From assembly GCA_020846875.1 (NCBI GenBank), contig JADLDB010000040.1, positions 1 to 52,809 on the forward strand: a stretch of 52,809 bases of DNA, written 5' to 3'. The stretch comes from Myxococcales bacterium. Its GTDB lineage: Bacteria; Myxococcota; Myxococcia; Myxococcales; Myxococcaceae. Below are positions 1 to 52,809 of the stretch, piece by piece. The notes under the pieces are model-generated. The model did not search any database, was not told the DNA's origin, and worked only from the letters and a program-made list of their open reading frames with translations. The translations under genes were made by a program, and so were the position numbers. How positions within the stretch are numbered: the first letter of the stretch is position 1; every line of letters begins with the position of its first letter.

Positions 1-1
1 A

Positions 2-610
2 TCCGCGGCGACCGCGCCGCCCGCTGCCGTGATCGTTGGAGGCGCCGAGCGCTCCGGCGCGCCGACTGGGCGCCGCGAACCGACCGAGGCGGGTTCCGAA
101 GCACCTCCGGTCGCTGCGGCCGAGCCGACGGTCGAGCGCCCGGCCCCCGAGGTCATTCCGCAGAGGTCCGAGCCGGCGCCCGGTCCGTCTCCCTCCACGC
201 CCGCGTCTAGTGACGCTCCCCGGGCAGGGACCTCGTCGGAGGAGTCCCAGCCGCGCGCGGGCGACGGCTCCGAGTCGGCCATCGTCCCTGCCAGGTCCGC
301 CCCTGCGCGCGAGTACCGCCCGGAGCCCCGTCCCCGGCCGTACGAGGTGCCGGCCGGGGTGGAGATCAACGGTGACCTGTTGCGCCAGGTGCGCATGGCG
401 CGGGGCCTGTCCCTGCTCCAGGTGTCCGAGCGCACGCGGATCGGCACTCGCCACCTCGAGAACGTCGAAGCAGACCGCTACGAGGCGCTACCGGCCCCGG
501 TGTACTTGAGGGGCATCCTGATGAGCCTGGCCCGCGAACTCGGCCTGGACGGCCTGAGGGTCTCCAGGGGCTACCTGGCCTTCGTCGAGGCCCGCCGTAC
601 GAAAGGTTGA
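2..610 (+). CDS. Helix-turn-helix (RodZ N-terminus-like) protein, 5' partial
   Basis: The reading frame is open to the left edge, so the gene enters from outside; a GTG at 29 is the first internal candidate start but is probably not the real one. About the first 115 visible residues are low-complexity Pro/Ala/Glu/Ser-rich sequence. They are followed by an HTH_25/Xre-like domain with the pattern 'LRQVRMARGLSLLQVSERT' and 'YLRGILMSLARELGLD', as in the cytoplasmic part of RodZ and related DNA-binding proteins. No transmembrane segment follows, because the protein ends about 20 residues later. That argues against true RodZ and for a cytoplasmic regulator whose N-terminal half is missing here. The DNA target is unknown. 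It lies 36 bp upstream of a co-directional small gene. Confidence 0.7.
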   Translation, partial: SAATAPPAAVIVGGAERSGAPTGRREPTEAGSEAPPVAAAEPTVERPAPEVIPQRSEPAPGPSPSTPASSDAPRAGTSSEESQPRAGDGSESAIVPARSAPAREYRPEPRPRPYEVPAGVEINGDLLRQVRMARGLSLLQVSERTRIGTRHLENVEADRYEALPAPVYLRGILMSLARELGLDGLRVSRGYLAFVEARRTKG

Positions 611-646
611 CCACCTGAGGTGGCCACAGAACAATGAGCCCTTGAG

Positions 647-910
647 ATGACCGAAGAAGAAAGAATGAAGGCGATGCGGCTGGCCCGCGCCATCGCGTCC
701 GACATCAGCCTCTACAACGAGCGGAAGATCATCCAGGGCCTCGAGCAGGACAACCTCTTCGAGGTGCTCAAGGATGAGATCGAGGAGGGCCGCGAGCTCT
801 TCAAGAGCCGCGTCAGCCCCGAGATCTTCGGTGGCACCAACTTCTTCGATCGTGCGATCGTCGACATCGTGATCAAGCCCAAGGGTCACGTGAAGTCGAA
901 GATCTGGTGA
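647..910 (+). CDS. Small conserved hypothetical protein (87 aa)
   Basis: An 87-residue, charged, mostly helical protein without signal peptide or membrane segment. The stretch 'SDISLYNERKIIQGL' followed by 'FEVLKDEIEEGRELFKSRV' resembles a C-terminal module that I associate with deltaproteobacterial zinc-ribbon proteins, but no Cys pairs are present here. The start is an ATG behind a weak GAG. The stop overlaps the GTG start of the pseudouridine synthase gene by four bases, so the two are probably translationally coupled. Function unknown; the coupling hints only at shared expression with an RNA-modifying enzyme. Confidence 0.75.
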   Translation: MTEEERMKAMRLARAIASDISLYNERKIIQGLEQDNLFEVLKDEIEEGRELFKSRVSPEIFGGTNFFDRAIVDIVIKPKGHVKSKIW

Positions 911-1845
911 CCGTCGCCGCCGGCGTGGGCCCCAGGAGCGTCGAGGCCACCGGGAGCGATCGCGGGAGCCGCCTCGATCAGTTCCTCGCTGCCCGCCTCG
1001 AAGGGGTGAGCCGTTCCCGCGCCCAGGCGTTGATCGACGACGGCCGGGTGACGATCGGCGGGAAGCGCGCTCGCGCTTCGGCTCGCCTCAAGGGCGGTGA
1101 GGTGGTGCTGGTCGACGTGCCCGCGCCTGCGCCGGTGGAGCCTCAGCCCGAAGATCTGCCCCTGTCGGTGCTGTACCAGGACGGCGATCTGCTGGTGCTC
1201 GACAAGGCAGCCGGCATGGTGGTGCACCCCGCGGCCGGACATCGCGGCGGCACGCTGGTCAACGCGCTCCTCCACCACGTGACCGATCTGCAGGGTGTGG
1301 GCGGCGCGCTGAGGCCCGGCCTGGTGCACCGGCTCGACAAGGACACCTCGGGCGTGCTGGTGATCGCCAAGCACGATCAGGCGCTCCACGCGCTGCAGGC
1401 GGCCTTCCAGGCGCGAGAGGTGGAGAAGATCTACCTGGCGCTGGTGCACGGCCAGCCCGCCGATCGCGGCACCTTCCGGACGCTCCACGGGCGGCACCCC
1501 CGCCAGCGCCTCAAGTTCACCACCCGCGTCGCGCGCGGGCGCGAGGCCGTCACCCACTGGGAAGTGACGCGCCGCTTCGCGAGGGCCGCGCGGGTGCAGA
1601 TCCGCCTCGAGACGGGCCGCACCCATCAGATCCGCGTGCACTTCGCCGAGGCCGGCCACCCGCTGCTCTCGGACGCGCTGTACGGCACCCGGGCCTCGAA
1701 GCGCTCAGAGGTCATCTCCCGGCAGGCCCTGCACGCGTGGAAGCTGGCCTTCCCGCACCCGCGCACGGGCCGGCGCCTGTCCTTCACCGCGCCGGTGCCC
1801 GCCGACTTCAAGGCCGCTGAGAAGGCCCTGACCGCCGAGGAGTGA
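907..1845 (+). CDS. RluA-family ribosomal large subunit pseudouridine synthase
   Basis: 312 residues, the usual length for RluC/RluD-type enzymes, which isomerise specific uridines of 23S rRNA to pseudouridine. An S4 RNA-binding domain occupies about residues 20-85 ('SRSRAQALIDDGRV'). The catalytic domain follows, with the signature 'GLVHRLDKDTSGVLVIAK'; the nucleophilic Asp is residue 144. Further family motifs are 'GRTHQIRVHFA' and 'PLLSDALYG'. S4 plus this motif set is closest to RluD, but the exact target uridines cannot be read from the sequence. The GTG start overlaps the upstream stop (GTGA). The gene ends 3 bp before a convergent gene. Confidence 0.93.
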   Translation: MTVAAGVGPRSVEATGSDRGSRLDQFLAARLEGVSRSRAQALIDDGRVTIGGKRARASARLKGGEVVLVDVPAPAPVEPQPEDLPLSVLYQDGDLLVLDKAAGMVVHPAAGHRGGTLVNALLHHVTDLQGVGGALRPGLVHRLDKDTSGVLVIAKHDQALHALQAAFQAREVEKIYLALVHGQPADRGTFRTLHGRHPRQRLKFTTRVARGREAVTHWEVTRRFARAARVQIRLETGRTHQIRVHFAEAGHPLLSDALYGTRASKRSEVISRQALHAWKLAFPHPRTGRRLSFTAPVPADFKAAEKALTAEE

Positions 1846-1848
1846 TCC

Positions 1849-3165
1849 CTACAGCATGCCGATGGTCAGCGACTGCTGACGCTTGGTGAGCACCTTGATC
1901 GGCTGAATGGCCATCACCCGCATGAAGACGCGCATCAGCTCGGGATCGAACTTGTTGCGCATCTCCGTCCACATCAGCATCAGCGCCACCTCGGGGCCGT
2001 AGCTGTCACGGAAGGGCCGCTTGGAGGTCAGCGCGTCGTAGGTGGCGCACATAGAGATGACCTTCGCGTACAGCCCCAGGTTGGCCTTGGGGATGATCAT
2101 CTGGATGTTGCCCTGGCCGTCGCGCACCGCGGTGCCGAAGTCCACCTTGTGCTCGAAGGTGGTGACCAGCCGAAGCAGGGTGCCCCGGTTGATCGCCTTC
2201 TCGCGCAGAATGTTGCGCACCGCCACCAGCGGGGCCTTGTTGATCATCGCCCGCTCGTCCGGGGACAGCGCCCCGCGCTTGTTCAGCACCTCGTCGGGCA
2301 CCGTCCCCATGCCGGCGTCGTGGAACAGCGCGATATAGCCCAGGTCGCGCAGCTGCGGCTTGGTGAGCCCCATTTCACCCCCCACCACGATCGCCATCAG
2401 GCAGGTGTTGACCTGGTGGTAGCTCAAGTACTCCGAGTCGGTGCGGGTGGTGGTGAGCCCCAGGAAGTGCGTGCGGTGATCCAGGGAGATGTCCACGAAG
2501 TCCTGGATGATGCGCAGCGACTTGGAGGTGTTGAGCGGCGTGCCCTTCCGCAGCGACTCCATGTACTTGCGGATGAAGAAGATCGCTCGGCCGTAGCAGG
2601 TGAGCGCGTACTTCTTGCGATCCAGCTTGGCGTCGGACTCGTCCTTCTCGTTCTCCAGCTTGTCTTTCAGCTTGGACCACTTGGCCAGCTTCATGGACAT
2701 CAGCTTGCGGCCCTGCACGCCGTCCTCGTCGGCGTCATCGCCCTGATCCTTGGAGAAGATCCAGATGAAGTTCTTCAGCTCCGGGACGGTGACCGAGCGC
2801 ATCAGCGTCAGCCCGCCCACGTCCTTGTCCCGCAGCTCCTCGAGCAGGAACTTCACGTTGTCGAGCGCGGCCATGTCCACCTTCACCAGCATGCCGTTCA
2901 GGTAGAACGACTGCTTCACCCCCATCAGCTCCAGCTTCCCGTCCTTGCGGATGATCTGGTTCATCGTGTCCTGGAGCTGCGCCAGCGGCTTCTCGAACAC
3001 GTTGTTGTCCGGGTCGTACATCTTCACCGAGCGGACCAGCATGTAGAGCGCCGAGACGAGCGACTTACCCATCGCCTGCAGCTTCTCGTTGCTGTCCCGC
3101 CCGAAGATGTCGATCTTCGCGTCGTCCGCCTCGGCAGCGCGCGTGATCTGCAGGTTGTCAGCCAT
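1849..3165 (-). CDS. Degenerate HD-GYP-type protein with novel N-terminal domain
   Basis: 438 residues, cytoplasmic. Residues about 30-130 form an alpha/beta-looking domain that resembles the N-terminus of the HEAT protein encoded just upstream. Residues about 240-410 match the HD-GYP fold: 'YHQVNTC' (H250), 'LFHDAGMG' (H282, D283) and 'YDALTSKRPFRDS' (376-388). The HD pair is kept, but the usual HDIGK lysine is Met. The HHE-DGxGYP signature is replaced by 'EHKVDFG' and an insert. Active HD-GYP enzymes hydrolyse cyclic di-GMP; with these losses, hydrolysis is doubtful and a binding or scaffold role is more likely. The ATG start overlaps the HEAT gene by 8 bp. The 3' end faces rluA-type gene with a 3-bp gap. 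Confidence 0.85.
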   Translation of the reverse strand: MADNLQITRAAEADDAKIDIFGRDSNEKLQAMGKSLVSALYMLVRSVKMYDPDNNVFEKPLAQLQDTMNQIIRKDGKLELMGVKQSFYLNGMLVKVDMAALDNVKFLLEELRDKDVGGLTLMRSVTVPELKNFIWIFSKDQGDDADEDGVQGRKLMSMKLAKWSKLKDKLENEKDESDAKLDRKKYALTCYGRAIFFIRKYMESLRKGTPLNTSKSLRIIQDFVDISLDHRTHFLGLTTTRTDSEYLSYHQVNTCLMAIVVGGEMGLTKPQLRDLGYIALFHDAGMGTVPDEVLNKRGALSPDERAMINKAPLVAVRNILREKAINRGTLLRLVTTFEHKVDFGTAVRDGQGNIQMIIPKANLGLYAKVISMCATYDALTSKRPFRDSYGPEVALMLMWTEMRNKFDPELMRVFMRVMAIQPIKVLTKRQQSLTIGML

Positions 3166-4969
3166 GCGCGTGCTCCGGGTGCTCGGTGTTGCCGAACAGC
3201 TGCTTGCGCACGCGCGCCAGGTGGATCCGCGCCGCCTTCACCACCTCGGGCGGCTGTGCCTTGTCCTCTGTGAGCTCCTGCAGCAGCTTGGCGTTCTGGA
3301 TGGTGGGGGCCCCACCCAGCCCGGCCACCGCGAGCAGCTTGTCGGTGGTCACCTTCTGCTTGTTGAACAGGCCCGCCTTGGTCTGCAGAAGCTGGCTGAA
3401 GTAGGTGATGGCGCCACCCAGGCCGGTGGAGCCGATGGCCGTGTACAGCGCCTCCCGCTCCTCCGGCTTCTTCTCCTCGAAGTCATGGTCCTTGACCAAC
3501 TTCATCAGCTCCACGAAGGCCTTCTCGCGATCGAACTCCGGCAGCACGCGCGCCGCCTGGATCCGCACCTGCATGATCGGATCGGTGAGCAGGGAGGTGA
3601 TCATGTTGCGCGCCTCGCCGGTGCGGCCCTTGGCGATGATCCCCATCACCTCCAGCTTCAGCGCCAGGTTCTTGGACTTGAGCAGCGCCTGGAAGAACTT
3701 GAGCTTCTCGGGGTGGTTGGACCGATCGAGGATGTAGACGAGATCACGCTGAAGCTGCGGGCGCTCGGTGGCGCGGATCCGATCCACGAAGGGCTCGGGG
3801 TGCTCCTTGGCCACCGGCACCAGCACGTCGCACAACAGGGTGCGGTTCTCCGGCAGCTCCAGCACCTCCAGCACGTCGAGCAGCAGCGGCGCGCACTCGC
3901 GCCCCAGGTTGGACAGGTAGCGCACCATGTCCTGGGGGTGCTTGAGCTTGGAGAACTTGAGCACGTCGCCCACCCGGTTGACGCGCTGCTCGTCGCCCAT
4001 GCGCGAGACGAAGGCGGTGAGCAGGTGCCCGATGGGGCTGTCCTTGCCCGAGCGCTGCTCCATGGCCTTGAGCTTCAAGACGACCTGGTTGATCAGCGCG
4101 AAGTCCTCCTGCAGCAGCATGGCGTCGAGAAGCTGCGTGAACATGTCGGTGAGCAGCTCGGCGTCGTCGATGCCCGACTCGACCACCTGGAAGACGGCGC
4201 TGATCAGCTTGGGGAAGAGACGCATGTTCTCTTCCTCGTGCACGTCCTTCTGCAGGCGGGCCTTGAGATCCGGCGTGGCGGTGACGCCGGTGATCACCAG
4301 GCCGCGCATCTGCTCCACGTCCTCCAGCTTGATCTCCAGGTCCGCCTCGGTGAGCCGGGCGAAGCGCAGGTAGTCGTCGTTGTTCGAGCGAAGGCGCCGC
4401 TGCAGGTAGTCCACCACCTTGTCGACCTCGACCTGGACCTCCTCCTCGGAGAACTCGTCCATCTTGAAGCCTTCGACCATGATGTATTCGAAGTGCGGCA
4501 TCTGGGCGCGCCAGAGCTGGTTGTTGAGATCCTCGGCGCCGCGATCCGGATCCGAAAGGGAGATCACCGTGAACATCGTCAGCTCTTCCACCGTGAAGCC
4601 GGCGCGGAAGATCAGCTGGCGGATCCCGTCCTTGTAGAACTTGTAGGGGATCGGGTTGTCCTCGGTGAACAGGTCCTGCTTGTGGAGCGTGAAGTTGGTC
4701 AGCTCCACCTTGAGCTGCAGCGGTCCGTACTGGGTGGTGTACTCGTTGAGCGCCGTGCACGCCTTCTGCAGGTACTCGCCGTACTTGGCCTCGTTGTGGC
4801 GGTACATGCCGATCACCTTGATGCCCTTGAGCAGGTGAAAGGCCACGCCACGCGCCGCCTCGACCTGCTTCTTGAGGGCCGGATCCGACATGGGATCCAC
4901 AGGGGCCGTGGAGGCGTTGGGAGAGTCGGCGATGGGCTTGAGCGGCGGGGCGGGTGCGCGGGCTGCCAT
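3158..4969 (-). CDS. HEAT-repeat protein sharing N-terminal domain with the HD-GYP-like partner
   Basis: 603 residues, no signal peptide or membrane span, so probably cytoplasmic. After a Pro/Ala-rich leader, residues about 40-150 contain 'KGIKVIGMYRHNEAKYGEYL' and 'GIRQLIFRAGFTVEELTMF', a layout that parallels the N-terminus of the downstream gene product. The rest is helical. The C-terminal half (about 390-590) carries HEAT-like repeats such as 'DPIMQVRIQAARVLPEFD', which normally form a protein-binding solenoid. It is the middle gene of a minus-strand unit, 81 bp behind the cyclic-nucleotide-binding gene and overlapping the next gene by 8 bp. Function unknown; a scaffold in a signalling complex is inferred. 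ATG start with GCGAGG just upstream. Confidence 0.85.
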   Translation of the reverse strand: MAARAPAPPLKPIADSPNASTAPVDPMSDPALKKQVEAARGVAFHLLKGIKVIGMYRHNEAKYGEYLQKACTALNEYTTQYGPLQLKVELTNFTLHKQDLFTEDNPIPYKFYKDGIRQLIFRAGFTVEELTMFTVISLSDPDRGAEDLNNQLWRAQMPHFEYIMVEGFKMDEFSEEEVQVEVDKVVDYLQRRLRSNNDDYLRFARLTEADLEIKLEDVEQMRGLVITGVTATPDLKARLQKDVHEEENMRLFPKLISAVFQVVESGIDDAELLTDMFTQLLDAMLLQEDFALINQVVLKLKAMEQRSGKDSPIGHLLTAFVSRMGDEQRVNRVGDVLKFSKLKHPQDMVRYLSNLGRECAPLLLDVLEVLELPENRTLLCDVLVPVAKEHPEPFVDRIRATERPQLQRDLVYILDRSNHPEKLKFFQALLKSKNLALKLEVMGIIAKGRTGEARNMITSLLTDPIMQVRIQAARVLPEFDREKAFVELMKLVKDHDFEEKKPEEREALYTAIGSTGLGGAITYFSQLLQTKAGLFNKQKVTTDKLLAVAGLGGAPTIQNAKLLQELTEDKAQPPEVVKAARIHLARVRKQLFGNTEHPEHAHG

Positions 4970-5050
4970 GGCCTCGCCAGTGTAGCCGCGCTCGCCCCGG
5001 TGCGGCGCGCTTCTGCCCCGGCTGTCGTACCTTGTCGCACTCGCCGGGGA

Positions 5051-5464
5051 TCAGCGGATCGCGTCCCTCAGCCGGCGAGTCAGCACCTGGATGATCCCCT
5101 GCGCGATCTCCGGCTTCTCGGTCATGATCTCCTGGAAGTCCTCGCGGGTGATCTTGAGCAGGCTGGTGTCGGAGACGGCGGTGACGGTGGCCGAGCGCGG
5201 CGCCGCGTCGAGGATCGCCATCTCCCCGAAGCACTCCCGCTCGCCCAGCTCGGCGATCACCCGGTCCGCCTTGTGGACGCGCACCTTGCCGTCGATCACC
5301 AGGTACAGCGCGTCGCCCGACTCGCCCTCGGCGAAGATCTCGTCGCCCTGGTCGCGCTGCTCCTCGGTGGAGATCAGCGCCACGGCGGCCAGGTCCTCGC
5401 CGGGGATCTGCGAGAACAGATCGATCGACTTGAGGAACAGCACTTTCTCGACGGTGGTGATCAT
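5051..5464 (-). CDS. Stand-alone cyclic nucleotide-binding domain protein
   Basis: 137 residues that consist almost entirely of one cNMP-binding (Crp/PKA regulatory) domain. The phosphate-binding cassette is intact: 'FGEMAILDAAPRSATVTA' has the Glu and Arg that hold the cyclic phosphate and ribose. There is no DNA-binding helix-turn-helix at the C-terminus, so it is not a Crp-type transcription factor. It probably regulates a partner protein on binding cAMP or cGMP. The opening 'TTVEKVLFLKSIDLF' resembles, from memory, the cNMP domain found at the C-terminus of NTT-type transporters with HEAT repeats, and such a transporter (without this domain) is encoded nearby. It heads the minus-strand unit with the HEAT and HD-GYP-like genes. 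Confidence 0.88.
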   Translation of the reverse strand: MITTVEKVLFLKSIDLFSQIPGEDLAAVALISTEEQRDQGDEIFAEGESGDALYLVIDGKVRVHKADRVIAELGERECFGEMAILDAAPRSATVTAVSDTSLLKITREDFQEIMTEKPEIAQGIIQVLTRRLRDAIR

Positions 5465-5560
5465 CTCTGGTGGCCGGGGCGCGCGAATCCTCGACGCGAA
5501 GGTGGGGGGCTGTCCACTTCCGAAGCGACGCCGGCGGCCGCAAGAGGGTAGACGGGCGGC

Positions 5561-5836
5561 ATGGATCTCAAGCTCGTCGCCACCACCTTTGCCGCCGTCT
5601 TCCTCGCCGAGCTGGGGGACAAGACGCAGCTCGCCACGCTGTCCTTCTCTGCGGCGGGCGCCTCGCGCCTGTCCGTCTTCGTGGGCGCTGCGGCGGCGCT
5701 GGTCGCCACCACGGCGATCGCCGTCCTCGCGGGCGAAGCGCTCACCCGGTGGATCTCACCGCGGGCGCTCCAGCGCCTGGCCGGCCTGTCCTTCGTGGTG
5801 ATCGGCGGGTGGGTGCTGTGGTCAACCCGCTCCTGA
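5561..5836 (+). CDS. TMEM165/GDT1 (UPF0016) family membrane protein, single-repeat form
   Basis: 91 residues with three hydrophobic segments and the family signature 'AELGDKTQLAT' near residues 16-26. The acidic residues of this motif lie in the cation path of TMEM165/Gdt1-type proteins, which move Mn2+ or Ca2+ in exchange for protons. Most members have two copies of the motif; this one has one, so a homodimer or heterodimer would be needed to build a transporter. The only other membrane gene beside it belongs to an unrelated family. It is oriented against both neighbours, and its last 15 bp overlap the convergent transporter gene. Confidence 0.85.
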   Translation: MDLKLVATTFAAVFLAELGDKTQLATLSFSAAGASRLSVFVGAAAALVATTAIAVLAGEALTRWISPRALQRLAGLSFVVIGGWVLWSTRS

Positions 5837-8722
5837 AGCCAACGCGGCGTACCGGCTGGCGATCAGCGCGGCCTGCCGCCGGACCTGGGGGGCGTCGTCG
5901 CGCAGCTTCTGCTCCGCCAGCGGCCCGGCGCGCCCGGGGGCCTTCGCGTCCAGCGACACCAGGGCCAGCTCGCGCACCACCGCGCTGGTGTCCCCTACGG
6001 CCCGCTCGAGCAGCGCGTCGCGGTCCGGCTCGGCCGAGGAACTCCCTTCGGCGATGCACCACAGGGCGCAGGCCCGCACCCAGGCGGCCTCGTCCTTCGC
6101 CAACTCAAAGAGCGCCTGCTGCGGCGTCAGCGTCGGGGGAGGGAAGAGGGCCACCACCTGCGCCAGGCGGTCGGCGCGAGGCAGCTCCTCGAGCAGGGGC
6201 AGGAAGCGCTGCTTGAGGTGCCGGTCGAGCAGGTTGTCGAGCAGCTCCACGGCGTTCCCGCGGCGCCGGGCCGCGTCGGTGGCGGACGCGTCGTAGATCC
6301 CCGCGGCGATCTGCTCCATGTCCGCGTCCGGGTAGAGCACCGCGAGGAGCAGGAAGACGCGGCGCTCCACCTGCGACACCTTCTCCTTGAGCGCCGAGCC
6401 GAGCAGCGCCCGCGCCGCCGGCTCGCCGGATCTGGGCGTGTTCGGCCCGGGGCCCGCGTCCAGCGAGAGGAGCTGCGCGAAGTGGAGCGCGCGGTACGCC
6501 CGCTCGAGCTCCACGTCCAGGGCCTTGCGCACGCGGCTCAAGTCCTTGAGCAACAGGCGCCGGCCCTTCACCGCGCGGGCCAGGGATCGGTACATGTTGC
6601 CCCGCAGCTCCTCGTCGCGCTCGGCGAGGTGCTGGGCGATCACCTCCGCCGCCTCGCTGGTGCCCAGGCGGCCCAGCACCCGCGCCACCGCCCGGCGGAT
6701 GTGGGGGTCCTCCAGGTGGTTGGCCAGCACCTTCTGCAGGGTGGGGATCACCTGGGCCCCGTACGCGGTGAGCGCGTGGGTGGCCTCGCGCAGCGTCTCG
6801 CGCGACTGCGTCCGGTAGATGAGGGGGATCACGAACTCGGGGCTCTTGAGCACCCCGGCGGCGGTCACCGCCTCGCGCCGCACCCGCAGGTCCGCGTCGT
6901 TCATCAACGTCAGCACCGGCTGGTAGAAGTTCTTCACGCCGATCGCGCCCAGCACCCGCGCCGCGTGCTGCCGCATCACCGGATCGCCGTTGTCGATGAG
7001 CCCCTTGAGCGCCTCGGCCGCCACCAGCACGCCGTCCAGGCCACCGAAGCGGATCATCCCCGTCACCGCCGCGCTGCGGATCCGCGGATCGGCGTCGTTG
7101 AGGAAGTTGCGCACGCTGCGCACCGCCTTGTCCCTTCCCATCGCGCAGAAGGCGTCCACCGCCGCCGCGCGGACCGCCGGATCGGGATCCTCGAAGCGGC
7201 GGAATACGGAGTTGGCGAAGCGCATCGTCTGCCGGTGGGCGTAGTACTCCAGCGCCTTCTCGCGGATCTTCGCGGAGCGGTGCTCGAGCAACACCTCCAC
7301 CTTGTGATCGAGGCCGATCTTCTCCAGGTGCGGCAAGAGCGCGACCGCGTTGTAGACCTCCTGCTCGTCGTCGCTGGCCAGCGCGCGCTCCAGCACCGAG
7401 TTGGTGTTGGAGTCGATCACCCGGTGGCGGGCCGACTCGAGATCGAGCCGGCGCTGCTTCAGGTTCTCCTGCAGCGACTTGAGGTACTTCGAGCGCAGGC
7501 CCATCACCACCGCCACCCAGGCGGCGCAGAGCACCAGCGACAGCCACGCCAGCCGGTAGGGGTCGCCGCCCAGGAAGTGCCGGTAGCCCGCCAACAGCAG
7601 GCCCGCCACGCCGATGGCCATCGGCTTCACCACGCCGTCGATGAAGGCCTTGGCCGACACGCGCACCTGGGACGAGACGGGCAGGTAGAGGATCTGCGTG
7701 GTGGCGTCGTTCACCGAGTAGCGGAACAGCGTGTCGGCGCCCTTGGCCATCGACGCCGCCCACAGCGCGGGGACGAGCGCCAGGGCCGCGCTGCCCAGGC
7801 CCAGAGAGATCGGCAGCACCGCCAGCGAGCCGATCACCCCGATCCGGTTGAGCAGCCGGCTGGTGCCGAAGAGCTGCAGCCCCAGCGCCAGCACACCCAC
7901 CACCGCGCTGAAGTAGCCGAAGAAGGCGGCCAGCCCGTCGCCCGACACCTTGTCCGCCGCCACCACCTTGAACTCGAAGTCGATCAGCGTGGTGGTGAGG
8001 AAGGTGACGGCCGACAAGAGCGCCACCGCGCGGAGGTGCGAGTCGGCCAACACGCGCTGGCCTCCGCCGCTGCGCCTGGCCGCGCCCGGCTTGCCCGAGG
8101 CCGCCCGCGCGAACATCCGCTGCCGACCCAGCCGCCCGCCGGCGTAGCTGGCCGCCGCCGCGCCTCCGAGCAACACCGCGCACATGATCAAGAGCGCCGC
8201 CGTGCCCAGCGTGGTGGCCACCTTCGCGGCCAATAGCCCGATCAGGATGTTGGCCATCGTCCCGCCCGCGCCGATGAAGCCGTACAGCCGCTTGGCCTCG
8301 CGCGCGTTGAACAGCTCGTTGGCCAGCGTCCAGAACTGCACCAGCACCAGCGCGCCCATCACCTCCACGTAGACGTAGAGCAGGCCGTACACCCAGCCCG
8401 CCCGCACGCCGCGCTCCAAGAGCCACACGCCCACGAAGAGCACCGCGAAGAGCCCGGCGCTGGCCAGCGCCATCACGTCGCGGCGCAGTCGCGTGGCCAG
8501 CCGCCCATACACCAGCCCCGCGGCCGTCACCGCCCCGGCAGACGCCACGTACATCCACGCCAGCGTCGAGCGATCGCAGTTGGCGAGGAAGAGCGCGTCG
8601 CGCACCGTGCGGCCGGTGAGGAAGGCGCCCACCGCGAACAGGCTGTGCAGGAAGAGGGTGAAGGTGAGCTGGCGCTCGCCCCTCCGTACCGGCAGCAGCA
8701 TCTCGAAGATCCGCAGCAGCAC
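5822..8722 (-). CDS. NTT-type (ATP/ADP translocase-like) membrane protein fused to HEAT repeats
   Basis: 966 residues. Roughly the first 420 are very hydrophobic, with about a dozen membrane segments and features of the NTT/Npt nucleotide transporter superfamily ('LTGRTVRDALFLA', 'FWTLANELFNAREAKRLYGFIGAGG'). From about residue 450 to the end there are soluble HEAT repeats, for example 'FEDPDPAVRAAAVDAF', 'NDADPRIRSAAVTGM' and 'GDPVMRQHAARVLGAIG'. NTT proteins of intracellular parasites exchange ATP for ADP; the substrate of free-living HEAT fusions is not known, and nucleotide transport should not be assumed. The HEAT part probably faces the cytoplasm and binds a partner. The 3' end overlaps the GDT1-like gene; 14 bp separate its 5' end from the transglutaminase gene end. 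Confidence 0.87.
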   Translation of the reverse strand: MLLRIFEMLLPVRRGERQLTFTLFLHSLFAVGAFLTGRTVRDALFLANCDRSTLAWMYVASAGAVTAAGLVYGRLATRLRRDVMALASAGLFAVLFVGVWLLERGVRAGWVYGLLYVYVEVMGALVLVQFWTLANELFNAREAKRLYGFIGAGGTMANILIGLLAAKVATTLGTAALLIMCAVLLGGAAAASYAGGRLGRQRMFARAASGKPGAARRSGGGQRVLADSHLRAVALLSAVTFLTTTLIDFEFKVVAADKVSGDGLAAFFGYFSAVVGVLALGLQLFGTSRLLNRIGVIGSLAVLPISLGLGSAALALVPALWAASMAKGADTLFRYSVNDATTQILYLPVSSQVRVSAKAFIDGVVKPMAIGVAGLLLAGYRHFLGGDPYRLAWLSLVLCAAWVAVVMGLRSKYLKSLQENLKQRRLDLESARHRVIDSNTNSVLERALASDDEQEVYNAVALLPHLEKIGLDHKVEVLLEHRSAKIREKALEYYAHRQTMRFANSVFRRFEDPDPAVRAAAVDAFCAMGRDKAVRSVRNFLNDADPRIRSAAVTGMIRFGGLDGVLVAAEALKGLIDNGDPVMRQHAARVLGAIGVKNFYQPVLTLMNDADLRVRREAVTAAGVLKSPEFVIPLIYRTQSRETLREATHALTAYGAQVIPTLQKVLANHLEDPHIRRAVARVLGRLGTSEAAEVIAQHLAERDEELRGNMYRSLARAVKGRRLLLKDLSRVRKALDVELERAYRALHFAQLLSLDAGPGPNTPRSGEPAARALLGSALKEKVSQVERRVFLLLAVLYPDADMEQIAAGIYDASATDAARRRGNAVELLDNLLDRHLKQRFLPLLEELPRADRLAQVVALFPPPTLTPQQALFELAKDEAAWVRACALWCIAEGSSSAEPDRDALLERAVGDTSAVVRELALVSLDAKAPGRAGPLAEQKLRDDAPQVRRQAALIASRYAALASGAG

Positions 8723-8736
8723 CGCGCGCGACTGTA

Positions 8737-10773
8737 TCAGCTCGGCCCTGGCTCCTGGGCACGGGAGTTCCGAGGGGACAGCTCCCGCTCCAGGGAATGG
8801 AGCAGCGCGCGGCGCTCGGCCGACGGCAGGGGCCGCGCCCCGAAGCGGGCTTCGAGGTAGCGCCGCGTCACCCGCTGCAGCGTCGCAGCGGCCGGGTGAC
8901 GCCGGGACGACAGGCGGCGGGACAGCTCCTCCAGCCCTTCGCCGTCCTGTCGGGCGATGTGGGCACGGCTCAGCCGGCGCTCCACCTCGGTGAGGAAGCT
9001 CGTGGCGGGGTGGGGCCGCTGGGCCAGCCGGCGGGACAGTCCGCGCCAGACGAGCCAGGTCAGCACCACCGCCGCCAGCGCGCCCAGCACCTGACGAAAG
9101 GGGACGGTGCCGCCGGTGGCCTCCGGGTGAGCGTCGTCGGTGCGCTGGCCGCGCGGGGGCTGGACCAGGTCGCGGACGAAGCCCACCTGGTCGATCAAGG
9201 AGTAGTCGACCACCCGCTTGCGCCAGTACTCCTCCAGGGACTCGTAGAGGTCGATGAGGCGCGCCAGCGCGGCGATCGGTTGGTTGCTGCGGCCGGCCTC
9301 CGGGGTGGCGTCAAGCGTGATCCAACCCCGGCCGTCGATCCACGCCTCCACCCAGGCGTGCGCGTCTCCAGCGCGCACCACGTAGCGCTCCCCGACGCGC
9401 TCGCCGCCGAAGAACCCGCCCACCACCCGGGAGGGGATGCCTCGAGTGCGCAAGAGCACCGCCAGCGCGGTGGCGAAGTGCTCGCAGTGGCCCGCGCGCC
9501 GATCGAACAGGAAGTGGGACAGGGGGGCGTCGCCTTCCCCCGCAAGCTCGAGCGTGTACCCGAGGTTGTTCTTGAGCCAGCCCTCGAGCTTGCGAGCCAC
9601 CGACCTGGGATCGCCGTCGGTACCGGCCACCCGCTCCGCCAGCTGGGCGACGCGGGGATCGAGGTGCTCCGGCAGGGCCAGGGCGCGCGCCCGCTCGTCC
9701 TCGTCCAGCCTCCCCGCCGGAATGTCCCCGCCAAAGGTGAAGGCCACGTACCGGTAGGCGTTGCCGGGCGTGGCGAAGTGGACCTCCTCGCCCTTGACGA
9801 TCACCATCAGGGCCGTGGTGCTGCCCGCGGTCGAGAGGGCCTGCGCCTGGCTGAAGGCCAACGGCTGGGCGAGGCCGATCAGCGTGCGGGACTCGTAGGC
9901 CGGCAGCAGCTCGATGCGCTGCACCTGGGTCCCGGGGATGAGGGGGCTGAGCCCGGCGTAGACCTTCGGCGCGCCGGGGACGCCCGAGCCGCGCCACTCC
10001 TGGCCGTCGAAGGTGTCGAAGTGGCGGCCCACCCAGTAGCGCTCCAGGTGATCGACTCCGGGATCCGGGTCCAGGGTCGCGCGCGCCACCACCCGCGCGC
10101 TGGTCTTGATGCTCCCGCCGCCACCCAGGCGCACCCGGTCGGTCATACCCGTGGTGCCGCCGAGGAGCGGCGGGGTGGCCCGGCGGGCGGCGACGTTCCA
10201 GGAGATGCGGGGAAAGAGGATGAAGAAGGCGACCCCCCCGGCGAGCGCCAGCGCCACCCCCACGCTCACCTGGCGGAGGACCGGACGCAGCGGAAGATCC
10301 TCGTCGCGCTCCACCGGCCCCTCCACCACCCCCAGCCCCAGGGTGAGGCAGGCGAACACGCCGAAGGCCAGCAGGCAGGCCGCGTACCAGATCTCACCGG
10401 ACAGGGCGGCGGCGCCGGCGATGAGCAGGAGCGAAGCCAACAGCACCTGGCGATCGGTGGCTGGCTCGGGCGCCGCCAGCATGCGGTGGGCGGTCACCAG
10501 CGAGGCGAACGCGACGGCCGCCACCACCAGGTTGAGCGCGCCGCGAAAGGCGAGGCCGAAGAGGATCACCGCCAGGGCCAGCAGCACCAGGACCGCGCCC
10601 GTCCGGAGCCCCGCCAGTGGGCGGAAGCCGAGGAGCGCGACGATGAAGGACAGCGCGAACAACACCGAGACCCACACCGGCATGGCGCCGGACAGCGCGA
10701 CCGCAGCGTAAGCAGACGCCGCGGCGAGATCGCGCAGCCGCAGCCTGAGCTTCCTCCGGCTCGCCAGGTTCAC
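8737..10773 (-). CDS. TgpA-like membrane transglutaminase (DUF3488-transglutaminase)
   Basis: 678 residues from a GTG at 10773 that overlaps the DUF58 gene stop (GTGA); a longer frame exists upstream but lies inside that gene. About residues 15-185 hold several membrane segments (DUF3488). A transglutaminase-like core follows, with the triad Cys430 ('GHCEHFA'), His472 ('DAHAWVEAW') and Asp488 ('TLDATPE') in normal spacing. A further membrane segment lies near residue 565, with a short cytoplasmic tail. In Pseudomonas aeruginosa TgpA the catalytic domain is periplasmic. Last gene of a MoxR-DUF58-TgpA operon, an arrangement widespread in bacteria and usually linked to envelope protein assembly or modification. 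Substrate unknown. Confidence 0.92.
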   Translation of the reverse strand: MNLASRRKLRLRLRDLAAASAYAAVALSGAMPVWVSVLFALSFIVALLGFRPLAGLRTGAVLVLLALAVILFGLAFRGALNLVVAAVAFASLVTAHRMLAAPEPATDRQVLLASLLLIAGAAALSGEIWYAACLLAFGVFACLTLGLGVVEGPVERDEDLPLRPVLRQVSVGVALALAGGVAFFILFPRISWNVAARRATPPLLGGTTGMTDRVRLGGGGSIKTSARVVARATLDPDPGVDHLERYWVGRHFDTFDGQEWRGSGVPGAPKVYAGLSPLIPGTQVQRIELLPAYESRTLIGLAQPLAFSQAQALSTAGSTTALMVIVKGEEVHFATPGNAYRYVAFTFGGDIPAGRLDEDERARALALPEHLDPRVAQLAERVAGTDGDPRSVARKLEGWLKNNLGYTLELAGEGDAPLSHFLFDRRAGHCEHFATALAVLLRTRGIPSRVVGGFFGGERVGERYVVRAGDAHAWVEAWIDGRGWITLDATPEAGRSNQPIAALARLIDLYESLEEYWRKRVVDYSLIDQVGFVRDLVQPPRGQRTDDAHPEATGGTVPFRQVLGALAAVVLTWLVWRGLSRRLAQRPHPATSFLTEVERRLSRAHIARQDGEGLEELSRRLSSRRHPAAATLQRVTRRYLEARFGARPLPSAERRALLHSLERELSPRNSRAQEPGPS

Positions 10774-11720
10774 GGCGCGTGGCCTCCGCGCGGCTCGTCG
10801 AAGCCCAGGAAGGCCAGCGCGGTGAGCACCCGCTTCTCGTGCCCCGGCCCGGAGCCGGGGCGGATCTTCCGCCCGTGCGCCAGCAGCCCCACCTCCGCCC
10901 CGTCCTCGAGCAGCCGGCGGGTGAGCGCGGCCGTCTCCTCGCACGCGCGCTCCAGGGCGTCGCCTTCGCGCTCGGTGACGCTGAGCGTGTACTGGGGGCG
11001 ATCTTCCCGCTCTCGCTCCACCTTGAGCAACTGCGCGGCGGCGGCGCTCTTCTTCCAGTGGACCCGGCGCGCGTCCTCCCCCGGCTCGAGCTCGCGCAGG
11101 CCCAGCAGATCTCCGGCGCCGTCGCGGTGGCGGCCGGTGCTGCTGTCACCCTGGTGGAGGGCGTCCGCGGAGCCGGGGGGCTCGCAGCTGAAGCCACGGC
11201 GGGGAAAGATCACCAGCCCGTCCGCGAGCAGGGCGGTGCGCGTCTTCTCGAAGAGGCCGAAGGGGAAGAGGGTGGTGATCCGCACGCCCGTCAGCTTGAG
11301 CGGGCCACGCCGCGGCGCCACCACGTCAGCCCGCACCACCTCCGGCCGGCCCTGCGCGACGTAGGGGATCCACCCTGAGCCCTTCAGCGCCGAGTCGGCC
11401 TCCGACACCTCCAGCGCGAAGGCCTGCCCGCGGGTGCGGGTCACCTCGTAGCGCAGGGGGAAGGGCTCGCCGGCGAAGGCCCCGTCCGGCAGCAGCCGCC
11501 GTACCCGCACGTCGCGGATCGCGCGCTCGGACAGCACGCCGGACAGGACGATCACCGCGAGCAGGAAGCCCAGCACCAGGTACAGCAGGTTGTTGCCGGT
11601 GTTGAGCGCACCCAGTCCGATGCCCACGGTGAGCACCAGGTAGGTACGGCCGGCGCGGGTCACCTTGAGGGTGCGCGGCGGCTTCATCCACTGCCTGAGG
11701 CGCTCGCGCCAGCTGGCCAT
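10770..11720 (-). CDS. DUF58 domain protein
   Basis: 316 residues. Two adjacent hydrophobic stretches at about 25-65 form a membrane hairpin. The conserved DUF58 block appears as 'GDLLGLRELEPGEDARRVHWKKSAAA', here split by position: 'LRELEPGEDARRVHWKKSA' lies near residues 208-226. A preceding sandwich-like domain contains 'FPFGLFEK'. DUF58 proteins are companions of MoxR ATPases; some have a von Willebrand A-like fold. Role inferred: membrane partner through which the MoxR ATPase acts on envelope substrates. It is 15 bp downstream of the MoxR gene and coupled by a 4-bp overlap to the transglutaminase gene. ATG start. Confidence 0.92.
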   Translation of the reverse strand: MASWRERLRQWMKPPRTLKVTRAGRTYLVLTVGIGLGALNTGNNLLYLVLGFLLAVIVLSGVLSERAIRDVRVRRLLPDGAFAGEPFPLRYEVTRTRGQAFALEVSEADSALKGSGWIPYVAQGRPEVVRADVVAPRRGPLKLTGVRITTLFPFGLFEKTRTALLADGLVIFPRRGFSCEPPGSADALHQGDSSTGRHRDGAGDLLGLRELEPGEDARRVHWKKSAAAAQLLKVEREREDRPQYTLSVTEREGDALERACEETAALTRRLLEDGAEVGLLAHGRKIRPGSGPGHEKRVLTALAFLGFDEPRGGHAP

Positions 11721-11735
11721 GGCTTCGAGTCTGCC

Positions 11736-12677
11736 TCAACGCGGGGCGCCGACGCGGCGGGCGATCTCCCCCAACAGGTGGGCCGCTTCCTCGCGGGCGA
11801 AGGCGCCCTGCGTGGAGGTGCGCAGGAGCAGGCGGTGAGAGAGGGCGGGCACCAACACGCCCCGCACGTCGCCCGGGGAGACGAAGTCCCGCGCGTCCCA
11901 CAGGGCGTGGGCTCGGGCCGCGGACATGAGCGAGAGCACCGCGCGGGTGGACACGCCCCGCTCGATGTCGGTGTGCTCGCGCGTCGCGGCGGCGAGGCGC
12001 ACCGCGTAGGCGGCCACGTCGGGCGGGACCTGCACGCGATCAGCGGCCACCTGCAGCCCGCTGAGCGCCGCGGCGTCGGCCATCGCCGAGAAGGCGTGCA
12101 GGGGCTCGCCGCGCCGATCGACCAGCAACTTCGCCTCTACCGCTGGGTCCAGGTGGCCCAGGGACAACCGCAGGAGGAAGCGATCGAGCTGCGAGTCGGG
12201 CAGGGGGTAGGTGCCGGCCAGATCGAGCGGATTCTGCGTGGCGATCACCGAGAAGGGCTGCGGCAGCGCGTGGGTGACGCCGTCCAGGCTGACCTGTCCC
12301 TGGCCCATCGCCTCCAGCAGTGCGGACTGGGTGCGGGGCGGGGCGCGATTCAATTCGTCGGCCAGCACCACCTGGTGGAAGATCGGCCCCGGCCGGAAGT
12401 CGAAGCGCGCCTGGCTCTGCACGAAGATCTGCGTGCCCAGGATGTCGCTGGGGAGAAGATCGGCGGTGAACTGCACGCGGGCGAAGGACAGCGAGAAGCA
12501 GCGCGCCAGGCCCTCGGCAAGCGTCGTCTTTCCCACGCCGGGGACGTCCTCGAGCAGCAGGTGGCCACGGGCGGCGAGGCAGGTGAGCGCCAGGCGGATC
12601 TGCTCGGGCTTCCCCAGGACGATGGTGCCGAGGTGAGCCTGCAGCTTTTCGAGGAGGTCCCGAGGTGTGGAGCGCAT
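11736..12677 (-). CDS. MoxR-family AAA+ ATPase
   Basis: 313 residues, the standard size. Walker A is 'GVGKTT' at 47-52 and Walker B 'VVLADELNRAPP' near residue 110. The MoxR hallmarks 'TQSALLEAMGQGQVSLDG' and 'VIATQNPLDLAGTYPLPDSQLDRF' are also present. These ATPases act as chaperones for metal insertion or protein complex maturation, often with DUF58 or VWA partners. Here it leads a three-gene operon with DUF58 and TgpA-like genes. It is divergent from mutL across 63 bp that contain a short palindrome (see 12695-12714). ATG start. Confidence 0.95.
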   Translation of the reverse strand: MRSTPRDLLEKLQAHLGTIVLGKPEQIRLALTCLAARGHLLLEDVPGVGKTTLAEGLARCFSLSFARVQFTADLLPSDILGTQIFVQSQARFDFRPGPIFHQVVLADELNRAPPRTQSALLEAMGQGQVSLDGVTHALPQPFSVIATQNPLDLAGTYPLPDSQLDRFLLRLSLGHLDPAVEAKLLVDRRGEPLHAFSAMADAAALSGLQVAADRVQVPPDVAAYAVRLAAATREHTDIERGVSTRAVLSLMSAARAHALWDARDFVSPGDVRGVLVPALSHRLLLRTSTQGAFAREEAAHLLGEIARRVGAPR

Positions 12678-12694
12678 CGCCTTTGAGGACCGAC

Positions 12695-12714
12695 ACCTTA
12701 ACGGAGTGTAAGGT
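12695..12714. promoter_or_regulatory. Operator-like palindrome between moxR-type gene and mutL
   Basis: A perfect 6-bp inverted repeat, ACCTTA and TAAGGT, separated by 8 bp, in the 63-bp space between two divergent start codons. It lies 17 bp from the MoxR-type start and 26 bp from the mutL start, so a bound protein could touch both promoters. No binding protein is identified and a chance occurrence is possible. Confidence 0.3.
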
Positions 12715-12740
12715 CCGCGCGCTCACCAGTTTTTCACTCC

Positions 12741-14489
12741 ATGGGTCGCATCCACCGCCTCAGTGAGGAGCTGATCAACCAGATCGCGGCGGGCGAGGTG
12801 GTGGAGCGGCCGGCCAGCGTGGTGAAGGAGCTGGTGGAGAACGCGATCGACGCGGGCGCGACCCAGGTGAAGGTGGCGCTCGCGGAAGGGGGGCTCGCGG
12901 CCATCACCGTGGTGGACGACGGGCACGGCATGTCCCGCGGGGACGCCCTCTTGAGCCTCGCGCGCCACGCCACCAGCAAGCTGGCCGATCTCGAGGGGCT
13001 GTCCCACATCCTCACCAAGGGGTTCCGCGGGGAGGCCCTCCCTTCCATCGCCTCGGTGTCGCGCTTCAGCCTGCTGACCAGCGAGCCCGACGCGCTGGTC
13101 GGGACGAAGGTGTCGATCGAGGGAGGCGGGACGCCCCGGGTGGAGGACGCCGCGCCCATCGGCGGCACGCGCTTCGAAGTGGTGGATCTGTTCTTCAACA
13201 CGCCGGCGCGGCGGAAGTTCTTGAAGCGCGAGGCCACCGAGCTGTCGCACTGCGAGGAAGCGGTGACGCGCCTGGCGCTGGCCCACCCGGAGGTCGCCTT
13301 CTGGCTCGAGCACGCCGGACGGCTGCTCATCTCCGCGCCCGCCACGCCCGACGCTCCGCAGGAGCGGATCTCTGCCCTGCTGGGCGGCGAGGTGGCGCCG
13401 CACCTGCTGCCGGTGGAGGAGCGACGCCTGGGGCTGGTGGTGAGCGGCTTCGTCGCAAGCCCCGAGTTCACCCTGCCCACGGCCCGCGGCCTGTACACCT
13501 TCGTCAACCGCCGCTACGTGCGCGACCGCGGCGTGAACGCGGCCGTGCAGCGCGCCTACCAGGACTCGCTGCCGCCGGGGCGCCAGCCGGTGGCGGCGCT
13601 GATGATCGAGCTCGATCCGCGCGCCGTCGACGTGAACGTGCACCCGCAGAAGCTCGAGGTGCGCTTCGCCGATCCGCGCGGCGTGCAGGAGGCGCTGTCG
13701 GCGGCGATCACCCGCGGCCTCAAGGCGGCGCCCTGGCGGCAGACCCCCGGCGCCCCCCAGGGGTCCCCGGTGCACGCGCACTACGCTCTGGCGGTGGAGC
13801 GCTTCCTCGCCCGCGCCCAGGCCACTCCGGGCCTGCCCCTGGAGCCTGAGCCGGCGCCGCTGGCGCGCGAGGCCGGCTTCGGGACCGCGCGCCCGGGCCT
13901 CAATGAGGCGCCGCCCCCGGGCTACTTCTCGAGCCTGCGCTTTGTGGGCGAGCTGGGGCGGCGCTTCTGGATCTGCGAGGGCCCGGGCGGCACCCTGGTG
14001 ATCCTCGACCCGCGCGCGGTGGCCCTGCGGGTGCACCTCACGGCCCTGGCTCGCCGGTTCGCCGCGCGGGAGCTGGAGCGTGGGGCCCCGGGGCTCTTCG
14101 CTGCGACCGTCGCGCTCGGCGGTGAGGCGCTGGCCCTGGTGCTGGCCGCCGCGCCCCGGCTGGCCCGGCTGGGCATCGAGGTGGAGGGCTTCGGCGGGGA
14201 CGCGCTGGCCGTGCGCCGCGTCCCTGCTGAGCTGGAAGGGTGCGAGCTGTCGGCGCTGCTCGCCTCCCTGTCCCGTGCGCTCCCCGCGGCCGACGCGCCG
14301 GGCGATCAATGGCTTTCGGCGCTGGGGCTTCTGGCCCGGTCGGCCCCCGTCCCCGCCAGCGTGAGCCACGACGAGGCGCGGTCCTGGCTGGAGCGGCTCG
14401 ATCGCGCGGACTTCTCGCTGCCCGTTTCCGGAGCGGGGGTGGTGGTCCGGCAGCTGCCCCTGCTCGAGCTCGAGGGCGGCGCCGGGTAG
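12741..14489 (+). CDS. mutL: DNA mismatch repair protein MutL without endonuclease motifs
   Basis: 582 residues. The N-terminal GHKL ATPase is complete: 'ELVENAIDAGA' (catalytic Glu30, Mg-binding Asn34), 'DDGHGM' (59-64), 'TKGFRGEALPSIASVS' (92-107) and 'FFNTPARRKFLK'. The C-terminal dimerisation region starts near 390. The nuclease motif normally written DQHA(X)2E(X)4E reads 'DPRAVALRV' from residue 423, and the CPHGRP motif reads 'PVSGAG' from 561. MutL normally couples MutS to strand incision; this version should bind ATP and dimerise but not cut DNA, as in bacteria that use MutH. No mutH is visible here. ATG start; divergent from the MoxR-type gene. Confidence 0.96.
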   Translation: MGRIHRLSEELINQIAAGEVVERPASVVKELVENAIDAGATQVKVALAEGGLAAITVVDDGHGMSRGDALLSLARHATSKLADLEGLSHILTKGFRGEALPSIASVSRFSLLTSEPDALVGTKVSIEGGGTPRVEDAAPIGGTRFEVVDLFFNTPARRKFLKREATELSHCEEAVTRLALAHPEVAFWLEHAGRLLISAPATPDAPQERISALLGGEVAPHLLPVEERRLGLVVSGFVASPEFTLPTARGLYTFVNRRYVRDRGVNAAVQRAYQDSLPPGRQPVAALMIELDPRAVDVNVHPQKLEVRFADPRGVQEALSAAITRGLKAAPWRQTPGAPQGSPVHAHYALAVERFLARAQATPGLPLEPEPAPLAREAGFGTARPGLNEAPPPGYFSSLRFVGELGRRFWICEGPGGTLVILDPRAVALRVHLTALARRFAARELERGAPGLFAATVALGGEALALVLAAAPRLARLGIEVEGFGGDALAVRRVPAELEGCELSALLASLSRALPAADAPGDQWLSALGLLARSAPVPASVSHDEARSWLERLDRADFSLPVSGAGVVVRQLPLLELEGGAG

Positions 14490-14494
14490 AAAAA

Positions 14495-14522
14495 TTGCCG
14501 GCCCGAGTCCCGCTGCTACGGT
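14495..14522 (+). promoter_or_regulatory. Candidate sigma-70-type promoter for the 14554-17358 gene set
   Basis: TTGCCG (-35-like) at 14495-14500, 16-bp spacer, TACGGT (-10-like) at 14517-14522. It begins right after the mutL stop and ends 31 bp before the first start codon of the next gene set. Match to consensus is only moderate. Confidence 0.35.
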
Positions 14523-14553
14523 GCGCGACACCCCTGTAGCGGGAGGTGTCCGC

Positions 14554-14706
14554 ATGGATGGCGTCATCAAGGGATCCGACGTGGTCAGGCACGCGCGGCT
14601 GATCTGGCGCGAGTTCGGTTTTCGCGCGCTGATGAGCTGCGTTCGTGCCTGCGTGGTCGGCCCGCGCACCACCTTCCTCGACCTGATCTGGGAGAGACGC
14701 AAGTGA
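14554..14706 (+). CDS. Very small conserved-looking protein (50 aa)
   Basis: 50 residues from an ATG with a strong GGGAGG eight bases upstream; an in-frame GTG at 14521 would add 11 residues but has no ribosome site. The protein is basic and mostly helical ('VVRHARLIWREFGFRAL') and contains 'RTTFLDLIWERRK' at its end. No signal peptide. The stop overlaps the next GTG start by four bases. It is the first gene of a five-gene coupled set (14554-17358). I do not recognise the family; expression as a real protein is supported by ribosome site, coupling and G/C-ending codons. Confidence 0.6.
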   Translation: MDGVIKGSDVVRHARLIWREFGFRALMSCVRACVVGPRTTFLDLIWERRK

Positions 14707-15092
14707 ATGACAGCTTGAGCACCCAGGCGGCCACGCAGCTGGTCCCCGCGGGCTACGCAGAGAAGGCCATGGCCTCGCTGATGCAACTCCACAGCGAGCT
14801 GATGGACGAGAAGGAACGCCGCGTCGAGCTCTTCCGCCGGCTGATGGAGCGCGAGCAGGCGCTGGCCGAGCTCAAGATGTACGTGAAGGTGCTGGAGGAG
14901 AAGCTGACCGCCGCGCCGCCTCCGCGTGCCGAAGGGGCCGGCCCGCTGCCCGTCGCTCCGGTGCCGCCAGCCCCGCTGACGCCGCCTCCTCCGCCGATGG
15001 ACGCGCGCGCCCGGACCGTGGCCGCGGTGCGCCCGCCCGTGCCGCCGAGGGTCGGTGTTCGGTTGGGTCAGGACGGTTGGCGAACGTGGTGA
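14703..15092 (+). CDS. Coiled-coil protein with proline-rich tail
   Basis: 129 residues. Residues about 18-70 are a strongly charged helix with heptad character ('MQLHSELMDEKERRVELF', 'MEREQALAELKMYVKVLEEKL'), predicted coiled coil. The remainder is Pro/Ala-rich and probably disordered. No signal peptide or membrane span, so cytoplasmic. GTG start in a GTGA overlap with the preceding small gene, and a similar overlap with the next gene. Family unknown. A linker or adaptor role is only a guess from architecture. Confidence 0.65.
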   Translation: MNDSLSTQAATQLVPAGYAEKAMASLMQLHSELMDEKERRVELFRRLMEREQALAELKMYVKVLEEKLTAAPPPRAEGAGPLPVAPVPPAPLTPPPPPMDARARTVAAVRPPVPPRVGVRLGQDGWRTW

Positions 15093-15742
15093 AGCGCCCT
15101 CCTTTCGCGCTCCTCGCTCTGGCGGTCGCGCTGTGCGCCGCCGGCGCCCGAGCCGAGAGCAGGTCCATCGATGGCTGGGGGCGGATCACCGCCTTCGGGG
15201 GCTACCGGTACGTCCCCAACGGCTACTTCGCCGAGAAGGCCGCCGAGGCCGGCGCGCCGATGAAGAAGCCCTCGCCCGGTGGACCGCAGGGCGGGGCCAG
15301 CTTCGGCTACGGGGCCTTCTCCTTCCTCGAGGTCACCATCGATCTGCTGATCGGCTACGAGACCTTCGAGCTCGAAGGACAGGCGCCCTTCAGCTCGGTC
15401 ACCTACGGAGGCCTGCTGGGGGCGCGCTTCACCAAGCTCGACCTCCTCTTCACCGGCTTCGCCCCCTACGCGGGCGTGCAGGCTGGGCCGATCCTGTCGA
15501 TCGTCACCTCCAACTCGGCGCCGCAGCCCGAGAAGTTCCTGGGGGGGATCGCGATCAACGGCGGCTTCAACTACCGCTTCACCGAGCGCCTGGGCATCAA
15601 CCTCGACGTGCGGTGGATGTTCGCGCGCAACTACGTGGAGCCGATCGCCGGCTGTAATGTCGGAGGGCTGTGGGTGTCCCTGGGCTTCTCCGTCTTCTTC
15701 CCGCCGGCGCCGAAGGCGGATCTCGACGTCCCGGGCTTCTGA
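15089..15742 (+). CDS. Exported protein, probable outer-membrane beta-barrel
   Basis: 217 residues from the GTG at 15089, which overlaps the upstream stop (GTGA); a TTG at 15077 is an alternative. The first 20 residues are a signal peptide ('FALLALAVALCAAGARA', cleavage after ARA). The mature part has alternating hydrophobic and polar residues, many Gly and aromatic residues, and repeated strand-like stretches ('FSSVTYGGLLGARF', 'IAINGGFNYRFTERLGINLDVRWMF'), typical of a small outer-membrane barrel. It ends in 'VPGF'. It sits inside a five-gene coupled set, which suggests a joint envelope role. Specific function unknown. Confidence 0.7.
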   Translation: MKRPPFALLALAVALCAAGARAESRSIDGWGRITAFGGYRYVPNGYFAEKAAEAGAPMKKPSPGGPQGGASFGYGAFSFLEVTIDLLIGYETFELEGQAPFSSVTYGGLLGARFTKLDLLFTGFAPYAGVQAGPILSIVTSNSAPQPEKFLGGIAINGGFNYRFTERLGINLDVRWMFARNYVEPIAGCNVGGLWVSLGFSVFFPPAPKADLDVPGF

Positions 15743-15754
15743 TAAGCCGGGGCC

Positions 15755-16879
15755 ATGGCTGATTCGATCCCGGACGCGGCGAAGGCGCTCGAAGAGATCC
15801 GTCGAGAGGTCATCGAGTCGCGCAACATGACCATCAAGACGGACAACGCGCTCAAGTCGCTCCACGCGGAGCTCAAGAACGTGTCGAGCCGCCAGGACGC
15901 GTTCATGCGCCGCACCTGGTTCTCCACCGCAGCCGCCTACGCCGCCTTCACCGCGCTGTGCGTGGCGGGGGTGATCGCGATCTCAGGGGCGAGGGCGGCC
16001 AGCGCCGCCGCCGACAAGGAGCGCCTCGAGCAGCAGGTGGCCGGCCTGGAGAAGGCCATGGCCGCCCTCAAGGCCGAGGCCGCCGCGCAGGTGGCCGCCG
16101 AGCAGGGCGCGATGCAGGTCTACAAGATGATGACCAGCCTCCCGGGCGACGAGCGGCTCAAGGGCATCGACGCGCTGCAGAAGCTCGATCAATCGAAGCT
16201 CTCGGCCTTCACCCGCCTGGCCCTGCAGGATCGCGCGGCCTCGCTGCGGCTGGAGGTGGGCTCGGGGATCCTCGACAAGGGCAAGGCCGCCTTCCGCCGC
16301 CAGGACTGGGCCGAAGCGACCGCCCAGCTCACCCGCTTCCTCGCGATGGATCCGCCCGCCGAGGACGCGCTGGACGCCTCGTTCTTCCTCGGCAACGCGC
16401 TCTTCCAGGCGCGCAAGTTCGCCGAGGCGATCAAGCCCCTGGCCCGCTTCGTCGAGGGCGACAAGAAGGCCCGCACCCGCGACTTCGCGATGGTGCTGCT
16501 GTCGCAGTCGTACGACATGGCGGGCGATCGCGAGCAGGGGTTTCTGGTGGCGAAGGAAGCCCTGGCGGCCTACCCGGGCAGCGACTTCCGCGCTCAGCTC
16601 CAGGGCCGGGTGGCGAAGGGGACCGGGCAGGCGGCGCCCGCGCCCGCACCTCCCGCAGCCGCACCGCCGGGTGGAGCACCTGCCCCGGTGGCACCGAAGC
16701 CCGGCCCGGTGGCCGCTCCTCCAGTGCCCGGGCCCGGCACACCCGTGGCGGCCCCTCCGCCTGCCGCCGCGCCGGCTCCGGCAAAGTCCCCGCCCCCGCC
16801 GGCCAGGCCCGGGGCTGCGGCGCCGACCGCTCCCGCCCCCGGCAAGCCGGCCGCGCCGCCACCACCCGCGCCCCGATGA
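15755..16879 (+). CDS. Membrane-anchored TPR-like protein with Pro/Ala-rich C-terminus
   Basis: 374 residues, ATG start 12 bp after the previous gene. A cytoplasmic N-terminal helix (about 1-50) precedes a single membrane segment ('AAYAAFTALCVAGVIAI', about 57-75) and a coiled coil (85-120). TPR-like helices follow at about 165-285 ('AFRRQDWAEATAQLTRFLAMDP', split motif; 'ALFQARKFAEAIKPLARFV'). The last 75 residues are almost only Pro, Ala and Gly, like periplasm-spanning linkers such as that of TonB. Orientation with the TPR part in the periplasm is inferred. The stop overlaps the next start (ATGA). Function unknown; likely partner of the neighbouring outer-membrane protein. Confidence 0.75.
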   Translation: MADSIPDAAKALEEIRREVIESRNMTIKTDNALKSLHAELKNVSSRQDAFMRRTWFSTAAAYAAFTALCVAGVIAISGARAASAAADKERLEQQVAGLEKAMAALKAEAAAQVAAEQGAMQVYKMMTSLPGDERLKGIDALQKLDQSKLSAFTRLALQDRAASLRLEVGSGILDKGKAAFRRQDWAEATAQLTRFLAMDPPAEDALDASFFLGNALFQARKFAEAIKPLARFVEGDKKARTRDFAMVLLSQSYDMAGDREQGFLVAKEALAAYPGSDFRAQLQGRVAKGTGQAAPAPAPPAAAPPGGAPAPVAPKPGPVAAPPVPGPGTPVAAPPPAAAPAPAKSPPPPARPGAAAPTAPAPGKPAAPPPPAPR

Positions 16880-17358
16880 GCTCGATCGATCCGAAGGATC
16901 CCCGCTTCCGGCCCTTCCGAGCCGCCGCCTGGGCGCTCTACCTGCTGGTGGCGGTGGGGTTCTCTTTGCTCGTCATCTACAGCGTCTTCAAGTCCGTCTT
17001 CGCGATGACGCCTGAGCGCCCAGCGCCTGCCGGACAGCTCCTCTCGCTCGCCGAGTGCACCGGGAAGGCTCGGGCGCTGATCGACCGCCTCGAGCTCCAG
17101 CGCCGTGACTTCGCCGCGCCCGAGGCCACCCGGGCCGACCAGCGCTTCCTCGACTTCCGCGTCGGCTGGCTGAAGGAGAAGCGGGCGGTCGAGGCGCAGT
17201 GCGGCCTGTCGGAGCCGGGCCGGGAGAGGTTGTCTCGGGCCTTCGGCGAGCTCGAGCGGCTGATGGATCTCTACACGACGTCGGCGGTCCAGTACTCGGG
17301 CGCCGTGGCCCCGACGCTGGAGACGCTCAAGCGGGACCTGGACGAGGCCTCGAAGTAG
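16876..17358 (+). CDS. Single-pass membrane protein of unknown function
   Basis: 160 residues from the ATG at 16876, which overlaps the upstream stop (ATGA). After a short cytoplasmic N-terminus comes one membrane segment ('AAWALYLLVAVGFSLLVIYSVF', here trimmed: residues about 14-36). The rest is helical and charged, with two Cys ('LAECTGKARALID', 'EAQCGLSEPGRERL') that could pair in the periplasm. Last member of the five-gene coupled set; its stop is 10 bp from a convergent gene. I do not recognise the family. Confidence 0.7.
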   Translation: MSSIDPKDPRFRPFRAAAWALYLLVAVGFSLLVIYSVFKSVFAMTPERPAPAGQLLSLAECTGKARALIDRLELQRRDFAAPEATRADQRFLDFRVGWLKEKRAVEAQCGLSEPGRERLSRAFGELERLMDLYTTSAVQYSGAVAPTLETLKRDLDEASK

Positions 17359-17368
17359 GTGGCCAGCC

Positions 17369-19069
17369 TCAGCGGTCCGGCAGCACCACCGTGAAGCGCC
17401 CTGCGTCGTCTGCGACCGTCGAGCCGAGGAGGATCGCCGAGTCCTTGCCCTCCACCGGGGTGACGCGGAAGAAGCGCAGGGTGGAGTAGGGCACCGGGGA
17501 ACCCGGCTTGAGCGCGATGGTGCCGGTGATCCGCCCTGACACGGTGCGGCCGCGCGCCAGCCCGACGGTGGGGATCGTCTGCTGGGTGATGGGCTTGCCC
17601 TCGCTGTCGACGAGGCTCTTCACCGTGACGAGCCGGCTCGCCAGCGGCAGCTCAGCCGCCACGAACTCGAAGCGCCAGGTGGCCGGGTCCAGCTTGAGCT
17701 CGAAGCCGCCAGCGGAGTCCGTCAACACCTCCACCGGATCGAGGGGGAAGGGGCGCTCGCTGCCGGGCTCCGCGCTGGCTACGTGCTCCAGGGCGCGCAC
17801 GCCGACCAGAGGCGCGGGTGTTCCATCGGGCGACACCACCGTGCCCCGCACCGCCAGCCGCTGATCGCAGGTGACGGTGTCGACCCTCAGCTCTCCGGTG
17901 ATGGGATCCGCCGTCTTCGGATCGAGCTTCACACCCACCCGGGTGACCGCGGCATCGCTCATCGGTGGGGGGATCACGATCAGCGTCAGCGATTGATCGG
18001 GCGGGTGGGACAGCGTCCTCACCGTGAAGACGCCGTTCGAGTCGGTGAGGACCACCCGGCTGCGGTAGCGCCCGCCGCCCGTCACCGTGCCCTCCATCAG
18101 CACCTGCGCCTGGATCACCGCCGCGCCGGCCTGGTCGAGCACCTGCCCCTTCACCGTGAACGGCTCGCCGAAGTCGCCCAGTTCGAGGGTGAGGGTGTTG
18201 GGGAAGGGCGCCTCGACCAGGAAGGTCTTGGTGGGGGCGTCCGCGTTGGCTTCCCGCGGCGTGGCCACCAGCAGCGCCGCCGGCAGGTCCTTGGCGCGCG
18301 GGCCCAGGGTGATGGTGAAGTCGCCGCGGCTGCTGGCGGAGCCCGAGGACACCGGGAAGCGCTGAGACAGGGCCTCGCGGGTGTCGGGATCGAAGGCCTG
18401 CAGATCCATGGTGGTGGAGGTGAGCGCGATCTCCAGGTTGGGCACCTGGGTGGCGTCGATCTTCTTCACCAGCCGGCCGGACAGCGTCACGGCGCCCTCC
18501 ACGGCGGGGAAGGCGAAGGTGACGTCGGGGGCCATGAGGTCCGGCGAGGCCACCACGTCGCCCACGCTGGCCGGCGGCACGGAGGGATCGGACGGCCACG
18601 CGGAGAGGCGGTAGCGGCCGGCACCCACGCTCATCTCGAAGCGGCCGCGCTCCGGGCGCTCGAAGCGCTGCTCGAAGGGGCGGCTGATCCCCGGGATCAG
18701 CTCTGACTGGCCGACCGCCTTGAGGAGCACTGGCTCGGCGTAGAAGGTACGGTTGGTGGGATCGACGTTGCCGGTCTTCTCGCGCTGGAACTCGCCCGTC
18801 ACCAGCAGCGGCCCGCCGAGCTCGAAGTCGCGGCTCTTGCCCAGGGTGCCGTCGGCGATCGGAATGTCCCGGGCGTAGAGGCCACCCAGGGGATCCCCAC
18901 CCACCTCCACCACGATGCCCTTGCCCGGGTCGCCACACCCTTCGGCGAAGCAGAGCTGGCCCGAGCCGCACTCCTCGTTGGTGACGCAGGGCGCTACCGG
19001 GACCGATGGCGCGCCGCTCGCACAGGCGGCCAACAGCGCGGCGCAGGTGAAGGCGAGCGCGCGCTTCAC
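17369..19069 (-). CDS. Large lipoprotein with carboxypeptidase-regulatory-like (Ig-fold) domains
   Basis: 566 residues from a GTG at 19069 that overlaps the upstream lipoprotein stop (GTGA); the frame is open further upstream, inside that gene. The N-terminus is a lipoprotein signal with lipobox 'LLAAC', followed by a Cys-rich knot ('CVTNEECGSGQLCFAEGCGDPG') common in myxobacterial lipoproteins. The rest is beta-rich, with repeated units such as 'VKGQVLDQAGAAVIQAQVLM', 'FTVRTLSHPPD' and 'VRGTVVSPDGTPAPLVGV' that match carboxypeptidase-regulatory-like domains. Surface or periplasmic adhesion/structural role inferred. Forms a two-gene unit with the smaller lipoprotein. Confidence 0.8.
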   Translation of the reverse strand: MKRALAFTCAALLAACASGAPSVPVAPCVTNEECGSGQLCFAEGCGDPGKGIVVEVGGDPLGGLYARDIPIADGTLGKSRDFELGGPLLVTGEFQREKTGNVDPTNRTFYAEPVLLKAVGQSELIPGISRPFEQRFERPERGRFEMSVGAGRYRLSAWPSDPSVPPASVGDVVASPDLMAPDVTFAFPAVEGAVTLSGRLVKKIDATQVPNLEIALTSTTMDLQAFDPDTREALSQRFPVSSGSASSRGDFTITLGPRAKDLPAALLVATPREANADAPTKTFLVEAPFPNTLTLELGDFGEPFTVKGQVLDQAGAAVIQAQVLMEGTVTGGGRYRSRVVLTDSNGVFTVRTLSHPPDQSLTLIVIPPPMSDAAVTRVGVKLDPKTADPITGELRVDTVTCDQRLAVRGTVVSPDGTPAPLVGVRALEHVASAEPGSERPFPLDPVEVLTDSAGGFELKLDPATWRFEFVAAELPLASRLVTVKSLVDSEGKPITQQTIPTVGLARGRTVSGRITGTIALKPGSPVPYSTLRFFRVTPVEGKDSAILLGSTVADDAGRFTVVLPDR

Positions 19070-19629
19070 GGGCAAGGCTCCACCTTGACCACCCAGACGT
19101 TGAAGTCGGTGTACGCGGTGTCGGGCACCTCGGTGCCGTCCGGCAGGACGCGCTGATCGCGGAAGACGCTGGTGGGCGGCGCGTCGGGCGTGAACTCGCT
19201 GTCGGTGACCCACGCCTCGACGAGGTGCTCCTTCCCGTCCACCAGGGACGCGAGGAAGGTGAGCATGGCGTTGGGCGCCGTCACCTGGCGGGTGGTGCTG
19301 GTCCCTCCGAAGATCACCGCGCCGGTGAACACCGGGTTGGTGGGCGTCTGCTCGTAGGTGGCCGTCGGATCCACGTACCACTGGCTGCGGATCGGATCGC
19401 CCGTGTCTTCGTCCAACACCGTCATCGAGAACTCTGGCCGCAGGCAGGTCGGCCCGGGCGTGCCCACCTGAACGGTCGTCCGCCGCTGAGCAGGCTTGGC
19501 CGTCGGGGCCAGCACCCTCAGGGGACTGTTCTTCTTCGGTGGCAGATCCGGCAGCACGGTGTCGTCTTGCGGTATGAGGCAGGCGCCTTCCAGGAGCGCC
19601 ACAGCGCCGCATAGCAACAGCCGAGCCAT
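19066..19629 (-). CDS. Lipoprotein of unknown function
   Basis: 187 residues from the ATG at 19629, chosen because it places a lipoprotein signal at the N-terminus ('RLLLCGAVALLEGAC', lipobox Cys near residue 17); an upstream in-frame ATG at 19680 would bury it. The mature protein is beta-rich, with 'FSMTVLDEDTGDPIRSQWYVD' (trimmed) and 'DFNVWVVKVEPC' near the end. Translationally coupled to the downstream carboxypeptidase-regulatory-like lipoprotein, so the pair may act together at the cell surface. Family not recognised. Confidence 0.7.
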   Translation of the reverse strand: MARLLLCGAVALLEGACLIPQDDTVLPDLPPKKNSPLRVLAPTAKPAQRRTTVQVGTPGPTCLRPEFSMTVLDEDTGDPIRSQWYVDPTATYEQTPTNPVFTGAVIFGGTSTTRQVTAPNAMLTFLASLVDGKEHLVEAWVTDSEFTPDAPPTSVFRDQRVLPDGTEVPDTAYTDFNVWVVKVEPCP

Positions 19630-19676
19630 GAAGCCGCCGCCGCGGTTGGCTAGTGGTTTCAAGCCATTACGCAACG

Positions 19677-21557
19677 TCACGCCCCTTCGTACTCTGTCTC
19701 CGACGCCATGGTGCCGGGGCTCTTGTCGGCTTCGAGTTTTTCAAGGTGCCTGAAGATGGTGCGGGGGTCGACGCCGAGGTCCTTGGCCGTCTTGGTGCGG
19801 TTGCCGCCGTTCCGCTCCAGCACCTCGTTGATGTAGCGCTTCTGGAACTCCTCCTTGGCCAGGGCCAGCGGGAGGATGGGGGGCAGGTTCTCGGGCCTCA
19901 AGTCGAGATCCTCGGGCCCCAGCAGCGGCTTGTCGGCCAGCACCACCGCCTTCTTGATCCGGTTCTCCAGCTCACGAATGTTGCCCGGCCAGTTGTACTT
20001 CTTCATCGCCACCGTGCTGGCGGGGGTGACGCCGCGAGCCTTCGAGTTGAACTCCCGCGCGTACTTGTTGAGGAAGAAGCGCGCCAGCACCACGATGTCG
20101 TCGCCCCGATCCCGCAGGGGCGGCAGCTTCAAGGTGACGACGTTGATCCGGAAGTAGAGATCTTCCCGGAAGGTGCCCTTGCGCGTCTCCTCGTCGAGGT
20201 TCTTGTTGGTGGCGGCCACCACGCGGATGTCCACGGGCTCGGGCCGGTTGTCGCCCACCTTGTAGACGACCTTCTCCTGCAGCGCGCGCAACAGCTTCAC
20301 CTGCAGCTGCAGGGGCATCTCGCCGATCTCGTCGAGGAAGAGCGTGCCGCTGATCGCCGCCTGGAACTTCCCCATCTTGGTGGCGACGGCGCCGGTGAAC
20401 GCGCCCTTCACGTGGCCGAACAGCTCGCTCTCGAGCAGGTTCTCGGGGATCGCGCCGCAGTTGATCGAGATGAACGGGCCTTTGGCGCGCGGGCTGTGGC
20501 GGTGCAATTCCCTGGCGATCAACTCCTTGCCGGTGCCCGTCTCGCCGATCACCAGCACCGAGATGTCGGTGGGGGCGATCTTGTCGATGCGCTTGTAGAC
20601 GTCGCGCATCCCCTGGCAGGCGCCCACGATGTCCCCGTAGGTGTGCTCCTCCAGCCGCGTCTTCAAGGTGACGTTCTCCAGCTTGAGCTCGTTCACCAAC
20701 AGCGCGTTCTGCACCAGCAGCGAGGCCTGCGACGCGAAGATGGTCAGCGTGTCCAGCGCCTTCTGATCGAAGCGGTTCACCAGCCGGTCGTTGCCCAGGT
20801 AGATGAGGCCGAACAGCTCGCCCTTGTGCATCAGCGGCGCGCACATCACCGACAGGAGCTTCAGGTTCACCACCGACTCGGACGAGTTGAACTCCGGATC
20901 GTCCAGCGCGTCGGCGATGATCAGCGGCTTCTGCTGCGCGACCACCTTGGCGACGATGGAGTCGGACACCCGCTCGATCGCGTCCTCGATCGTCTCGCGC
21001 TGCACGTTGCGGGCGACCTTCACCCGCAGCTGGTTGGACTCCATGAGGATCAGGAAGCCCTTGTCGGCGCGGGCCACCTCGATGCACTCGTCCATCAGCG
21101 TCTCCAGCAGCTTGTCCAGGTCGTAGCTGGTGAGGAGGTGCTCGGAGAAGCGCGTCAAGCGGCGCAGCGCCGCCAGCTCGCGCCCGGGAATCCCCGGCTG
21201 CTCCTGGGTGGACGCGTCGGGGTTGTTGGAGTCGCCGCGGGAGAAGCGGGTGGCCAGCGCCGGCTGGGCCAGGGGCGCCTCGGCCAGGGAGAAGGTGAGC
21301 ACCGTGTCGCCCACCTTCACCACGTCGTTGGCCTTCAGCTCGTGCTCGTCGGTGGCCTTGTCGTTGACCTGGAACTTCGTCTCGCCGCCCACCTTGTACG
21401 AGACGCCGTCGAACATGATCGCGAAGGCCGTGTCGGGGACGTGCGCGTCCTCCAGCACGATGTCGTTGTCCGCGCCCCGGCCCAGGCTGGTGATCCGCTT
21501 GAGCAGGCTCACCGTGCGGGTCTTTCCATCGGGCGTCTTGATGGTGAGGCTGGGCAT
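19677..21557 (-). CDS. Sigma-54-dependent activator with degenerate FHA and GAF domains
   Basis: 626 residues. N-terminal FHA-like domain (1-95): 'SLGRGADNDIVLED' is kept, but the phosphothreonine-binding SRxH is replaced by Pro-Asp-Thr-Ala (41-44). GAF domain about 140-290. AAA+ domain about 310-555 with Walker A 'GETGTGKE' (338-345), the sigma-54-contact loop 'GAFTGA' (385-390) and 'GTLFLDEIGEMPL'. C-terminal Fis-type HTH at 575-615 ('NRTKTAKDLGVDPRTIFRHL'). It should open sigma-54 promoters from enhancer sites in response to a signal; FHA input usually comes from Ser/Thr kinases, and such a kinase gene lies two genes upstream. Targets unknown. ATG start. Confidence 0.95.
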   Translation of the reverse strand: MPSLTIKTPDGKTRTVSLLKRITSLGRGADNDIVLEDAHVPDTAFAIMFDGVSYKVGGETKFQVNDKATDEHELKANDVVKVGDTVLTFSLAEAPLAQPALATRFSRGDSNNPDASTQEQPGIPGRELAALRRLTRFSEHLLTSYDLDKLLETLMDECIEVARADKGFLILMESNQLRVKVARNVQRETIEDAIERVSDSIVAKVVAQQKPLIIADALDDPEFNSSESVVNLKLLSVMCAPLMHKGELFGLIYLGNDRLVNRFDQKALDTLTIFASQASLLVQNALLVNELKLENVTLKTRLEEHTYGDIVGACQGMRDVYKRIDKIAPTDISVLVIGETGTGKELIARELHRHSPRAKGPFISINCGAIPENLLESELFGHVKGAFTGAVATKMGKFQAAISGTLFLDEIGEMPLQLQVKLLRALQEKVVYKVGDNRPEPVDIRVVAATNKNLDEETRKGTFREDLYFRINVVTLKLPPLRDRGDDIVVLARFFLNKYAREFNSKARGVTPASTVAMKKYNWPGNIRELENRIKKAVVLADKPLLGPEDLDLRPENLPPILPLALAKEEFQKRYINEVLERNGGNRTKTAKDLGVDPRTIFRHLEKLEADKSPGTMASETEYEGA

Positions 21558-21576
21558 TCGAGAAGTCCTCTCTTCT

Positions 21577-22539
21577 TCAGAAACCGAGCTGCACGCCGGC
21601 GCCGAGGCCGCCGTGGGTGGGGAAGATCTGCAGCCGCGCGCCGGGGGACGGGGACGGCTGGGGGCCTTTGAGCTCCTGCGTCTCGGTGACGATCGTGGGC
21701 TGGTGGTGGAACAGGGCCTCGATGATCCCCAGCGCCCACAGCGAATAGAAGCCGATACCCGAAGACACCTTGAGGGCCCGCCACACGTCGGCCTCGGTCT
21801 GCCGCGAGGGGGGAATGCGGTTGACCGTGACCGAGAACAGGCCCGTGCCGTCGGCGGTCAGCCGATCGTTCCAGGTGTACGTGTACGGCTCGAACAGCGC
21901 CCCCAGCGCGAAGTACGAGATGATGCTCACCGCCGCCAGGACGCCTTCGGACACCGCGAACGCCACGCCCCAGCCGGTGCGCCCCTGCTGGAACTGCCCG
22001 GCCCCGAAGGGGATGAAGTTCACCACCAGGGACTGGGTCTTCACCGTCCGCACCGTCACGGACTGAGACAGGTTCTCCATCCGCCGGCGCCGCTCCTCTT
22101 CTTCCTTGAGCAGCCGCTCGCGCTCGGCCTGGGCGCGCCGCTCCTGCTCGAGCCGCAGGGCGATCTGCTGCCGTACCAGATCCAGCTGGGACTGGCTGTC
22201 CTTCTTCACCTGCTCGAAGAGGCGGATCGCCGGCGGCGCCACCGCGAAGGGATCGAGCACGTAGTCGGGGTTGAGCAGCAGCAACTGGAGGAACTGGGCC
22301 TTCGCCGCGCTGAGGTCGCCCAGGTTGAAGGCCGACAGGCCGCCCAGCTTGAGCAGCTCGATCCGCTGGGCGTCGGTGAAGTTGGTGCCGCGCATGGCGT
22401 TGCCCACCCGCGCCAGGGCCTCGGCGTACTTCCCTGCGTCGTACAGCGAGCGGCTCACCTCCAGCTCGCGCTCCGGCGCCACCTGCGCGGAGGCCGCCCA
22501 CGGGACGATCACCAGCGCCAGCACCAGCGCCCGGGTCAC
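21577..22539 (-). CDS. Exported TPR/coiled-coil membrane protein
   Basis: 320 residues from a GTG at 22539, overlapping the kinase gene stop (GTGA). Signal peptide ('ALVLALVIVPWAASA'), then a TPR-like stretch ('YDAGKYAEALARVGNAM', 'LLLLNPDYVLDPFAVAPPAIRLFEQVKKD' trimmed), a highly charged coiled coil (about 120-160, 'RLEQERRAQAERERLLKEE'), and then hydrophobic segments around 'FIPFGAGQFQQG' and 'VSEGVLAAVSIISYFALGALF'. The GAGQFYQG-like motif is found in exported proteins of myxobacteria (from memory). It lies between the kinase and the sigma-54 activator genes. Function unknown; possibly the envelope arm of that signalling unit. Confidence 0.75.
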   Translation of the reverse strand: MTRALVLALVIVPWAASAQVAPERELEVSRSLYDAGKYAEALARVGNAMRGTNFTDAQRIELLKLGGLSAFNLGDLSAAKAQFLQLLLLNPDYVLDPFAVAPPAIRLFEQVKKDSQSQLDLVRQQIALRLEQERRAQAERERLLKEEEERRRRMENLSQSVTVRTVKTQSLVVNFIPFGAGQFQQGRTGWGVAFAVSEGVLAAVSIISYFALGALFEPYTYTWNDRLTADGTGLFSVTVNRIPPSRQTEADVWRALKVSSGIGFYSLWALGIIEALFHHQPTIVTETQELKGPQPSPSPGARLQIFPTHGGLGAGVQLGF

Positions 22540-24356
22540 GGCGCCCCCTTCACGACGATCAGCGGCCGTCCGGGATCGGCGGTGCGGCTCCCGCGGTCGA
22601 TCACCTGGCCACCTGCCCGCACCTCGAACTCGAAGCGGTGACGCAGCTCCGTCGATCCGCCGGCGGGCGTCACCAGGCGGAAGGGGCGGGTGGCGGACTC
22701 GGCGGCGGTCCGCTCCTCGCTGCCCACGCGGATCACCGCGTCCGCCGGGTAGCCCTGGAAGGAGACGAGCGAGGGCTTGAGCGGCGCGACCAGCAGCACG
22801 TCCTCGCCGGGCCTCACCTCGACGCTGATCGCCTTGCCTTCCGGCTCGCAGGCCAGATCGCAGGTGACGGTGAAGCGGTGCCTGCCGGGCAGCAGCTTGA
22901 GCTGGTGCCGGGACAGGGCGTCGACGCTCCGCGCGCCCTCGTCCACCTTCACGTAGCCAAACGGGCGGACCACCACCGCCACGTCGATCGGCTCGGCGGT
23001 GGGCTTGGGGGGGATCTTCTCGCCTCGTGGCTGCCCCGTCGGGTTGCCCGTCTCCCCAGGGTGCTTCACCGGCTCCGGCGGGTCGTCCTCGAGCGGCTGC
23101 TCCGGCGTCAGCGGCGGGGCCGGGGCCGGCGGCCACTTCACCGACGCGAACAGCACCTGGGCAGGATCGATCCGGGTGACGAGCGCGAAGTCCGGCGCCC
23201 GGGTGGCCACGTCCACCCCGCGCGCCACGCTCATCAGCACGATGAAGCCCAGGCCCAGGCCGAGCGCGAGCCGCCTCAGGCGACGGGTCCGCTGCTCACG
23301 CAGCTTGCGGGCCTTCATCTGCCCCAGCAGCTCCACCGCGCGCCCGTTGGAGGGCTCGTGGGCCAGCACCTGGTTGAGCGCGGACAGGGCCCGGGCCGGC
23401 TTCTTCTCGGCGATGAAGCGCTCGGCGCGCTCGAGCAGCGACCTGGTGATCCGCGGCCCCAGCGCCTTCCGGTAGCCCTTCGGCTCGAGGAAGAAGTCCT
23501 TCAGCTCCTCGTGCGGGCGGGTGAGGCCGAGGCTTGCCAGGTAGTCCGCCAGCGCGTCGCGAAGCTTCACCGCCGAGGGGTAGCGGGCCGACGGCTGGCG
23601 CTGCAGGCAGGTGCCGATGATCTCTGCCAGCTCGTCTGACACCGTGGGCACCACCTGCCGCGGATCGTCGTACACGCAGTCGAGGATCTTCTTCAGCGTG
23701 GCGGTGGTGTTGGGCGCGGTGAACGGCAGCTTCCCGGTGGCGAACAGGTACAGCATGGTGCCCAGCGAGAAGACGTCTGCCTCCGCGCCGGACGCCTCGC
23801 CCTCGATGATCTCCGGCGCCATGTGCGCGGGGGATCCGACCAGCGCGCCGGTCAGGGTCATCTTCTCGTCGCGATCGAGGATCTTCGCGATCCCGAAGTC
23901 CATCAGCTTGAGCACCCCGTCCTGCCGGACCATCACGTTCTCGGGCTTCAAGTCCCGGTGGAGGATCCCGCTGTCGTGCGCGTGCGACAGCGCCGAGGAG
24001 ATCTCGTGCACCACCATCGCCGCCACCTCCGGGGGCTGCAGCGAGTCGTCGGCGATGAACTGCCGCAGCGTGTGCCCGCGGATGTACTCGGTGACGATGA
24101 AGGCCTCGGTCGCCGACTCGCCCGCGTAGTCGAACACCTCGAGGATGTTCGGGTGGTGCAGCCGCGCCACCGCCTTGGCCTCGCGCTCCAGCCGCTTGCG
24201 AGACTCCACCTTGTTGGCCAGGTGCGGGTGCAGCACCTTCACCGCCACCTCACGATCGAGCGCCGTGTCGAGGCCCTTGTAGACCACGCTCATCCCGCCC
24301 TGGCCCAACTGCTCCAGGATCCGGTAGCGGCCGATCTGGCGCCCGACGAGTGACAA
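22536..24356 (-). CDS. Transmembrane Ser/Thr protein kinase with PEGA-like C-terminus
   Basis: 606 residues from a TTG at 24356, chosen because GGGAG lies seven bases upstream; a TTG at 24362 is too close to it. Hanks-type kinase domain 10-275: Gly loop 'LGQGGMSVVYKG', 'EVAVKVL' (Lys40), 'HRDLKPENVMV' (Asp135), 'LMDFGIAK' (Asp153) and 'GSPAHMAPEII'. All catalytic residues are intact, so it should phosphorylate Ser/Thr. A helical region follows, then one membrane segment ('ALGLGLGFIVLMSVA', near 390) and a proline-rich linker. The extracytoplasmic part is PEGA-like ('FGYVKVDEGARSVDAL', 'GRHRFTVTC'). Probably coupled functionally to the downstream FHA-type activator. Confidence 0.93.
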   Translation of the reverse strand: MSLVGRQIGRYRILEQLGQGGMSVVYKGLDTALDREVAVKVLHPHLANKVESRKRLEREAKAVARLHHPNILEVFDYAGESATEAFIVTEYIRGHTLRQFIADDSLQPPEVAAMVVHEISSALSHAHDSGILHRDLKPENVMVRQDGVLKLMDFGIAKILDRDEKMTLTGALVGSPAHMAPEIIEGEASGAEADVFSLGTMLYLFATGKLPFTAPNTTATLKKILDCVYDDPRQVVPTVSDELAEIIGTCLQRQPSARYPSAVKLRDALADYLASLGLTRPHEELKDFFLEPKGYRKALGPRITRSLLERAERFIAEKKPARALSALNQVLAHEPSNGRAVELLGQMKARKLREQRTRRLRRLALGLGLGFIVLMSVARGVDVATRAPDFALVTRIDPAQVLFASVKWPPAPAPPLTPEQPLEDDPPEPVKHPGETGNPTGQPRGEKIPPKPTAEPIDVAVVVRPFGYVKVDEGARSVDALSRHQLKLLPGRHRFTVTCDLACEPEGKAISVEVRPGEDVLLVAPLKPSLVSFQGYPADAVIRVGSEERTAAESATRPFRLVTPAGGSTELRHRFEFEVRAGGQVIDRGSRTADPGRPLIVVKGAP

Positions 24357-24391
24357 CTTCAATCTCCCAAGCAAATGGCCATGGCCGTCAT

Positions 24392-24410
24392 CGGTGTCGG
24401 TGCGACACCG
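24392..24410. promoter_or_regulatory. 8-bp inverted repeat upstream of the kinase gene
   Basis: CGGTGTCG and CGACACCG separated by GTG, a perfect 8-bp palindrome, ending 36 bp before the kinase start codon. It could be an operator or a stable hairpin in the mRNA leader. The sequence is not one I recognise. Confidence 0.35.
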
Positions 24411-24493
24411 GAGCCTATGACGCGAACGCCACGGTTCACCAGCCCGTCGTGACACGTGCGTCAGATGGACCGCTACAGGTATGACTTGGGTGG

Positions 24494-24940
24494 TCAGGGC
24501 CTGCGGCGGGAGGAGATCCGCCCGAGGAGGTGCTCGAGGACCTGCTCGCGGCTGACGGACCGGCGCGGCGCCTCGCTGGCCTGGGCCAGTTGGAAGAGCT
24601 CGGCAAGGCGCTCCTTCACCAGCTCGAGCTGAGGCTTGTCGGAGAGCAGCCGGCGGTAGAGCGCGATGGCGCCGGCGAAGTCACCGCGAGCGGCCCTCGC
24701 TTCGGCTTCGTGCATGGGCGAGGCGAAGACGCCGGAAGGCTCACTGGAGATCGGCGCGCGGGCAGTGAGATCCTGCGGAGACACGTTGGCTTCGAGCTGC
24801 GCGAGGCGGGCCGCGAGCCCTGGATCGTCGGGGAAGGCAGCGGCCAGCGCGCGCAGCTCGTCCAGGGCCGCGGCCAGCTCTCCGCGCTTGAGCGCGCGCT
24901 CGGCTCTCGACTCGTGGGCCTGGCGTTCCAAAGGAGACAT
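24494..24940 (-). CDS. Small TPR-like protein
   Basis: 148 residues, no signal peptide. Two helical TPR-like parts: 'RAERALKRGELAAALDELRAL' (trimmed) near the N-terminus and 'ARAARGDFAGAIALYRRLL' in the middle, then 'KPQLELVKERLAELFQLAQA'. The C-terminal stretch 'VSREQVLEHLLGRISSRR' is basic. Such small TPR proteins usually mediate protein contacts. The gene lies 137 bp upstream of the kinase gene in the same direction and may be read with it, although the gap contains a palindrome and probably its own promoter. ATG start. Divergent from the next gene to the right. Confidence 0.7.
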   Translation of the reverse strand: MSPLERQAHESRAERALKRGELAAALDELRALAAAFPDDPGLAARLAQLEANVSPQDLTARAPISSEPSGVFASPMHEAEARAARGDFAGAIALYRRLLSDKPQLELVKERLAELFQLAQASEAPRRSVSREQVLEHLLGRISSRRRP

Positions 24941-25012
24941 GGGCGTGGCGACCGACTCTTAAACCAAACGGCCAGCCGCGGGCAGGCGCTCGTCGTGGCA
25001 TAACCGGCGGCA

Positions 25013-25660
25013 GTGTCGCCGCTGGTCCTCCTCGCCGTGGTGGGTGCGCTCGACCTGGTGGGGCCGCCCCTGCGCCAGGACGGCTACCAGCTGCGCCCGC
25101 CGCGCCAGTTCCGCATGGCGCGCATGGATCTGTACCACGGCACCCGGGTGGCCACGGTGACGCGCAACACCCAGGCGGCCCGCTACCTCTCCGCGGCGCT
25201 GATGGACGGGGACGGCGAGGACGCGGCGACGATGATGATCTCCATCGTCGAAGAGCCGCTCACCCTGGGGCCTTCCTCGCGCGACGAGGCGTCCACCGCG
25301 GTGCTGCGCCACTTCCGCGACGAGCTGGAGCTGCCCTTCGTGCTGGAGCGCGCCGACGTGAGGACCGGCGCTTCAGCGCGGGTGGAGGTGCTGGGCAGCG
25401 TACGGGAAGGCAGCCAGCTTCGGCGGATCCTGGTGGCCGCGTGGCCGGGGGAGGTGCGGCACGTGGTGGTGCTCTTCTCGGTGCCCTCGGGGCGCTGGGA
25501 GCCGCTCAAGGCCGCGCTCGACGAGTCCCTGGAGAGCGTCAGGCCGGACATCGCGAGCGGCCCGTCGCGCTCGTGGCGCTGGGCCTTCGCCACCTTCATC
25601 CTCGCGCTGCTGGCCCTGTCCATCGGCCTGTGGCGCCGTCGCCAGCAGCGGCTGAGGTGA
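25013..25660 (+). CDS. Hypothetical protein with N-terminal hydrophobic and C-terminal membrane segments
   Basis: 215 residues from a GTG. The N-terminus 'SPLVLLAVVGALDLVGPP' is a weak signal sequence. The central domain is alpha/beta ('MMISIVEEPLTLGPSSRDE', 'RRILVAAWPGEVRHVVVLFS'). A final membrane segment ('AFATFILALLALSIGLW') is followed by basic residues, which would anchor it with the domain outside the cytoplasm. Family not recognised. Its stop abuts the end of a convergent gene with no gap (25660/25661). Confidence 0.65.
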   Translation: MSPLVLLAVVGALDLVGPPLRQDGYQLRPPRQFRMARMDLYHGTRVATVTRNTQAARYLSAALMDGDGEDAATMMISIVEEPLTLGPSSRDEASTAVLRHFRDELELPFVLERADVRTGASARVEVLGSVREGSQLRRILVAAWPGEVRHVVVLFSVPSGRWEPLKAALDESLESVRPDIASGPSRSWRWAFATFILALLALSIGLWRRRQQRLR

Positions 25661-26176
25661 CTACTTCTCGTCCTTCTCCACGGTCACGCTGGTGACGCCG
25701 AGCTCCTGGGTGCCGCGGAGGATCTTGATCTCCCACCTGCCCGGCTTGGTCAACGAGTAGCCGCGCCAGGTGCGGGTGCGGGCCAGCCCCTGAATGGTGA
25801 CGTCCACCGTGCTGCGCACCTGCCCCTCGTGGAGGTACTGGATGGAGACGTCTTCGTACTTGCCGTCCCTGGGGCAGAACCACAGCGTCCAGGCGAAGAC
25901 GGTGGTGCCCTTCTTCACCGGGCCGGTGACGGGCTCGATGCAGGTGTTGGCGGTAGGGCTGCCCTTGGTGTTGTCCACCTTCATGCAGGGGGTGAGCTCG
26001 AGCAGCGCCGGGCCGCGATCCTTCCCGTTCTCCTGGTAGTCCATCACCCGCTTGATCTCGTCGGCGGGCGGCGGTGGCGCGGGTGGGGCACCGGGCGCGG
26101 CGGGGGCGGCTCCCTGGGCCAGAGTGAGCGACGACACGACGGCAGCGCACGACAGCGCGAGGCGAAGCGACTTCAT
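25661..26176 (-). CDS. Exported hypothetical protein
   Basis: 171 residues from an ATG at 26176 with GGGGGA about ten bases upstream. Signal peptide ('LRLALSCAAVVSSLTLAQG'), a short Pro/Ala-rich linker, then a compact beta-rich domain with two conserved-looking Cys ('ELTPCMKVDN', 'TANTCIEPVTGPVKKGTTV') and 'YSLTKPGRWEIKILRGTQEL' (trimmed), which resembles an Ig-like fold. Periplasmic or surface location inferred. No recognised family. Divergent from lepA across 108 bp. Confidence 0.7.
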   Translation of the reverse strand: MKSLRLALSCAAVVSSLTLAQGAAPAAPGAPPAPPPPADEIKRVMDYQENGKDRGPALLELTPCMKVDNTKGSPTANTCIEPVTGPVKKGTTVFAWTLWFCPRDGKYEDVSIQYLHEGQVRSTVDVTIQGLARTRTWRGYSLTKPGRWEIKILRGTQELGVTSVTVEKDEK

Positions 26177-26284
26177 TTCAGTGAGTCCCCCTGTTGGGCC
26201 AGAACGTCGCCCGGGAGAATGCCTCAGGTGGGCAGGGGAGCAATGGATTTCAGGCAGGGCGGATGCTAGGGGGCGCGAGCCCTC

Positions 26285-28096
26285 ATGCCGCACGAGAACG
26301 CGCACCTCCGGAACTTCTCGATCATCGCGCACATCGATCACGGGAAGTCCACGCTGGCCGATCGGCTGCTCGAGAAGACCGGGACCGTCACCGAACGCCA
26401 GAAGCAGGCCCAGTTCCTCGACAACATGGAGCTGGAGCGCGAGCGCGGCATCACCATCAAGGCCCAGACGGTGCGCATGAAGTACAAGGCGCAGGACGGG
26501 AAGGACTACGTCCTCAACCTGATCGACACGCCCGGGCACGTGGACTTCGCCTACGAGGTGAGCCGATCCCTGGCCGCCTGCGAAGGCGCCCTGCTGGTGG
26601 TGGACGCCACCCAGGGCGTGGAGGCCCAGACGCTGGCCAACGTGTACATGGCCATCGAGCACAACCTCGAGATCATCCCGGTGATCAACAAGATCGACCT
26701 CCCGTCGGCCGACGTGGAGCGCACCCGCGCCGAGATCGAGGACGTGATCGGCCTGGACGCGTCGGTCGCCGTGCCGGTGTCCGCCAAGGAAGGCGTCAAC
26801 ATCGACCAGCTCCTCGAGGCGATCGTCAAGGTCGTCCCGCCTCCGAAGGGCAGCCAGGCGGAGCCCTTGAAGGCCCTGGTCTTCGACAGCTGGTACGACA
26901 ACTACCGCGGCGTGGTGATGCTGATCCGCGTGCTGGAAGGCAGCATCGCCCTCAAGCAGAAGATCAAGCTCTGGTCGAACAACAAGGAGTTCGAGGTCCA
27001 GGAGCTCGGCGTGATCGCGCCCTTCGCCACGCCGGTGAAGCAGCTCATCGCCGGCGAGGTGGGGATCCTGGTCGCCAACGTCAAGGAGCTGGCCGACGCC
27101 AAGGTGGGCGACACCGTCACCCTGGCCGCGCGCCCCACCACCGCGCCCTTCCCCGGCTTCAAGGAAGTCAAGCCGATGGTCTTCTCGGGCGTCTTCCCGG
27201 TGGACGCGGCGGACTACGACAACCTGCGCGACGCGCTGGTGAAGCTGCGGCTCAACGACTCGGCCTTCACCTACGAGCCGGAGACGTCAGGCGCGCTGGG
27301 CTTCGGCTTTCGCTGCGGCTACCTGGGCCTGCTGCACATGGAGATCGTCCAGGAGCGCCTCGAGCGCGAGTACAACCTGAACCTGATCACCACCGCGCCG
27401 TCGGTCGTCTACAAGGTCTTCCCCCACGGGAAGGAGCCGTTCTTCATCGACAACCCGGCCAAGCTGCCGCCGGTGCAGAACATCGATCACCTCGAAGAGC
27501 CGTTCCTGACCTGCCACATCCACGTGCCCAACGATCACCTGGGCGCGATCCTGAAGCTGTGCCAGGAGCGGCGCGGTATTCAGAAGGCGATCGACTACCT
27601 GGGCACCAGCGGCACGCGGGTGCGCGTCACCTATGAAATGCCGCTGGCCGAAGTGGTGTTCGACTTCTTCGACAAGATGAAGAGCGTCAGCCGCGGGTAT
27701 GCGTCGATGGACTACGAGATGGCCGGGTTCCGCACCAGCGACCTGGTGAAGCTGGACATCTTGATCAACGGCGACCCGGTGGACGCGCTGTCGATCATCG
27801 TCCACAAGGAGAACGCGTACCACCGCGGCCTCGAGGTCTGCCAGAAGCTCAAGGAAGTGATCCCCAAGCAGATGTTCGAGGTGGCGATCCAGGCGGCGAT
27901 CGGCTCGCGGGTGATCGCCCGCACCACCGTGTCGGCCATGCGCAAGAACGTGCTCGCCAAGTGCTACGGCGGCGACATCAGCCGCAAGCGCAAGCTGCTC
28001 GAGAAGCAGAAGGAAGGGAAGAAGCGGATGAAGGCGGTGGGCAACGTGGAGATCCCCCAGGAGGCCTTCCTCGCGGTCCTGAAGAGCGAGAACTGA
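26285..28096 (+). CDS. lepA: Elongation factor 4 (back-translocating GTPase LepA)
   Basis: 603 residues, standard size. The GTPase domain has '[16 protein letters not shown]' (P-loop), the switch region '[15 protein letters not shown]', '[19 protein letters not shown]' and 'NKIDLP'. The EF-G-like domains and the LepA-specific C-terminus ('[23 protein letters not shown]', split here, near 560-582) complete it. LepA binds ribosomes and affects translocation and ribosome assembly. It is followed after 10 bp by lepB, the classical lepA-lepB order. ATG start. Confidence 0.98.
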
Positions 28097-28106
28097 AGGC
28101 CCGCCC

Positions 28107-29444
28107 ATGGCCGAGACCACCGCCGAGAAGCCGTCCGCCGAGCCAACCTCGTTGGCGCGGGTGGTGCGCGCCAGGCTGACGCCCGGGGAAGTGAAGGCGC
28201 TGGACAAGTGGCGCTGGCACGATCGCCTGGTCAGCCTGTGGGCGCCGGTGACGGTGCTGGCGCTGATCTTCTTCGTCTACCTGGCGATCGTCGAGTCGGT
28301 GGTCTGCACCTACCTGTGGCTGCAGCCGGTGATGCAGGCGGTAGGGCTGATCTGCTTCTTCTGGTGGGCCGCGCTGGTGGTGGCCCGCTACACGCTGCGG
28401 AAGTGGGACGCGGCGCGCAAGGCCCGCTACCAGGCCGAAGAGGTGCTGGCCCACGTCGAGAGCGCCACCGACAAGCACAAGGCCGAGCTCAAGGACAAGG
28501 CCTTCGAGGAGCTCAGCGGCTCCTGCGCCGACCTGGTGAAGGCGTTTCCTTCCCCGGGCGCGCAGATCGCCGAGGCCACCAAGAAGCTGGAGGCCGTCGC
28601 CGACCGGCACTTGTCCCGCTTCCGGAAGGGCGGCTTCCTCGACTTCACCGGCGGCTTCACCCGCGCCTTGCTGATCGCGCTCGCCTTCCGCGCGGTGCTG
28701 GTCGAGCCGTTCAAGATCCCCTCGGGCTCGATGATCCCCACCCTGGAGATCGGCGATCAGATCTTCGTCAACAAGTTCATCTACGGGGTGCGCCTGCCCT
28801 TCACCAACTACGTGCCCTTCGTGCTGATCCGCCCGCCGAAGCGCGGCGACGTGATCGTCTTCAACAACCCGGTGCAGCCCGAGGTGGACTACATCAAGCG
28901 GGTGGTGGGCGTGCCCGGCGACAAGCTGGAGTTCACCGACGACGCAGTGCTGCTCAACGGCGTGGCCCTGGAGAAGAAGCTCGAGACGCCCACCTACAAG
29001 TTCTGGGATCAACCGCGGGTCAATGAGCCGCTCTTCTTTGACGGGATCAAGCGCTGGTTCATCGACGACTGGACCCAGACCCGGGAGACGCTCTACCGCG
29101 AGACGCTGGACGGCCAGCCCCACTACATCCTCGAGGAACCGGAGCACCGCCGGGCCACGCTGGCTGGGATGCGCGAGCGCTTGATCGTCGTGCCCGAAGG
29201 CTCGGTCTTCGTGATGGGCGACAACCGCAACCACAGCCTCGACGGGCGCTTTGGACTGGGCGGGCCGCAGAACAAGCCGGAGTTCGTCCCGTACGGGAAC
29301 ATCAAGGGCAAGGCCACGGTGATCTGGCTGTCGCTCGCCCGGGGCGGCTTCTTGAGCTCCCTCTTCGGCGGCACCGGCATCACGTACAGCCGCTTCTTCA
29401 AGCCCGTCACCCTGTGCGGCAGCGAGCCGCCGAAGACCGAGTAG
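28107..29444 (+). CDS. lepB: Signal peptidase I, N-terminally extended
   Basis: 445 residues, well above the roughly 250-325 of most signal peptidases I. The N-terminal region has two membrane segments (about 43-95), then a charged helical section (about 100-175), then a third hydrophobic segment ('ALLIALAFRAVLVEPF'). Catalytic motifs follow: 'IPSGSMIPTL' with nucleophile Ser208 and 'YIKRVVGVPGD' with general base Lys264, then 'VMGDNRNHSLDGR'. It cleaves signal peptides of exported proteins on the outer face of the inner membrane. Coupled to lepA by 10 bp. The extra helical insert between membrane segments is unusual. Confidence 0.96.
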   Translation: MAETTAEKPSAEPTSLARVVRARLTPGEVKALDKWRWHDRLVSLWAPVTVLALIFFVYLAIVESVVCTYLWLQPVMQAVGLICFFWWAALVVARYTLRKWDAARKARYQAEEVLAHVESATDKHKAELKDKAFEELSGSCADLVKAFPSPGAQIAEATKKLEAVADRHLSRFRKGGFLDFTGGFTRALLIALAFRAVLVEPFKIPSGSMIPTLEIGDQIFVNKFIYGVRLPFTNYVPFVLIRPPKRGDVIVFNNPVQPEVDYIKRVVGVPGDKLEFTDDAVLLNGVALEKKLETPTYKFWDQPRVNEPLFFDGIKRWFIDDWTQTRETLYRETLDGQPHYILEEPEHRRATLAGMRERLIVVPEGSVFVMGDNRNHSLDGRFGLGGPQNKPEFVPYGNIKGKATVIWLSLARGGFLSSLFGGTGITYSRFFKPVTLCGSEPPKTE

Positions 29445-29499
29445 CGCCTCAAACGAGTGAGGCTTGACCCTCGTGTTGGGGGCGGGTACTGCCCTCGCC

Positions 29500-29937
29500 A
29501 TGATCCTCCGGCCGAAACCCAGAGGTGCCGTCAACCCGGTCTCGGTGATCATCATCCTCGCGCTGATCGGCCTGGGCTGGTGGCTCTACACCTTCCTGCC
29601 CGTCTACTGGGACAACCTGTCGGTGCGTGAGGCCGCGGGCGCGGCGGCGATCGACTGGCTCAAGGGCGAAGAGTCCGTCAAGGCCACCGTGATGCGCCGG
29701 CTGAACATGGCGACGCCCGAAGGAGTCGTCGGCTGGCACTTCGCGACCGACGAGGAAGGCAACGAGACCAAGGTCCCCGGGCTCGGAGTGGCGGAAGAGG
29801 ACATCACCGTCAACTGGGACGAGGCCAGCCGCACGGTGACCATCCGCATCAGCTACGACCGGGTCGTGGAGATGAAGCCCCTCGACAAGCGCAGGACCGT
29901 CCACTTCGAGGTCGAAAAGAAGACGAAGCTCCAGTAG
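29500..29937 (+). CDS. Small single-pass membrane protein
   Basis: 145 residues from the ATG at 29500; a TTG at 29464 would add 12 residues without improving the signal anchor. One membrane segment near the N-terminus ('[19 protein letters not shown]'), followed by a soluble domain with '[18 protein letters not shown]' and strand-like '[18 protein letters not shown]'. Probably anchored in the inner membrane with the domain in the periplasm. It lies between lepB and carA in the same direction, with 55 and 11 bp gaps. Family not recognised; DUF4845-like proteins downstream of lepB in other proteobacteria have a similar layout, but the identity is not shown. Confidence 0.7.
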
Positions 29938-29948
29938 GTGACGATCTC

Positions 29949-31082
29949 GTGGCTTCAGTGAAAGCGGCCCTGCTCGCGTTGGCTGACGGTGCGACCTTCG
30001 AGGGCCGCACCTTCGGGGCCGTGGACGAGGTGGTGGGCGAGGTGGTCTTCAACACCTCCATGTTCGGCTACCAGGAGATCCTCACCGATCCCTCCTACGT
30101 CGGGCAGATCGTCACCATGGCCTACCCCCACATAGGGAACGTCGGCGCCAACGCGCAGGACGAGGAGTCGGCCCGGCCCCACGCCGTCGGAATGGTGGTC
30201 CGCGAGTACTCGGCGCCCTCCAGCTGGCGCGCTGCTGAGTCGCTCGACGCGTACCTCGCCCGCTGGAAGATCGCCGGCCTCGAAGGACTCGACACCCGCC
30301 GCCTGGTCCGGCACCTGCGCACCCACGGCGCCCAGATGGGCGTGCTGTCCACCAGCCGGAGCGCGAGGGCGCTGGTGGACAAGGCGCGGGCCGCGCCGGG
30401 CATGGAAGGGCGCGATCTCGCCACCGGGATCTCCACCCGGGCGGTGTACGAGTGGTCGAAGCCGACCCCCAACGTGCTGGGCGGAGCCGCACCACCTCCC
30501 GTCGCCCCGCGCTTCCACGTGGTGGCCGTCGACTATGGCCTGAAGAAGGCCATGCTGCAGTTCCTGGTCGACGTCGGCTGCCGCGTCACGGTCGTGCCCG
30601 CCTGGGCCACCGCCGAAGAGATCCTCGCGAAGCGGCCTGACGGCGTGTTCCTCACCAACGGCCCGGGCGACCCCGCGGCGGTGAAGGGCGCCGACGTCAC
30701 TGTCGCGGCACTCCTGGGCAAGGTGCCCGTCTTCGGGATCTGCCTGGGCCACCAGATCCTCGCCCGCGCGCTGGGAGGGAAGACCTGGAAGATGAAGTTC
30801 GGCCACCGCGGCGCCAACCAACCGGTGAAGGATTTCTCCACCGGGAAGGTAGAGATCACCGCGCAGAACCACGGCTTCGCGGTGGACGCGAAGAGCCTCG
30901 AAGGCAAGGCGATCGTCACCCACCTCAACTTGAACGATCAGACCGTCGAAGGCCTGGCCGTGCCCGACGCCCGCGCCTTCAGCGTGCAGTACCACCCCGA
31001 GGCCTCGCCGGGCCCGCACGACGCCCGCTACCTCTTTGGCCGCTTCGCCCGGCTGATGGGCGGAGAGCCGCTGCCCCGATGA
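29949..31082 (+). CDS. carA: Carbamoyl-phosphate synthase small (glutaminase) subunit
   Basis: 377 residues, the usual size. N-terminal CarA domain with '[20 protein letters not shown]' and '[19 protein letters not shown]' (split motif). The C-terminal class I glutamine amidotransferase has '[17 protein letters not shown]' with the nucleophilic Cys, '[10 protein letters not shown]', and '[14 protein letters not shown]' with the His-Glu pair. It supplies ammonia to CarB for carbamoyl phosphate, the precursor of pyrimidines and arginine. carB is not in the window. GTG start; the stop overlaps the next ATG (ATGA). Confidence 0.97.
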
Positions 31083-31738
31083 CTCCCGCTCAACGCGCCC
31101 CCTGGACCTTCCTGGAGGAGCTGATCACCTGGGCCACCCCCGAGGCCCACAAGGCGGATCTGCTGGAGGCGAAGAAGGGCTTCTTCGCGCGAACGGGCGA
31201 GGTCTTCGACGACGATCGGCAGCTCGAGCAGCGCATGGCGGCCTTCCTCGAGCACTACGTGTGCGATCGCCCGGCGCCGCACCTCGGCCGCACGCCTGCG
31301 CGCGCCCGCTACGAAGAGGCGCTCCGGCAGGAGACCCCCGAGCGCGCCGCCGCCTTCCGCCCCTTCTCCGAGACGGTGCACGGCCTGTTCGAGGTGCGCC
31401 GCATGGGGCAGAGCGAGGTGCGCCTGAAAGGCCTCTTCTCCGGCATCGACTTCGACGTGGCCGAGCGCCGCCAGCTGGTGGGCCTGGCGGTGGGCGACGT
31501 GCTGGAGTGCCGCCTCATCCCCTTCGCCGGGCTGCTCCACTTCTCGTCCACCTGGTGCTTTCACCCCCACGAGGCCGCCGGGTTGATCCGCGCGGAGGCC
31601 AGGCGCCGCCTCGAGCTCTCCGACAAGGCCAGCGAGACCGAGCTGGCCCAGGAGTGCGCCCAGCGGAGCCTCAAGGTGGAGCGCTACCGGCAGATCGCCG
31701 TGGAGAAGATCTACGAGTTCAGCGGCCGGGTCGGCTGA
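31079..31738 (+). CDS. Conserved hypothetical protein coupled to carA
   Basis: 219 residues, cytoplasmic, mixed alpha/beta. Visible segments include '[21 protein letters not shown]' (trimmed), '[20 protein letters not shown]' and '[20 protein letters not shown]'. I do not recognise a characterised family. The ATG overlaps the carA stop by four bases, so it is translated with carA; that does not prove a role in nucleotide metabolism. The gene ends 8 bp from a convergent PilZ gene. Confidence 0.75.
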
Positions 31739-31746
31739 TGGCCCCT

Positions 31747-32133
31747 TCAGCGCCCGTCGAGCAGCTCGAGGAAGTCGCGCAGCCGCTCCAGCTCATCGTC
31801 GGGCATCTCGTCGAACTCCAGCGCGAAGCCCTGCGCCATCACCGTCACGTGATCGACCGAGCCGTGGCGCAGGTCGCGCCGCGAAGTGCCGTAGCGGGCC
31901 ACCTTCGCGTGCGCCATCCAGGGATCCCCGCCGGGCAACGGCAGGCCCAGGGTGGCACCGTCTCCCACCTGCAGATCCTCCAGGCCCGCCGACTCCTCGA
32001 CGAAGGCCCCGCCTTCGGAGATCTCCAGCACCCGCGCCTTCGCCGGCGCCCCCGCGTCCGTCTCCAACTGGGCGTACAACTCGCAGCGATAGCGGACCGG
32101 CCGGGGATTCCTCACGGTGGCGATTCTGACCAC
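31747..32133 (-). CDS. PilZ domain protein
   Basis: 128 residues from a GTG at 32133, chosen for a GGAGG nine bases upstream; an upstream GTG at 32187 adds 18 Cys/Arg-rich residues of doubtful coding quality. The PilZ features are Arg-rich 'NPRPVRYRCELYAQ' and 'VLEISEGGAFVE', where the usual D/N-x-S-x-x-G reads E-I-S-E-G-G. PilZ domains bind cyclic di-GMP, which regulates motility, polysaccharide and adhesion. The Glu substitution may weaken binding. Divergent from a second PilZ gene. Confidence 0.8.
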   Translation of the reverse strand: MVRIATVRNPRPVRYRCELYAQLETDAGAPAKARVLEISEGGAFVEESAGLEDLQVGDGATLGLPLPGGDPWMAHAKVARYGTSRRDLRHGSVDHVTVMAQGFALEFDEMPDDELERLRDFLELLDGR

Positions 32134-32188
32134 ACTGGAAGCGCCTCCGCAGCACCGTGGTGTGCGCGCGTGTCGGCAACTCCCCACC

Positions 32189-32218
32189 TTGACGCCCTTC
32201 TTCGCCGCTCCTTAGCAT
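32189..32218 (+). promoter_or_regulatory. Candidate sigma-70-type promoter for the downstream PilZ gene
   Basis: TTGACG at 32189-32194 and TAGCAT at 32213-32218 with an 18-bp spacer (or TTAGCA with 17 bp). It lies about 70 bp upstream of the PilZ start at 32290, in an unusually AT-rich patch for this window. Confidence 0.45.
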
Positions 32219-32289
32219 TTTGGCCGAAGTGAACGCGCCATTCCGGGGGGAGCGCAGGGACGTCGGCTTGCGTCGTTCGGAGGGCAGAG

Positions 32290-32625
32290 GTGTCTGAGAA
32301 TCGGAAACACTCACGAGTGATGTCACGCCTCCGGTGTTGGTGCGAAGGTGACAACATCACCGTGTACGCGCGGATCGGGAACTTGAGCGAAGGCGGCCTG
32401 TTCCTGAGGACCAGCACGCCCTTGGAGCGCGGAGCCCGCGCGGTGCTGCGCTTCGGGGTGGAGCAGCCGGTGGAGGCGGTGGCGCGCGTCGTCTGGTCGC
32501 GGGTGGAAGGGCAGGGCGGGCCGCCTGGCATGGGGCTCGAGTTCGAAACCGTCGACGACCAGGTCCAAGACGCGATACGTCGCCTGATCGACATGGAGAA
32601 GCAGCACAAGCTGATCTCCAACTAG
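32290..32625 (+). CDS. PilZ domain protein
   Basis: 111 residues from a GTG with GGAGGG five bases upstream. The whole protein is one PilZ domain: 'RKHSRVMSRLRCWCEG' supplies the arginine motif and 'IGNLSEGGLFLRT' the N-x-S-x-x-G motif; 'GMGLEFETVDD' closes the barrel. Cyclic di-GMP binding looks intact. Small stand-alone PilZ proteins act as adaptors that pass the signal to partners. It is followed after 36 bp by a phosphoesterase gene in the same direction. Confidence 0.88.
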   Translation: MSENRKHSRVMSRLRCWCEGDNITVYARIGNLSEGGLFLRTSTPLERGARAVLRFGVEQPVEAVARVVWSRVEGQGGPPGMGLEFETVDDQVQDAIRRLIDMEKQHKLISN

Positions 32626-32661
32626 ACTCGCCCACCGCCGCACCACCAAGGGGCCAAGCGC

Positions 32662-33393
32662 TTGCGCATCGCGATCATCTCGGACATCCACAGCAACATC
32701 GAAGCGCTCTCGGAGGTGATGCGGGTCGTCGACAAGTCGCGCGTCGATCGCATCGTCTGCCTGGGAGACGTGGTGGGCTACGGCGCCTCGCCAAACCCCT
32801 GCTGCGAACTGGTCCGCACCAACGCCGAGGTGACGCTGCTTGGCAACCACGACGCCGCGGTGGCCGGCCGCATGGACTACTCGTTCTATTACGACGCCGC
32901 CCGGCACGCGCTGGACTGGTCCGCGGGGATCATCGCCGAAGAGAACCTGGCCTGGCTGCGCAGCCTCCCCTACGCCTACCGGATCGGCGACGTCGGCTTC
33001 TGCCACGGCTCGCCCATCGATCCCCGCGCCTACGAGTACATCTTCGCGCTCGAGCAGGCCCGCGAGCTGACGCCCTTCACCGACGACCTGCCGGAGGTCA
33101 CCTTCATCGGCCACAGCCACCTGTGCAAGGCGTTCGCGATCGGCAACGCGGAGGTGAACGACGTGGTGGCCCAGAAGTTCGGGGTGCGGAAGGGCTACCG
33201 GTACATCATCTCGGTCGGCTCGGTGGGCCAGCCGCGCGACTACGACAACCGGGCCTGCTTCGTGATCCACGACACCGAGGCGCGCACGGTCGAGTACTTG
33301 CGGGTGGAGTACGACATCCAGACCTCCGCGCAGAAGATCTTCGACGCCGATCTGGCGCTCAACTTCGGCAAGCGGCTTTTCCTGGGCGTCTAG
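32662..33393 (+). CDS. Metallophosphoesterase
   Basis: 243 residues. Calcineurin-like motifs in order: 'IISDIHSN' (metal 1), 'CLGDVVGYG', 'LLGNHDAAV', 'FCHGSP' and 'FIGHSHL', all metal ligands present. The length and the 'DVVGYGASPNPC' signature match the YfcE/MJ0936-like phosphodiesterase group, whose members hydrolyse phosphodiesters with Mn2+ or other divalent metals; the natural substrate is unknown. TTG start at 32662 behind AAGGGG. Follows a PilZ gene, so a link to cyclic-dinucleotide signalling is possible but unproven. Confidence 0.92.
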   Translation: MRIAIISDIHSNIEALSEVMRVVDKSRVDRIVCLGDVVGYGASPNPCCELVRTNAEVTLLGNHDAAVAGRMDYSFYYDAARHALDWSAGIIAEENLAWLRSLPYAYRIGDVGFCHGSPIDPRAYEYIFALEQARELTPFTDDLPEVTFIGHSHLCKAFAIGNAEVNDVVAQKFGVRKGYRYIISVGSVGQPRDYDNRACFVIHDTEARTVEYLRVEYDIQTSAQKIFDADLALNFGKRLFLGV

Positions 33394-33447
33394 GTGGGCG
33401 TGCCGAAAAGCTTGCTCCCGGGGGCGGGTCGGCGCGACAGTCCGGGC

Positions 33448-34197
33448 ATGCGTCGAGTCGCGCTCCTGATCGCTTTGGCTCTGCTGGCCTCCGGGTGCCG
33501 GAAGAAGTCCGCTCCGGAGTTCTACGATCTCGAGTCGTCCTACTCGGTGATGGTCGCGAGGGACGGCGACGACGCCTACGGCACCGCAGAGATGGACCGG
33601 GTGTTGGCCGCCCTCCAGGCGATCCCTCCGGACACGCTCGAGGGGCCGAAGGCGGCGGCGCTGGTGACCACCATTCAGGCCGAGCGCAACCGCATCGCCC
33701 AGGAGGTGGCCGAGCGCGAGAAGGCCCTGGCCGCCGTCGATCGCCCACCCGATCCGATGCCGCCCGGACCGAGCCTCTTCCCTCCACCCCCGAAGGACGA
33801 GGCCGATGGTGGAGAGGTGGACGCGGGGCTCAGGAAGCCCTGGGGCGGGATGACGATCGCCGAGTTCCAGCAGCTCTACGGCGCGTGCTTCGTCGCCGGA
33901 CCGAAGAAGACGCTGCCCGGCCAGGGTGAAGGCACCTCCTTCGTGGTGAAGGACGAGCCGAAGTGCAGGGCTGCCTTCGGCGTCACCGATCGCTCCGTCG
34001 ACAGCTTCTACGTCTTCGTCAAGGACGGACTGGTCGCCCAGACCAACGAGCGCAAGCCCGTGGAGGCGCCGCCGGAGAAGAAGAAGCCCGAGCCCCCGCC
34101 GGTGGAGGATGCGGGCCAGTACCTGTTCATCCCCGGTGCGCCGCTGCCGGAGCACCTGCGCCCCGCCCCGGTGAATCCCGAGTCCTCCGGCAACTAG
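33448..34197 (+). CDS. Lipoprotein of unknown function
   Basis: 249 residues from the ATG at 33448, chosen because it gives a clean lipoprotein signal ('RRVALLIALALLASGC', lipobox Cys at residue 17); an in-frame GTG at 33394 adds a non-hydrophobic leader. The mature part has a helical section ('AEMDRVLAALQAIPPDTL', 'QAERNRIAQEVAEREKAL'), a Pro-rich linker, and a C-terminal domain with two Cys ('YGACFVAG', 'EPKCRAAFGV'). The end is again Pro-rich. Family not recognised. Envelope location. Confidence 0.75.
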   Translation: MRRVALLIALALLASGCRKKSAPEFYDLESSYSVMVARDGDDAYGTAEMDRVLAALQAIPPDTLEGPKAAALVTTIQAERNRIAQEVAEREKALAAVDRPPDPMPPGPSLFPPPPKDEADGGEVDAGLRKPWGGMTIAEFQQLYGACFVAGPKKTLPGQGEGTSFVVKDEPKCRAAFGVTDRSVDSFYVFVKDGLVAQTNERKPVEAPPEKKKPEPPPVEDAGQYLFIPGAPLPEHLRPAPVNPESSGN

Positions 34198-34233
34198 GCG
34201 AAGGCGCTCTGGCGGCGGCCAAGTTGAAGCGAA

Positions 34234-35076
34234 ATGCGTGACGAAACCTTCATGACGTTGATGCGGCTGTTGCCCAGGTCCGCGCTCTCCACCGTGGTGG
34301 GCCTGGCCACCCGCGCGCCGGCGCCCGCCCGCGTCCACCAGGCCGCCATACGCTTCTTCGTGAAGCGCTACCGCGTCGACCTGCACGAGGCCGAGGGCTC
34401 GATCGAGGACTACCCCACCTTCGCCCAGTTCTTTACCCGGCGCCTCAAGCCCGGGCTGCGCGCCATCGACGAGGGTCGGGACGTGGTGATCAGCCCGGTG
34501 GACGCCCACGTCTCCCAGGCGGGCGCGGTGGAGGGCGGCCAGTGCCTGCAGGCCAAGGGCCTCAGCTTCCCCATCGACAAGCTGCTGGGCGACGCGCGCC
34601 GCGCCCTGGACTTCGAAGGGGGCGCCTTCGCCACCCTGTACCTCTCGCCGCGCGACTACCACCGCTTCCACGCGCCGCTGAAGGGGGAGATCACCGGCTT
34701 CACCTACCTCCCCGGCGAGCTCTGGCCGGTCAACGGCGCCTCGGTGCGCACCAAGGACGCGCTGTTCGCGATCAACGAGCGGCTGGTGACGTACCTGGAC
34801 ACCCCGGCCGGGAAGCTGGCCTACGTGGCGGTGGGCGCTACCTGCGTGGCGCGCATCCACGCCGCCTACGACTCGATCATCACCCACACCGGCGGGGCGG
34901 CCAGGCAGCACACCTACCCGCGGCCGATCGCCATCGACAAGGGCGGGGAGCTCGGCATGTTCGAGATGGGCTCGACGGTGATCCTCCTCTTCCAGAAGGG
35001 CCGGGTGCGGTGGGACGCGTCGCTGACGCCGGACGCGCCCGTGCGCCTGGGCCAGCGGATCGGAGCCTTCCATTGA
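34234..35076 (+). CDS. psd: Phosphatidylserine decarboxylase proenzyme
   Basis: 280 residues. 'YPTFAQFFTRRLKPGLR', 'ISPVDAHVSQAG' with the catalytic Asp, and 'SPRDYHRFHAPLKG' with the His pair identify the family. The self-cleavage site is 'FEMGSTVILLF': cleavage between Gly246 and Ser247 would give the pyruvoyl alpha chain (34 residues) and a beta chain. The usual tripeptide is LGST; MGST is a tolerated variant. It makes phosphatidylethanolamine at the inner membrane. The stop overlaps the hisS start by four bases (TTGA). ATG start. Confidence 0.96.
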   Translation: MRDETFMTLMRLLPRSALSTVVGLATRAPAPARVHQAAIRFFVKRYRVDLHEAEGSIEDYPTFAQFFTRRLKPGLRAIDEGRDVVISPVDAHVSQAGAVEGGQCLQAKGLSFPIDKLLGDARRALDFEGGAFATLYLSPRDYHRFHAPLKGEITGFTYLPGELWPVNGASVRTKDALFAINERLVTYLDTPAGKLAYVAVGATCVARIHAAYDSIITHTGGAARQHTYPRPIAIDKGGELGMFEMGSTVILLFQKGRVRWDASLTPDAPVRLGQRIGAFH

Positions 35077-36383
35077 GCCAGAAGTTCGCCGGGGTGAAGG
35101 GGATGAACGATCTGCTGCCCCCGCAGATCGCCACCTGGCAGCGAGTGGAGGCGACCGCCCGAGCGCTCTTTGCCTGCTACGGCTACCAGGAGATCCGCAC
35201 GCCGATCGTCGAGGACACCGCGCTGTTCGTGCGCAGCGTGGGCGAGGTCACCGACATCGTGAAGAAGGAGATGTACACCTTCGACGACAAGGGCGGCCGC
35301 TCCATCACCCTGCGGCCCGAGGGCACCGCGCCCGCCGCGCGCGCCTACATCGAGCACGGGATCGCCAACACCGAGCCGGTGTCGCGCTGGTTCTACCTGG
35401 GCCCCATGTTCCGCTACGAGCGGATGAAGACGGGCCGCTACCGGCAGTTCTACCAACTGGGCGCGGAGGCCTACGGCAGCGGCGATGCCTCGATGGACGT
35501 GGAGGTGATCGCCCTCGCCTGGGAGTTCTTCCGGCGGCTGGGCGTACCCGACGTGGTGCTGCACCTGAACAGCCTGGGCGACGGCAGCGCGCGGCCAGCC
35601 TACGTGGAGGCCCTGAAGGCGCACTTCGCGCCCCTGACGGCGTCCATGAGCGAGGACGCGAAGCAGACCTTCGAGCGCAACCCGATGCGGCTGCTCGACT
35701 CGAAGGAAGAGGGGCTGGCCGATCCGATCGCCAAGGCCCCGGCGATCCTCGACTTCCTCGACGAGGCGTCCCGGAAGCACTTCGAGGAGGTGCAGCGGCT
35801 CCTGGCGAAGCTGTCCATCCCGTGGACGCTCGATCGCCGCCTGGTGCGCGGTCTCGACTACTACACCCGCACCACCTTCGAGTTCATCTACCAGCCGAAG
35901 TCAGGGGACAGCGCGCTGAGCACGGCGGGGACAGTGTGCGGCGGCGGGCGCTACGATGGGCTGGTGCACGAGCTGGGTGGACCCGAGAAACCGGCGGTCG
36001 GCTTCGCGATGGGCCTCGATCGGCTGGTGATGCTGCTGGAGGCGGGGAACGCCGCCCAGGTGGCCGGGCCGACGCTCTTCATCGGCACCTTCGACGGGCC
36101 TCTGCGCGAGGACGCGGTGGCAAGGGTGATGCGGCTGCGCAACGCCGGGTACCACGTGGACTTCGATCCCCGCGGCGGGAAGCTGAAGCGGCAGATCGAG
36201 CGCGCCGCCAAGGTGGGCGCCCGGTACTTCACTACCTGGGGGGAGAAGGAAGTCCAGGCGGGGAAGCTGGAGTTCAAGGCCCTGGCCCTGCCGGACGATC
36301 ACCCGCAGAAGACCACCACCGTCGAGCTGGCCGGCCTGGAGGCCTGGCTGGCCCTGAATGCGCCCCCCGGGAAGGCGTCCTGA
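35073..36383 (+). CDS. hisS: Histidyl-tRNA synthetase
   Basis: 436 residues from a TTG at 35073 that overlaps the psd stop (TTGA); 'KFAGVKGMNDLLPP' follows directly, which fits the family N-terminus. Class II motifs: 'YGYQEIRTPIVEDT', 'FYLGPMFRYERMKTGRYRQFYQ' (split; motif 2) and 'GFAMGLDRLVML' (motif 3). Histidine-specific motifs 'RRLVRGLDYYTRTTFEF' and 'GGGRYDGLVHELGG' are present. It charges tRNA-His. The C-terminal anticodon-binding domain is complete. Coupling of hisS to psd is unusual but may only reflect compact packing. Confidence 0.97.
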   Translation: MSQKFAGVKGMNDLLPPQIATWQRVEATARALFACYGYQEIRTPIVEDTALFVRSVGEVTDIVKKEMYTFDDKGGRSITLRPEGTAPAARAYIEHGIANTEPVSRWFYLGPMFRYERMKTGRYRQFYQLGAEAYGSGDASMDVEVIALAWEFFRRLGVPDVVLHLNSLGDGSARPAYVEALKAHFAPLTASMSEDAKQTFERNPMRLLDSKEEGLADPIAKAPAILDFLDEASRKHFEEVQRLLAKLSIPWTLDRRLVRGLDYYTRTTFEFIYQPKSGDSALSTAGTVCGGGRYDGLVHELGGPEKPAVGFAMGLDRLVMLLEAGNAAQVAGPTLFIGTFDGPLREDAVARVMRLRNAGYHVDFDPRGGKLKRQIERAAKVGARYFTTWGEKEVQAGKLEFKALALPDDHPQKTTTVELAGLEAWLALNAPPGKAS

Positions 36384-36412
36384 CCCGCGCCGCCTCGATC
36401 TCTGGAGCCCAC

Positions 36413-36961
36413 ATGTTCCGACACGTCGCCCTGCTCGCCCTCATCGCGCTCCCCGCCCTGGCGGAGGATCTGGCCGAGGTGGACAAGCTCGCGCCCAGCT
36501 TCCGGCTGCCGCCCTACAACGGGAAGGTGGTGGGGGACGGCTTCGTCGGCCTGGACAAGTACGTGGGCCCGGACGCGAGCGACAAGAAGACGAAGGCGGT
36601 GCTGGTGTCCTTCATGGCCAGCTTCTGCGCGCCCTGCAAGAAGGAGCTGCCGGTGCTGCAGGCGCTGCACGAGAAGCACAAGGACGCCGGCCTGCGGATC
36701 CTGGCCGTCTCCATCGACACCGAGGTGGAAGGCCAGAAGAAGATCGACGAGCTGATCGCCGAGAACAAGATCACCTTCCCGGTGCTCAAGGATCGCTTCA
36801 ACATCGTCGCGCGCCGCTGGCTGGGCACGAAGAGCCCCTTGCCGTCCCTCTTCGTGGTGCGGCCGGACGGGACGATCGCGTCGGTGCACCGCGGCTACAG
36901 CCAGGACGGCGCGGCGCTGCTCAGCAAGGAAGTCGAGGCGGCGCTCAAGCTGGCGAAGTGA
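36413..36961 (+). CDS. TlpA/ResA-like exported thioredoxin
   Basis: 182 residues from the ATG at 36413 with GGAG six bases upstream. Signal peptide ('FRHVALLALIALPALA'). Thioredoxin fold with active site 'FCAPCKKELP' (Cys72, Cys75) and the cis-Pro region 'SPLPSLFVVRPDGTI'. TlpA/ResA proteins reduce or oxidise periplasmic disulfides, often for cytochrome c or cupredoxin maturation; no such genes are visible nearby. The stop overlaps the miaA start by one base (TGATG). Confidence 0.9.
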   Translation: MFRHVALLALIALPALAEDLAEVDKLAPSFRLPPYNGKVVGDGFVGLDKYVGPDASDKKTKAVLVSFMASFCAPCKKELPVLQALHEKHKDAGLRILAVSIDTEVEGQKKIDELIAENKITFPVLKDRFNIVARRWLGTKSPLPSLFVVRPDGTIASVHRGYSQDGAALLSKEVEAALKLAK

Positions 36962-37863
36962 TGCCGGCGGAAGGTCCGGCGCTCGTCGTCATCGCGGGCC
37001 CCACGGCGTCGGGGAAGACGCGGCTGTCGATCGAGGTCGCGCGGCGGGTGGGCGGAGAGATCGTCAACGCCGACTCCCAGCAGGTGTACCGCCACTTCGA
37101 CGTGGGCACCGCCAAGCCTTCTCGGGAGGAGCTGGCGGCCGTCCCCCACCACCTGATCTCCTGCGTCGACCCGCTGGAGGACTTCTCGGCGGCGCGCTTC
37201 CAGCGGCTGGCGGACGAGGCGTTGGGCGACCTCCACCGGCGGGGGAAGCGGGCGGTGGTGGTGGGTGGCACGGGCCTCTATCTGCGGGTGCTGCTGCACG
37301 GGGTGGTGGCGGCCCCGGGGCGCGACGAAGGCCTGCGCGCGGCGCTCGAGGCGCTGGGGGATCGCGAGGGCAACCCAGCGCTCCACGCGAGGTTGACCCA
37401 GGTGGATCCGGTGACGGCGGCGCGGCTCCCGGTGGCGGATCGGGTGCGGATCATCCGCGCCCTGGAGATCCACGCGCTCACCGGGCAGAGCGCCAGCGTC
37501 CACCGGCAGGCCCACGCTTTCGGGGGTGATCGTTACCCGTACACGCTGTGGGTGCTCGATCCCGATCGCGAGGCGCTGTACGCGGCGATCAACGCACGGG
37601 CGCGCGCGATGTTCGACGGCGGGCTGCTCGAGGAGGTGAAGGCCCTGGTGGAGCGCGGCTTTGCGGGCGCGGCACCAATGAAGGCGGTGGGCTACGCGCA
37701 GGCGCTGGACTGCCTGGAGGGGCGGCTGACGCGCGAGGAGGCGATCGGGAAGACGGCCCAGGCCACCCGGCACTACGCCAAGCGGCAGTGGACCTGGTTC
37801 AAGAAGGAGCCAGGCGCCCGCTTCGTGAGGCCGCCGTACGACGAGGTGCTGCGGGCTACCTGA
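36961..37863 (+). CDS. miaA: tRNA dimethylallyltransferase
   Basis: 300 residues, usual size. P-loop 'GPTASGKT' at 13-20, 'VNADSQQVYRHFDVGTAKP' and 'PHHLISCVDPLEDFSAARF' (split), plus 'VVGGTGLYLRVLLHG' and the tRNA-binding 'TRHYAKRQWTWFKKE' near the C-terminus. It adds a dimethylallyl group to A37 of tRNAs reading codons that begin with U. That would include the tRNA-Leu(CAA) encoded at 38666, which has A at position 37. The 3' end overlaps a convergent gene by 8 bp. ATG start. Confidence 0.97.
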   Translation: MPAEGPALVVIAGPTASGKTRLSIEVARRVGGEIVNADSQQVYRHFDVGTAKPSREELAAVPHHLISCVDPLEDFSAARFQRLADEALGDLHRRGKRAVVVGGTGLYLRVLLHGVVAAPGRDEGLRAALEALGDREGNPALHARLTQVDPVTAARLPVADRVRIIRALEIHALTGQSASVHRQAHAFGGDRYPYTLWVLDPDREALYAAINARARAMFDGGLLEEVKALVERGFAGAAPMKAVGYAQALDCLEGRLTREEAIGKTAQATRHYAKRQWTWFKKEPGARFVRPPYDEVLRAT

Positions 37864-38596
37864 AGCGCGGCCGGCGGCCCTGGAAGAACTGCGGCTGTGG
37901 CATGGGGGGCTGCTCCAGGCCCAGTTGCCACCACATCGGCTCCCAGGCCTTCATCTTGAGCCGCTTGTCGTTCTGCACCGCGGTCAGGGCCGTCTTGAGC
38001 TTCTCGTCGGAAGGGTTGGCCTCCACGGCGCGGGCCAGCACCCTGAGCGCCTTGTCGCTCTCTCTGTTCTGCAGGAGGCACCACGCGTACGCCGCCCACA
38101 TCAGCCCTTCCTTCTTCCCGTGCTTCACCGCGTCCTCGAAGGACTTCTCCATGCCGCCGAAGTCCTTCTTCTGGAAGAGGATCGCCGCCTGCATCGCGCG
38201 GGCGAAGTAGTTGCGGGGCCCGGTCTTGAGGAACGAGGTCATCGCGCCCTCGTAGTCCTTGAAGAGGTACTTGATCATGCCGATCTGCCCGTGCACCTCG
38301 CCCTCCAGCAGGAACTGCCAGCGCCCGAGGGGCAGCGCGGCCTCGAGCAGCTTGACGGCCTTGTCAGCCTTCACCTGCTGCTCCTTCTTGTTGGAAGGGT
38401 TCATCGTCGACAGCTCGGCCTGGACCTGCTGCATCACCGCCTGCAGCTTCACGAAGCTCCGCCGGCCGAGGACGACGTACAGGCCGACGAAGATCAGCGT
38501 GCCGGGGAGGATCCCCGCCAGCAGGTGGAAGCCCAGGAGCTTGATGACCACGGCCACCACCACGCCGGCGGCCAGGCTGAGCAGCAGGTTGATCAT
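37856..38596 (-). CDS. Membrane-anchored TPR protein
   Basis: 246 residues from an ATG. Two hydrophobic segments at the N-terminus (about 1-43: 'INLLLSLAAGVVVAVVIKLL' trimmed, 'LAGILPGTLIFVGLYVVL'), then a helical cytoplasmic domain with TPR-like units ('DYEGAMTSFLKTGPRNYFARA', trimmed; 'LWAAYAWCLLQNRESDKALRV'-type repeat near 170-190). The C-terminal tail is Gln/Pro/Arg-rich. Such proteins scaffold complexes at the membrane; I do not recognise this one. Its promoter region is shared with the tRNA-Leu upstream space. Confidence 0.75.
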   Translation of the reverse strand: MINLLLSLAAGVVVAVVIKLLGFHLLAGILPGTLIFVGLYVVLGRRSFVKLQAVMQQVQAELSTMNPSNKKEQQVKADKAVKLLEAALPLGRWQFLLEGEVHGQIGMIKYLFKDYEGAMTSFLKTGPRNYFARAMQAAILFQKKDFGGMEKSFEDAVKHGKKEGLMWAAYAWCLLQNRESDKALRVLARAVEANPSDEKLKTALTAVQNDKRLKMKAWEPMWWQLGLEQPPMPQPQFFQGRRPRFR

Positions 38597-38665
38597 GGGC
38601 GCGCGTGTACACCTCAGAGGGGAGATCTGCTAGAGCCGCACGCCGTCGCAGTGACGAAACAGCCA

Positions 38666-38750
38666 GGCCCTCTGGCGGAATTGGTAGACGCAGCGGACTC
38701 AAAATCCGCCGACCCTTAAAGTCGTCCCGGTTCGAGTCCGGGGTGGGCCA
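38666..38750 (+). tRNA. tRNA-Leu (anticodon CAA)
   Basis: 85 nt class II tRNA. The D-arm region reads TGGCGGAATTGGTAGACGC; the anticodon stem GCGGA/TCCGC carries loop CTCAAAA with anticodon CAA (38700-38702) followed by A37. A long variable arm is present, and the T-arm is CCCGG-TTCGAGT-CCGGG. The acceptor stem GGCCCTC/GTGGGCC pairs except for one U-U mismatch at the sixth pair. CCA is not encoded. Reads UUG codons. Confidence 0.93.
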
Positions 38751-38794
38751 CTGGGAAGCAGGTTCGCGAGCGTTTGCTACGCTGGCTGCCTCGC

Positions 38795-40066
38795 GTGGCG
38801 ACCGTTCCCCTCCAGCCCATCCCCGAGTCGACGCAAGGGCACGTGGACCGCGTGCTGGGCGCACTGCTGGGGGACTACCGCGTCCAGGAGAAGGCCGGGG
38901 AGGGCCGCTGGGGGACGCTCTACCGGGGCGCGCACGCGCGCAGTGGTCAGCCGGTGACGATCCAGGTGCTCCGCAGCGAGCTGACCGGCCATGACGAAGA
39001 GGTGAAGGCGGCCAACTCCATCCGCTGCGCGGAGATCGCCACCGTCCTCGGTTTCGGGAACGTGCCCGATGGCCGGCGCTACCGGATCTTCGCGCGGCTG
39101 GACGGCGAGTCGCTGGCGCAGGTGCTGGAACGGGGGGGGAAGCTCCCGGCGGAGGAGACGGCGCAGCTCCTCGCGCGGATCGCGAAGGTGCTGGAGGCCG
39201 CCCACGCCTGGGGCATCGCGCACGGCTGCCTGGGGCCGTCCAGCGTCTTCGTGGTGGGCGACGGGGTGAAGGTGATCGACTTCGGGCTGTCGACGCAGCC
39301 GGCCAGGCCCGACGGAGATCTCAAGGCGCTGGGGGCGCTGGGCTTCGCGTTGCTCACCGGCCAGGAGCTCGACGACAAGGCGCCGCCTCCGCTGGGGCAG
39401 GGCATTCCGGAGCTGCTCGATCGGCTGCTGCGCGAGCTGTGGGAGAAGCGCCTCGAGGACGCCACGGGGGCGCGGAGGGAGCTCGAAGGCCTCAAGGGAC
39501 AGCTGGGCGAGGCTGCCTCGTCCGTGGGCGAAAAGCCCCTGCGCGCGACGGATCTGATCGCAGGGCCTCCGGCTCCGGTGTCCCAGCCTCCGAAGCGCCG
39601 CCGCTGGGCCTTCGTCGTCACGCTGGGAGTGGTGCTCGTCGGAGGCGGTGGACTGGGAGCCTGGTGGTGGCTGGGGCAGGCGGAGCCGGTGAACGCCGAG
39701 AACGACGACAACTACGACTTCGAGGCCGCGGCCGAGGAAGAGGCAGAAGCGGCGGAGGAGGCGTCAGCGGATCCCCCCAGCGCGGTCCAACCGGGGACTC
39801 CGGAGACGAGCCCCAGCAGGCCCAGGCCGATCATCAGGCGGTCGAAGCCCGCCCGCTCCGTCCCGAGCGCGAAGGCGCTGGGCGACGAGATCGCGCGGCT
39901 GGAGGCGAAGTTCCGCAAGCAGGCCCGCCCCGGCGAGGACGTCAACCAGGCGCTGTTCATGCTCAACAAGCAGCGGCTGCAGCTCGCCGGCGATCCCAGC
40001 GTGGAGGATCGGCGCGACGTCGCGAAGAAGCTCGCCGGGTGGAGGCGCAGCTACCTCGGGCACTGA
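38795..40066 (+). CDS. Ser/Thr kinase-like pseudokinase with C-terminal membrane anchor
   Basis: 423 residues from a GTG at 38795; a TTG at 38774 would add seven residues, and neither start has a clear ribosome site. Residues about 25-230 have the kinase fold. The strand-3 Lys motif reads 'PVTIQVL' (Gln57), the HRDLKPEN loop reads 'HGCLGPSS' (Asp to Cys145, Lys to Gly, Asn to Ser), and the Gly loop is 'AGEGRWGTLYRG'. Only 'VIDFGLS' is kept. It should not phosphorylate. One membrane segment ('FVVTLGVVLVGGGGLGAWWWL', trimmed) near 275-295 precedes an acidic stretch and a basic, helical extracytoplasmic tail. A binding or scaffold role is inferred. Confidence 0.85.
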   Translation: MATVPLQPIPESTQGHVDRVLGALLGDYRVQEKAGEGRWGTLYRGAHARSGQPVTIQVLRSELTGHDEEVKAANSIRCAEIATVLGFGNVPDGRRYRIFARLDGESLAQVLERGGKLPAEETAQLLARIAKVLEAAHAWGIAHGCLGPSSVFVVGDGVKVIDFGLSTQPARPDGDLKALGALGFALLTGQELDDKAPPPLGQGIPELLDRLLRELWEKRLEDATGARRELEGLKGQLGEAASSVGEKPLRATDLIAGPPAPVSQPPKRRRWAFVVTLGVVLVGGGGLGAWWWLGQAEPVNAENDDNYDFEAAAEEEAEAAEEASADPPSAVQPGTPETSPSRPRPIIRRSKPARSVPSAKALGDEIARLEAKFRKQARPGEDVNQALFMLNKQRLQLAGDPSVEDRRDVAKKLAGWRRSYLGH

Positions 40067-40081
40067 AGGGGTGGCGCAGGT

Positions 40082-40354
40082 GTGCCTCGTCGGCGGTGCC
40101 CTGACGTTCCGCGCCTCGGGTGCGCGTGCGCGGTGCCAGGTGGGCAGCCTCTCGCGCAGTCCTGGTGGGGCCCAGCCTGGGCCTGGGCGGCGCCGGCCCT
40201 CGTCACGGTGGCCGCCGAGCTCCCGGTGACGATCTTCCTCGGCCGCCACGGCTTCATGGAGCCCTACGTGTCGGCGGGGACCCTCCTGGTGTCGGGCCTC
40301 GGCGCGCCCGCCTTCGCCGGCTCCTTCGGCTACCGCCTGGGCGTCAGCTTCTGA
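40082..40354 (+). pseudogene. Probable remnant of an outer-membrane beta-barrel gene (C-terminal part)
   Basis: This covers the 301-bp space before the methyltransferase gene. An open frame from a GTG gives 90 residues. Its first third has poor codon bias. The last 50 codons are strongly G/C-ending and encode strand-like segments ('LVTVAAELPVTIFLG', 'EPYVSAGTLLVSGLG', 'FAGSFGYRLGVSF'), and the protein ends in Phe as outer-membrane barrels do. No signal peptide is visible. It reads as the end of a longer gene whose 5' part was lost or shifted. It could instead be a real short gene. Confidence 0.35.
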
Positions 40355-40367
40355 TGGGTGCCAGGAC

Positions 40368-41687
40368 ATGGCCGGCCGTGGTAGCGCACTGCCGGCCGTG
40401 TCTACCGCTGCGCCTCCCTCTGCAGTCGTCGGCCTCGCCTCGCGCAAGGCCGCCACCGCCGCGCTCGAGGCGCACGTCGCCGTGCTGAAGGGGACACCGC
40501 TGCGCAAGGCGATCTCCGAGGCGCTGGCGGAGGGCGGCAACCTGGGCGGCAAGGAGCGGCGCTTCGTCGCCTTCGCCGCGCGGGAGCTGTCGCGGCACCT
40601 GCGCCGCCTCGATCTCTCCGCCAAGGCCCGGGGCTACACGGCCGCCCGCCTGCACCTGCCCGAGGATCAGGCGCTCTTGCGCTACGCCCTCTGGCGGAAG
40701 GAGCTCACCTTCGCCGTCGCGGACCGCGTGATGGTCGAGCTCAAGCTGCCCGGGCCGATCCGCCCTCGCAGCCTCCCCGACGCGGTGCTGGAGGAGGAGC
40801 TGGCCCGTGACGTGACTCTGGACTTCGGCGCCACGCCGCTCGACCAGGCCGCCAACCGGCACAGCTTCCCCACCTGGCTCGCGGAGGCGATCGCCGCGGT
40901 GGCGCCCCCCAACGAGCTGGAGGCCGTGCTCGCGGCGCTCAACCGCGAACCGACGCTGACCTTCCGGGTCCGTCCGCCCGGCACGCGGGACGAGCTGCTC
41001 GCGGCGCTCCGCGCGAAGGACTTCGAGGTGAAGGCCTGCGAAGAAGATCCCGACGCCCTCCGCGCCACCACCGAGAGCCGCGCCATCTTCGAGTCGCGCT
41101 GGATGAAGGAGGGCCGGCTGCAGGTGATGGACCTGGGCAGCCAGAAGCTCGCCGCCTTCTGCCGGGCTCAAGCCGGGATGACGGTGGTGGACTACTGCGC
41201 GGGCGCGGGCGGCAAGACGCTGGTGCTGGCGGACGCCGTCGGGCCACGGGGCCGCGTCTACGCGTGGGACTCGAACGCCGGCCGGCTGAAGGAAGCCAGG
41301 CGCAGGGTGGGGGAGGCGAAGCTCACCTGGGTCAGCTTCCCGAAGGAGCCACGCCTCGATCTCGCGGAGCTCGTGCTGGTGGACGCGCCGTGCAGCGGCT
41401 CCGGCACCCTGGGCCGCGAGCCGGATCAGAAGTGGAAGCTGACCGCGAAGAAGGTGGCGGAGCTCGCGAAGACCCAGGGCGAGATCCTCGCCACCATCGC
41501 CCCGAAGCTCAAGGCCGGCGCGGTGCTCGTCTACGGCACCTGCTCGGTGCTGCGCGAAGAGGACGAGGCGGTGGTGGAGCGCTTCCTCGCGTCCCATGCG
41601 GACTTCCGCCTGGACGAGTCCTTGCGCGTCTGGCCGCACCAGCTCGAGGGCGGTGGCTTCTTCGGAGCCAGGCTGCTCAAGGCCTGA
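40368..41687 (+). CDS. RsmB-like RNA (cytosine-5)-methyltransferase
   Basis: 439 residues. An N-terminal NusB-like helical domain (about 25-150) is followed by a Rossmann-fold SAM methyltransferase: 'VVDYCAGAGGKTLVLAD' (SAM motif I), 'YAWDSNAGRL', motif IV 'VDAPCSGSGTLGREPD' with the release Cys, and motif VI 'VYGTCSVLREED' with the nucleophilic Cys. This matches RsmB (m5C967 of 16S rRNA), though the exact target is not shown. ATG at 40368. Upstream is an apparent gene remnant; downstream after 40 bp is a small coiled-coil gene. Confidence 0.93.
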   Translation: MAGRGSALPAVSTAAPPSAVVGLASRKAATAALEAHVAVLKGTPLRKAISEALAEGGNLGGKERRFVAFAARELSRHLRRLDLSAKARGYTAARLHLPEDQALLRYALWRKELTFAVADRVMVELKLPGPIRPRSLPDAVLEEELARDVTLDFGATPLDQAANRHSFPTWLAEAIAAVAPPNELEAVLAALNREPTLTFRVRPPGTRDELLAALRAKDFEVKACEEDPDALRATTESRAIFESRWMKEGRLQVMDLGSQKLAAFCRAQAGMTVVDYCAGAGGKTLVLADAVGPRGRVYAWDSNAGRLKEARRRVGEAKLTWVSFPKEPRLDLAELVLVDAPCSGSGTLGREPDQKWKLTAKKVAELAKTQGEILATIAPKLKAGAVLVYGTCSVLREEDEAVVERFLASHADFRLDESLRVWPHQLEGGGFFGARLLKA

Positions 41688-41727
41688 TACCCTCCCGCCA
41701 CTTTTCCCGCGTTCGAAGGAGGCGTCC

Positions 41728-42117
41728 TTGGACCCCAAGCAGACCGAGGTGGTGAAGCAGATCCAGGCGGCGTGGGAAGAGGCCCAGGCCCAGTTGGCGG
41801 TGCTGCGCGAGCAGGTGGAGCTCGCCACCAACATGGCCCAGGCCAAGGTGCAGACGAACATGAACCAGCGCGAGCTGGATCGCGCCTACCGCGATCTCGG
41901 TGAGGCGGTGTGGGCCGAGGTCAGCAAGGGCAAGCTGCAGCTCCCGTCCAACCTCTCTCAGGTGAAGAAGTCCCTCGAGAACGTCACCAACAAGATCCGC
42001 GCGCAGAACGCGTCCATCAACGATCTGCTGGCTGAAGGGGCCGATCTCGCCAAACGCCTTCAGGAAAAGATGGCGGGCGCGTCGAAAGCCGTGGCGTCAT
42101 CACAGAAAAAGCGGTAA
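41728..42117 (+). CDS. Coiled-coil protein (129 aa)
   Basis: 129 residues from a TTG at 41728 placed five bases after GAAGGAGG, the best ribosome site in the area. Nearly all helical and charged: 'EEAQAQLAVLREQVELATNM', 'RELDRAYRDLGEAVWAEVSKG' (trimmed) and a Lys-rich C-terminus. No signal peptide. The 'AYRDLGEAVWAEV' stretch resembles small phasin-like or 'YtxH-type' helical proteins only superficially. Function unknown. The tRNA-Ala gene begins 45 bp downstream. Confidence 0.72.
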   Translation: MDPKQTEVVKQIQAAWEEAQAQLAVLREQVELATNMAQAKVQTNMNQRELDRAYRDLGEAVWAEVSKGKLQLPSNLSQVKKSLENVTNKIRAQNASINDLLAEGADLAKRLQEKMAGASKAVASSQKKR

Positions 42118-42162
42118 GTCGCCGCGCGCGTTGCGGCCCCACCCGTAAACGCGCGACATCAC

Positions 42163-42235
42163 GGGGCTATAGCTCAGCTGGGAGAGCGCCTGAATGGCAT
42201 TCAGGAGGTCAGCGGTTCGATCCCGCTTAGCTCCA
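42163..42235 (+). tRNA. tRNA-Ala (anticodon GGC)
   Basis: 73 nt. Acceptor GGGGCTA pairs with TAGCTCC (one G-U). D-arm AGCTCAGCTGGGAGAGC, anticodon stem CCTGA/TCAGG with loop ATGGCAT and anticodon GGC, T-arm with GGTTCGATCC. CCA is not encoded. The Ala identity pair G3-U70 is present. Reads GCC and GCU codons. Confidence 0.96.
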
Positions 42236-42253
42236 CAGGGAACCTGAAAACGA

Positions 42254-42284
42254 AAGCGCTCCCGGGTGTGACTCGGGAGCGCTT
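42254..42284. terminator. Perfect 11-bp hairpin between tRNA-Ala and the convergent FKBP gene
   Basis: AAGCGCTCCCG (42254-42264) pairs fully with CGGGAGCGCTT (42274-42284) across a 9-nt loop. It lies 19 bp after the tRNA and 28 bp after the end of the FKBP gene (stop at 42312), so it can serve both strands. It ends in TT and starts with AA but lacks a long U tract. Confidence 0.7.
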
Positions 42285-42311
42285 CGTCGTCTCAGGGTTT
42301 CCTCTTCGGCC

Positions 42312-43055
42312 CTACTTACCCTGGATGCCGATCAGCTCGACCTCGAAGACCAGCACGGCGCCGCCGGGGATCTTCGGAGGCGCGCCGCGATCGCCGTACG
42401 CGATGTCAGACGGGCAGATCAGCTTGGCCTTGCCGCCCACCTTCATCTTCGCCACGCCCTCGGTCCAGCACTTGATCACCCCGTTGAGCGGGAACTCGGC
42501 GGGCGTGCCGCGCTTGTAGGACGAGTCGAACTCTTCGCCGGTGGTGAGCGTGCCCTTGTAGTGCACCTTCACCGTGTCGGTGGGCGCGGGCTGAGCGCCG
42601 GTGCCGGCCTTGGTCTCGAAGTACACCAGGCCCGACGGCTGCTTCTGCGCGCCCTTCTCCTTCTCGGCCTTGGCCAGGAAGTCCTTCGCCTTGCCCTTCT
42701 CCTTCTCCGCCACCTTCTTGGTGTGCTCCTCGATGCGCGCGCGCATGAAGGCGTCCACCTTGGGCCCGTACTCATCCTGATTCACCGTAGACGGCTTGCC
42801 GGTGGCGGCGTCCTTGAAGCCCTTCATCACCTCGGCCACCTCGGCGTCGGACAGCCCGGCGGCCGTGACGGGGCGGGCGATCAGCGTGCCCAGCACGTAC
42901 AGCGTCTTGTTCAGCTCCGCGCCGGTGGGCATGGGGGGCGGCTTGGCGGTGGGGGCGGGGAGCGGCTTGGCGGTGGGGGCGTCGGGCGCGGGGGGCGGGC
43001 CGGCGAAGGCCAGCGCCGAGGTGAGGAGGCCGAGAGCGATGACGAAGCGGGACAT
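42312..43055 (-). CDS. FKBP-type peptidyl-prolyl cis-trans isomerase, exported
   Basis: 247 residues. Signal peptide ('[16 protein letters not shown]'), Pro/Ala-rich linker, N-terminal helical dimerisation region like FkpA/Mip (about 45-140, with a Lys-rich coiled coil '[19 protein letters not shown]'), and a C-terminal FKBP domain (about 145-247). Typical FKBP motifs are '[19 protein letters not shown]', '[19 protein letters not shown]' and '[20 protein letters not shown]'. It catalyses proline isomerisation and acts as a periplasmic chaperone. One substitution stands out: Cys in 'VIKCWTEG', where Gly is common. ATG start. Confidence 0.95.
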
Positions 43056-43099
43056 GTCGTTTCCTTGTGAGGTTGTGGGACTTCAGGAGTCCAGGACGG

Positions 43100-44017
43100 T
43101 CAGCCCTTGAAGACGTTCATCACGTCCTTGAGCAGCTTCACCGACTCGGCGTGCGGGCGCTGGAAGGCGTTGCGACCCATGATCGAGCCGAAGCCGCCGC
43201 CGTCGCGGATTCCCTTGATCTCCTCCAAGAGTGTGGCCGTCTCCTTCGCCTCGCCCCCGGAGAAGATCACGATCCGCTTGCCGTTGAAGGCACTCTGCAC
43301 CACGTGGCGCACGCGGTCGGCCATCGTCTTGGTGGGGATGTTGTACTTCTCGAACACCTTCTTGGCCTCGGCCTGCTCGATGAAGTCCTTGGGCGGCTTC
43401 ACCTTGATCACGTGCGCGCCGAGCTGCGCGGAGATCTGCGCCGCGTAGGCCACCACGTCGATCGCCGTCTCGCCGTCCTTGGACAGCGCGCCGCGCGGGT
43501 AGGCCCACAGCACCGTGGGCAGGCCCGCCGCCTTCGCCTCGGCGATCAGATCCCGCAGATCCTGGTACTGCTGGTTGCGCGCGCCGGAGCCCGGGTAGAT
43601 CGTGTAGCCGATCGCCACGCAGCCCAGGCGCACCGCGTCCTTTACGGTGGAGGTGAGCGCCGAGATCGGCTGGTCCACCTTGGCCAGCGTGTCGGAGTTG
43701 TTCACCTTGAGGATGAGCGGGATCTCTCCGCAGAACTTGCCGGCGACGGCCTCGAGGAAGCCCAGCGGGGCGGCGTAGGCGTTGCAACCGGAGTCGATGG
43801 CCAACTGCGCGTGGTAGTCGGGATCATACCCGGCGGGGTTGGGCTGGAAGCTGCGGGCCGGGCCGTGCTCGAAGCCCTGGTCCACCGGGAGGATCACGAA
43901 CTTCCCCGTGCCGGCCAGCGTGCCGGTGTTCATCATCCGGGCGAGGTTGGTGAGGACGCCCGGCGACTCCGACGGGTACCAGGAGAGGATCTGCTTGACG
44001 CGATCGGTGTACGCCAT
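43100..44017 (-). CDS. Class I fructose-bisphosphate aldolase (DhnA/FbaB type)
   Basis: 305 residues. TIM-barrel aldolase of the archaeal/DhnA group: 'VILPVDQGFEHGPARSF', 'YPGSGARNQQYQDL', 'AHVIKVKPPK' with the Schiff-base Lys205 (by alignment to the family pattern), and 'VIFSGGEAKE' and 'GSIMGRNAFQRP' for phosphate binding. It cleaves fructose 1,6-bisphosphate to triose phosphates, or runs the reverse in gluconeogenesis. Family resemblance to 2-amino-3,7-dideoxy-heptulosonate synthases exists, but the length and motifs favour FbaB. ATG start; the gap to the FKBP gene is 44 bp. Confidence 0.93.
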   Translation of the reverse strand: MAYTDRVKQILSWYPSESPGVLTNLARMMNTGTLAGTGKFVILPVDQGFEHGPARSFQPNPAGYDPDYHAQLAIDSGCNAYAAPLGFLEAVAGKFCGEIPLILKVNNSDTLAKVDQPISALTSTVKDAVRLGCVAIGYTIYPGSGARNQQYQDLRDLIAEAKAAGLPTVLWAYPRGALSKDGETAIDVVAYAAQISAQLGAHVIKVKPPKDFIEQAEAKKVFEKYNIPTKTMADRVRHVVQSAFNGKRIVIFSGGEAKETATLLEEIKGIRDGGGFGSIMGRNAFQRPHAESVKLLKDVMNVFKG

Positions 44018-44062
44018 GGCAACGCTCCTTGCGGTTGGGTCTCGCGGGAGCGTCTAGCGCAT

Positions 44063-44659
44063 TCACTTCGCCGCTTCAGCGAATTTCACGGGGAAGGTGC
44101 CCAGCGGGTTGCCGCCCACGCGAATGAGCACCTGGAACTGGCCGGGGCCGCGCACCCCGGTGGGCTCCCAGTCCACGGTCCACTCCGTCTCCGGGCCGCT
44201 GCGGAAGTACAGCTCGCCCGACGCCTCCATCACCGTGTCGCCGCGGAAGTCCAGCACCACCACCTCGATCCGCGCGCTCTTCTTCGCCGGGTTCTTCACC
44301 CGCACCACGGTGGAGAACTTCTCCGTCATGTTGTTGGTGAGCGTCACCTGCTCGAAGGGCGTGGAAGGCTTCGCGCCGTCCGCCATGCGGATGAAGGCCT
44401 TGCCGTGCACCACGCGCACCACCGAGTAGCCCTCTTCGACGGGGCTCGACTTGGTGGTGGGGACCGTCTCCGGAGGGGGCTTGTTCTTCTCCAGCTTGGT
44501 GTCGGTGGGCAGCTTGCCGAAGTCCATCGGGCCCAGATCCAGCTTGGGGGCGGACTCCTTCTTGGTGCCCTTGAGGGTGGGCGGCTTCTTTGGCTCCTCC
44601 GCAAAGGCGAGGCACGTGCACACCAGGGTCGCCAGCAGGATCGCGCGGTTCATTGCCAT
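44063..44659 (-). CDS. Exported hypothetical protein
   Basis: 198 residues from the ATG at 44659 (44653 is equally possible); both place a signal peptide at the N-terminus ('NRAILLATLVCTCLAFA'). Upstream ATGs would extend into the divergent TolC-like gene region. A Lys/Pro-rich linker precedes a beta-rich domain ('YSVVRVVHGKAFIRMADG', 'FSTVVRVKNPAKKSARIEVV', 'GQFQVLIRVGGNPLG') with an Ig-like look. Periplasmic. Family not recognised. Divergent from the TolC-like gene across 64 bp. Confidence 0.72.
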   Translation of the reverse strand: MAMNRAILLATLVCTCLAFAEEPKKPPTLKGTKKESAPKLDLGPMDFGKLPTDTKLEKNKPPPETVPTTKSSPVEEGYSVVRVVHGKAFIRMADGAKPSTPFEQVTLTNNMTEKFSTVVRVKNPAKKSARIEVVVLDFRGDTVMEASGELYFRSGPETEWTVDWEPTGVRGPGQFQVLIRVGGNPLGTFPVKFAEAAK

Positions 44660-44723
44660 TGAAACGACCATAGCCAAAAGACCTTCATTTCGACGACTCG
44701 GTGCGGCAAATTGGCCCGCAAGC

Positions 44724-46118
44724 GTGCGGGTCTCCATCACGTCGATCCTCGTCGTAGCGAGCGCGGCGGCCGCCGAGCCGTTGACGCTTGCCCAGTTGAT
44801 CGAGCGGGCGCGGGCGAACGATCACCGGGTGAAGGAAGCGCAGGCGCAGCTCAAGGTCTTCCAGGCGAAGTACAACGAGGCGAAGTGGGCGTGGTTTCCC
44901 CGGATCGACTCGTACCTCGCCTTCGCGGGGCCCACGCCGGAAGCGAAGAATGACGGGCTGGGCGGGGCGCCGACGACCAAGGCGTCTCTGATGTACGACC
45001 TGGACTTCGGTCCGCCGGGCGTGACGACGCGGGCGGGCGCCGACGGGGTGATGCCGATCTTCACCTTCGGCAAGCTGGACGCGCTGGAGGAGGCCGGGAA
45101 GAAGGGCGTGGAGGCGGGCCAGGCGCTGCAGACGCGGGCCGAGGACGAGGCGGAGCTGCAGGTGTCGCAGGCCTTCTACGGGTACTGCCTGGCGGCGTCG
45201 GGCAAGCGGGTGATCGCCGACACGCTGACCCGGCTGGACGACGCGCGGAAGACGCTCGAGCGGCTGCGCAAGGAGGAGTCGGAGCAGGTCACGCAGATGG
45301 ACGTGTACAAGATCGACTACTACCGGAACCTGGTCCAGGCGCAGCTGACCGCGGCGGACAGCGGCTCGACGTTCGCGCTCTCGGCGATCCGGCTGCTGAT
45401 CGCCGCGAAGCCGGGGGAAGAGCTCCAGATCGTCGAGGAGGAGCTCAAGGCGCAGGAAGGGACGCTTCCTCCGGTGGAGACGTACCTGGCGACGGCGGAG
45501 CAGCTCCGGCCGGAGCTGAAGGCGATCGGGGCGGGGATCGCGGCGCGGGAGCAGGAGGTGCTGATCCGCGAGCGGATGTTCTACCCGGACTTGGGCATCG
45601 CCGGCTTCTTCCGCTGGGCGTGGACGACCAACGCGACCAGGCAGTACTCGCCGTTCGCGTACGATCCGTACAACGACCTGTCGGCGGGGCTGCTCCTGGT
45701 GGCGCGGTACCAGTGGGACTTCCCGCAGAAGAGCGCGCAGTTGGCCCAGGCCCGGGCGGAGCTGCAGAAGATGCAGCACCAGCGGGATCTGCTCGCCTCG
45801 GCGGTGAGGATGGAGATCGAGAAGGCGTGGAGCGACACGAAGGCGGGGATGGATCGCAGCGCGAAGCTGGCCCTGGCGGAGAAGGAGGCGCGGCGGTGGG
45901 CGACGGCGGCCTTCACGGCGTTCGACATCGGCACGGGGGACACGCGCGAGCTGGTGGATGCGTTCACCGCCTACGCGCAGTCGTCGTTGCAGCACGCGCA
46001 GGCGGACTACGACACGAAGATCGGGATGCGCTCGTTGGCGCGGGCGGTGGGGGCGAAGGTGGAGCTGTTGCCACCCTCGGAGCCGAAGACCCCGGCCGCG
46101 CCGCTGCAACCGCGATAG
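44724..46118 (+). CDS. TolC-like outer-membrane efflux protein
   Basis: 464 residues from a GTG at 44724; the frame is open upstream but lies across the divergent gene. Signal peptide ('ITSILVVASAAAA'), then the two long helical hairpins of the TolC family with heptad repeats ('LAQLIERARANDHRVKEAQAQ', trimmed; 'TQMDVYKIDYYRNLVQAQLTA') and beta segments ('LMYDLDFGPPG', 'GLLLVARYQWDFPQK'). It should form a trimeric outer-membrane exit duct. No inner-membrane pump or periplasmic adaptor gene is adjacent. 49 bp to the next gene, occupied by a palindromic repeat. Confidence 0.9.
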   Translation: MRVSITSILVVASAAAAEPLTLAQLIERARANDHRVKEAQAQLKVFQAKYNEAKWAWFPRIDSYLAFAGPTPEAKNDGLGGAPTTKASLMYDLDFGPPGVTTRAGADGVMPIFTFGKLDALEEAGKKGVEAGQALQTRAEDEAELQVSQAFYGYCLAASGKRVIADTLTRLDDARKTLERLRKEESEQVTQMDVYKIDYYRNLVQAQLTAADSGSTFALSAIRLLIAAKPGEELQIVEEELKAQEGTLPPVETYLATAEQLRPELKAIGAGIAAREQEVLIRERMFYPDLGIAGFFRWAWTTNATRQYSPFAYDPYNDLSAGLLLVARYQWDFPQKSAQLAQARAELQKMQHQRDLLASAVRMEIEKAWSDTKAGMDRSAKLALAEKEARRWATAAFTAFDIGTGDTRELVDAFTAYAQSSLQHAQADYDTKIGMRSLARAVGAKVELLPPSEPKTPAAPLQPR

Positions 46119-46158
46119 CCCCCTCTCCCCCAGCGGGGGAGAGGATCAGGGAGAGGGG
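46119..46158. repeat. GC-rich palindromic repeat, copy 1 (intergenic)
   Basis: CCTCTCCCCC (46122-46131) pairs perfectly with GGGGGAGAGG (46135-46144) across AGC, followed by a tail AGGGAGAGGGG. It fills the space between the TolC-like and DUF1439 genes. Similar elements occur at 49183 and 50484. Confidence 0.75.
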
Positions 46159-46167
46159 AAGTCACCC

Positions 46168-46659
46168 ATGAGGCGGTGGTTCCTGGCGCTGACGCTCCTC
46201 TTTGCGGCCTGCCCGCTTCGGGTCACGCTCACTGCTGCCGAAATCGAGCGCGAGCTCTCCAGGTCCTTCCCCGTGACGCGCGAGTACAGCGTCCTCTCGG
46301 TGGAGCTCTCGAACCCGAAGGTCGTCCTCAAGCCCGGCAGCGATCGCATCGGGCTCAAGCTGGACGCGACGGCGGGCGTGGCGATCCTCAAAGCGCGCGG
46401 CACGGTCTCCGTAGAAGGCCGTCTCCGCTACGAAGCCGAGCCGCGGCTCTTCTACCTCGACGATCCGCAGGTGGTGGCGCTGCAGCTCCCCGGGCTACCG
46501 GAGACGCAGCAGCAGCAGGTGCTGGACACGATCAACGTGGCGGTGCGGGCGGCGCTGCCGACGGTGCCGATCCACCGGCTGGAGCAGGGCAACGGGAAGT
46601 ACTTCCTCCGCGCGGTGAAAGTGGAGGACGGGCGCGTCATCGCCGAGCTGGGGCTGTAG
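46168..46659 (+). CDS. DUF1439-like lipoprotein
   Basis: 163 residues from the ATG at 46168. Lipoprotein signal ('WFLALTLLFAAC', lipobox FAAC). The mature domain has 'LTAAEIERELSRSFPVTREY', 'VELSNPKVVLKPGSDRIGLK' and 'LPTVPIHRLEQGNGKYFL', matching the layout of DUF1439/YceB-like lipoproteins, which have a lipid-binding-like (TULIP-type) fold. The frame is open upstream through the palindromic repeat, but that part would precede the signal. Role unknown. 42 bp before thrA. Confidence 0.8.
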   Translation: MRRWFLALTLLFAACPLRVTLTAAEIERELSRSFPVTREYSVLSVELSNPKVVLKPGSDRIGLKLDATAGVAILKARGTVSVEGRLRYEAEPRLFYLDDPQVVALQLPGLPETQQQQVLDTINVAVRAALPTVPIHRLEQGNGKYFLRAVKVEDGRVIAELGL

Positions 46660-46701
46660 CGCTTCAGTGACGCACCGCGCCGTGCTTGAGTCCGCGGCGA
46701 C

Positions 46702-49149
46702 ATGACTCTCCCGTTGATCGCCCACAAGTTCGGCGGCAGCAGCGTGGCCACGGCCGAGCGGCTGGCCCGCGTCGCAGACATTCTCCTCGAGCGGCGCGAG
46801 CGCCAGGTGGTGGTCGTCTCGGCGCTGCAGGGCGTGACGGACGCGCTCATCACCCTCGTGAAGCGGGCGGCGGCGAGGGATGAAGGCTGGGAGGGGGCGG
46901 CGGCGTCCCTGGCGGAGCGCCATCGCGACACCGCGAAGGCGCTGCTGGGCGACCAGGCCGGGCCGATGCAGCAGCGGCTCACCGAGGAGTTCAAGGCGCT
47001 GCACGAGCTCCTCCACGCGCAGGCGCTGGTGGGCGCGGTGTCGCCGGACCTCATGGAGCTCGTGTCCGGCCTGGGGGAGGTGTGGTCCTCGCTGATGCTG
47101 GACGCGTGCCTGCGCGCGAGAGGTGCGCCCAGTCGCTGGCTGGACGCGCGCGACGTGCTGGTGGTGGAGAAGGGCGAGCTGGGCGCGATGGTGGACTGGG
47201 AGGCGAGCGGCGCGAAGTTGAAGGCTTTCGTTCCCGACCCGGGAGACCGCGTCGTCATCACCGGCTTCATCGCGCGCACGCGGGACGGGCGGATCACCAC
47301 GCTGGGGCGCAACGGCAGCGACTACTCTGGGGCCATCTTCGCGGCGCTCTTCAACGCGGCCGAGGTGCACATCTGGACCGACGTGGACGGCGTGCTGTCG
47401 GCGGATCCGCGGCTGGTGCCCGAGGCGGTGCTGATCAACCGGCTGTCCTACTCCGAGGCGTGCGAGCTGGCGTACTTCGGGGCGAAGGTGATCCACCCGC
47501 AGACGATGGCGCCGGCCTTCGAGCGGAACATTCCCATCATCACCCGGTCCACCTTCAACCCCACGCACCCGGGCACGCGGATTTCTGCGGAGCGCGATCT
47601 CGACCAGCCGGTGAAGGGTGTCACCACCTTCTCGGGCCTGGCGATCCTCAACATCGAAGGGGCGGGGATGATCGGCGTGCCGGGCACGGCGGAGCGCGCG
47701 TTCGAGGCGCTCAAGGAGGCGGGGATCTCGGTGGTGATGATCTCCCAGGGGAGCTCGGAGCACTCCATCTGCTGCGTGATCCAGGAGCGGGACGGGCACG
47801 GGGCGGAGCGGGCGGTGCGCGAGGCCTTCGCGCGCGAGCTGGCGGCGGGGATGATCGAGGCCGTCACCGTGACGCCCGGCGTGGCGGCGCTGGCGGTGGT
47901 GGGCGACGGCATGGCGGGGACCCCGGGTGTGGCGGCGCGCTTGTTCTCGGCGCTGGCGCGCGCGGGCGTGAACGTGAAGGTGATCGCCCAGGGCTCGAGC
48001 GAGCGGAACATCTCGGTGGCGATCGACGCGGTGAACGCGCGCAAGGGGCTGCGGGCGGTGCACTCGGCGTTCTACCTGTCGGCGCAGACGCTCTCGGTCG
48101 GGATCATCGGCCCGGGGAACGTGGGGAAGGCGCTGCTCGCGCAGATCGCGGCCTCACGCGAGCGGCTGCTCACCAAGAGCAACGTGGATCTCCGCGTCCG
48201 GGCGATCACCGGCAGATCGAAGATGGCGCTGGGCGATACGCAACTGGAGCTGAGCGACCCGCGCGCGCTGCTGGAGCAAGGCGTGGCGACCGATCTCGAC
48301 TCCTTCGCCGCGCACGTGCAGGCGGATCACCTGCCCCACGCGATCATCATCGACTGCTCGGCGGAGGACTCGGTGGCGGCGCGCTACGAGGGCTGGCTGG
48401 CGAAGGGCATTCACGTGGTGACGCCGAACAAGCACGCGGGCTCGGGGCCGTGGGCGCGGTACGCGGCGCTCAAGGCGCAGCCGCGGGCGCGCTTCCTCTA
48501 CGAGTCGACGGTGGGGGCTGGGCTGCCGATCATCACCACCCTGCGGGATCTGATCGACACCGGGGACGAGGTGCTCTCGGTGGAAGGCATCTTCTCCGGC
48601 ACCCTGGCCTACCTGTTCAACCGCTTCGACGGCAGCGAGCGCTTCTCGGCGCTGGTCCGGCAGGCGAAGGAGCTGGGCTACACCGAGCCGGATCCACGGG
48701 ACGATCTCTCGGGGCGAGACGTGGCGCGGAAGCTGGTGATCCTCGCGCGGGAGAACGGCTGGCAGACGAAGCTGGAGGACATCGAGCTGGAGAGCCTGGT
48801 GCCGGTGGCGCTGCGCGACGTGCCGGTAGACGCCTTCCTGTCCCGTCTCGAAGAGCTGGACGGCCCGATGCAGGCGCGCCTGGAGTCGGCGAAGAAGGAG
48901 GGGCGGGTGCTGCGCTACGTGGCGAAGCTGGAGCAGGGCGGGGTGTCGAAGGTCGGCCTCTCGTCGCTGCCCGGAGATCACGCGTTCGCGCACATCCGGC
49001 TGACGGACAACGTGGTGCAGTTCACGACGAAGCGGTACCGCACCAATCCACTGGTCGTGCAGGGCCCGGGCGCGGGACCGGAAGTCACGGCCGCTGGCGT
49101 CTTCGCGGATCTGTTGCGCATCGCGACGGGCCTCGGAGCGCGCCTGTGA
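46702..49149 (+). CDS. thrA: Bifunctional aspartokinase / homoserine dehydrogenase
   Basis: 815 residues, like E. coli ThrA. Aspartokinase (1-295): 'IAHKFGGSSVATAERLARV', 'VVVVSALQGVTDAL', 'ITTLGRNGSDYSGAIFAALF' (trimmed) and 'WTDVDGVLSADPR'. Two ACT domains (about 315-450) with 'ISVVMISQGSSEHSICCVI' and 'GVNVKVIAQGSSERNISVAI', the usual threonine feedback site. Homoserine dehydrogenase (460-815): 'VGIIGPGNVGKALLAQI' for NAD(P), 'YESTVGAGLPIITTLRDLI' and 'GIFSGTLAYLFN'. It performs the first and third steps of threonine/methionine synthesis from aspartate. First gene of thrA-thrB-thrC; the stop overlaps thrB (GTGA). Confidence 0.97.
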   Translation: MTLPLIAHKFGGSSVATAERLARVADILLERRERQVVVVSALQGVTDALITLVKRAAARDEGWEGAAASLAERHRDTAKALLGDQAGPMQQRLTEEFKALHELLHAQALVGAVSPDLMELVSGLGEVWSSLMLDACLRARGAPSRWLDARDVLVVEKGELGAMVDWEASGAKLKAFVPDPGDRVVITGFIARTRDGRITTLGRNGSDYSGAIFAALFNAAEVHIWTDVDGVLSADPRLVPEAVLINRLSYSEACELAYFGAKVIHPQTMAPAFERNIPIITRSTFNPTHPGTRISAERDLDQPVKGVTTFSGLAILNIEGAGMIGVPGTAERAFEALKEAGISVVMISQGSSEHSICCVIQERDGHGAERAVREAFARELAAGMIEAVTVTPGVAALAVVGDGMAGTPGVAARLFSALARAGVNVKVIAQGSSERNISVAIDAVNARKGLRAVHSAFYLSAQTLSVGIIGPGNVGKALLAQIAASRERLLTKSNVDLRVRAITGRSKMALGDTQLELSDPRALLEQGVATDLDSFAAHVQADHLPHAIIIDCSAEDSVAARYEGWLAKGIHVVTPNKHAGSGPWARYAALKAQPRARFLYESTVGAGLPIITTLRDLIDTGDEVLSVEGIFSGTLAYLFNRFDGSERFSALVRQAKELGYTEPDPRDDLSGRDVARKLVILARENGWQTKLEDIELESLVPVALRDVPVDAFLSRLEELDGPMQARLESAKKEGRVLRYVAKLEQGGVSKVGLSSLPGDHAFAHIRLTDNVVQFTTKRYRTNPLVVQGPGAGPEVTAAGVFADLLRIATGLGARL

Positions 49150-50147
49150 GTCATGTGAAGGACGGAGCTGCGGGCATTGCCTCCCTCTCCCGCATCGGGG
49201 GAGAGGGGAAGATCCCGACGAAGGCGATCGCGGTGGCGCCGCCGTCGATCGGCAACGTGGCCGTGGGCTTCGACGTCCTGGGGCACAGCGTTCAAGGCGC
49301 GGGGGATCGGGTCACGGTGAGACGCACGACGGACGGGCGCGTCACGATCAAAGCGATCCGCGGAATCGCCGAACAACTCCCGCTCGACGCGGAATCCAAC
49401 ACCGCCGGTCGCGCGCTGCTCGGCCTGCTTCCCCACGCCCCACCGAGGACGGGCTTCGAAGTCGAGCTCGACAAAGGGATCGCGCTCGGGTCCGGCATGG
49501 GAGGCAGCGCGGCCTCGGCGGTCGCGGCAGTCGTTGCGGCCAACGCGCTGCTCCCCCGTCCTGTCGGCCTCTCGACGCTCTACGAGTTGTCGATGGAAGG
49601 TGAAGCAGCGGCGAGCGGCAGCAAACACGGGGACAACGTGGGGCCGATGCTTCTGGGCGGCCTGGTGATCGCGCCGGCGAAGGGGGCGCCGGTGCGCGTA
49701 CCGGTGCCTGACTGGCTGCACGTCGCGTTGGTGCACCCGCACGTGGTGTTGGAGACGCGCCGGTCCCGCGCGGCGCTCAAGGGTGCCTACGAGCTGCACG
49801 ACTTCGTGGTGCAGAGCGAAGGCCTGGCCCTGCTGATGGCTGGTTGTTTCACGAGCGACGCGCTCCTCATCCGCCGTGGTTTCCGCGATGTGCTCGTGGA
49901 GCCGCGACGTGCGCCGCTGATCCCCCAGTTCGCGAAGGTGAAGCAGGCGGCGCTGGACTGCGGAGCCCTGGGCTCGAGCATCTCGGGAGGCGGGCCGAGC
50001 GTGTTCGCCTGGTTCGAGGATCGGACCACCACGGAGCGCGCGGCAAGGGAGATGACGTTGGCCTTCAAGGAGGCGGGGATCGAGTCGGACAGCCTGGTAT
50101 CGCCGGTGGCGGGGCCCAAGGCGGAGGTGATCTCGTGCGATGCGTGA
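49146..50147 (+). CDS. thrB: Homoserine kinase (GHMP family) with repeat-derived N-terminus
   Basis: 333 residues from a GTG at 49146 in a GTGA overlap with thrA; a GTG at 49155 is also possible. About 25 residues precede the normal start of the fold ('AIAVAPPSIGNVAVGFDVLG'). Residues about 12-22 ('SLSRIGGEGK') are encoded by a palindromic repeat. GHMP motifs: 'GIALGSGMGGSAASAVAAVV' (ATP-binding motif 2, trimmed) and 'SGGGPSVFAWF' (motif 3). It phosphorylates homoserine for threonine synthase. An internal start after the repeat is possible but no good ribosome site is seen. Confidence 0.95.
   Translation: MSHVKDGAAGIASLSRIGGEGKIPTKAIAVAPPSIGNVAVGFDVLGHSVQGAGDRVTVRRTTDGRVTIKAIRGIAEQLPLDAESNTAGRALLGLLPHAPPRTGFEVELDKGIALGSGMGGSAASAVAAVVAANALLPRPVGLSTLYELSMEGEAAASGSKHGDNVGPMLLGGLVIAPAKGAPVRVPVPDWLHVALVHPHVVLETRRSRAALKGAYELHDFVVQSEGLALLMAGCFTSDALLIRRGFRDVLVEPRRAPLIPQFAKVKQAALDCGALGSSISGGGPSVFAWFEDRTTTERAAREMTLAFKEAGIESDSLVSPVAGPKAEVISCDA
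49183..49210. repeat. GC-rich palindromic repeat, copy 2 (within thrB)
   Basis: CCCTCTCCC (49183-49191) pairs with GGGAGAGGG (49199-49207) across a 7-nt loop. Translated in the thrB frame, it contributes 'SLSRIGGEGK' to the N-terminal extension. Same element type as at 46119 and 50484. Confidence 0.7.
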
Positions 50148-51430
50148 GCACGCGAGGGGGTGACGAGCGCTCGTTGACGGAGGCGATCGCGGCGGGGCTG
50201 GCGAGGGACGGCGGGCTCTTCATGCCGGCGATGCCGCTGCCACGGGCCGCGGGGCGCCCTGCAGGCGCGGCGCTCGCGGCGACGGCGCAGTGGCTCCTGG
50301 GGCCGTACTTCGAAGGCGAGGTGTTGGAGTCGAAGCTGGGGGCCCTCTGCGAGGCGGCGTTCACCTTCGACGCGCCGGTCCGGTGGTTGCCGTCGCCGGC
50401 GGATCGTCTCGACGGCCTGCTGGAGCTCTTCCACGGCCCCACGGCGGCCTTCAAAGACTTCGGCGCCCGCTTCCTCGCCGAGACTCTTTCCCGCTCCCCC
50501 TGGGGAGAGGGGCAGAGAGAGGGGCGGACAGTCCTGGTCGCGACGTCTGGCGACACGGGCGCCGCCGTCGCGGCGGCCTTCCACCGGCGCCCAGGTTTCC
50601 GGGTGATCATCCTCTACCCGGATGGGCGCGTCTCCACCCGCCAGGCACACCAGCTCGGCGCCTTCGGCGACAACGTCCGCACCTTCCGAGTGTCCGGCAC
50701 GTTCGACGACTGCCAGCGCCTCGCGAAGGAGGCCTTTGCGGACGACGTGCTGCGAAACACTCTGCACCTCACCTCGGCGAACAGCATCAGCCTGGGGCGG
50801 CTCCTTCCGCAGATGGCGTACTACGCGCACGCCTCGCTGCGGCTGGCGGACGAGAAGAAGTCATCGGTCTCCTTCGTGATTCCCACGGGCAACCTGGGGA
50901 ACGCCTTCGCGTGCCTGATGGCGCGCGCGATGGGGCTGCCGATCGATCGAGTCGTCCTCGCGACGAACGCGAACAGAGTCCTCCCGGACTTCCTGCGGAG
51001 CGGGCAGTACACGCCGGCGGCGTCGATCGCGACGTTGGCGAACGCGATGGACGTAGGAGCGCCGTCCAACCTGGAGCGGCTGCGCGCGATGTTCGCGAAC
51101 GCGGCGAGCGCGGTCGACGCCGACTGGGTGGACGACGAGACGATCCGCGCGACGATCCGTCGCACCTGGAGCGAAGCAGGGGTGGCGTTGTGTCCCCACA
51201 CGGCGTGCGGGGTGGAGGTGCTGCGTCGCGTGCGGGCGCAGGGCGGGAAGGGGACCTGGCTGGCCGCCGCCACCGCGCACCCGGCGAAGTTCGACAGCAT
51301 CGTGGAGCCGCTGATCGGCCAGAAGGTGGAAGTCCCACCGGCGCTGGCGGAGTTGCTCAGGCGGCCCAGCCGTGCGGAGCCGCTCGAGCCCACCCTCGAC
51401 GCCCTGCGCTCGGCGCTGGCGCGACCGTAG
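50135..51430 (+). CDS. thrC: Threonine synthase with repeat-derived insert
   Basis: 431 residues from a GTG at 50135, seven bases after GGAGG; the protein then begins 'RCVSTRGGDERS', close to the family's usual 'RYVSTRG'. A GTG at 50144 that overlaps the thrB stop by four bases is the alternative. PLP-binding Lys107 lies in 'HGPTAAFKDFGARF'; the phosphate loop is 'ATSGDTGAAVAAAF'; 'TSANSISLGRLLPQ' and 'FVIPTGNLGNAFA' follow. It converts phosphohomoserine to threonine. Between 'FLAETLS' and 'TVLVATSGDTG' there is a short insert 'RSPWGEGQREG' encoded by a palindromic repeat. Confidence 0.96.
   Translation: MRCVSTRGGDERSLTEAIAAGLARDGGLFMPAMPLPRAAGRPAGAALAATAQWLLGPYFEGEVLESKLGALCEAAFTFDAPVRWLPSPADRLDGLLELFHGPTAAFKDFGARFLAETLSRSPWGEGQREGRTVLVATSGDTGAAVAAAFHRRPGFRVIILYPDGRVSTRQAHQLGAFGDNVRTFRVSGTFDDCQRLAKEAFADDVLRNTLHLTSANSISLGRLLPQMAYYAHASLRLADEKKSSVSFVIPTGNLGNAFACLMARAMGLPIDRVVLATNANRVLPDFLRSGQYTPAASIATLANAMDVGAPSNLERLRAMFANAASAVDADWVDDETIRATIRRTWSEAGVALCPHTACGVEVLRRVRAQGGKGTWLAAATAHPAKFDSIVEPLIGQKVEVPPALAELLRRPSRAEPLEPTLDALRSALARP
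50484..50525. repeat. GC-rich palindromic repeat, copy 3 (within thrC)
   Basis: CTCCCC (50494-50499) pairs with GGGGAG (50502-50507), followed by AGGGGCAGAGAGAGGGG. Left flank CTCTTTCCCG. It encodes 'LSRSPWGEGQREG' in the thrC frame. More degraded than copies 1 and 2, with the same order of parts. Confidence 0.65.
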
Positions 51431-51542
51431 TAATTTGTAACACGGAGGCGGATAGGCACAGCTGCGGCATACCAGTAGTGCCATTGACGCTGACAATCCA
51501 CAAAAGTGACGTGACGCGCCAACAAGCCGGGGAGGGCGGACC

Positions 51543-52034
51543 ATGCACCAGCGTCGAGGCGCGGAGTGGGGTTGTCTCGCAGTGGTCCTGTTGGCGAACT
51601 GCTCAAAGGGGCCAGAGGAGGACCCGCCGAAACAGGCTCTCGCGTGGCGGTCGTCAAGTGAGGCGCAAGGGCTTCGAGCCGGCGGAGCCGTCGGGACCGA
51701 TTGCACGGCGGGCGGCGAACGCTCCTGTCATACGGGCGTGTGTGCCCACGTTCTCGCCGAGTACGACCGAGGATACTTCTGCAGCGCCGCCTGCCAGAGC
51801 GACAAGCACTGTCCTCTGGACTGGACGTGCCGTCCGATGCTGCCGGGGCGCGACGATCTGGGCATCTGCTTTCCCCCACCGGGTTGGACGGCACGTGAGT
51901 TGGATTTGCAGGCGGTCTTCAGGCCGGTAGCTCGTCCATGGCGCATCGTTGACGATCCGGGTCTTTCGGCGTCCCCTGACGGAGGCGCTCGTGGTGGTTC
52001 TTTTTCGGAACTGGTTGACGGGGGCCTCCAATGA
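51543..52034 (+). CDS. Cys-rich lipoprotein
   Basis: 163 residues from an ATG with GGAGGG a few bases upstream. Lipoprotein signal with 'GCLAVVLLANC' (lipobox LANC). The mature part holds a compact Cys-rich region with at least six Cys ('TDCTAGGERSCHTGVC', 'FCSAACQSDKHCPLDWTCR', 'GICFPP'), a pattern seen in secreted myxobacterial proteins. Codon bias is weaker than in the thr genes, which suggests acquired DNA. The stop overlaps the next ATG (ATGA), so it is translated with the RHS-like fragment. The 112-bp space before it holds no feature I can support. Confidence 0.75.
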   Translation: MHQRRGAEWGCLAVVLLANCSKGPEEDPPKQALAWRSSSEAQGLRAGGAVGTDCTAGGERSCHTGVCAHVLAEYDRGYFCSAACQSDKHCPLDWTCRPMLPGRDDLGICFPPPGWTARELDLQAVFRPVARPWRIVDDPGLSASPDGGARGGSFSELVDGGLQ

Positions 52035-52732
52035 AGCCGGCACACGTACTTCTTGTGGGATTCGCGGCCTCGTCGATCGCGCTGGCGGATGGCGTCACCA
52101 CCCGCCGGTGGAGCAGGCTTCCGAAGATCGACAAGTGCAGCCCTCACTATGCTGGCGATCCCGTTCTGATTTCTGGTCCGTGGCCAACCTCCGTCAGCCA
52201 GACTGAAGACGCAAGAATCTCACTGCCCCGGAGCGACTTTCGGTTCACCCGGACCTTTGTCGCCGACCAGTTTGCTTTGGGGCAGGTCACGCCAACGGCC
52301 TTGCCGCCGGAGTGCCGGGAATCAGTGCTGCCGAGTGGGGAGTGGGCATTTGCTCGCCCCAACTGGGTTCACAGCCTGATGAGCCGGGTCGACACGCGAT
52401 GCTCGACGTACACCCGGGTCTTCACGACCGAGGTCGAGACTCGCTTCTTCGGTCCGGTCCCGTCGGTCAGCCCCGGAAGCAGCGCCTGGGTTCCGAGGAT
52501 CGCCGAAGCCCTTTCCGAGCCTTCGAGGCTTCTCGTGAAGAAGGACGCCTCCGGCAACCTCAGCTTCGTCTGGTACCACGAGGACGGCCGAACTTTCACC
52601 TTCCACCCGCGCGTAGCCAGTGGGACCTACTACCTCACGAGCGAAACCGATGCCCAGGGCCGCAAGTCGTACGACGTCAACAGTTGGGGTGTCGGGTTGG
52701 CTCAGGGAGCCACCACCTGTTGTGTGAGCTGA
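52031..52732 (+). CDS. RHS/YD-type protein N-terminal region, short
   Basis: 233 residues from an ATG in an ATGA overlap with the lipoprotein gene. Signal peptide ('AHVLLVGFAASSIALA'). The middle and end resemble the N-terminal part of RHS/YD-repeat proteins: 'SDFRFTRTFVADQF', 'WAFARPNWVHSLMSRVDTR', 'LSFVWYHEDGRTFTFHP' and 'YYLTSETDAQGRKSYDV'. Full RHS proteins exceed 1,000 residues and carry many YD repeats and a toxic tip; here the frame stops after 'GATTCCVS', so it is a truncated or early-terminated copy. The 77 bp to the edge show no continuation in any plus frame. Weak codon bias. Confidence 0.6.
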   Translation: MKPAHVLLVGFAASSIALADGVTTRRWSRLPKIDKCSPHYAGDPVLISGPWPTSVSQTEDARISLPRSDFRFTRTFVADQFALGQVTPTALPPECRESVLPSGEWAFARPNWVHSLMSRVDTRCSTYTRVFTTEVETRFFGPVPSVSPGSSAWVPRIAEALSEPSRLLVKKDASGNLSFVWYHEDGRTFTFHPRVASGTYYLTSETDAQGRKSYDVNSWGVGLAQGATTCCVS

Positions 52733-52809
52733 CGAAGCGAAGGGCCCGTTCGTGCCGGAGCGGCGCCGAGGACGCGGTCGAGGAGCAGCCAGCGGCTCTC
52801 GGCGTTGCG

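Follow-up and report, generated by a model that had tools for sequence, protein, structure and literature searches.

In a stretch of 52,809 nucleotides from a Myxococcales bacterium (the window), three neighbouring genes on the minus strand were predicted by a first-pass annotation to encode a signalling unit consisting of a cNMP sensor, a HEAT scaffold and a degenerate HD-GYP protein, which raises the question of which of these genes belong together and what they would do. The three genes were found at the positions claimed. They encode a stand-alone cNMP-binding protein of 137 aa (5051..5464, PF00027 4e-22), a HEAT protein of 603 aa (3158..4969, PF13646 1.3e-8) and an HD-GYP-like protein of 438 aa (HD protein; 1849..3165, PF13487 5.5e-12). 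The HEAT protein consists of an N-terminal domain shared with the HD protein (N-domain; residues 25-158, 4496..4897, placed by hhalign) and a HEAT-repeat alpha-solenoid (residues 233-592, 3194..4273, from DSSP of the AlphaFold model and Foldseek). The HD protein combines its own copy of the N-domain (residues 19-155, 2701..3111, hhalign and DSSP) with a degenerate HD-GYP domain (residues 177-420, 1906..2637, alignment and residue tally); all of these features lie on the minus strand. The cNMP gene is located upstream, 81 bp from the HEAT start, and the reported 8-bp overlap between the HEAT stop and the HD start was observed at 3158..3165 (ATGGCTGA), which suggests that translation of the HEAT and HD genes may be coupled. 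The same two genes are separated by 4 bp in M. xanthus AM003.

The AlphaFold model of the HEAT protein (mean pLDDT 85) exhibited a solenoid of tandem antiparallel helix pairs, as expected from PF13646, and this solenoid matched alphaRep, importin and Integrator HEAT proteins in Foldseek, with HEAT-type matches also obtained by VIA. The alpha-solenoid is shared with bacterial HEAT-repeat proteins such as PomY of M. xanthus, NblB and the CpcE-type lyases, from which the window protein differs in being fused to the N-domain and in adjoining an HD gene. Since its neighbours differ, we take it not to be PomY.

Examination of the gene pair across Myxococcota revealed a considerable degree of conservation. 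The HD and HEAT proteins were each present in 127 of 193 genomes, nearly the same ones, with up to four HEAT/HD pairs per genome, as is the case in the window's own genome. The two-gene order noted in the window was kept in essentially every locus whose flanks were long enough to show it (80 whole-genome and about 70 named loci), and the genes were tightly packed in most cases, often with overlapping reading frames. Distant HD proteins carrying the N-domain, which were found without recourse to adjacency, had a HEAT partner in 13 of 13 cases, and in the scan of named genomes full-length orthologs were confined to Myxococcota-type records and one apparently mislabelled record. Tree distances of HEAT and HD proteins from 76 pairs were correlated at 0.949, compared to 0.30 or less in 2000 permutations, and the fit was never improved when partners were swapped among the paralogous pairs within a genome. 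Judged by trees and gene order, the HEAT and HD genes are an ancient pair that duplicated and diverged together, and the suggestion of an undescribed paired unit was borne out; no paper on a HEAT/HD-GYP pair was found in the literature.

On balance, we favor the reading that the HEAT and HD proteins probably form an obligate two-protein cytoplasmic signalling complex that is joined by the N-domains, with the HD protein as a pseudo-phosphodiesterase switch and the HEAT protein as scaffold. The two proteins would be held together by their paired N-domains in a pseudo-symmetric heterodimer, in which the HEAT solenoid would bind a target. The HD-GYP domain of the window lineage would work as a switch driven by a ligand or an interaction rather than as a phosphodiesterase. 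The N-domain is not always needed, because the HD protein of one pair in the window's genome (on C2) is without a detectable one. Conserved neighbourhood and co-duplication are also compatible with sequential action of the two proteins on one pathway. An arrangement without direct complex, in which the HEAT and HD proteins act sequentially or are merely co-regulated and their N-domains each homodimerise, is in keeping with the ability of homologous domains to homodimerise, but seems unlikely to us, since co-duplication of the partners across paralogs as well as their near-universal adjacency, often down to overlapping frames, favor a stoichiometric complex.

The HD-GYP fold was evident in the window HD protein (AlphaFold model with a mean pLDDT of 76) from PF13487 as well as from the HD-GYP structures that it matched in Foldseek and VIA. 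Residues 177-421 share this fold with the HD-GYP phosphodiesterases PmGH (4MCW; VIA Z 16.3), PA4781 (4R8Z), V-cGAP3 (5Z7C) and M. xanthus PmxA. The best structural match was Bd1817 of Bdellovibrio bacteriovorus (3TM8; VIA Z 20.9, 215 residues, 3.1 A), an inactive HD-GYP protein that likewise lacks a complete GYP motif. In contrast to the window HD protein, Bd1817 retains a di-iron site, and its lid is closed (PMC4159591). Only its HD domain (residues 80-306) aligned with the window protein, and its short N-terminus was rejected as a copy of the N-domain because the VIA alignment was confined to the HD part.

Closer examination of the active site supported the earlier description of this domain as degenerate, both in the residue alignment and in a tally over related proteins. 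H250, H282, D283 and H339 are kept in the window HD domain, which has D377, the first helix histidine and the HD dyad (H282-D283) in common with the phosphodiesterases. In contrast to these enzymes, the catalytic lysine is replaced by M286 and the GYP by V347-R348-D349, the HHExxDGxGYP motif being absent (EHKVDFGTAVRD in its place), and the domain is preceded by an unclassified N-domain and adjoins a HEAT gene. PmGH binds its metals with eight ligands (E185, H189, H221, D222, H250, H276, H277 and D305; PMC4159591). The equivalents of PmGH H250, H277 and D305 are A311, K340 and A374 and that of E185 is uncertain, window E245 being shifted by one, so that the full set is absent. Among 90 main-lineage proteins, H250 (window numbering) was found in 90, H282 in 83 and D283 in 81, while the catalytic lysine, H311, H340 and GYP were lost in most and several were without even the HD dyad. 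The active site was intact in the distant paired copies L105, L107, L114, L122 and L144. The alternative that the HD protein is an enzyme that hydrolyses cyclic dinucleotides at an altered metal site, under control of the HEAT protein, could draw on the resemblance of its fold to active enzymes, the near-constant H250 and HD dyad and the full motif of these distant members. Nevertheless, such an enzyme is distinctly improbable given the losses in the main lineage, which in some members extend to the dyad and fall on positions that in PmGH are metal ligands, catalytic or substrate-contacting (PMC4159591).

The cNMP-binding protein carries a complete cyclic-nucleotide-binding (CNB) domain with the phosphate-binding cassette FGEMAILDAAPRSATV including E81 and R90, and matched PKA, PKG and CRP. 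With proteins of this type it has the full domain and the cassette Glu and Arg in common; it differs in being a single-domain protein without an output and in co-occurring with a translocase-like gene. This neighbouring gene (5822..8722, minus strand) encodes a TLC translocase-like transporter (PF03219) with HEAT repeats at its C-terminus. Among 96 Myxococcaceae genomes the cNMP gene was present in 21, exactly those with the translocase-like gene. Myxococcus, Corallococcus and others have the HEAT/HD pair without the cNMP gene, G168 has the cNMP and translocase genes without a pair, and in G138 and G087 the cNMP gene lies approximately 2.5-3 kb away from the pair. The cNMP gene is a neighbour and not a general member of the HEAT/HD pair, and its genomic partner is the translocase-like gene. 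Thus, of the three-gene unit that had been proposed, the HEAT/HD pair stood and cNMP membership did not: the three-gene order was not conserved when it was checked across relatives. Since the cNMP gene tracks the translocase, there is no support for the idea that the whole unit is a complex integrating c-di-GMP and cyclic mononucleotide inputs. In the window genome the cNMP gene instead probably regulates, or is co-regulated with, the neighbouring nucleotide-translocase-like transporter.

A three-gene complex with the cNMP-binding protein as cyclic mononucleotide input would agree with the adjacent and co-directional cNMP gene in the window and close relatives. It would also agree with the separate small cNMP-binding gene found downstream of three distant pairs that have an intact active site (L107, L114 and L122) and with the class III cyclase domains adjoining two other pairs of the window's genome. 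However, the distribution of the gene leaves this complex with a slim chance at best. A general cyclase link was rejected, as an HMM of the two own-genome cyclases found no further cyclase in the examined loci. Because of these cNMP genes and cyclases, a looser link of HEAT/HD pairs to cyclic mononucleotides may still exist.

The parallel N-termini that had been noted in the HEAT and HD proteins proved to be real in family-profile alignment, HMMER cross-matches and secondary structure. With family profiles, HD residues 19-151 aligned with HEAT residues 25-150 at a probability of 96.4% (hhalign, E 1.3e-9), compared to at most 12% for 200 column shuffles, at most 47% for 200 block shuffles and 0.2% for a reversed profile. 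The register pairs GIKVIGMYRHN with VRSVKMYDPDN and TVEELTMF with TVPELKNF, the same segments that had drawn attention to the resemblance. The probability was 12% with smaller alignments (A6/A7) and 95.0% (E 3.9e-8) with A8/A9; the signal therefore depends on the diversity of the profiles, with the register unchanged. Direct HMMER cross-matches between the families were obtained at 2e-8, 3.5e-6 and 6.6e-6. Different predicted folds for the two N-termini had been set beforehand as a refuting test, and the same order of elements was found (helix-helix-strand-strand-helix-strand-helix by DSSP in the HD protein), with 105 of 126 aligned positions (83%) agreeing in secondary structure between the AlphaFold models, compared to 56% at best in a circular-shift control. 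Within the window pair 22 of the 126 aligned residues were identical, and the HD and HEAT proteins did not match each other by BLASTP. In the HEAT N-domain G115, R117 and W153 were invariant.

For neither protein's N-domain did a Pfam scan of 35 sequences return a family above cut-off, the scattered weak matches being to unrelated families in one or two members each, and no match to the PDB was found by sequence. Whole-protein fold searches, which included the N-domain in the query, mainly returned matches to the HD and HEAT parts. A search of 58 Myxococcota genomes with the HD-type profile for the N-domain on other outputs retrieved only the HD proteins of pairs and their HEAT partners. On the strength of profiles and predicted structures, the two proteins carry homologous, previously unclassified N-domains, in agreement with the idea of a single domain coupled to two unlike output folds. 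Convergence of helix and strand patterns without homology, to which the low identity of the window pair and the result with narrow alignments might point, is scarcely credible, as shuffled profiles score lower than the real ones, the two families cross-match reciprocally in HMMER and the predicted elements follow the same order.

Additional associations were observed for some of the paralogous pairs. The HD protein is fused to a Ser/Thr protein kinase in L253 and L254, both from one family, and a kinase gene lies near the pairs L103, L118, L119 and L262; for these reasons a Ser/Thr protein kinase is probably the target or output of some pairs. Kinase linkage was recorded in 8 of 40 divergent compared to 1 of 55 main-lineage loci and is, for the divergent pairs and against an assumed background rate, suggestive only. 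On this distribution a kinase association was rejected for the window lineage, and it does not account for the window's own pair. A defence system was likewise rejected, as PADLOC returned only weak generic HEAT matches, together with CNB matches to effectors that have a TIR or cyclase part without counterpart in this locus. More tentatively, and with considerable doubt, the pairs could represent phylum-wide heteromeric switches of Myxococcota, in which a new heterodimerising domain joins a (pseudo-)cyclic-dinucleotide phosphodiesterase to a HEAT scaffold, with several parallel copies per cell, of which some would be wired to Ser/Thr kinases and others to sensors or cyclases of cyclic mononucleotides.

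Myxobacteria have an unusually rich second-messenger wiring, yet no role is known for the majority of the HD-GYP-type proteins in Myxococcus (PMC8844925). The apparent cNMP link of the window has been corrected: the cNMP gene is reassigned to a nucleotide-translocase-like transporter, and this pairing can in turn be tested. The conserved, repeatedly duplicated HEAT/HD pair with its new shared domain suggests that degenerate HD-GYP domains are retained as parts of stable complexes, and would provide a concrete unit for genetics and biochemistry.

The HEAT and HD-GYP-like genes (3158-4969 and 1849-3165, minus strand; 603 and 438 aa) constitute a previously undescribed module of two genes whose products share a new domain, and they behave as one evolutionary unit that is stably paired and duplicated together. 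Each protein was encoded in 127 of 193 Myxococcota genomes, in nearly identical genome sets. The HEAT gene was located immediately 5' of the HD gene and in the same orientation in the examined loci, with four exceptions (L116, L121, L156 and L215) that are situated at contig ends, one of them (L121) with a truncated HD N-terminal domain alongside. In the window the HEAT stop overlaps the HD start (ATGGCTGA), and in M. xanthus AM003 the genes are 4 bp apart. Between the HEAT and HD trees, the distances for 76 pairs showed a correlation of 0.949, compared with 0.30 for the best of 2000 permutations; within a genome, no swap of partners improved the fit. Four pairs were present in the window's genome (7.1 Mb, 200 contigs; closest named records: Myxococcales, Archangium and Myxococcaceae MAGs), on contigs C40, C28, C121 and C2. 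An adjacent HEAT protein was also found in 13 of 13 further distant loci picked by the HD-type N-terminal domain alone. A typical Myxococcus locus occurred in BNCN01000021.1, titled Comamonas sp. KCTC 72670, so this record is probably mislabelled.

The N-terminal domains (N-domains) of the two proteins have a common ancestry. Even though BLASTP returned no match between the two window proteins, alignment of family profiles built from 113 HD and 102 HEAT N-terminal sequences matched HD residues 19-151 with HEAT residues 25-150 (hhalign probability 96.4%, E 1.3e-9), while C-terminal control regions gave less than 0.4%. Null profiles reached 12% (200 column shuffles), 47% (200 block shuffles) and 0.2% (reversed profile). 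Profile breadth mattered, with 12% for narrow and 95% for broader profiles in an unchanged register. The HEAT N-profile also matched the N-termini of another HD protein from the window's genome (2e-8) and of further HD proteins (6.6e-6), and the HD N-profile matched one HEAT protein at its N-terminus (3.5e-6). In AlphaFold models (mean pLDDT 76 for HD, 85 for HEAT) both domains exhibited the order helix-helix-strand-strand-helix-strand-helix, with 83% secondary structure agreement over 126 aligned positions (circular shifts, at most 56%). The parallel N-termini reported in the first-pass annotation are real. No Pfam family covering the domain was found, and a PDB sequence search gave no convincing match.

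The HD-GYP active site is degenerate in the window lineage. Compared with the metal ligands of the HD-GYP enzyme PmGH (PMC4159591), equivalents of H189, H221, D222 and H276 are kept in the window protein, and those of H250, H277 and D305 as well as the catalytic lysine and GYP are missing. The same losses predominated in 90 main-lineage relatives, with a variable D305 position (D in 45). By structure comparison, the domain belongs among HD-GYP enzymes and Bd1817 (Z 20.9). Since the lysine, histidines and GYP are retained in distant paired HD proteins (L105, L107, L114, L122 and L144), the pair occurs in active-looking and degenerate forms, of which the former may be ancestral. Inactivation of all 36 GGDEF, EAL and HD-GYP genes of M. 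xanthus, six of them HD-GYP, reportedly showed that only three enzymatically active proteins mattered under standard conditions (PMC8844925).

The pair is preceded on the minus strand by genes for TgpA/transglutaminase (8737-10944), a translocase-like transporter with a HEAT-repeat tail (5822-8722) and a 137-aa cNMP-binding protein (5051-5464), in this reading order; a short single-repeat GDT1-type gene (5561-5836, plus strand, 91 aa) lies between the latter two. On the plus strand, an 87-aa protein without a Pfam match (647-910; relatives 67-91% identical) overlaps the start of an RluD-type pseudouridine synthase gene.

A three-gene cNMP/HEAT/HD unit joining cyclic mononucleotide and c-di-GMP-like inputs, as proposed in the first-pass annotation, found little support, since the cNMP gene does not generally accompany the pair. 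Its orthologs occurred in 21 of 96 Myxococcaceae genomes, exactly the same 21 as those of the translocase, and Myxococcus and Corallococcus species carry the pair without either gene. Conversely, genome G168 has both genes with no pair detected, and in two genomes (G138 and G087) the cNMP gene lies ~2.5-3 kb from the pair. The cNMP and translocase-like genes likely form a cNMP-linked transporter unit. Small cNMP-binding genes were present 0.3-0.4 kb downstream of three distant pairs with an intact catalytic site (L107:8002-8583, L114:1255-1737 and L122:7318-7800), and genes with class III cyclase domains, one of them also encoding kinase and AAA domains, adjoin the C28 and C2 pairs (L249:6242-10165 and L250:6296-7903). 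With 31 cNMP domains in the window's genome, this proximity is suggestive at most.

In one family (L253:3577-6515 and L254:4310-7000) the HD protein carries a Ser/Thr kinase domain as a C-terminal fusion, and a kinase was located near six other divergent pairs. Including the fusions, 8 of 40 divergent versus 1 of 55 main-lineage pairs were kinase-linked, which we regard as a lead because the p-value relied on an assumed background rate. The HEAT and HD proteins would form a heteromer through their N-domains, with the HD domain possibly acting as a switch and the HEAT solenoid as a target platform, while a kinase may be the output in some copies of the pair.
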